IMG/VR virus record: IMGVR_UViG_3300017764_000090
Location: 1-25,549 of that record
Length of the DNA: 25,549 nt
Strand: one strand, 5' to 3'
Origin: a virus
Shown: piece after piece, positions 1-25,549 of the stretch
How positions within the stretch are numbered: position 1 is the first letter of the stretch
Layout of the letters: every line of letters starts with the position of its first letter
The notes under the pieces: generated by a model
The model's database searches: none
Seen by the model: the letters and a program-made list of their open reading frames with translations, nothing else
What the model was told of the DNA's origin: nothing
Position numbers and translations under genes: made by a program

Positions 1-986
1 AGTCCATCAACTGTTGCTTTGTTCATTTGTTTTGTATCTTCAGCCGCCTGTGCTGCAGCCGCACCATATTCTTTTATGCCTCCTAGTATCTGACCTGATA
101 TAGTAGCTCCAAGGCCTGTGAGTGCCGCTAATAATAGTCCTGAATTAGTTGCGAGTGCAGATACAAAAGGAACAATAGCAATATTAAGTATACTAAGAAG
201 TTGTTTAGATAAATCATTAAAGGTAGCAGCAAGTTTATCAAAAGAGCTAACATCAAGATCTCCTAATGCTCCATACTTTTCATTTGCTTGATCAAGGGCT
301 TCGTTTGCAAATGCTTGGCGTTTTTCAAAGTTTGTAAGCTCTCCTGCACTCTTTCCTATTGAACGTGCATACTTTTCTGCTGCATCATCGACGCGAACAA
401 ATAAGCCTAATTCATCAAGAAGTTCAGGCTCAAGCTTTGTAACACCACGAGTAAATCGTTCTAATGATTCTGCAGTATCTCTACCAAGTGCGAGAGATGC
501 ATTTTTTGCAGCTTTACCAAACTCTTCAACACTACTTGCATCTAGACCGGCACTTGTTATAAGTGCAGTAGATCTCATAGCTTCTTCAAGACTTAGTGCA
601 AATCCTGTTGATTCTTGTAAACCACGAGAAAGAGTGCCTAAAGCGAGTCCGCTAGCAGCACCCATCTCACTCAAACCTTTTGTAAGTTGCTCTACTCTTG
701 CAGCTCCTCGTAAAGCATTGAAAAGTGCAGTAATTGCAAAGATATTTGCTGCCAGTGCGGCATACGCAGGCACAAGGCCTCCACTGATGCCCTGTGACAT
801 TTTTGCAAAGTTTTTCGTACTATTGGAAGATGCTTGGGCAGCACCTTTTAGTGCTCGATCTTGACTTCTGGCAGATTTAGAAAGATTATCTGTAGAAGCA
901 GCGGCTTTATCAGCATCGGCTGCAAGTGCTTTTAGATTACCATCGGCATCTAATTTAAACTTTACGACTACTTCGTTGGCTGCCAC
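1..986 (-). CDS. Tail tape measure protein, N-terminal part (3' end outside window)
   Basis: The frame is open from a GTG at 986 to the left edge (about 328 codons seen). The N-terminus reads MAANEVVVKFKLDADGNLKA, followed by an Ala/Ser/Lys-rich helical stretch. Hydrophobic segments come next (around GISGGLVPAYAALAANIFAI and, later, AIVPFVSALATNSGLLLAAL). This is the usual layout of siphophage tape measure proteins, which set tail length and pass into the host envelope. The GTG is chosen because an AGAGAT ribosome-binding site sits 6 bases upstream and no ATG is suitably placed. It overlaps the preceding chaperone-like ORF by 32 bases, and position directly after two chaperone-like ORFs is the classical place for this gene. 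The C-terminal part is not visible, so total length and any lytic domain cannot be judged. Confidence 0.85.
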   Translation of the reverse strand, partial: MAANEVVVKFKLDADGNLKALAADADKAAASTDNLSKSARSQDRALKGAAQASSNSTKNFAKMSQGISGGLVPAYAALAANIFAITALFNALRGAARVEQLTKGLSEMGAASGLALGTLSRGLQESTGFALSLEEAMRSTALITSAGLDASSVEEFGKAAKNASLALGRDTAESLERFTRGVTKLEPELLDELGLFVRVDDAAEKYARSIGKSAGELTNFEKRQAFANEALDQANEKYGALGDLDVSSFDKLAATFNDLSKQLLSILNIAIVPFVSALATNSGLLLAALTGLGATISGQILGGIKEYGAAAAQAAEDTKQMNKATVDG

Positions 987-1329
987 TTGTTGATCTCTTT
1001 AACTTATCTCGCTCTCGCTTCAAAGTTTCTGCGGACTTTTCAATCGCTCGTCCATCTAAAAAGTGCAATACTTCTATTAAGTATTCTGTATCATTAATTC
1101 CAAAAACGTCTATAAGAATAGGTAAATTTGTGTAATCTTTTCCTATGTATCCTATGTCGGGATATGCTCTATCGCCTAAAGAATTAAATACAGAAATTGC
1201 TTGCTGCATTTCGGGAGGAAAATCTTCAAAGTCTGGAGGTATTTCATCCGGATTTGGTTCTTTTTGTAACTGTTCACACATTTGTAAATAACGCTCTCGC
1301 GTCATTTTTGCGTCTAAGTTTTTATACAT
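955..1329 (-). CDS. Second tail assembly chaperone-like ORF (gpT-position)
   Basis: A 124-residue ORF that starts in the last 8 bases of the upstream chaperone ORF and overlaps the tape measure start by 32 bases. It is mostly helical and charged: Pro/Glu/Asp-rich around residues 22-41 and Arg/Lys/Ser-rich at the end (KRERDKLKRSTSGSQRSSRKV region). In siphophages this slot holds the second chaperone ORF, often made as a frameshifted extension of the first and needed to fold the tape measure. The reading frame is open back to about 1380, so a +1 or -2 fusion is possible, but I see no classical slippery heptamer. Independent initiation at the ATG with the nearby GGAG, which lies in a hairpin, is equally possible. 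Assignment is by position; the sequence itself is not strongly diagnostic. Confidence 0.65.
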   Translation of the reverse strand: MYKNLDAKMTRERYLQMCEQLQKEPNPDEIPPDFEDFPPEMQQAISVFNSLGDRAYPDIGYIGKDYTNLPILIDVFGINDTEYLIEVLHFLDGRAIEKSAETLKRERDKLKRSTSGSQRSSRKV

Positions 1330-1765
1330 CCTCTCCAGGCGCTGGAGACTCTCCTCTTTCTCGTTGGCTACGAAAATTATCTAAATCAAAGACTACCTCG
1401 TTGAGCCAAGTATCAAATTCAGTTGAAGAAGAGACAAGTACTTCTGCGTTATCAATACTGTAAGGGAGCTCTTCACTCATATCCTTATCCTCTGTATCAA
1501 TTAGAAGAAGAGTTTCTAAATGTTCAAGAGTAAGACCTTCCCACCCTTTTACTACTGCTCCTGTAAACTCTACAACAAACTTTTCATCATCAAGTTCTTC
1601 GTTTAACTGTCGAGTTTTACGATCAAATTTTTGTACAGTACAACGCTTTCGAAGTCCAAGAAGCTCTTTTCGAGAAAGATTTGCTACTTTTACTTTGAAC
1701 CCAGATAACCCGGGAAAGTCTACCCAAACTTCTTTTACGTTGACTACTAGTTTTTTTAATTCCAT
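1322..1765 (-). CDS. Tail assembly chaperone (gpG-like)
   Basis: A 147-residue protein beginning MELKKLVVNVKEVWVDFPG. The ATG at 1765 is preferred because AAGGAG lies 10 bases upstream and the previous gene ends at 1780. The longer frame to 1840 would run into that gene. The N-terminal half is a compact beta-rich region ending in NLSRKELLGLRKRC and KFDRKTRQ. The C-terminal half is acidic and helical (GLTLEHLETLLLID). This fits the small chaperone that coats the tape measure during tail assembly. The next ORF overlaps it by 8 bases, and a 7-bp hairpin spans the junction. Family identity is inferred from gene order plus this general pattern. Confidence 0.65.
   Translation of the reverse strand: MELKKLVVNVKEVWVDFPGLSGFKVKVANLSRKELLGLRKRCTVQKFDRKTRQLNEELDDEKFVVEFTGAVVKGWEGLTLEHLETLLLIDTEDKDMSEELPYSIDNAEVLVSSSTEFDTWLNEVVFDLDNFRSQRERGESPAPGEDV
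1332..1348 (-). promoter_or_regulatory. Hairpin over the ribosome-binding site of the second chaperone ORF
   Basis: A perfect 7-bp inverted repeat (TCTCCAG / CTGGAGA) with a 3-base loop sits at the end of the first chaperone ORF. Its 3' arm contains the GGAGA that would serve as ribosome-binding site for the ATG at 1329. A ribosome finishing the upstream ORF would melt the hairpin, which suggests translational coupling; a hairpin here could also stimulate frameshifting. The structure is seen in the sequence; the role is inferred. Confidence 0.5.
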
Positions 1766-1779
1766 TACTACAATGCTCC

Positions 1780-4086
1780 TTATGTGAGAGTAAAATATTT
1801 TAAAATGCCGTTTAATTCGGCGTTGCTTGTGAGTCTCCAATCAAAGTTTTGTGTATAAATTTCTTTTGGGTTAACTCGATTTGTGAAAGAACAAGACGCC
1901 ATATTGAAGTCAAGTCCGTAAAATATATTGGATATTGTTTTGCCTACTTTTATTCTTAAGGGTGCTTCTTTATCAAAGTTTATTAATGTTGATTCATCTC
2001 CTGTTGCAACATACTTTGTAATTGATCCTGCAAAAATTCTTTTATTTAAAACAAAATTAGAAGGATACATTGCATTTCCTTTATCTACAACTTTTAGTGC
2101 TTGATTCATTGTTTCATAAGGAACCCATTTTATATCATTCTGTATCTCTGCTTGAACATCTGCTATAAGTAAACTAATATCCCTGCCATTGAGAATTATT
2201 TTAATTCCTGGAATAAACGGAGTTCTTACTGTGCTAGGAATGACGTCTACCCCAGGGATTGCGTAACTCTCGTCACCTACTCTCTGTAATAGTGCGCCTT
2301 GTCCTGAAACACCTAACTTTAAAATAGAATTTCGTCCTATCTCAAAGTTTCCATTTGTAAATATCGCTCTGTCAATTTTAAAAGTCGCATGACTAGTTTG
2401 AAAATATAAATCACAAAATCTTGGGTTTATTAAGTTATCAAATAATATTTGAGCATCATTTTGTAATAATAAATTAGCTCTAAACTCAAAATCTGCCGGA
2501 TTTGCTTTTACAATGGAGGACGACTCAAAATGTTGAGTATTATGTAGAGTATTTGAAGAAGTTGATTTTTCTGAAAATGTTTGACTAAAATCAAAATCTC
2601 CATCTAACTTTATCTCATAGTTTGAGCCATCTTGATATAAAAATAGTTTTGTTTCCCGCATATAGTTAATGTCTGTTGCGGGTCCTTCACTAAGTGGAGG
2701 ATTACTTCCTCCGCCGGTAGCGTTGAGTACAATATTTATAGGAAATCTAAGGTCAGTTGCGAAGGGTAGTGTAGGGCCAAAATTAGGAGTATTCAGTCCT
2801 TCTTTTGTTCCGAGACCAATTGCATGTTTTCCACTTAATCCATTTGGTACTGTGAATTTAAAAGATGCCTGCCACCGTTCTCCTCTATCTGCATTTTGTA
2901 CTGTAAGTACGCGATTAGTTGAATTATGATCTATATAATTTAAATCAATTATGTCCTCAGGATCCCTATATTCTGTCTCAATTGTAACTGAAGGAAATGT
3001 TACAGAATTATTTGTTGTTGGATTCGGGGGCGTCAGAGTAGGAAACGGAACAGTTCCAGTTGTAGGATTTCGAAATACTATAGTTGGATCATCAGGTTGT
3101 AGTAATCCTCCTACAGTTGCTGAATTAATTGTATTACTAAGAGAAGATATAAGATAAACTTCATCCTCCCCTCCACTTAAAGTTAGACTATCATTTACTT
3201 GTACAGTAAGTACTAACTCATCTCCTACTTCTGCATCTAAAATTGGAAAAACATTTCGTCCTCCTTGAGCAACGTATCCTAAAGCGGAAGATATTACTTG
3301 TCTTCCTTTTGTTGCATTTTTAAGTTTTGCCCATATTCGTCCAGGGAATATATCAGTAGTATTTATTAAACTCGTAGGAAAGGTAGGCTCTGTTGGGGGG
3401 ACTGGATCTGTTGGGTTTGAAAGTACTGTTTCAACATTTATCGGTATTTTTACCGTCATAATTGTAGAAGCATTAGCAGGCACGGTAATCGGGTTTGGGT
3501 GACCTCCTGATACTTTTACATGAAGCGCATTAAAATTTTCGCTATTTATAGTAAATTTTATTCCAAACTGAAAGCGATCTGCACTATCCGCATTTTGAAG
3601 TTCTAATGCTTGGTACTCCTCTGTATCCCACCCCGACAAGGAATTATCTCCTATAGGAATATACCCCGTGTGATTTTCTATAGGATCAATGCCAAACATA
3701 TATAAAAGGGTTAAAAATTGATTTGAAAGAGGAGAAGAAGGCTGGGGGTTTTCAGAAGCGAACTTATTTAAATATAAAATATTTGCATCATCTATAAGTC
3801 CTCCTATTGTTGCATATACTGGCTCATCTGACTCTGCTTTTAAAAAAAGCATATCATTGCCACCACTAGTTTCGTCTCTACCTTCAAACGTAACTATTAT
3901 CTCGTCTCCGACGGCCGCTTCAAGAACGGAATAATTTCCTGCCCATAAATTTGTATCATCAGCTCCTGCCTGAATACCGCTTGCAGTTACCTGAGTATTT
4001 TTAGTAAGATTTCTAACCAAAACTTGATATGTCCCTCCGCTGACTCCGGATTGACTTAGAAATGTGGTTTCAAAATCTGTTGCCAT
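1780..4086 (-). CDS. Large tail protein with two related N-terminal beta domains and a tail-tube-like C-terminus
   Basis: A 768-residue protein. Two N-terminal regions (about residues 1-225 and 235-460) look like copies of one another. Both carry an AxVGDE(I/L)xxT strand, an AT(I/V)GGL turn and an (L/V)QNAD....(R/W)xxxF(K)FT segment. Pro/Thr-rich linkers follow each copy (TDPVPPTEPTFPT; PTLTPPNPTTNN). The last 280 residues change character (KLFLYQDGSNYEIKLDGDF, then repeated beta strands ending in FDWRLTSNAEL), compatible with a tail-tube or tail-tip fold. A consensus promoter and an AAGGAG 8 bases before the ATG stand upstream, so the gene has its own transcription start after the tail-tube terminator. 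It may be a decorated tail-tube paralogue or a minor tail protein; I cannot choose. Confidence 0.65.
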   Translation of the reverse strand: MATDFETTFLSQSGVSGGTYQVLVRNLTKNTQVTASGIQAGADDTNLWAGNYSVLEAAVGDEIIVTFEGRDETSGGNDMLFLKAESDEPVYATIGGLIDDANILYLNKFASENPQPSSPLSNQFLTLLYMFGIDPIENHTGYIPIGDNSLSGWDTEEYQALELQNADSADRFQFGIKFTINSENFNALHVKVSGGHPNPITVPANASTIMTVKIPINVETVLSNPTDPVPPTEPTFPTSLINTTDIFPGRIWAKLKNATKGRQVISSALGYVAQGGRNVFPILDAEVGDELVLTVQVNDSLTLSGGEDEVYLISSLSNTINSATVGGLLQPDDPTIVFRNPTTGTVPFPTLTPPNPTTNNSVTFPSVTIETEYRDPEDIIDLNYIDHNSTNRVLTVQNADRGERWQASFKFTVPNGLSGKHAIGLGTKEGLNTPNFGPTLPFATDLRFPINIVLNATGGGSNPPLSEGPATDINYMRETKLFLYQDGSNYEIKLDGDFDFSQTFSEKSTSSNTLHNTQHFESSSIVKANPADFEFRANLLLQNDAQILFDNLINPRFCDLYFQTSHATFKIDRAIFTNGNFEIGRNSILKLGVSGQGALLQRVGDESYAIPGVDVIPSTVRTPFIPGIKIILNGRDISLLIADVQAEIQNDIKWVPYETMNQALKVVDKGNAMYPSNFVLNKRIFAGSITKYVATGDESTLINFDKEAPLRIKVGKTISNIFYGLDFNMASCSFTNRVNPKEIYTQNFDWRLTSNAELNGILKYFTLT

Positions 4087-4110
4087 TTATTTTGCTCCTT
4101 GGTACAGCCT

Positions 4111-4139
4111 ATGATACTTCAGTTGAACTATTTTGTCAA
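4111..4139 (-). promoter_or_regulatory. Sigma70-type promoter for the 768-residue tail protein
   Basis: On the minus strand TTGACA (4139-4134) and TATCAT (4116-4111) are separated by 17 bases. They lie just upstream of the AAGGAG site of the gene starting at 4086 and just downstream of a terminator. This lets the distal tail genes be transcribed independently of the tail-tube transcript. Confidence 0.85.
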
Positions 4140-4159
4140 GAAATTTTTTTCTGTGGGTG

Positions 4160-4187
4160 ATAAAGAAAAACCCGCCGAAGCGGGTTT
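4160..4187 (-). terminator. Rho-independent terminator after the tail tube gene
   Basis: An 8-bp stem AAACCCGC/GCGGGTTT with a TTCG tetraloop, followed on the minus strand by a U-rich run (TTCTTTAT). It lies 17 bases past the stop of the 642-residue gene. It probably limits read-through from the highly expressed tail tube gene. Confidence 0.88.
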
Positions 4188-4204
4188 GTCGTTTAAAATA
4201 ATTA

Positions 4205-6133
4205 TTAAAGTGCTGTACCAAAGTACTCAAGTTGTACCTCATTAGCAACGTTAAAGTCATCTGTGTAAGAAGCAAACGTAGTTTCAAGAGAGATTACATC
4301 TTCAATTGAGTGCGTAGGAACGTTGATATGTACTTTCGGGAACTTAACATTTAGACGTGGAGTATTTGCTACCGTACCGCCTACTGAGAAAGTTGTCTCG
4401 AAGTTATTTACAACTTTTTCGAGACCTTTACCTGGACCACTTGTAGTCATATCGTTAAATAGTTCTACTGAAGTACCATTTTGACCGCTTGAATCATCAA
4501 GAGTCAAGTAACAAGTAAAGCTTCCAGAAGCTGATCGAGTTCCTGTTACGTGCTCAATTGGAACGTTTACAGCACCAAGTTCTTCCGGTACCAAGTATGA
4601 AATATTATTTGTAATTGTAATATTTCCTCCAGTAAGAGTAAGCTGATACTTACCATTTCCGCCGACACCCGGGAAAGCAGTACGATCTGCAGTATCTGCA
4701 GTAATATCAAGCTGAGTTAGTCGATTTCGAATAAAGGTCTTGGTAGAGCCTACACCGTCATCGATTGCAAAGTTTGCAGCATTATTTGCAGTACAAATTC
4801 CCAGCTTCAATCCATCATTGCTATCAAGTACTACATCGCCTGCGGCGAAAGCACTACCTGTAGAAGAGTTGCCGGAAATAGTTTTTCCTGACTGAACGGT
4901 TACAGAAGAGCCCGCAGTAGCAGAGCTTTGCATATCCGTAATATTTGCTGCAAAACCAGACCAGTTGATAGTAGCAATACCATCTACTTCAAAGTCAATA
5001 GATGCTTCATTAAATGCTGCACCTGACAACTTATATACCATTGGGTTTGCTGAACTTGTTTCCATTACAAAGTAAAGATCACAAGTTCCAAGAGTTGATC
5101 GGTTTGATTGACCAAAATTAATAACAGTTTTACCCGAATCTCCCGTACCTACAGGCCGCGAAACTGTTGGGCCAAAAGGAGAGGCCGAATCGGGCTGAGA
5201 TAAACGATAGAAAGTTGAACTTATAGTACTAATTGTAACCGTGAAAGTAAGTACGCCTCCACTTCCTCCTACATTATTATTATTGATTTCAATAGTATCA
5301 TTTGCTACAAAGCCAGAACCAGGAGAGGCAACAACAGCTGTAATTGTACCATTAGCTGCGGCAGTAAGGTCAAGCTCCCAGCCAACCCTATCAGTTACGG
5401 TAGCTCCACCTGCTGTTTTTACAGTGACACCTGTATCTCCATTTTTAATTGAGTAAGTTTTGTTTGCTGTTCTGCCTGTGTTATTTGCAGCGGCTACACT
5501 TGCTATACCACCTACTGCTCCGGTTACCGCTGTGGCTACCGTTAGAGTTGCAGTTGCGCTACCGCCGATAACACTAGTTGGAATAGTGATTGTATCACCT
5601 ACTGAAAAGCCTTCACCTGAATCAATAACTGTTACTGCAGTAATACCGCTTCCGCCTACAGTTAACTCAATTTCCCAGCCTACAGCACCTACGCCCTTAG
5701 TACCTCCAATACCTGTAGTGCTATTCGTTACAATATAAGTACCTGCGGTTGTACTAGTACCTGCAGTAGTAATAGTAATGTTACCTTGTATAAGACCGCC
5801 TGCTGCATCTGTACCATCTTGATACTTATCAGCACCTGCCATAATCGCCCAGAGGACTTCTTCTACAGCTCGTGATTCTCCACTATCTGTTGCGGTTCGA
5901 TAGGGACGCACATAAGTACTAAATGACCACTCTGCCGGAGCAAGAGAGTCGGTAAATACACGTTGTCCTCTTCGGCTCAAACCATCAGTTCCCTGCATTT
6001 CTGCAAGACCAATTTCACTTTGGTTTGTAGACTGAGAAAAACTAAAGCCGTCGAGAATCGGAACTTCCCAGACTTTATTATCAAAGCCTGCATATAGTTT
6101 CGAATCTCTACTAAAATATAATTGTTCTGCCAT
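4205..6133 (-). CDS. Major tail tube protein with inserted repeat domains
   Basis: A 642-residue protein. The first ~110 residues (starting MAEQLYFSRDSKLYAGFDN, with WEVPILDGFSFSQ) and the last ~130 residues (HVTGTRSASGSFTCYLTLDD and a strand-rich end) look like a tail tube core. The middle is a Gly/Thr/Ser/Val-rich insertion with at least two related beta repeats: one with GWEIEL...GEGFSVGDTITI, the other with GWELDL...GSGFVANDTIEI. Such repeats are common in surface decorations of marine phage structural proteins. The ATG has an AGGAGA site 6 bases upstream. The gene is bounded downstream by a terminator and followed by a promoter. Its place between tail terminator and chaperones supports the tail tube call. 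Confidence 0.75.
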   Translation of the reverse strand: MAEQLYFSRDSKLYAGFDNKVWEVPILDGFSFSQSTNQSEIGLAEMQGTDGLSRRGQRVFTDSLAPAEWSFSTYVRPYRTATDSGESRAVEEVLWAIMAGADKYQDGTDAAGGLIQGNITITTAGTSTTAGTYIVTNSTTGIGGTKGVGAVGWEIELTVGGSGITAVTVIDSGEGFSVGDTITIPTSVIGGSATATLTVATAVTGAVGGIASVAAANNTGRTANKTYSIKNGDTGVTVKTAGGATVTDRVGWELDLTAAANGTITAVVASPGSGFVANDTIEINNNNVGGSGGVLTFTVTISTISSTFYRLSQPDSASPFGPTVSRPVGTGDSGKTVINFGQSNRSTLGTCDLYFVMETSSANPMVYKLSGAAFNEASIDFEVDGIATINWSGFAANITDMQSSATAGSSVTVQSGKTISGNSSTGSAFAAGDVVLDSNDGLKLGICTANNAANFAIDDGVGSTKTFIRNRLTQLDITADTADRTAFPGVGGNGKYQLTLTGGNITITNNISYLVPEELGAVNVPIEHVTGTRSASGSFTCYLTLDDSSGQNGTSVELFNDMTTSGPGKGLEKVVNNFETTFSVGGTVANTPRLNVKFPKVHINVPTHSIEDVISLETTFASYTDDFNVANEVQLEYFGTAL

Positions 6134-6193
6134 AAATTATCTCCTAGAGATTGAAAGGGCTAGGACGTGAACCTTTGTTCGTGCCTGCCGTTT

Positions 6194-6643
6194 CTAGTAA
6201 TGAACCTGTACCAACATTTCAGCAACGCCGAACGGTTCAAGAACACCTTCGTCAGTTTCAATACTGACTATTAAAATATCTAAAGTTTTTTGACTGTTTC
6301 CTTGCCTATCTGTATAGGCTAACTGCCCGTTTTCTTCGATAACAGTTTCTACATCTTCCAGTAATCTGTCAAGAGCTGCTGTAGCATCGGTTTCTTTTAC
6401 ATAGCAGCGAAGAGTGATATTTAAGAATCTATCTTTATAACCACCTCCTTGATACTCTCTTGTTTCAGACCCGGCATTCAAATGAATTGCAGGAAATGCA
6501 TCGACTTCATCCCAGAACTTCAAGCGAGGATGTACATTATCAAATACATCAGTCAAAAAGTTCCCAGTTTGATTTATTTTCTTTAATTCAACAACTAGGG
6601 CTTCTACGATAGCGGACCTACGTGTCGTATATAGTCTTGCCAC
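6194..6643 (-). CDS. Tail terminator (tail completion) protein
   Basis: A 149-residue alpha/beta protein starting MARLYTTRRSAIVEALVVELKK. It has a central WDEVDAFPAIHLNAGSET strand-turn, an LNITLRCYVKETDA strand and a helix LDRLLEDVETVIEEN, ending in strands EVLEPFGVAEM-like and VQVHY. This order (helix, FPAI strand, VxxYV strand, long helix, terminal strands) is typical of siphophage tail terminators such as lambda gpU-like or HK97 gp10-like proteins. These cap the tail tube and join it to the head. It directly follows the neck gene (2-base gap) and precedes the tail tube gene, as expected. Confidence 0.7.
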   Translation of the reverse strand: MARLYTTRRSAIVEALVVELKKINQTGNFLTDVFDNVHPRLKFWDEVDAFPAIHLNAGSETREYQGGGYKDRFLNITLRCYVKETDATAALDRLLEDVETVIEENGQLAYTDRQGNSQKTLDILIVSIETDEGVLEPFGVAEMLVQVHY

Positions 6644-6645
6644 AG

Positions 6646-8007
6646 TTATACTCTCCTAGTAAAGAATCTTCCTATTGCGTACTCGGCTGCGATTTCTCGT
6701 ATGGACAAATCGATTAGTTTTCTAGGATCTCGATCAGTACTGCCTTGACGATTACCTACTTCGAATGTTTCGTACGGTCCTCTCATATAAGTATAGCCAA
6801 CACTTGGAAACCCTTTACCTGTTGTTGCTATATCTGTAATTCTTGTTGATCTTGCAAATCGTCCTGTTCTAAATGCTAATCGAGGAGGACCCATATTTTT
6901 TGCAACTACTTGAGGTAGCTTACTATTTAGAACTCCTATTAGCATTTCAAAAGGTTGAGATGCAACACCTTTTTTTGCAAATCTTGGAGCAGCTCCACTG
7001 GCTTTTTTATTTTTAAGACTTGGATTTTTAGTAGAAAAAGTATTACTTCCTTTCTTTTTTCCTTTAGTATGAGTACGAGACTCTTGAGGCTTTACATTTT
7101 CACGCTTTACTTTTGCTTTGGTTTTTTTAATAAAAGGATCAGTTGCTGCTTTTACTACTTTTTTTCGATGTTTTGTTTTAAAGCTGTCGGAGCCGCCTAG
7201 TTCTACTAATACTGCATTTGGATCTGCTCGAAGTTTTTCTAAGCCTTCGCGTACAAGATCTCTTAGTTGTCTTTTTGCATTTTGAGCTTTTCTTCCTTCT
7301 TCAGCATTTAATACTGAGGAACCAATTTCCACCGACATGGTATCATTTTTGGAGTCTCGAATAACTTCTAAAACTCCAGAGTCTTCTGTTTGTGTTTCTA
7401 CCCACCTTTTAAAACTTGTATGATCTATTTCGGTTTGTTTTTGTCGAGCATTATCAATTATATCATATATGTAGTTTTCTATAACACCTTGGAATAAGGC
7501 ATGAGATAAATTTGCTATTTGTTTGCCTTTTATCTCTTGTTTTTTGCCTCCAAGTACAATGGTGAGTTCTTCTGCAACTTCTGCTGCTAACTCTCCTATC
7601 TCTTTTTGGTATAACCTATAGATTTTTCTGTATACATCATTATCTTCAAAGTTAAAACCTACGCTAAAAGATGTTACTTTATCCCAGTTTGGTTCTTTTA
7701 CCACAGTTTCTGCTGGCAAAGTATTAATTTTATTTCTAATTTTTGTTACAAAACTTTGAACTTTTGTAGCAATTTCTTTATCAGTTATAAAACCTATCGG
7801 AGTTGTTGAAGGGTCGGCATTTTTTAAGTCGTCAATATAATTTTTTACTAAAAAATCACTTATTCCTTCAATAATCTTATCCACACTCATACTAAAGTTA
7901 TGGAACTTTCTATTTGCTCTCTGCCTTCTGTATAGTTTATTGCCCTTTTTCTTGGACATTTCAGCATCTAGCTTTGATAAAAAAACTATCTGATCAGCGC
8001 GAGACAT
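6646..8007 (-). CDS. Putative neck / head-closure protein with long basic linker
   Basis: A 453-residue protein between the head-tail connector and the tail terminator, the usual slot for a head-closure or neck protein. The first ~250 residues are helical and charged. Residues about 275-345 are very Lys-rich (KTKHRKKVVK, KGKKKGSNTF). The last ~110 residues form a distinct domain (MLIGVLNSKLPQVVAKNMGP, then LAFRTGRFARSTRI, YTYMRGPYETFEVGNRQGS, REIAAEYAIGRFFTRR). The last domain resembles the minor neck/tail-completion proteins of tailed phages in composition and position. It is much longer than the usual 100-200 residues for this slot. The start at 8007 overlaps the connector stop by one base. 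Function is inferred from context. Confidence 0.55.
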   Translation of the reverse strand: MSRADQIVFLSKLDAEMSKKKGNKLYRRQRANRKFHNFSMSVDKIIEGISDFLVKNYIDDLKNADPSTTPIGFITDKEIATKVQSFVTKIRNKINTLPAETVVKEPNWDKVTSFSVGFNFEDNDVYRKIYRLYQKEIGELAAEVAEELTIVLGGKKQEIKGKQIANLSHALFQGVIENYIYDIIDNARQKQTEIDHTSFKRWVETQTEDSGVLEVIRDSKNDTMSVEIGSSVLNAEEGRKAQNAKRQLRDLVREGLEKLRADPNAVLVELGGSDSFKTKHRKKVVKAATDPFIKKTKAKVKRENVKPQESRTHTKGKKKGSNTFSTKNPSLKNKKASGAAPRFAKKGVASQPFEMLIGVLNSKLPQVVAKNMGPPRLAFRTGRFARSTRITDIATTGKGFPSVGYTYMRGPYETFEVGNRQGSTDRDPRKLIDLSIREIAAEYAIGRFFTRRV

Positions 8008-8579
8008 TAAAAGTTCTTATACATATCTAAAACTCGTTTAATGTGGTCCGGAAAACCTTTTGTTTCGCCGCTAGGTGCATTTTCCATGCTTGCACCTTGC
8101 AAAGTTCGTCGAGTTTTATGCTCATCTTTGAAATAGTAGTTGATTAAATCAATTACTGCTATTTGAAGATCGTGAGGAGTGGCGGCATACCCGGCTGTGT
8201 AAGTTACTTTTACAGAGCCTGCACCTTGAGGCCAATTTTGATAAGAGGATCCGGCAACGTACAGTACACTATCCGTGTTTTTGTCTAGATAATAATCTGT
8301 AGTTGGTACAGTAGTGTAGCTGGACGTTGCCGTGTCCCTTTTTTCAACTGAAACGATTGCATTAACCGGACTCTCTGTTAGCTGAATTACATGAGTACCC
8401 CAATTAATGCTAAATTCTTCTGTAAAATTTGTAGAATAGTAGTCAATAATACTATTTCCACAGTAAGTTTTTACCATTTGGCTCACAGAATCAATTATGC
8501 GAGAAAGCTTATAGTCATCCCTTGGATTCGTAATCTGCTCCGCATCTTTAAATTGCTGTAAAGTAATCAATAATGCCAT
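8007..8579 (-). CDS. Head-tail connector protein (gp6-like)
   Basis: A 190-residue protein with the HK97 gp6-type pattern. An N-terminal helix pair (LQQFKDAEQI...DDYKLSRIIDSVSQMVKTYCG) is followed by beta strands (VIQLTESPVNAIVSVEKRD). A WPQGAGSVKVTYTAGYAATPHDLQIAVIDLINYYF segment follows, and this VTYTAGY...P.DL..A...L strand-helix is characteristic of the family. The protein forms a ring under the portal. The start lacks a convincing ribosome-binding site: the bases before the ATG are TATCATTTGACTT. It follows a strong terminator after the capsid gene, so its expression may depend on read-through or a weak local promoter. Confidence 0.8.
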   Translation of the reverse strand: MALLITLQQFKDAEQITNPRDDYKLSRIIDSVSQMVKTYCGNSIIDYYSTNFTEEFSINWGTHVIQLTESPVNAIVSVEKRDTATSSYTTVPTTDYYLDKNTDSVLYVAGSSYQNWPQGAGSVKVTYTAGYAATPHDLQIAVIDLINYYFKDEHKTRRTLQGASMENAPSGETKGFPDHIKRVLDMYKNF

Positions 8580-8591
8580 AAGTCAAATGAT

Positions 8592-8617
8592 AAAAACTTG
8601 GGGAGGCGAACCTCCCC
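8592..8617 (-). terminator. Rho-independent terminator after the capsid gene
   Basis: On the minus strand a 7-bp GC stem GGGGAGG/CCTCCCC with a TTCG loop is followed by AAGTTTTTA. It lies just after the stop of the protease-capsid gene at 8635. It probably attenuates downstream connector and tail transcription relative to capsid. Confidence 0.85.
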
Positions 8618-8634
8618 AGTTTGCAAGGCTAATA

Positions 8635-10644
8635 TTAAGCCTGGAATACTACTTTAACACAAGGCTGATCAGTGCCCGAGGCAGCGAACATCTCATGGAA
8701 ACCAAGTGACTGAGTAGCAACGATCAGCTGACGCTGTCGAGCAATCTCATAGTCTTGCTCTACGGTTACACCGCGGAGTCGAGGAATCACATAGTTAGCA
8801 ACATTCACAGCATATGCAACACTGTTACCAGCAGATTCTGCTTCTACATGGTCTGTAAGAACTACGGGCGAGCCGTATACAGCACCAATGCTACCAGTGA
8901 TCTTGGTTGCAATATTTGAACCAACATCAGTGATGTCTGCAAACCCTGCATCTGCAATCAGATCGTAGTAACGGTTCATGCCTACGATATATACTACGTC
9001 TGCAGGGTCGAGACCATACTTACCCATTGAACGTCGAGCGCCAAGAAGCAGACCTGAAGTCAGGCTAGCCGCGTCAATGTCGTTACCTGTGGCACCAAGA
9101 GTAGCGCCGTCAAGGTCAAGCTCACCATAGTTAGAAGCTTGAGCTGCACCTTCCAAGCCAGTAATGGCAGGAGAAGATTCCCCAAGTACGACCATCTTAT
9201 CTACTGCTTTTGCGTGAGCACGTGCAACACCTTCAGTCAACATAGGAAGAAGATTTACAAGAACTTCTTCGTCAATGTGATTGTCCATGAAAGTGGTTGA
9301 AATCAATCGATGTGCTTGCATTACTGATTGTGTAACAGCATATGTACCTGCAGTGCCACCGGCAGCAGAAAGACCTGTACCAGCGCCTGAGTTAGCAGTA
9401 CCGCCTACACCCAGCTCACTCTCACCGCCAGTGTGGAAAACGGCAGTGCTAGTATCTTTTTGCAGGGGAAGAACCATAGATTGAGAGTTCATTTGAATCT
9501 CACGGAAAAGTTGAGCTACTTTGTACTGAAACTGTACTTCTTTCTCGATCTGAGTTGAAACAGTCAAGGAAAGCAAGTTATCCGTAGCGCCTGTAATAGC
9601 ACCCGTGGGGTAGCTAATACCTGCTTTTTGGAAGACATTTCGAGCATAGTTAGTGTCAAAACCTTTTTGCGTATAAACACCCAGCATATGAGCATACATG
9701 AGGTCTTTTGCATAAGCTTCCACATTTCCTGAATCACGATCAGAGAATACACGCTTAGACTCGCGCATTGCGTCAAGCTCTGACTGCTTCTCCTTAAGGA
9801 CTTCGGCGTGTTCTGCTACAATCTTATTCAGATCAGCATCCTTCTCTTGCATCTTGGCTTCCATATCAGACATGAGGCGATCAGCGCCGGATTCAACACC
9901 GACTTTGATTGCTGCCTGTACTTCTTCTTCCTGCTGAGCTTTAGCTTCAGCGGCTTTAGCCATTTCTTGTTGTTCTTGAACTACAGCTTGCTCAGCTGCG
10001 GCTTTTTCTTCGGCCTGACGAATTGCAATCTTAGCAGCAGTCTCTTCCGCTACCTTCTTAGCAAAAGCATCTAGGTCGATTTCGGGAGTTTTAGTTTCTT
10101 CCGACATTTCGTTCTCCATTGAAGAGGAATCTTCCTCGCTTTTAAAAGTTTTCTTGAAGTCCTCATAATCCTGCTCAGAATCGAAAGACTTCGCCAGAGA
10201 GAATGTAGCTGCTTGATTACAAGGTACCGATACCACTGATACCTCAAACAACTCAGCATCCTTTATTTTTAATCCGTCGGTTTCTTCAAGGTAATCAGCA
10301 TCCTTGACTTTGAAACCGACAGAAAACGCTCCAAGGATACCTTCTTTAACAAGTTGAGCAACAGAATCAGGAGCTGATTTTGAAATTTTTGCTTTCATTT
10401 CTAGTCCGTTTTCTGTAACTTTTAACCCAGTGGCTCGGCCAATGGGTTTGTTATAATCATGATTGAACAAAATAATTGGATTTTTCTCAAAATTACTTAG
10501 TCCGCCTTTTGTCCAGGCTTCGGGTACAATTGTATCTCCTGCCCGATCAAAGTCTTTTGTACTAGCCATTCCAGTAATGGTAACGCATCCGTCATCATCC
10601 TCGAGAGCTTTGAACGTAGAAGTTAGGTTAAAAATCTTATTCAT
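8635..10644 (-). CDS. Prohead protease - scaffold - major capsid protein fusion (HK97 type)
   Basis: A single 669-residue frame carries three functions. Residues 1-155 are an HK97-type S78 prohead protease: FDRAGDTIVPEAW, the His of LFNHDYNKPIG (about His62), the Ser of GAFSVGF (about Ser108) and ELFEVSVVSVPCN. Residues about 165-305 are Glu/Lys/Ala/Gln-rich and coiled-coil-like, as in a scaffolding delta domain. Residues about 310-669 are an HK97-fold capsid protein (VSTQIEKEVQFQYKVAQLF, MVLPLQKD, a mid-domain with GARRSMGKYGLDPADVVYIV, and VVLTDHV). Head maturation would release protease and scaffold by self-cleavage. The ATG overlaps the previous stop (ATGA) and is the natural start, as the protease domain begins at once. 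An internal ATG at 10119 might give separate scaffold-capsid. Confidence 0.93.
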   Translation of the reverse strand: MNKIFNLTSTFKALEDDDGCVTITGMASTKDFDRAGDTIVPEAWTKGGLSNFEKNPIILFNHDYNKPIGRATGLKVTENGLEMKAKISKSAPDSVAQLVKEGILGAFSVGFKVKDADYLEETDGLKIKDAELFEVSVVSVPCNQAATFSLAKSFDSEQDYEDFKKTFKSEEDSSSMENEMSEETKTPEIDLDAFAKKVAEETAAKIAIRQAEEKAAAEQAVVQEQQEMAKAAEAKAQQEEEVQAAIKVGVESGADRLMSDMEAKMQEKDADLNKIVAEHAEVLKEKQSELDAMRESKRVFSDRDSGNVEAYAKDLMYAHMLGVYTQKGFDTNYARNVFQKAGISYPTGAITGATDNLLSLTVSTQIEKEVQFQYKVAQLFREIQMNSQSMVLPLQKDTSTAVFHTGGESELGVGGTANSGAGTGLSAAGGTAGTYAVTQSVMQAHRLISTTFMDNHIDEEVLVNLLPMLTEGVARAHAKAVDKMVVLGESSPAITGLEGAAQASNYGELDLDGATLGATGNDIDAASLTSGLLLGARRSMGKYGLDPADVVYIVGMNRYYDLIADAGFADITDVGSNIATKITGSIGAVYGSPVVLTDHVEAESAGNSVAYAVNVANYVIPRLRGVTVEQDYEIARQRQLIVATQSLGFHEMFAASGTDQPCVKVVFQA

Positions 10645-10961
10645 TTATCTTTACTCTTTACTTCTGCTTTAGGTGCAGCTTGGCTCAGTTTTTCCAAAGG
10701 ATCAGCTTTAGGTGCTGCTTTAGGTGCTGCTTTAGGTGTCGGAGCCGGCTTTTTCTTAAAAATTTCTGGAGCAGCCTGTACAACAGAGAGTACTGCTGTT
10801 TTCCAATTATAATAAGATTTTTGAATCTCTATTGGAAGAACAGGCCTATCAACAATACCACAGTAACTTTTGTAGTCAATGTCACGTGGTAGTTCCCAAT
10901 CTCTAAATTGGGGGACTAATTTAGCAGTAACTTGACGTCGCATTCTATTTCTGGATGCCAT
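10641..10961 (-). CDS. Small protein with Pro-Lys-Ala repeats, between portal and capsid fusion
   Basis: A 106-residue protein, basic at the N-terminus (MASRNRMRRQVTAKLVPQF). Its central part has DIDYKSYCGIVDRPVLPI and a helix YYNWKTAVLSVVQAA. The low-complexity C-terminus is built from APKAAPKAAPKA units, encoded by a 12-base direct repeat. It starts one base into the portal stop and ends in an ATGA overlap with the capsid fusion, so it is translationally coupled to both. I do not recognise a family. Its position suggests a head-assembly or portal-associated role. Confidence 0.7.
   Translation of the reverse strand: MASRNRMRRQVTAKLVPQFRDWELPRDIDYKSYCGIVDRPVLPIEIQKSYYNWKTAVLSVVQAAPEIFKKKPAPTPKAAPKAAPKADPLEKLSQAAPKAEVKSKDK
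10705..10737. repeat. 12-base direct repeat coding Pro-Lys-Ala units
   Basis: The plus-strand unit GCTTTAGGTGCT recurs in register about three times. It encodes the APKAAPKAAPKA tract of the 106-residue protein. It is the kind of repeat that can expand or contract by slippage. Confidence 0.7.
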
Positions 10962-12163
10962 TAATCTTCCTCTTGCTCTACTGGTCGACCGCCTTGTGCG
11001 GGGTCAACCGCGCTGCCTGCAATATTCGCAGGGATTCTAATTTCATCTGCATCGGGCAGCTCATCAAAATTCATAGCTGTACGTGCTTCGTTTGGCGTAA
11101 TGATTCCTGCATTTACAAGAGAAGTATAAAAAGTTGCTTGATCTCGTAGCTCAGGCTGCAGTGCAGGAATGTTTGTAATATCTTCGTTAATTACAAATCC
11201 AAAGAATCTGGAGTATGCTGCATTTACTTTTCTTACAATGGGTAAAACAGTTTCTAAATAGTACATTCGCATATTTGGTCGAATGTTTGCATTGTTTCCA
11301 GAATCTAACATTATTGGGGGAACTCCAAGAGCTTTCAAAATAATTTTTTCGTTTTCTTCAATTGCTGCTTGAAAGTCAAGTTCCTTGAAATTTATATTTG
11401 AAATTTCGTCTACTTCTAGTCCACCATCTAGAATAAGGGGTCTCCTACCTCCTGCGTCCGGTCTATACCGTAAAGACCAAGATTGAATCATTCTTTCTTT
11501 GATTTTTTCTGAGAGGGTATTTGGGGACTTTAGTACAAGCCCGGGAACTGCCCCATTCTTAAAGAAGTTATCTTGAAAATCTCTCATGCTTCTCATGAGA
11601 TTCATTGTTCGAAGTGCCGGCTTTAGTCTGGACACTCCTCTATAAATGGAGTAAAATGAATTGTCTTTTATGTGAATAATCTCATTAGGAGAAAAACGCT
11701 CTTCTGAAGCTTCGAATTTATAGTGATCCACATAAGTTGTTTTGCTTGCATGAATTGACATTTTACTTGCAGGCATATGGTACACATGGGCACCATCAAA
11801 ATATATAAAAATGTTTCCATCTAGGATGTAGTCTGTGAATAAGTTTCGTCTAAAAGAAGAAATATCCTGAAAAGGATTTGGCTCTCTATTAAGTAAAATT
11901 GAAACTTTGCTAGCTTTAGTGCCTTTTACGATTCCAGGATAGCTACCTAGAGGTTGAACGATTGTGTCTATTTCTGCACAATCATCCACAATTAAATTTA
12001 CGCCTCTGTTTACAATTTCGAGCTCTTCGTAGGCTCTCTCATAATTAAAAGTAAACTCGCGTGAGCGTTCAGAAGTTTTGTCGTAGTATGGCTGAATTGG
12101 ATTTAGTTTTTCTTCTAAATCTTCATCCTTCTTTCCGCTAAAAATGTTATTATACCATGCCAT
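10961..12163 (-). CDS. Portal protein
   Basis: A 400-residue HK97-type portal. Seen features: an N-terminal YERAYEELEIVNRGVNLIVDDCAEI helix, LLNREPNPFQDISSFRRNLFTDYILDGNIFIYF, EIIHIKDNSFYSIYRGVSRLKPA, MRSMRDFQDNFFKNGAVPG, and the diagnostic KALGVPPIMLDSGNNANI loop followed by the long helix MYYLETVLPIVRKV. The C-terminus is NEARTAMNFDELPDADEI, as in many portals. The dodecameric portal is the DNA entry channel and the docking site for terminase. The start at 12163 overlaps the HNH gene by 14 bases, consistent with a packaging operon. Confidence 0.94.
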   Translation of the reverse strand: MAWYNNIFSGKKDEDLEEKLNPIQPYYDKTSERSREFTFNYERAYEELEIVNRGVNLIVDDCAEIDTIVQPLGSYPGIVKGTKASKVSILLNREPNPFQDISSFRRNLFTDYILDGNIFIYFDGAHVYHMPASKMSIHASKTTYVDHYKFEASEERFSPNEIIHIKDNSFYSIYRGVSRLKPALRTMNLMRSMRDFQDNFFKNGAVPGLVLKSPNTLSEKIKERMIQSWSLRYRPDAGGRRPLILDGGLEVDEISNINFKELDFQAAIEENEKIILKALGVPPIMLDSGNNANIRPNMRMYYLETVLPIVRKVNAAYSRFFGFVINEDITNIPALQPELRDQATFYTSLVNAGIITPNEARTAMNFDELPDADEIRIPANIAGSAVDPAQGGRPVEQEED

Positions 12164-12533
12164 GCTTTTCTCTTTGAATGTCTACCCAGCGCATTTGTTT
12201 TGTCGCTGTTCCTAGTCCGGGATTTCTTCCGTAAACTTTATGTAATTCCATGTGGTGTGCATGACAGATAGTAACGGTATGGTCATAGAGTTCTGCCCAG
12301 TTATCTTCTATAAATTCATCTCTCCAAATGACAATATACTCATTAGTATAATGTTCTGGACGTTCTTTTGTTTTTACTTTTAGCCACTGTCTAAGTAGGG
12401 GAGCTAAAGAATAAAAATGATGAAAATCTAACTGAGAGTCCGTTCCGCAGATGTAACATTCACTTTCTTTTTCGTATTTTGATTTTGCTCGATCCCTTAT
12501 GTATTTCACTGGATCTCTTTTGAGCTTTTTCAT
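12150..12533 (-). CDS. HNH endonuclease
   Basis: About 127 residues from the ATG at 12533 (MKKLKRDPVKYIRDRAKSKY). A first zinc knuckle CYICG, then LDFHHFY (the catalytic His region), and a second metal/HNH segment TVTICHAHHMELHKVYG are visible. HNH proteins beside terminase and portal are known in many HK97-type phages, where they act with TerL in cos cleavage or packaging. The frame extends to a TTG at 12569, but that stretch is an almost perfect promoter. The ATG at 12533 lies 7 bases after its -10 box, so the mRNA is probably leaderless. If the upstream TTG or the ATG at 12542 were used, the protein would gain 12 or 3 residues. Confidence 0.85.
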   Translation of the reverse strand: MKKLKRDPVKYIRDRAKSKYEKESECYICGTDSQLDFHHFYSLAPLLRQWLKVKTKERPEHYTNEYIVIWRDEFIEDNWAELYDHTVTICHAHHMELHKVYGRNPGLGTATKQMRWVDIQREKHGMV

Positions 12534-12540
12534 ACTTTGC

Positions 12541-12569
12541 ATTATAGCCTCTGTAAGATAAATTGTCAA
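12541..12569 (-). promoter_or_regulatory. Consensus promoter for HNH/portal, giving a leaderless start
   Basis: TTGACA (12569-12564) and TATAAT (12546-12541) on the minus strand have a 17-base spacer. The ATG at 12533 begins 7 bases after the -10 box, where transcription would be expected to start. A second ATG overlaps the -10 itself and would not be transcribed. The promoter feeds HNH, portal, the small repeat protein and capsid. Confidence 0.85.
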
Positions 12570-12591
12570 ACATTATTTTTCTGAGGTATTA

Positions 12592-13896
12592 CTAAAAGCC
12601 GGTCTGCGATGTCTCAAATGAATACAGTGCGTATCGCAAAGCGTCAGCCATGTGAGATGCCATATTATGCCTGGGTTTCTCCCTAGCTAAATTTGGATTT
12701 GAGTCCCATTGATACTGATCAAGGCAAGAAAGTACTTGATCGGATCGTTGATCGACTAGTAGCTTATCGTTATCAACTATAGCGGCTACGTGTGCGATTC
12801 CGTCTAAAACTGACTTCTTTGCATTTATAGTAGAAATATCGTAATTCTGTGCAAAGTCAAATCGAGTTTGTTGTGCGGCGGAATCTATATAAATATAATC
12901 AATTTCCCACTTATCTATCATTTCTTGTATTTTAGCGGCATGTTGTTCCGTTGTTTTTTCAGCATCCATGTACTCATCAAGTACATAGTACACTTGCTCA
13001 TCCCAGTCATACGCAATTACACAAAAAGCAGTAGGGTCTCGATAACCTACATCAAGCCCTGCAAATACATCCATACCGCTGATATCCAACGCTTCGTTAT
13101 TAGCTATACATATTTCGTGGTTGAAGTTCCAAATCTGACCTTCGTAAGTATTAAAGTCTGCTTCATACTCTTGTCTGAATTCAGCATCTGACATACTTTT
13201 TCTTGCTTCGGCAATATCAGTCTCGGACATTCGTGGGTTGTCTATATAAGTTGCACGAATTGAGCACCACTCGGAAAATTCATCGTTAAATCCTCTATCA
13301 AAAAACTCTGCAAACCAGTTGTTCCTGCCGCGAGGCGTCGAGATAAAGATAGCTTTTGAGTTATCCTTATCAAGAGTAGGTCGAAGTGCTACGTTAAATG
13401 CGTCACGCCCGTCTGCCAACGCCGCTTCGTCAAAGATAATTAAATCGTAGCTTCTACCTACACAGGAATCAACTTGGTTTACTGAGCCCATTCTTACTGT
13501 CGATCCATTACTCAGTTCGATAACTTTATCCTTTGCGTTATCTTTTACAACTTCCAAGTCAAAATGTTTTATTAAGTTCCTTTGAAGATCAAAAGAAATC
13601 TGAGACAACGCATAGTTAGGAGACATTATAAGAATGTTTGAATTCGGAACTAGGGAGACTAGTTGGCCGATAATGTTTGCAATATAGGTTTTACCCTGTC
13701 GACGTGATACTGCCGCGCAAACGAAGCGATACTTATTATTATTTATCGCATTGATGATTGCTACCTGGGACGGTAGTGGAGTTATGCCGAGCAGCTCTAA
13801 ATAGGGCTCTACTGGCAGCTTGAGGAAGCGTGTCTCAGATTGTAAATCGAGCAGAGATTCCCATACTATATCGGCTCTGCTTATTTGTACTGTCAT
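12592..13896 (-). CDS. Terminase large subunit
   Basis: A 434-residue packaging motor. The ATPase domain has Walker A VSRRQGKT (residues 63-70), Walker B DLIIFDEAA (151-159) and the coupling motif FISTPRG (184-190). The RNase H-like nuclease domain has Asp282 in AGLDVGYRDPT, Asp338 in YIYIDSAAQ and the late MASHMADALRYA. It powers DNA translocation into the prohead and cuts concatemers. It starts just after the lipoprotein gene, with weak AGAG spacing before the ATG. The small subunit lies about 4.6 kb upstream, an unusual separation. Confidence 0.96.
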   Translation of the reverse strand: MTVQISRADIVWESLLDLQSETRFLKLPVEPYLELLGITPLPSQVAIINAINNNKYRFVCAAVSRRQGKTYIANIIGQLVSLVPNSNILIMSPNYALSQISFDLQRNLIKHFDLEVVKDNAKDKVIELSNGSTVRMGSVNQVDSCVGRSYDLIIFDEAALADGRDAFNVALRPTLDKDNSKAIFISTPRGRNNWFAEFFDRGFNDEFSEWCSIRATYIDNPRMSETDIAEARKSMSDAEFRQEYEADFNTYEGQIWNFNHEICIANNEALDISGMDVFAGLDVGYRDPTAFCVIAYDWDEQVYYVLDEYMDAEKTTEQHAAKIQEMIDKWEIDYIYIDSAAQQTRFDFAQNYDISTINAKKSVLDGIAHVAAIVDNDKLLVDQRSDQVLSCLDQYQWDSNPNLAREKPRHNMASHMADALRYALYSFETSQTGF

Positions 13897-13899
13897 AAT

Positions 13900-14271
13900 T
13901 TACTGCTCTACTTTTGTTGCATCTCGATAGTAGATAATTATTTCTTTTTGTTGGCGTATATACCTACGAAGTTCTTGTAAGTTAAACGCCATATTTTCAT
14001 AGTCTTGGGGCGTCATTCCAAATATAACAAATGTTCCACCCTGCATTTTTGAGATTTTTGCAATCTGTTCTTCAAGATTTTTTTCTGTCACTACAAAAAA
14101 TTCTACATCTTGCAAATCTATTTTTTTAGGGAGTTGAGGCTGATAGATCTCCAGTGTTTTATATTCAGTTACAGTTTTTATAACTGGCTCCGGGGTTGGC
14201 AAAGGGTCACTTTTCATAAAAGAACAACCAGATAAAAATACTATAATTAAAAAACTAGTTGCTGTCCGCAT
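13900..14271 (-). CDS. Putative outer-membrane spanin lipoprotein (Rz1-like)
   Basis: About 123 residues from the ATG at 14271, preferred because AGAGGT lies 5-6 bases upstream; a GTG at 14286 is the alternative. The N-terminus is a lipoprotein signal: MRTATSFLIIVFLSGCSF, lipobox LSGC with the Cys at residue 16. A Pro-rich stretch PLPTPEPVIKTV follows, then a folded or helical region ending LQELRRYIRQQKEIIIYYRDAT. It overlaps the coiled-coil membrane protein upstream by 17 bases. That arrangement matches an i-spanin/o-spanin pair that fuses inner and outer membranes at lysis. It is longer than classical Rz1, so the function remains an inference. Confidence 0.6.
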   Translation of the reverse strand: MRTATSFLIIVFLSGCSFMKSDPLPTPEPVIKTVTEYKTLEIYQPQLPKKIDLQDVEFFVVTEKNLEEQIAKISKMQGGTFVIFGMTPQDYENMAFNLQELRRYIRQQKEIIIYYRDATKVEQ

Positions 14272-14677
14272 TTTCCACCTCTTCACTGTCTTTTTCTATC
14301 TGTTCAAACACTTTTTTCGTGCCGTTGTTGATTCGAGGCTCGATAAGCCCGGGCTTTACTCGTGCTAACTTAGTAAGGTCATGCCTCTTGAAAATAGATA
14401 AGTAGTCATCCATTTCTGCTTGCATTGTAGTATTTGCTTCAGTAAGTTTTCCAACGGCTTCTAGTTGTACTTTTAAATTATTTTCTGCTTGTTCTCTTGA
14501 AGCGGTTTCTGTTTCCAGGGCTGTTTCTAGCTTTGATGTATTTTCTTTTAAGATTACATTATTTGCTTCAAGCTGTGCGATTGTTGCTTCTGCTTTACTT
14601 ACAGTTGTAGTATGGTATGCGTATGCACCTCCGGCTACAACTAGTATAAGGGGCATGGCTTTTATTAGTCCTAACAT
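14255..14677 (-). CDS. Putative inner-membrane spanin (Rz-like)
   Basis: A 140-residue protein with one N-terminal membrane segment (MLGLIKAMPLILVVAGGAYAY). A long Glu/Ala/Leu/Thr-rich coiled coil follows (about residues 28-95, e.g. AQLEANNVILKENTSKLETA), then a C-terminal charged domain. This topology is that of Rz-type i-spanins, which link the inner membrane to the outer-membrane lipoprotein made from the overlapping next gene. The start is coupled to the preceding stop (TAATG). Confidence 0.65.
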   Translation of the reverse strand: MLGLIKAMPLILVVAGGAYAYHTTTVSKAEATIAQLEANNVILKENTSKLETALETETASREQAENNLKVQLEAVGKLTEANTTMQAEMDDYLSIFKRHDLTKLARVKPGLIEPRINNGTKKVFEQIEKDSEEVENADSN

Positions 14678-14976
14678 TAGTATATCTTCCTTAAGTCATA
14701 TCCTACAGGAGCTACAACTTTAATTTCATGTTTTACGCCAAGCAAATCTACAAAAATAATATGAGTTGTACTAATCTTTATCAATTGCTTTGCTCGATAA
14801 GTTTTAGGAGATCCACTTTCTATTCTTGAGCCATCCTCTAAAAAATGTGTATCTCCGGGAAAGAATATTGTTAGCTCCCATTCTTCTCGAATAAGAGTAC
14901 GCCACCAGTGTTTAATTTTTGGCCAGATGCCAACAGTTACTAATTCTTCTTCTTGTTTTTGTTCAATCTTAGTCAT
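14677..14976 (-). CDS. Small protein of unknown function in the lysis region
   Basis: About 99 residues starting MTKIEQKQEEELVTVGIWP. The ATG at 14976 has AGGA 4-5 bases upstream and overlaps the previous stop by 8 bases; a start at 15009 would lie deep in the upstream gene. It has a Trp-rich helix (IKHWWRTLIREEWELTIFF) and then beta strands (THIIFVDLLGVKHEIKVVAP). I see no clear membrane span or known motif. The neighbours are DUF1353-like and spanin-like, so an envelope or lysis role is plausible but unproven. Confidence 0.65.
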   Translation of the reverse strand: MTKIEQKQEEELVTVGIWPKIKHWWRTLIREEWELTIFFPGDTHFLEDGSRIESGSPKTYRAKQLIKISTTHIIFVDLLGVKHEIKVVAPVGYDLRKIY

Positions 14977-15526
14977 TTTTCCTATGCCTATTCCAAGCAA
15001 CGAATCCAAATAATCGTAAAGACCAGAAAGCTAAGTAATTTAACACTTTAAATCCATTCTGTTCTATACAAATATCTCGAAAAATTATATCCATCTCTTT
15101 TTGTGTTTTAGGTACTTCGCCTTTTTCACACTTTACCAGCTCAGCGTACTTGTACCCATAATCGTGAACAAGACCACCCATAAGCAAGACTCCAACGGGC
15201 GAAAGCCACATTGCAAGAAACTTAGGTACTGATGCACCATCAAACTCAAAGCCTTTCTCAATAACATACTCTTCTCCATCTAGAAAATAATACCAATCTT
15301 CTATTAGCTGCCAGCGTCGAGTTCCAGTAAGCCATAGCCAAATTGCTTTCCAAAACCCTTTATCTGCTGTGCAAATTTTTATAGGTTTTAACATGGGCAT
15401 CTCTACATACTCGAAACCAATACGGTCTTCCCCTTGCCCATCAAATATGTTAATAACAAAAGCTATTAAAATAATGGCAGCCACAACTACTGGCTGCCAG
15501 AATGTTACCATTAGATCAAGAATCAC
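14969..15526 (-). CDS. DUF1353-like membrane-anchored protein
   Basis: A 185-residue protein with an N-terminal membrane segment (VTFWQPVVVAAIILIAFVINIF). Its domain contains YVIEKGFEFDGASVPKFLAM and GGLVHDYGYKYAE, the FDGASVP...HDY signature I associate with DUF1353, a family found in many phages with no settled function. The end is Trp/Arg-rich (FWSLRLFGFVAWNRHR). The GTG start at 15526 is supported by GGAG 6 bases upstream and a GTGA overlap with the holin-like gene stop. It probably belongs to the lysis or entry set. Confidence 0.7.
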   Translation of the reverse strand: MILDLMVTFWQPVVVAAIILIAFVINIFDGQGEDRIGFEYVEMPMLKPIKICTADKGFWKAIWLWLTGTRRWQLIEDWYYFLDGEEYVIEKGFEFDGASVPKFLAMWLSPVGVLLMGGLVHDYGYKYAELVKCEKGEVPKTQKEMDIIFRDICIEQNGFKVLNYLAFWSLRLFGFVAWNRHRKND

Positions 15527-15858
15527 TTTTTACTCCAAGCAGTAGCTCCGAAGAATGCTGCAACAAGACCCGCTACAGCCACAAAATAGGTCGGGGCCAT
15601 GTCTCCAAGGACATCAGCGGCATGCTCATATCCAGCAACTTGAGCACCAACAACAGCGAAAGGATATACCAACATGCCAAGCAAAGCAAACCAAGCCATG
15701 TTTCTTTGGGCGTCTCGCATTGCATCGGCATCTTCTAGCTCCCTTCGTCGAAACTCTAGTTCCATTTCGTATTCTTCTTTGGACAAATGACCATCACCAT
15801 TGATGTCCATTCTTTTAACAACTTCTTTATCCGCTGTTACTACTTCTTCATCTGCCAT
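15523..15858 (-). CDS. EF-hand-containing holin-like membrane protein
   Basis: A 111-residue protein. Residues 18-29 are a textbook EF-hand loop DINGDGHLSKEE (Asp, Asn, Asp, backbone, Ser, Glu ligands). A charged helix (ELEFRRRELEDADAMRDAQRN) follows, then two membrane segments (MAWFALLGMLVYPFAVVGAQV and APTYFVAVAGLVAAFFGATAW). Size, two spans and closeness to spanin-like genes point to a holin or pore-forming protein. The EF-hand suggests that calcium binding could influence it. The ATG at 15858 has AGAGAT at good spacing. Confidence 0.7.
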   Translation of the reverse strand: MADEEVVTADKEVVKRMDINGDGHLSKEEYEMELEFRRRELEDADAMRDAQRNMAWFALLGMLVYPFAVVGAQVAGYEHAADVLGDMAPTYFVAVAGLVAAFFGATAWSKK

Positions 15859-15867
15859 GGTATATCT

Positions 15868-16269
15868 CTATGGAGAGCAGACACTCCCCTCTTCGGATGA
15901 GTCGAAATTAGTATCTCCACATCCATATTTTCCATCATTATCAGTATCGCAGTACCGTTGCCATGTAATCATGTCAAATGTAAGTCCTTCGCTCCAAGGA
16001 ACGTAGGCTTTACACCATTCATGAGACCCAGGTTGAAAAGGATCTTGTGGTTCTGGTACGTAGTCTCTAGATGTCCAAGGCTTTTGTACACGAAAAAACG
16101 TGTCCTTGTTTTTCATTAGTTGTCTTTTAAACAACGAACTATTAGTATTACTGATATAGATTTCTTGCCCTTCCTTGAGCGTGTACGTTGACCCATCATC
16201 GTAGTTGATAACGGTTTCTGCTGCTACACTTGTTGAAACAATAGCTAGCAGAGCTAAAAAATATTTCAT
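15868..16269 (-). CDS. Secreted small protein with Asp-rich Cys loop
   Basis: 133 residues from the ATG at 16269, supported by AGGAG 6 bases upstream. A Sec signal peptide is seen at MKYFLALLAIVSTSVAAET, cleavage expected after AAA/VAA. The mature part has a beta-like DDGSTYTLKEGQEIYI segment and several Trp. The Cys/Asp-rich C-terminus has CDTDNDGKYGCGDTNFDSS, which resembles a calcium-binding DxDxDG loop closed by cysteines. It would act in the periplasm or envelope. It sits next to the EF-hand holin-like gene. Function is unknown. Confidence 0.7.
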   Translation of the reverse strand: MKYFLALLAIVSTSVAAETVINYDDGSTYTLKEGQEIYISNTNSSLFKRQLMKNKDTFFRVQKPWTSRDYVPEPQDPFQPGSHEWCKAYVPWSEGLTFDMITWQRYCDTDNDGKYGCGDTNFDSSEEGSVCSP

Positions 16270-16277
16270 AGTATCTC

Positions 16278-16583
16278 CTACCATTTAACTTTATCGGCCC
16301 AGTAAGCTGCGCTCATCTTGCCTCGAGCAATATTCTTACGGTGCCGGGCTTTAAAAGAAGCGCGTTTTTTCTTCGTGCGCTCGCTTTCCCCTTTTTTTGG
16401 CTTCCCTGCAGTTTTTGCTCCTTGCTGACCAAAACGAATAGTTTTGATCTTAGCTCCTACTTTTGCCACAACAATATGTGACTTTTTCGGATGACCTGGA
16501 GTACGCTTAGGCTTATTATACCCTGACACTCCCGCTCTTTTTAATCTTGAGTCTTTCTTTTTACCTCTTCTTTTTACGGCCAC
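16278..16583 (-). CDS. Small very basic protein A (MAVKRR type)
   Basis: A 101-residue Lys/Arg/Gly-rich protein starting at a GTG. The body reads GVSGYNKPKRTPGHPKKSHI, a strand IVVAKVGAKIKTIRFGQQGA, then RASFKARHRKNIARGKMSAAYWADKVKW. This pattern, ending in AAYWADKVKW, recurs in marine phage proteins that I recall as a DUF6321-type family (from memory, not verified). Charge suggests nucleic-acid binding, perhaps a packaged or capsid-interior protein. It overlaps the previous gene by 23 bases. Its N-terminus resembles that of the protein ending at 16963. Confidence 0.75.
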   Translation of the reverse strand: MAVKRRGKKKDSRLKRAGVSGYNKPKRTPGHPKKSHIVVAKVGAKIKTIRFGQQGAKTAGKPKKGESERTKKKRASFKARHRKNIARGKMSAAYWADKVKW

Positions 16584-16776
16584 TTGTTTTCTTCTTGCCT
16601 AATTCTACACGTCGTTTAATTAGGGATCGAGGTACAGTTTTACCTTCTTTATAAAGTTTAGAGATTCTTTTTATGAGACTTGCAAGCTCTGTTCGTTTAC
16701 TACCTTTTGTACCGCTAAGATACTTCTTAGGTATTTTAGTTTTTTTATCTTTTGCTGGGCCTCGTTTCTTTTTCAT
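16561..16776 (-). CDS. Small very basic protein B
   Basis: A 71-residue protein with Lys/Arg at about half of its positions in both ends (MKKKRGPAKDKKTK; ELGKKKTSGRKKKR) and a short helical core (TELASLIKRISKLYKEGKTV). The ATG overlaps the previous stop (ATGA), so it is translationally coupled. No family is recognised; it is likely nucleic-acid binding by composition. Confidence 0.7.
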   Translation of the reverse strand: MKKKRGPAKDKKTKIPKKYLSGTKGSKRTELASLIKRISKLYKEGKTVPRSLIKRRVELGKKKTSGRKKKR

Positions 16777-16961
16777 ATGATATAATCCAGATAACGAACA
16801 TTAGTGCTTTGATCAAGCTTTCCGTTCCTGTCGTAAGTAACGACCATATAAATAGTATCAGTTACTTTATATTTATTATCGGGTGCGTTTGAAACTGATT
16901 GAACTTTATAATCTTTTTGATAGCTTTCAGGTATTGTAGCCGCAATAGAATTGACTTCCAT
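16773..16961 (-). CDS. Small protein of unknown function
   Basis: 62 residues from the ATG at 16961 (MEVNSIAATIPESYQKDYKV), directly after the stop of the preceding basic protein. Unlike its neighbours it is not highly basic. Strands such as YKVTDTIYMVVTYDRNG and STNVRYLDYII suggest a small beta sheet. The longer frame to 17012 would overlap the upstream gene without a ribosome-binding site. No family is recognised. Confidence 0.65.
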   Translation of the reverse strand: MEVNSIAATIPESYQKDYKVQSVSNAPDNKYKVTDTIYMVVTYDRNGKLDQSTNVRYLDYII

Positions 16962-16962
16962 A

Positions 16963-17277
16963 TCATTTCTTTTTAGCCGTCTTACGCTTCTTGGCTCCAC
17001 GCTTAATATCATTGTCTTGTGAATGCCCTCCTCGAATAAATGAGTTTACACGACCCATTGCCCATCCAGCCATTCCTACTCCTGCCCTAGAGCCAGAAGA
17101 AAGGAAGGCTCCTTGACCTCTACGATATACCTTTGCAAGCTGCCCATAAGTGAATCGAGTCTTTTTTGCCTTTGCTTTTAAAGTTTTTTGAGTTGTTGCG
17201 CTAAGAGGTTTTGCTGCTCGCTTTCGCTTTGGTGCAGCTTTCTTTTTCTTAATAGCCTTTCTTCGTTTTACTGCCAC
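16963..17277 (-). CDS. Small very basic protein C (MAVKRR type)
   Basis: A 104-residue protein. Its GTG start is backed by a very good GAGGAG 8 bases upstream. The N-terminus is a polylysine/arginine arm (MAVKRRKAIKKKKAAPKRKR). The core reads TQKTLKAKAKKTRFTYGQLA, KVYRRGQGAFLSSGSRAGVG and MAGWAMGRVNSFIRGG; the tail is again basic. The core with FTYGQL, VYRRGQGAFLSSGSR and WAMGRVNSF is a pattern I associate with marine phages. Its role is unknown; nucleic-acid binding is likely. Confidence 0.75.
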   Translation of the reverse strand: MAVKRRKAIKKKKAAPKRKRAAKPLSATTQKTLKAKAKKTRFTYGQLAKVYRRGQGAFLSSGSRAGVGMAGWAMGRVNSFIRGGHSQDNDIKRGAKKRKTAKKK

Positions 17278-17437
17278 GTCGCTTTCTCCTCAGCGCTCTT
17301 TCATACGCTGCATGGGTTCTTCCCGGCATATAAATTTTTTTCTTTCCTTTCCCGTGGGAGTGCACACCGCGAAGTCCTAGTTTTCTTGCTCTTCGTCGAG
17401 CAGCGGCTGATGTTGAGTATCTATTTCGCCGTCTCAT
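17249..17437 (-). CDS. Small very basic protein D
   Basis: A 62-residue Arg/Lys-rich protein (MRRRNRYSTSAAARRRARKL...HGKGKKKIYMPGRTHAAYERALRRKRR). The ATG overlaps the stop of a 31-residue membrane peptide gene, and its own end overlaps the next gene by 29 bases. The KIYMPGRTHAAYERALRRK segment may be a small helix-turn element. No function can be assigned beyond probable nucleic-acid binding. Confidence 0.65.
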   Translation of the reverse strand: MRRRNRYSTSAAARRRARKLGLRGVHSHGKGKKKIYMPGRTHAAYERALRRKRRGSKTKKGY

Positions 17438-17529
17438 TTGTCATTTAAGTCTACTAAGAGTGAACCCCACTTAGTCCATGCAATATGAGCAACCCAACCT
17501 ATAACGCAACCAATTAGTACGTCAATCAT
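17434..17529 (-). CDS. 31-residue membrane peptide
   Basis: A tiny ORF, MIDVLIGCVIGWVAHIAWTK, then WGSLLVDLNDK. It has one hydrophobic span and few charges. The ATG has GAGG 6 bases upstream and overlaps the preceding stop (ATGA). Its stop overlaps the next start, so it is embedded in a chain of coupled genes, which argues that it is real. It may be an accessory lysis or membrane peptide. Confidence 0.6.
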   Translation of the reverse strand: MIDVLIGCVIGWVAHIAWTKWGSLLVDLNDK

Positions 17530-17678
17530 TTTTTGCCTCGCTTCTTCTTTTTAAGAATTGCTGCTCTTAAAGCAGGCGGCAATTTTTTCTGCTTGGCTGT
17601 CAATCCACCCATTGACTTTTTCTTCTTACCATTCTTTTTCTTCTTTTTCTTTTTGCCGTTACCATACCCGTAAGCCAT
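17526..17678 (-). CDS. 50-residue polylysine protein
   Basis: A 50-residue ORF starting MAYGYGNGKKKKKKKNGKKK, then SMGGLTAKQKKLPPALRAAI, and ending in another basic tail. The GLTAKQKKLPPALRAAILKKK motif is a pattern I recall from small proteins of marine phages. Its stop overlaps the start of the membrane peptide (ATGA). The ribosome-binding site is weak (AGAGAAA). Function is unknown; likely nucleic-acid or capsid-interior binding. Confidence 0.65.
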   Translation of the reverse strand: MAYGYGNGKKKKKKKNGKKKKSMGGLTAKQKKLPPALRAAILKKKKRGKK

Positions 17679-17701
17679 CTTATTTCTCTGCGCTTTCGCG
17701 T

Positions 17702-17911
17702 CTAGGGAAGGTACGAATAGTTATCCTTCCAATTTTGTAGTTCATCAAAGTAGCAATTGTGTTGCTGACTTTTTACCCAGCATAGTTCTTGGATGATACG
17801 GTTGTACCATTGCTTATCGTAATCATCGTGAGCTTTTTCCATATCTTGTTTAAGTTGGGCAATTCTCACATTGATATACTTTTCTAAGTCTTTTTCTCTG
17901 CCTCGTCTCAT
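17702..17911 (-). CDS. Small helical protein of unknown function
   Basis: A 69-residue charged, helical protein (MRRGREKDLEKYINVRIAQL, KQDMEKAHDDYDKQWYNRII, QELCWVKSQQHNCYF). Two Cys and several aromatic residues are near the C-terminus. Its ATG touches the previous stop, consistent with an operon. No family is recognised. Confidence 0.65.
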   Translation of the reverse strand: MRRGREKDLEKYINVRIAQLKQDMEKAHDDYDKQWYNRIIQELCWVKSQQHNCYFDELQNWKDNYSYLP

Positions 17912-18117
17912 TACATTACCTGCGCTGCAATTAATCCTAGTAGAAACATTATAATTATGCCTGAAGCAGTTATAATTCTGTTTTCCATTCGAGCAAGTGT
18001 ATCTTCAACATTTTCTATTCGAGTAAATATAGTTTTCCATCGCTCTTCACACTGAGCTGCATGAACTTGTAGTTCAGATTCAATGTGGTCGACTTGCCTT
18101 TGTAGATCATCGCTCAT
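17911..18117 (-). CDS. XhlA-like coiled-coil membrane protein
   Basis: A 68-residue protein. An N-terminal amphipathic coiled coil (LQRQVDHIESELQVHAAQCE, ERWKTIFTRIENVEDTLARM) leads to one C-terminal membrane span (IITASGIIIMFLLGLIAAQVM). This is the layout of XhlA-type hemolysin/holin-accessory proteins. It is coupled by overlap to the genes on both sides. A lysis-accessory role is likely, but a general membrane-anchored protein cannot be excluded. Confidence 0.65.
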   Translation of the reverse strand: MSDDLQRQVDHIESELQVHAAQCEERWKTIFTRIENVEDTLARMENRIITASGIIIMFLLGLIAAQVM

Positions 18118-18542
18118 GGTTTAAGTATTGTTAGAATAAGAAATAAAGCAGGGACAAATACCGCAAGTCCACAAATAGAGTATAGTACGTATAAAGCCAT
18201 TTGTGCATAGTAAGCTTTTCGCTCGCGTTCTTCTCTTTCTCTTTCTTCTCGTTCTTCTTTAGCTTTTTTCTGAAAAGCTAGCCAGTCGTCCCACATACCT
18301 GGGCGTCCTGCCCAGATCATCTGTTGTTTTAAGTGCTCCTCCATTTCCTTGATTTTCTCAAGTTCCATGAAGGCTTCCATATCGCTTTTATACCCTTTTG
18401 CATTTGACTTTTTCTGCAAGGCATTTTTTTGGTCAAAAAATTGTGCAACAACGCCGCCCATCTCATACAGGTCTTTACCATTGCCAATTGCTTCTTTAAT
18501 TACGCCAAAAGCTGCATTTGCGATCGCAATTTCTGCGAGCAT
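18114..18542 (-). CDS. Coiled-coil protein with C-terminal membrane anchor
   Basis: A 142-residue protein. The N-terminus is an amphipathic helix (EIAIANAAFGVIKEAIGNGK) with EMGGVVAQFFDQKNAL. A long charged coiled coil follows, with a striking EEREEREREERERK run (about residues 95-108). It ends with a hydrophobic span (MALYVLYSICGLAVFVPALF). The stop overlaps the next ATG. It probably sits in the inner membrane with its helical domain in the cytoplasm. Function is unknown; a role near lysis or virion assembly is inferred from position. Confidence 0.65.
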   Translation of the reverse strand: MLAEIAIANAAFGVIKEAIGNGKDLYEMGGVVAQFFDQKNALQKKSNAKGYKSDMEAFMELEKIKEMEEHLKQQMIWAGRPGMWDDWLAFQKKAKEEREEREREERERKAYYAQMALYVLYSICGLAVFVPALFLILTILKP

Positions 18543-18554
18543 GGAATTTCTCTA

Positions 18555-19019
18555 TTAGGATTTATCCTCCTTGAGAAGCTTTTCCATCAGCTTTCCGTAG
18601 TTACCTTGGCCGAAGGGTAGACTCTCATTTATTTGTACGTTATTTTGAGTTTTTATGTTTGTAGTTTCAGCTTTTACTAGATCTGCTTGTGCTTTAATTT
18701 CATCCATTCGCATCTTGTGAGCCATCTGAAGTAAGTCGGCCAAGTCCTTATTTGAGTACACTCCACTTTCCTGAGCTTCTTCTAGTTTGCTGGCAATCAT
18801 TTCGTCGAGGACAGAAGCGATATTGTTTTTATTACGATATCCCATGTCTAAATACACAGTGTCGATATACTTTTTAACTTCTCGTTTATTTAAAAGTTCG
18901 ACTACTTTGTTCTCAGGCACTTGTAAATAATCACACACTGCTCGTATGTTCCCATACTGCAGATAGCAATTCGCTACTTCCAATCCTTCTGGAGATATTG
19001 GAGTTATTTCTTTACCCAT
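18555..19019 (-). CDS. Terminase small subunit
   Basis: About 154 residues from the ATG at 19019, which has a strong AGGAGGAG upstream; the frame also reaches a TTG at 19028, too close to that site. The N-terminal half has a helix-turn-helix-like DNA-recognition region (EVANCYLQYGNIRAVCDYLQ, VPENKVVELLNKREVKKYID). The middle is a helical oligomerisation region (LDEMIASKLEEAQE, DLADLLQMAHKMRMDEIKAQ), typical of TerS. It recognises phage DNA and recruits TerL. A consensus promoter stands directly upstream, so this is the first gene of the long leftward late unit. Confidence 0.75.
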   Translation of the reverse strand: MGKEITPISPEGLEVANCYLQYGNIRAVCDYLQVPENKVVELLNKREVKKYIDTVYLDMGYRNKNNIASVLDEMIASKLEEAQESGVYSNKDLADLLQMAHKMRMDEIKAQADLVKAETTNIKTQNNVQINESLPFGQGNYGKLMEKLLKEDKS

Positions 19020-19047
19020 ATCTCTCAACTCCTCCTATTTCTGTGAA

Positions 19048-19076
19048 ATTATAATATGTAAGTTGTGGAAAGTCAA
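19048..19076 (-). promoter_or_regulatory. Sigma70-type promoter for terminase small subunit and the leftward late unit
   Basis: On the minus strand TTGACT (19076-19071) and TATAAT (19053-19048) are 17 bases apart. They lie about 30 bases before the TerS start and its AGGAGGAG site. Confidence 0.88.
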
Positions 19077-19088
19077 GGTTTATTTTTC

Positions 19089-19685
19089 TCACCCCCACTG
19101 CAAAGCCATAGCTGCAGCGATTCCAAAAAATGTTACTGATCGTTCTTTGCCTTGACCACCACCAAATTTATCATACCCCGTATCACCTTGGTTACTCCAA
19201 CGGGGCTTATCGTTTACATATCTAGGTTCAATATATTCTGTGGGCTCTAAGTGAGGCAGCCCTTTTAACCATAATCCTGTTTTCTTTGATGCATCCTCTC
19301 CAAAGTTGTAGGGTTGTACATACTGAGGTTTTGGCATAAAATCTAATCGAGTGTTAATACAACCTACGGGATTTTCTATGCACATCTTTTCTACCGGGGC
19401 TTTCCAGAGTTGTGTGATAAATCTAAGTGCTTCTTCTGTCTTTTCAGCTCTGCCTTCAATTTTGTTATTCCAATGTAATCCAGAAGCAGCCAGATAAGTG
19501 CAAGGAGGGTGCAGAATAACAAGGTCCCATACGCCACCATTATATAGTGCGTCAAGTACATCTCCTTGTATGTGCGGACCCCGCGCCTCTGTTGCAAGTA
19601 AGTCGCAGGAAATCGCATCATGTCCCATTGCTAGGAAACAATCTCGTACAGTACCGCTAAATTCGCATCCAACTAATATTCTCAT
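19089..19685 (-). CDS. Small C5-cytosine-methyltransferase-like protein
   Basis: A 198-residue protein with the order of C5-MTase motifs: motif I-like MRILVGCEFSGTVRDCFLAM, motif II-like HDAISCDL, QGDVLD, motif IV-like HPPCTYLAASG with the catalytic-position Cys after Pro-Pro, and motif VI-like CIENPVG. The canonical enzymes are longer (usually 300 or more residues) and have a target-recognition domain, which is not visible here. It may modify phage DNA against host restriction, or be a diverged relative. The ATG begins immediately at motif I and 7 bases after a perfect -10 box, so the message is probably leaderless. The 3' end is close to the TerS promoter. Confidence 0.7.
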   Translation of the reverse strand: MRILVGCEFSGTVRDCFLAMGHDAISCDLLATEARGPHIQGDVLDALYNGGVWDLVILHPPCTYLAASGLHWNNKIEGRAEKTEEALRFITQLWKAPVEKMCIENPVGCINTRLDFMPKPQYVQPYNFGEDASKKTGLWLKGLPHLEPTEYIEPRYVNDKPRWSNQGDTGYDKFGGGQGKERSVTFFGIAAAMALQWG

Positions 19686-19692
19686 GCTAAGA

Positions 19693-19722
19693 ATTATATC
19701 GCAAAAGGAGCTTCCTTGTCAA
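19693..19722 (-). promoter_or_regulatory. Consensus promoter with leaderless start for the methyltransferase-like gene
   Basis: TTGACA (19722-19717) and TATAAT (19698-19693) on the minus strand have an 18-base spacer. The start codon at 19685 lies 7 bases after the -10 box. A GGAG within the spacer cannot serve as a ribosome-binding site if transcription starts at the expected position. Confidence 0.88.
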
Positions 19723-19743
19723 GCGTTATTTTTGGCAGGTTCG

Positions 19744-19765
19744 AAAAAAGGGGCCGCAGCCCCTT
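19744..19765 (-). terminator. Rho-independent terminator after the secreted beta-rich protein gene
   Basis: A 7-bp stem AAGGGGC/GCCCCTT with a TGCG loop, followed on the minus strand by TTTTTTC, lies 15 bases past the stop at 19780. It insulates this gene from the methyltransferase promoter just downstream. Confidence 0.88.
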
Positions 19766-19779
19766 AAAAATATACTATA

Positions 19780-20325
19780 CTAGATTTTAGCCTCCCAGTG
19801 TATTCCCGTAACTGTCATTTTTCTAGCGTATCCTTCTGTAGATTTACGTTCGATAAAAGGAGTTACTTTCCAATTCTTTTCTTTATAAGTTATCCCGAGC
19901 TGGTCGCGAGCATCAAACTTTGTACCAGAATCCTTAAAGCTCCAGCGGGGTTGCCACTTTGCATAAAGATAAAAAGGGCCGTAAAGGTGAGGAGTGTATT
20001 CTGCAATAAAACGATATCTCCAGTGTGACTCCTTGTTGTTAAAATGGCGATACTCCATACGGCCTTCAAAAACTAAGTCTTTGTACGATAGGAGTTCCCC
20101 CGTGAATTTTATGCGATTTTCTTGCGTATTTACCAAATCTGCATAGCGATACATAACTTCGATAGGCCCTATTTTGTTTCCGATTTCAATATGCTTTCCG
20201 CCTTCACGATGGCGAAAAGTATACTCCCAGTTTTTATTCTTTAATTTATAGTTATATTCTTGTTGATCGGACGCTATCACAGCGGTCGGCATTGCTAAAA
20301 CTAACGCTAAAAATAAATAACGCAT
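19780..20325 (-). CDS. Secreted beta-barrel-like envelope protein
   Basis: A 181-residue protein with a clear Sec signal (MRYLFLALVLAMPTAVIAS). A mature region of alternating, aromatic-rich strands follows (e.g. NWEYTFRHREGGKHIEIGNK, GPIEVMYRYADLV, FEGRMEYRHF, HWRYRFIAEYTPHLYGPFYL, YAKWQPRWSF) and it ends in a strand VTGIHWEAKI. The pattern fits a small outer-membrane beta-barrel, like KdgM-type or other single-chain porins, rather than a virion protein. It is a monocistronic unit with its own promoter and terminator, the format of a moron gene. It could alter the host surface, for example superinfection exclusion. The AAGGAG site 6 bases before the ATG is strong. Confidence 0.65.
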   Translation of the reverse strand: MRYLFLALVLAMPTAVIASDQQEYNYKLKNKNWEYTFRHREGGKHIEIGNKIGPIEVMYRYADLVNTQENRIKFTGELLSYKDLVFEGRMEYRHFNNKESHWRYRFIAEYTPHLYGPFYLYAKWQPRWSFKDSGTKFDARDQLGITYKEKNWKVTPFIERKSTEGYARKMTVTGIHWEAKI

Positions 20326-20364
20326 AATGCTCTCCTTTCTGGCCTTGTGGAATTTTTACCACAG

Positions 20365-20392
20365 AATATAGTGTAACATAAAATTGTTGCAA
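20365..20392 (-). promoter_or_regulatory. Probable promoter of the secreted protein, with inverted repeat over the -35
   Basis: Minus-strand TTGCAA (20392-20387) and TATATT (20370-20365) have a 16-base spacer. A perfect 7-bp inverted repeat AAAATTG-TTG-CAATTTT (20380-20396) covers the -35 region and could be an operator. Confidence 0.5.
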
Positions 20393-20467
20393 TTTTATGA
20401 AAACACCAAAACAACTTTTCTCAATTTTTCTTAAGTTGTACGTGTGGGGGTGCGCGGCGCGGCTAGA

Positions 20468-20482
20468 TGAGAATGAGTCTCA
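20468..20482. promoter_or_regulatory. Fur-box-like 7-1-7 inverted repeat
   Basis: TGAGAAT-G-AGTCTCA matches the Fur 7-1-7 consensus TGATAAT-N-ATTATCA at 11 of 14 positions. It lies between divergent genes but does not overlap either promoter identified here. Fur binding is an inference; it could be an operator for a phage regulator. Confidence 0.35.
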
Positions 20483-20599
20483 TTACCGCCCCACTCCTGG
20501 CGGATCGCAAGCACAATCCCGGCCCGGGGTCAAGCATTTTTTCAAATTTTTTTTGTGACATATTCACATAAAAAAGACTGTACGGCGGGGCGCGAATGG

Positions 20600-20608
20600 T
20601 GCTATACT
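20600..20608 (+). promoter_or_regulatory. Extended -10 promoter for the rightward cassette
   Basis: TGC followed by TATACT makes an extended -10; the -35 region (near 20580) is poor. Upstream, an inverted repeat TGTGA-N5-TCACA lies at 20554-20568 and could be an activator or repressor site. It resembles a CRP half-site pair but has 5 rather than 6 bases between arms. Confidence 0.6.
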
Positions 20609-20659
20609 CTCAGCATGAGATGGGGGATTGGCTTCCATCCTAAATCAGATAGGTGGCTT

Positions 20660-20959
20660 ATGTCTAACTACACACCGGCAATGGAGCAACGCATCCGCGA
20701 CGCCGCTCCCCTCAACCTCGCCAAAGCAAAAGCATTGGCAGAGGAATTTGCGAGCGTAACACACCGCTCGGTCATTAGCAAGGCGCAGAGCATGGGCGTT
20801 GAATACGTCAAGGCCGCACCTGCGGCTCGCTCTCCGCGTCAAGCGGAACCAACCAAGGCCGACATTCTCGCGGAGATTCGTCGCGCTGTCGCCCTTGCAG
20901 ATCGTGAAGGCGATCTGACGAAGGCAGAGCTTTCCACAATCTTAATGGCGATCGCATGA
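20660..20959 (+). CDS. Small predicted DNA-binding protein, paralogue of the 24457 gene
   Basis: A 99-residue protein from the ATG at 20660, with AGGTGG 3 bases upstream. A longer start at 20615 is possible but would remove the conserved leader hairpin. It begins MSNYTPAMEQRIRDAAP, then AKALAEEFASVTHRSVISKAQSMGVEYVKA, a helix-turn-helix-like region. After a Pro/Ala/Arg linker it ends in KADILAEIRRAVAL...GDLTKAELSTILMAI. The same architecture with clear matches occurs at 24457 (LAEKF..TPRSIIAKLSALGIYQKA; MTKVDLEALLEIL). It is the first gene of the GC-richer cassette and its ATGA overlap couples it to the next gene. It likely regulates transcription or interacts with RNA polymerase; this is inferred. 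Confidence 0.78.
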   Translation: MSNYTPAMEQRIRDAAPLNLAKAKALAEEFASVTHRSVISKAQSMGVEYVKAAPAARSPRQAEPTKADILAEIRRAVALADREGDLTKAELSTILMAIA

Positions 20960-21153
20960 TCGCCTTTATCGGTTGGCTCGGGGCGCTCTGCATGGCAGGC
21001 GCGCCCTTCATCATCGATACGGACGCGGGTAAGATCATCGCAATTGCTGGCCTGCTTATGTTGACTCAACAGGCGGCGGATGGTAAACTCTGGAATCTGG
21101 TTTGCTTGAACATTGCGGGAATTATTGGATACTCTTATGCACTTTATTTTTGA
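20956..21153 (+). CDS. Small inner-membrane protein
   Basis: 65 residues with two or three hydrophobic segments (MIAFIGWLGALCMAGAPFII, KIIAIAGLLMLTQQA, LVCLNIAGIIGYSYALYF). The start overlaps the previous stop (ATGA) and the end overlaps the HAD gene by 17 bases. No family is recognised. It may anchor or partner one of the cassette enzymes at the membrane. Confidence 0.7.
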   Translation: MIAFIGWLGALCMAGAPFIIDTDAGKIIAIAGLLMLTQQAADGKLWNLVCLNIAGIIGYSYALYF

Positions 21154-21616
21154 TCTTGATCACACCGTCATTGATTCATCACACCGACAGATCACGCGGC
21201 CCGATGGCTCGCTTGATCTTGCGGCATGGATTAAAAACAACACACGCGCGAACATCATGCGCGACACACTGCTACCGCTCGCCGCACAATGGCGACTGGC
21301 AGACAAGAAAGGCGCGACTATTGTTATCTGCACTGCCCGCGTGATGGGCGCGCACGATTTCGATTTTCTCGCATCGCATGGCCTACGGTGGGACGCTTGC
21401 CTCTCTCGCCCGATGGGGAACACACTGCCAGACGCAGAGCTGAAGGAAACTCTGCTCCGCAAATACGCCACGGCTCGGCCTATGTCATGGGCGCGATTCT
21501 GCTCTACATCAATCTTTTTTGATGATAACGAATCGGTGCTCTCAATGCTTGACGGGATCGGCATCAAGGCTTATAATTCAATCTCTTTCAATCAATCGCT
21601 AAGGAAAACAGCATGA
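21137..21616 (+). CDS. HAD-superfamily phosphatase
   Basis: 159 residues from the ATG at 21137 (MHFIFDLDHTVIDSS); a TTG at 21113 is the alternative. All four HAD motifs are visible: motif I FDLDHT (nucleophile and acid Asp), motif II ICTAR, a Lys in LKETLLRK as motif III, and motif IV FFDDNESVLSML. The motif II to IV distance and small cap suggest a PseT- or 5'-nucleotidase-like phosphatase acting on nucleotides or nucleic-acid ends. It sits in the cassette two genes before a PPK2-like kinase, which suggests linked phosphate or nucleotide chemistry. The substrate cannot be told from sequence. Confidence 0.82.
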   Translation: MHFIFDLDHTVIDSSHRQITRPDGSLDLAAWIKNNTRANIMRDTLLPLAAQWRLADKKGATIVICTARVMGAHDFDFLASHGLRWDACLSRPMGNTLPDAELKETLLRKYATARPMSWARFCSTSIFFDDNESVLSMLDGIGIKAYNSISFNQSLRKTA

Positions 21617-22200
21617 TTCGTTTACGCAAAATCGCCACCATTGACACTCAGGTAATGAAGCCTAGAGACTATCAGGAAAACGGCGATCCACTCTCAGGCA
21701 TGGGCTATAACTATCTTTACGAGATTGTCGGCCTCGACAAATACAACTCGGCATTTGCTGGCGTTCGCATGACGAAAGACGGCTACGCTAAGGAATTCTA
21801 CTCCACTGGTCACAATGGCCTTTTCTCTCGCGTTCGCACTACACTGCGAGAATTCGAGCGCGTTTTTTGCGATGGTGAATTCGGCGCTCTGGAGGCTATC
21901 GTTTACGGTAACATCTGCAAGGGTGCGAATCGCTCACTCGCTCAGGAGCAATACATTCACAAGCGAAACCAGCATAGCGAGGAATGGATGCTCCCGACCA
22001 TCGAAGCGGCTACGCCTCGCGGTAAAACTCGCCCGTCCGGTTCAACTGAATTTTACAACTGGTCACCGAAACGCGCCTATGGGAAATACCTTCAGAGCAT
22101 GACGCGCAAAGCTATTGGCGAAGGGTGGCAGGATATTATCGACCACAATTTTCGCGGCCAATCTGGGTGGGCGCTTCCGACTGTCGGGCGCGAGCTGTGA
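21613..22200 (+). CDS. Protein of unknown function in the PPK2/HAD cassette
   Basis: A 195-residue protein coupled to the HAD gene by an ATGA overlap. Visible segments are MIRLRKIATIDTQVMKPRDY, MGYNYLYEIVGLDKYNSAFA, GVRMTKDGYAKEFYSTGHNG, LREFERVFCDGEFGALEAIV, and a long polar, aromatic C-terminus with TEFYNWSPKRAYGKYLQSM. It looks like a soluble alpha/beta protein with no membrane segment or clear catalytic motif. I do not recognise the family. The GC-rich codon use is shared with the cassette and unlike the left arm. Confidence 0.75.
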   Translation: MIRLRKIATIDTQVMKPRDYQENGDPLSGMGYNYLYEIVGLDKYNSAFAGVRMTKDGYAKEFYSTGHNGLFSRVRTTLREFERVFCDGEFGALEAIVYGNICKGANRSLAQEQYIHKRNQHSEEWMLPTIEAATPRGKTRPSGSTEFYNWSPKRAYGKYLQSMTRKAIGEGWQDIIDHNFRGQSGWALPTVGREL

Positions 22201-22304
22201 GATTCGGCGCGGCACTCGCCGCCCTCTACCTCGCCTATTCGGTAATCACCGATCTGGCGATCTGGGGCGCGGCGGTTTACTACTGGTGGAATGGGGGCTT
22301 TTGA
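22197..22304 (+). CDS. 35-residue membrane peptide
   Basis: A tiny ORF starting at a GTG that overlaps the previous stop (GTGA) and ending in a TGATG overlap with the next gene. It reads MRFGAALAALYLAYSVITDL, then AIWGAAVYYWWNGGF, i.e. one or two short hydrophobic segments with an aromatic end. The double overlap and open frame support it. It may be a membrane anchor or accessory for the next enzyme. Confidence 0.55.
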   Translation: MRFGAALAALYLAYSVITDLAIWGAAVYYWWNGGF

Positions 22305-22903
22305 TGAAAAAATTGCAAGCTAATCTGAACCGGCTCGCGGAGAATCTCTCCGCTCCGGTTGCGGTAATTTTAGAGGGGCGCGACACTGCGGGCAAATCCT
22401 CGACCATTCGAGAATTGACCCACTACCTACCGCCCGACCTTTACAGCGTTTGCCTATCGCACAAACCTAGCAAACGCGCAATGGCGGCATGGCTACCCTA
22501 CTGGGAAACCAAACTGCCAACGCAACCACGCATCGTGTTTTTTGATCGATCATGGTATAGCCGCGCGATGGTTCAACATCTCAACGGATGGTGTTCACCT
22601 CGACAATACAAAAATTTTATGCGGCGACATAAAAACTGGGAAGCTAACCAGCCGGTGCGCTTCATTAAATTTTGGCTTTCGATTTCGGAACAGGAACAGC
22701 AACGCCGAATAATTCAACGCAAGCATTCACCGCTCACCTACTGGAAATTTTCGGAGAATGATGAAAACGCGCTTTCACATTATGACCGCATGAGCATATT
22801 AAAAGAGCGCGTGATTGATTCGGAATGGCACACAATTAATTTCGAAAATAAATCAAAAGGAATTAAAAAATTGCTTGACAAATTATGCGGCGAGCTGGCA
22901 TAA
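22304..22903 (+). CDS. PPK2-family polyphosphate kinase-like enzyme
   Basis: 199 residues from the ATG at 22304 (MKKLQANLNRLAENLSAPVA), placed one base into the previous stop. PPK2 hallmarks are seen in order: Walker A ILEGRDTAGKSSTIRELT, the lid/Walker B segment VFFDRSWYSRAMVQH (PPK2 enzymes typically have FNRSWYNR), WLSISEQEQQRRIIQRK, and the C-terminal motif YWKFSENDENALSHYD (typically WKLSPMD). PPK2 enzymes transfer phosphate between polyphosphate and nucleotides, mostly making NTPs from NDPs or NMPs. At 199 residues it is shorter than the usual 230-300, mainly at the N-terminus. It closes the cassette; a separate promoter follows. It may feed phage nucleotide demand from host polyphosphate, or act in a defence context (inference). 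Confidence 0.85.
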   Translation: MKKLQANLNRLAENLSAPVAVILEGRDTAGKSSTIRELTHYLPPDLYSVCLSHKPSKRAMAAWLPYWETKLPTQPRIVFFDRSWYSRAMVQHLNGWCSPRQYKNFMRRHKNWEANQPVRFIKFWLSISEQEQQRRIIQRKHSPLTYWKFSENDENALSHYDRMSILKERVIDSEWHTINFENKSKGIKKLLDKLCGELA

Positions 22904-22904
22904 T
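22875..22904 (+). promoter_or_regulatory. Sigma70-type promoter for the acidic 55-residue protein
   Basis: TTGACA (22875-22880) and CATAAT (22899-22904) have an 18-base spacer and TG two bases before the -10. It overlaps the 3' end of the PPK2 gene. The leader carries GGGGATTGGC (22919-22928), 15 bases after the -10, exactly as in the cassette promoter at 20600. Confidence 0.8.
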
Positions 22905-22949
22905 GTTTATATCGACTAGGGGATTGGCCCCAGGAAATGGAGAGAAAAA

Positions 22950-23117
22950 ATGTCACACTACGTAAACGAATCCAACGCCGAAGCCTGCTACGAGGAAGCC
23001 TGCGAAGCGGGTTACGCTTTTTTTGCCGAGGCGGACTGGGACGGCCAAGCTTTCGAGGCTTGGGTAAACTGGAAAACAGACCAGCTCCTCGAGGCCCTAC
23101 CTGACGGGCCTCGCTAA
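22950..23117 (+). CDS. Acidic 55-residue protein
   Basis: A short ORF with GGAGAG 5 bases upstream. It reads MSHYVNESNAEACYEEACEA, then GYAFFAEADWDGQAFEAWVN, and ends in TDQLLEALPDGPR. It is rich in Glu/Asp, Ala and aromatic residues, with almost no Lys/Arg. It is predicted to be helical. Own promoter, strong ribosome-binding site and high acidity are features shared with small phage host-takeover or DNA-mimic proteins, but no family is recognised. Its stop codon abuts a parS-like palindrome. Confidence 0.7.
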   Translation: MSHYVNESNAEACYEEACEAGYAFFAEADWDGQAFEAWVNWKTDQLLEALPDGPR

Positions 23118-23133
23118 TGTTCCACGTGGAACA
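23118..23133. promoter_or_regulatory. parS-like site (perfect 16-bp palindrome)
   Basis: TGTTCCACGTGGAACA is a perfect palindrome and fits the chromosomal parS consensus TGTTYCACGTGRAACA, bound by ParB of the chromosomal ParABS system. It lies immediately after the stop codon of the acidic gene. No ParB gene is in the window, so binding of host ParB is the inference. Confidence 0.7.
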
Positions 23134-23145
23134 CCTCGCCCAACT

Positions 23146-23166
23146 CCTTGATTTATCAGGGATTTT
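23146..23166 (+). terminator. Possible weak terminator after the acidic gene
   Basis: CCTTGAT-TT-ATCAGGG forms a 7-bp stem with one G-U pair and a very short loop, followed by ATTTTGG. It is in the right place to end the acidic protein transcript, but it is not strong. Confidence 0.35.
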
Positions 23167-23194
23167 GGCGCGCTCGCGCCAGTAGTAGTGCGAC
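23166..23194. repeat. GC hairpin plus AGTAGTAGTGC module, copy 1
   Basis: TGGCGCG-CT-CGCGCCA is a 7-bp inverted repeat, followed directly by AGTAGTAGTGCGAC. The same pairing of hairpin and module recurs at 23264-23292. Confidence 0.75.
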
Positions 23195-23263
23195 AGCGAA
23201 GTTGCTCAAAGGTGCAAATTAAGTTGAACAAAAACAGGTACTTAACAGTTAGTCTTTGAAAAT

Positions 23264-23292
23264 TGGCGCGGGGGCGCCAGTAGTAGTGCAAC
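23264..23292. repeat. GC hairpin plus AGTAGTAGTGC module, copy 2
   Basis: TGGCGC-GGGG-GCGCCA followed by AGTAGTAGTGCAAC. On the minus strand the hairpin comes after the module and is followed by AATTTTC, so it could terminate the short transcript expected from the promoter at 23350-23322. Confidence 0.75.
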
Positions 23293-23321
23293 GGTAGTTC
23301 AAATGTGGTGTTGCTTGCGCC

Positions 23322-23350
23322 ATTATAAGTAGTAGTGCGGCAATTGTCAA
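23322..23350 (-). promoter_or_regulatory. Consensus leftward promoter, module copy 3
   Basis: TTGACA (23350-23345) and TATAAT (23327-23322) with a 17-base spacer that contains the CACTACTACT module. GGCGC follows the -10. No minus-strand gene lies downstream before the opposing genes, so it would make antisense or a short non-coding RNA. Confidence 0.85.
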
Positions 23351-23423
23351 GTCTTTTTTACGGGTGTGGTGCAAATTATTTACAATTGTGCAAGTCTTTG
23401 GTAGACCCCGTGCCCACCCTGGT

Positions 23424-23452
23424 AGTATACGTGCAAAGCCTGGCAAAGTCAA
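23424..23452 (-). promoter_or_regulatory. Strong leftward promoter
   Basis: TTGACT (23452-23447) and TATACT (23429-23424) with a 17-base spacer. Directly after the -35 the minus strand reads TTGCC, the complement of the GGCAAA motif, and a second TGCAAA lies 10 bases away. Confidence 0.8.
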
Positions 23453-23501
23453 GAACTATTTGGGCAAGGCCCGGGATAAATTTTGTAAAAGCGCGGCGCC
23501 G

Positions 23502-23531
23502 ATTATACAGTAGTACGTCGGCAAAAGTCAA
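23502..23531 (-). promoter_or_regulatory. Consensus leftward promoter, module copy 4
   Basis: TTGACT (23531-23526) and TATAAT (23507-23502) with an 18-base spacer. It is homologous to the promoter at 23350-23322: both have TTGCCG after the -35, a CTACT run before the -10 and GGCGC after it. Confidence 0.85.
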
Positions 23532-23564
23532 GTACTTTTTGCACAATTGCACTAAATAAATCGC

Positions 23565-23594
23565 TTGACAAGTCTCTGCGGGGTAGCATATAAT
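23565..23594 (+). promoter_or_regulatory. Consensus rightward promoter at the GGCAAA array
   Basis: TTGACA (23565-23570) and TATAAT (23589-23594) with an 18-base spacer. The first GGCAAA begins at the base after the -10, so a protein bound to the array would cover the transcription start. Confidence 0.85.
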
Positions 23595-23660
23595 GGCAAA
23601 TTGTGGCAAACCTGGGCAAAACGCGGCAAATTTACGAAAATTTTGGCAGATTAGGTGCAA
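23595..23660. repeat. Helically phased GGCAAA array (10-bp period)
   Basis: GGCAAA occurs at 23595, 23605, 23615 and 23625, each exactly 10 bases apart. Degenerate members keep phase at 23645 (GGCAGA) and 23655 (GTGCAA). All sites face one side of the helix, as expected of a cooperative protein-binding array such as origin iterons or a repressor/activator operator. Confidence 0.8.
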
Positions 23661-23734
23661 AAAACACTTGACAGCCGCAATTTCGTACGCCGCCCCCCGG
23701 AGTTCGCTTGCGTTGGGGTTATGACAAAAAAGAT

Positions 23735-23763
23735 TTGACATTGAGAACCGGAGGTAGTATAAT
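23735..23763 (+). promoter_or_regulatory. Consensus rightward promoter for the 23788 gene
   Basis: TTGACA (23735-23740) and TATAAT (23758-23763) with a 17-base spacer, about 25 bases before the coding start and its TCGGAGG ribosome-binding site. Confidence 0.9.
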
Positions 23764-23787
23764 ATTCATCAAATCGGAGGAAACTGC

Positions 23788-23979
23788 ATGAACGATATAC
23801 AATTCGAAGCCTTTAGCTTGTACGCAGGTATGCGTATGGATGGTATGTCTAAGCTGGATGCCTTTATGTACACCATACGGTGTCTGCTTCCAGAGGAGGA
23901 TTACCCTAATGGATACGACGATGGGGCAATCGAACTATACTCTTGGTTGAGGCAAAAGGTAAAGATTGATGAAGTTTAG
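23788..23979 (+). CDS. Small early protein of unknown function
   Basis: A 63-residue protein with a strong CGGAGG upstream (MNDIQFEAFSLYAGMRMDGM, SKLDAFMYTIRCLLPEEDYP, ending LYSWLRQKVKIDEV). It is acidic and helical. It is the first gene after a consensus promoter and its end overlaps the metallopeptidase gene by 11 bases. No family is recognised. Confidence 0.75.
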   Translation: MNDIQFEAFSLYAGMRMDGMSKLDAFMYTIRCLLPEEDYPNGYDDGAIELYSWLRQKVKIDEV

Positions 23980-24391
23980 AGTAAAAGCAAAAAAACAATG
24001 GTCTGAGGCTGAGCGTCGCTTGGCCCGGGACGCTGCAAACTTTGCAATGCACGAACTAGCGTTGGATGTAAGTCCGATCCCTATTCACATTGTACTAAAA
24101 GGCAAGAACAGCCAAGATTTCGGTGACTCTATAGACCTGGGGCATAAAGTTATTGTGCGTATTAACAAAAGCGCAAACTGGCTGGGTACTTTATTTCACG
24201 AACTAGAACACGCTCGGCAGTATGTTTACTGCGAACTTGAGCTAGAAACTGACCATGTTATATGGCGTGGCAAACTTTCTGCTAGAGATGCGGACGACTA
24301 TGAGGAGTATTGGAAATCTCCTTGGGAAGTGGAAGCAAGGCAAAAAGAGAGAGAATTATTTGCAGCATTTCAAAAAAATCTCTTGACATAA
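23969..24391 (+). CDS. Putative HExxH zinc metallopeptidase
   Basis: 140 residues from the ATG at 23969 (MKFRVKAKKQWSEAERRLAR); an adjacent TTG is less likely. The motif LFHELEHARQYVY contains HELEH, the zinc-binding/catalytic HExxH signature of gluzincin-type peptidases. WEVEARQKE downstream could supply the third ligand (Glu). The family usually acts on protein substrates. Small stand-alone HExxH proteins occur in many phages (SprT-like or toxin-linked ImmA-like), and I cannot place this one firmly. It might cleave a host repressor or defence protein. The 3' end contains the promoter of the next gene. Confidence 0.65.
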   Translation: MKFRVKAKKQWSEAERRLARDAANFAMHELALDVSPIPIHIVLKGKNSQDFGDSIDLGHKVIVRINKSANWLGTLFHELEHARQYVYCELELETDHVIWRGKLSARDADDYEEYWKSPWEVEARQKERELFAAFQKNLLT

Positions 24392-24411
24392 TCCTCAGAA
24401 CCTTGTATAAT
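24383..24411 (+). promoter_or_regulatory. Perfect consensus promoter for the 24457 regulator
   Basis: TTGACA (24383-24388) and TATAAT (24406-24411), spacer 17 bases. It overlaps the last codons of the metallopeptidase gene and drives the next gene, which has its own terminator. Confidence 0.92.
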
Positions 24412-24456
24412 ATATTTTCAAAAGTGGTAAAACAAACTAATTTTCGGGAGAAAAAA

Positions 24457-24780
24457 ATGACTGATATGACTGCAAAGGCTTCGGCCAACTATTCACAAGA
24501 GATGGTTGAGTTCATCTCTAACTCTTACTCTGCTACTCCGACTCGTGCTACAGTCGACCAGCTTGCTGAGAAGTTTAGCAAGACTCCTCGTAGCATCATC
24601 GCTAAGCTCTCTGCTTTGGGTATCTATCAAAAAGCAGAGCGTGTAACCAAGCGCGGTGAGCCTGTCATTAAGAAGGAAGTCATCGTTGCTCAAGTAGTCG
24701 AGCGACTCGGTCGTGACCTGCCTTCTGTAGGCAAGATGACCAAAGTTGATCTTGAAGCTCTGCTTGAGATTCTGAGCTAA
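24457..24780 (+). CDS. Small predicted DNA-binding protein, paralogue of the 20660 gene
   Basis: 107 residues from the ATG at 24457, with GGGAG 6-7 bases upstream (MTDMTAKASANYSQEMVEFI). The recognisable core is LAEKFSKTPRSIIAKLSALG, which fits a helix-turn-helix, followed by IYQKAERV, a linker with two Lys-rich turns and a C-terminal helix MTKVDLEALLEILS. Its layout matches the 20660 protein. It has a perfect promoter and a terminator of its own, so it should be made in quantity and early. Marine phages carry related small proteins that I recall as regulators; this function is inferred. Confidence 0.82.
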   Translation: MTDMTAKASANYSQEMVEFISNSYSATPTRATVDQLAEKFSKTPRSIIAKLSALGIYQKAERVTKRGEPVIKKEVIVAQVVERLGRDLPSVGKMTKVDLEALLEILS

Positions 24781-24784
24781 ACCT

Positions 24785-24808
24785 CGGGGCCTAGTGCCCC
24801 GTTTACTT
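24785..24808 (+). terminator. Rho-independent terminator after the 24457 gene
   Basis: A 6-bp stem CGGGGC/GCCCCG with a 5-base loop, followed by TTTACTT. It begins 5 bases after the stop codon. Confidence 0.85.
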
Positions 24809-24818
24809 AAATACTTCT

Positions 24819-25028
24819 ATGTATATAACATACTGCCGAATTGGAGCTTTGACTATCGTGCTAAATGCATGGGAAGACTATTGGCTGGCATTTCGGGAAG
24901 CGGAGTCTTTAAATAAACGGGATTACAAGGCGTACTACTTTGTGCGCTATAAGGAGAATTTTGATGGCAAAAACAATGATTTTCGACCACGCGACTACAC
25001 GAAAGTACCGTATGGTCAAGAAGTTTAA
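24819..25028 (+). CDS. Possible small protein, weakly supported
   Basis: A 69-residue frame (MYITYCRIGALTIVLNAWED, YWLAFREAESLNKRDYKAYY, FVRYKENFDG...). It is aromatic and charged and looks protein-like in its middle, but the ATG has no ribosome-binding site. Its last 65 bases overlap the better-supported next gene. An internal GTG after GGAG (near 24858) is an alternative start. It fills an otherwise empty stretch after a terminator. Confidence 0.45.
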   Translation: MYITYCRIGALTIVLNAWEDYWLAFREAESLNKRDYKAYYFVRYKENFDGKNNDFRPRDYTKVPYGQEV

Positions 25029-25179
25029 TGGTAAAAAAGTAATGTCGCATGGTGCATATCGTGCGAAGCGCAAGCCTAACTCACCTATCGTAAAGAAGGC
25101 GGAGGCCGTAAAAGCTGCTGCAAACTTTGGCAAAAGTCCTGAGTTTAAGTTCGCTATCTACGGTATTGTGGCAGAGTGA
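24964..25179 (+). CDS. Small basic protein of unknown function
   Basis: 71 residues from the ATG at 24964, with AAGGAG 7 bases upstream (MAKTMIFDHATTRKYRMVKK, FNGKKVMSHGAYRAKRKPNS, PIVKKAEAVKAAANFGKSPE). It is Lys/Arg/Ala-rich, with a helical second half. It is coupled to the next gene by its TGATG end. No family is recognised; nucleic-acid binding is possible. Confidence 0.7.
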   Translation: MAKTMIFDHATTRKYRMVKKFNGKKVMSHGAYRAKRKPNSPIVKKAEAVKAAANFGKSPEFKFAIYGIVAE

Positions 25180-25370
25180 TGGCTCAGATCATACGAGAAA
25201 TCGTAAGGCCCGGGCTATACGTTTTTAAAGTATTTAATCAAAGTGGAGCTTTGATGTATCATGGCTCTAATGAAGACACTGCGATTGCAATGAAGGCATC
25301 GTTGGAAAACCTGGAGGAAAAGCGTGCTAGAGAAGCAAGAAAGATTGGCAGTAGTAGACCGAGCGACTGA
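25179..25370 (+). CDS. Small protein of unknown function
   Basis: 63 residues from the ATG at 25179 (a GTG 3 bases earlier is possible). It reads MAQIIREIVRPGLYVFKVFN, QSGALMYHGSNEDTAIAMKA, then a charged helix EEKRAREARKIGSSRPSD. The first half looks like a small beta sheet. The start is overlapped with the previous stop. No family is recognised. Confidence 0.65.
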   Translation: MAQIIREIVRPGLYVFKVFNQSGALMYHGSNEDTAIAMKASLENLEEKRAREARKIGSSRPSD

Positions 25371-25549
25371 TACAATAGAAGTAGAAGGTCAGCGTAGGTC
25401 TTTCACAAGCCTGCAAAGAGTAAAAGATGAGCTGTGGCACAACTGGGCGCTTTCAGAGGCCGAGGTTGACAACGTAATTCGTACAATGTATCAAGAAGGG
25501 GAAATTCGTGAAACCTTTTCTCTTTCTTCCTTTTATCCTTCTACATGGG
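25324..25549 (+). CDS. Partial gene at the right edge, helical, possible winged-helix type
   Basis: The frame is open from a GTG at 25324 to the end of the window. GGAGG lies 6 bases upstream of that GTG, which is the best start despite a 47-base overlap with the previous gene. It reads MLEKQERLAVVDRATDTIEV, then RSFTSLQRVKDELWHNWALS, EAEVDNVIRTMYQEGEIRET. A helix-helix-strand pattern (VKDELW..LSEAEVDNVIRTMYQEGEI) is compatible with a winged helix. The C-terminus is outside the window. Confidence 0.65.
   Translation, partial: MLEKQERLAVVDRATDTIEVEGQRRSFTSLQRVKDELWHNWALSEAEVDNVIRTMYQEGEIRETFSLSSFYPSTW

Follow-up and report, generated by a model that had tools for sequence, protein, structure and literature searches.

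A minimal PPK2-family kinase gene of a T5-like phage lineage and its putative role in nucleotide supply

We sought to establish what a gene bearing the motifs of a PPK2-family polyphosphate kinase does in a virus: whether its product truly belongs to that family, whether it is a phage gene, and which reaction it would serve. Enzymes of this family ordinarily serve bacteria, in which they recharge nucleotides from polyphosphate reserves. The window is the whole 25,549-nucleotide stretch of DNA that was analysed. On balance we favour, with moderate confidence, a phage-adapted PPK2 of a T5-like lineage that would pass phosphate from polyphosphate to nucleotides for DNA synthesis, its activity, donor, substrate, direction and role all being putative.

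The kinase gene and its operon

The kinase gene is the last of five overlapping reading frames on the plus strand, from whose overlaps we infer translational coupling within the run:

20956..21153, plus strand: 65-aa hydrophobic (membrane-type) protein, first gene of the conserved run (from the sequence; upstream in 35 of 38 loci)
21137..21616, plus strand: HAD phosphatase, homologue of T5-like Dmp (deoxynucleoside-5'-monophosphatase) (phrog_415; FDLDHTVIDS motif)
21613..22200, plus strand: 195-aa protein of no assigned family (no significant Pfam or PHROG match)
22197..22304, plus strand: 35-aa membrane peptide overlapping both flanking genes (reading frame; related peptides by eye)
22304..22903, plus strand: PPK2-family kinase, 199 aa, minimal core without N-terminal extension (PF03976, Foldseek, VIA-align)

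The frame 22304-22903 encodes a PPK2 protein. The motifs named in the initial annotation (RDTAGKS, FDRSWYSR and WKFSENDE) were all found in it, in PPK2 order and within EGRDTAGKS, FFDRSWYSR and WKFSENDE. The proposed profile search bore out family membership, since the 199-aa protein matched PF03976 (PPK2) at E 1.1e-38 and 133.6 bits against a curated cut-off of 22.3, and 18 of the 19 distinct PDB sequences matched at E<=1 are named polyphosphate kinases or polyphosphate:nucleotide phosphotransferases (the remaining one is FosA3, E 0.38). The next Pfam family, thymidylate kinase PF02223, reached E 0.0034 and 17.5 bits, below its 27-bit cut-off and over residues 23-61 only. The best NCBIfam model was TIGR03707, the PPK2 class I equivalog (E 6.9e-44), at 150.2 bits, which is half of its cut-off of 301.8 bits and so did not reach it. 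A PHROG search with the same protein matched no PPK2 PHROG and gave four weak hits, the best being phrog_761 (thymidylate kinase, E 0.024); phrog_139, the T5-type dNMP kinase, was absent from the matches to E 1.

The predicted fold pointed the same way. An AlphaFold2 model built from 34 aligned sequences had a mean pLDDT of 82.5 and a pTM of 0.82, with residues 141-170 (the lid) weak. Its best Foldseek match was F. tularensis PPK2 with polyphosphate (5ll0; E 2.3e-14, TMq 0.87). In VIA-align comparisons the model fitted solved PPK2s better (F. tularensis PPK2, 5llb: Z 22.3, rmsd 2.2, 199 residues aligned) than thymidylate kinases (best dTMP kinase: Z 14.1, rmsd 3.3, 169 aligned). Profile and fold together thus ruled out another P-loop kinase family. 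Model residues 1-199 correspond to 33-244 in F. tularensis PPK2, so that the short N-terminus remarked on earlier is real.

The gene order around the kinase was compared at 38 loci whose upstream DNA measures 1.8 kb or more (window included, near-duplicates retained). In the run directly upstream of PPK2, the HAD gene and the small membrane-type gene are each present in 35 of the 38; the HAD gene is missing there in L026, L043 and L044, and lies farther away in L026 and L044. Between HAD and PPK2, 16 of the 35 loci with HAD encode the 195-aa protein and 16 an exonuclease-like protein. L034 and L046 fall outside both counts because their PPK2 is cut off, and in L042 the 195-aa protein follows PPK2. 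The 195-aa and exonuclease-like proteins substitute for each other at one operon site. The latter takes its label from phrog_192 (E 2.5e-5); it also matched phrog_20187 (unknown; 3.8e-44) and no Pfam family, and calling it 'DnaQ-like' would be our own reading. The 35-residue membrane peptide to which the initial annotation drew attention proved to be a genuine reading frame: the preceding gene's stop is overlapped by its GTG (22197-22199), its TGA (22302-22304) shares an A with the kinase ATG, and a related peptide, judged by eye, occupies the same site in 16 of 29 loci. For the 195-aa neighbour, the fold search returned no PDB match with E <1; the best model had a pLDDT of 84.3, and the five models ranged widely, from 84.3 to 33.1. 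R.Eco29KI (GIY-YIG), at rank 3 with probability 0.11, was discarded as its fold, this being no evidence.

The Dmp-like gene was given the start 21137 by conservation, where the ORF finder gives a TTG at 21113. Its product matched phrog_415 at E 3.7e-17, and the Dmp of Yersinia phage phiR2-01 matches the same PHROG at 5.7e-50; a relative of the Dmp-like protein from locus L037 is 36% identical to phiR2-01 Dmp over 86 aa (E 9e-12). phrog_415 bears the name polynucleotide kinase and also matches in 10 of 14 control genomes, and going by that name the protein may act on nucleic-acid ends instead. Pfam HAD_PNKP scored 28.2 bits in the L037 protein, over the cut-off of 27.6, and 18.5 bits in the window's, under it. 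The accessible text of PMC12629751 places T5 dmp in the first-step-transfer region.

Several further features lie around the operon. Reading frames 20555-20959 and 24310-24780 flank it and belong to one single-linkage similarity cluster across 43 loci; 20555-20959 had no family match in Pfam or PHROG. Directly 3' of PPK2, a cluster of perfect and near-perfect sigma-70-type promoters on both strands spans 22875-24411, and 19500-25549 holds 19 promoter-like sites against 8.7 in shuffles (sd 3.0). Minus-strand promoters at 23531, 23452 and 23350 face back into the operon, antisense to it; at least one strict minus-strand match lies downstream in 17 of 29 loci, and three others have <400 bases downstream. 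Three copies of AGTAGTAGTGC were seen in 23165-23342, two behind a GC-rich hairpin and one within the spacer of a perfect minus-strand promoter, and we describe them as operator-like.

The phage lineage and the PPK2 clade

The remaining features of the window identify the phage:

8635-10644, minus strand: 669-aa ORF; contains a prohead protease domain and matched families of head maturation protease and of major head protein
12592..13896, minus strand: terminase large subunit, T5-like (phrog_2, E 1.6e-46; 50-51% identity to T5-like phages)
19089-19685, minus strand: DNA methyltransferase (phrog_757, E 6.5e-50)

Judged from the terminase and the late gene run, the window phage is T5-like (Demerecviridae-like). 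Its terminase, portal, head protease/capsid and tail genes share one strand, as in phiR2-01. A relative contig (G003) encodes a split NAD-dependent ligase, likewise found in phiR2-01, together with two helicases, primase, polymerase, exonuclease and both ribonucleotide reductase (RNR) subunits. Protease and capsid may be fused in the 8635-10644 frame, where phiR2-01 has two genes. The window gave no Rfam match and no tRNA.

A host gene caught by assembly was ruled out, because the operon is seen repeatedly in viral contigs and because, among 30 further carrier contigs, 14 encode a T5-like terminase that shares 68-86% identity with that of the window. No terminase match was obtained in the remaining 16, which measure 9.6-42.4 kb and lack end repeats. 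That every phage of the lineage carries the gene was not borne out by a survey of terminase loci: within the flanks examined, the best 80 loci held the PPK2 gene in two and the Dmp-like gene in three, and 20 whole terminase contigs held PPK2 in two, both already-known carriers. Most terminase contigs have too little DNA on the PPK2 side; L297 has about 16 kb there, in which the gene was not found.

Relatives are numerous in viral contigs. A single-protein search gave 50 candidate stretches, 46 of which encode a relative at 59-100% identity. With a 34-row profile the figure was 304 of 333, the best 80 at >=57% identity and including the contigs from the single-protein search. A megaphage PPK2 query gave 130 of 131, the best 80 of which were taken further; the profile and megaphage sets may share members. 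The initial annotation was therefore wrong to call PPK2 not a standard phage gene, given these counts and the published virus-encoded ppk2. Virus-encoded ppk1 and ppk2 are listed among auxiliary genes of reservoir sediments in the part of PMC13188868 available, and its reference 51, a 2025 Water Research article, has a title on virus-encoded polyphosphate kinases. Phage-borne PPK2 as such is already known, and is not rare in environmental data; our literature search, with most subscription papers outside it, found nothing on PPK2 in T5-like phages or on a T5-like subfamily.

Named phage records contributed 15 matches among 50,697, all <60% identical to the query. Eight were inspected, among which were three unannotated megaphage records and two human-fecal scaffolds without annotation. 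An Acinetobacter contig has ubiE and recC beside its PPK2 gene and looks bacterial; it and Pseudomonas Y15 carry tandem-domain PPK2s, and the Moraxella Mcat6 match falls in a region without annotated genes. Among cellular genomes (one per species, 84,980 species, searched with two short patterns), the best of the matches listed was 43% identical.

The phage sequences form a clade of their own. A 69-row tree placed its 17 T5-phage rows in a single clade (support 100/100; stem of 1.88 changes per column); in a quicker tree of 76 rows, the 28 phage rows were one clade with SH-aLRT 100 and a stem of 2.08. Jumbo-phage PPK2s fell outside it, on several branches. These (L304-L383) come from contigs of up to 294 kb, with stop-to-stop frames of 329-1596 aa. 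A Nei-Gojobori analysis of 29 kinase genes gave 171 usable pairs out of 406, and the 99 pairs with dS <1.5 had a median omega of 0.138 (range 0.046-0.287).

Active site and competing readings

Residues were compared across 71 distinct phage core sequences from 125 viral loci (the window's own being L001; L045, too short, and L046, a fragment, were left out), 80 jumbo-phage rows (53 distinct) and 78 cellular rows. D27, K31, R36, D81, R82, R87, K122, R135, R139, K148, K183 and position 86 are identical in all 71. The PPK2 motif rule given in the accessible text of PMC11641546 comprises Walker A DxxGK, Walker B RSxY and lid arginines, and each of these is invariant in 71/71. Loss of the catalytic Asp/Arg residues, a possibility raised by the initial annotation, was thus ruled out. 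The same text assigns Asn, Gly or Glu after RSxY to PPK2 classes I, II and III. The residue there is Ser in all 71 phage sequences and fits none of the three. It is Asn in 80/80 jumbo rows, and Ser (17) or Thr (31) in 48 of the 78 cellular rows, which were selected by patterns that favour Ser after DRSWY; Arg at 87 is common to all four groups compared. The cellular PPK2s with Ser/Thr at the class position (L050-L129, many from marine SAR86, OCS116 and Marinimicrobia; a Ser-biased sample) also lie outside the three-class rule. Since the cellular rows were pattern-selected, the nearness of these marine types does not identify a donor.

The polyphosphate contacts proposed for F. tularensis PPK2 (FtPPK2) in the text seen of PMC4748334 are His76, Arg174, Arg178, Lys184, Lys228, Lys229 and Arg232, which align in that order with positions 41, 135, 139, 145, 183, 184 and 187 of the phage protein. 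The counterparts of R174, R178 and K228 are kept in 71/71. Position 41 is Tyr in the phage protein; since the jumbo rows and the Ser/Thr-type cellular rows also most often have Tyr there, we do not count the missing His76 equivalent as an argument. At position 145, 48 sequences have Thr and 23 have Lys; at position 187, 45 have Ile, 20 have Arg, five have Lys and one has Thr; position 184 is variable. The two changes are paired, with Thr145 and Ile187 together in 45 of 71 and Lys145 and Arg187 together in 18. About six of the ten tunnel residues listed for EbPPK2 in the portion of PMC12257356 available have an invariant basic counterpart in the phage protein, matched by spacing only. Ahead of Trp175 the phage protein has six residues fewer than FtPPK2.

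Nucleotide-metabolism genes were surveyed in ten carrier contigs of 43-101 kb. A Dmp-like phrog_415 match was present in nine, the RNR large subunit in eight and ThyX in five. Thymidylate kinase was over its cut-off in none of the ten (the ten weak matches were the PPK2 gene itself by coordinates). The dNMP kinase PHROG was likewise found in 0/10, with 14/14 control genomes positive, and a protein search for the T5-type dNMP kinase (Dnk), run without a positive control, found it in 0/10. Because the contigs are fragments, the missing kinases are only suggestive.

Judged from the Walker B Asp, Arg 87 and the profile scores, the phage kinase would be nearer the NDP-phosphorylating class I than the AMP-type classes. 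This nearness favours NDP substrates, and as the products of a class I RNR are dNDPs, phosphorylation of (d)NDPs would be the simplest story. The most likely, if putative, function is to supply the phage with nucleotides by moving phosphate from polyphosphate onto (d)NDPs or NMPs, and the replenishment of NTPs suggested in the initial annotation is plausible. In the mechanism that we propose, the kinase would bind the end of a polyphosphate chain over the Walker A loop and beneath the arginine lid, the nucleotide would sit in the opposite cleft, and one phosphate would be passed to it. The phage reductase would make dNDPs, and PPK2 would raise (d)NDPs to (d)NTPs or recharge ATP, sparing host ATP. 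Dmp-like phosphatase, RNR, ThyX and PPK2 would together form a nucleotide supply for phage DNA synthesis.

Three other readings have to be weighed against this one. A different donor is possible, since many members have substitutions at the outer positions 145 and 187 and since the loop ahead of W175 has lost six residues; the long stem would allow for it as well. An enzyme derived from PPK2 may use ATP as a (deoxy)nucleoside monophosphate kinase, standing in for the T5 dNMP kinase while its polyphosphate channel decays, and such a variant is a real rival because 45/71 sequences have lost both outer tunnel residues. The fold is common to PPK2 and thymidylate kinases (Z 14.1), neither a dNMP nor a thymidylate kinase was found in the ten contigs, and a functional change could give a stem of the length seen in both trees (1.88 or 2.08). 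However, all 71 sequences retain R36, the lid arginines, K148, K183 and the Walker A Asp, K145 is kept in 23 and a basic residue at 187 in 25, and the Pfam E-value for PPK2 is 35 orders of magnitude better than that for thymidylate kinase; we regard this reading as possible and somewhat unlikely.

If the enzyme chiefly made or drained host polyphosphate, it would alter the stress state of the cell or counter a polyphosphate-dependent defence, as the reversibility of PPK reactions (stated in the accessible part of PMC12257356) and the two small membrane-type proteins of the operon might suggest. Yet the neighbours and the genome content indicate nucleotide metabolism, and no defence gene or polyphosphate-binding partner was noticed among them, so that we think this improbable. 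A passenger gene without function, for which only the patchy distribution speaks, is barely credible against an omega of 0.14, an active site invariant in 71/71, a single fully supported clade and a conserved operon. We therefore retain the polyphosphate-driven supply of nucleotides as the preferred reading. Its boldest form, a fourth kind of PPK2 that evolved in T5-like phages, charges deoxynucleotides from host polyphosphate alongside the phage's RNR and Dmp-like phosphatase and has replaced the ATP-dependent T5 dNMP kinase, is a speculation that we would put forward only tentatively.

Should the kinase use polyphosphate, the phage lineage would draw on an energy store other than ATP for building its genome, and its replication would be linked to the phosphate state of the host; the exchange of dNMP kinase for PPK2 would be directly testable, and a natural minimal PPK2 of 199 aa would be useful for nucleotide recharging.

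Comparison with known systems

What is new here is a monophyletic minimal subfamily with no N-terminal extension, a loop six residues shorter and Ser at the class position. With PPK2 class I (F. tularensis FtPPK2, S. meliloti SMc02148; TIGR03707) the phage kinase shares the fold, the Walker A with its Asp, the DRSWY Walker B with its Asp and the following Arg, the R-x3-R lid and the WK lid motif. Unlike class I, it lacks the N-terminal extension, has six residues fewer before the conserved Trp and Ser for the class I Asn, and has two polyphosphate-site residues replaced in many members. The PPK2s of jumbo phages and megaphages (LR745206, LR756501-3 and 80 viral contigs) are likewise phage-borne, with the same core and catalytic residues, but have the class I Asn in 80/80 rows (53 distinct), frames of 329-1596 aa and separate branches. 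Ser/Thr-type PPK2s of SAR86, OCS116, Marinimicrobia and others resemble the phage kinase in the class position, at up to 43% identity among the matches listed; they differ in being longer (open frames of about 254-373 aa), with the loop present and with N- and C-terminal extensions. As for the T5-type dNMP kinase and Dmp, the window phage is T5-like and a homologue of Dmp is the operon neighbour of the kinase, but the T5 dNMP kinase family is unmatched by the kinase and was not found in the ten contigs. The T5-like phage phiR2-01, which has the dNMP kinase, is not among the 15 named phage records with a PPK2 match.
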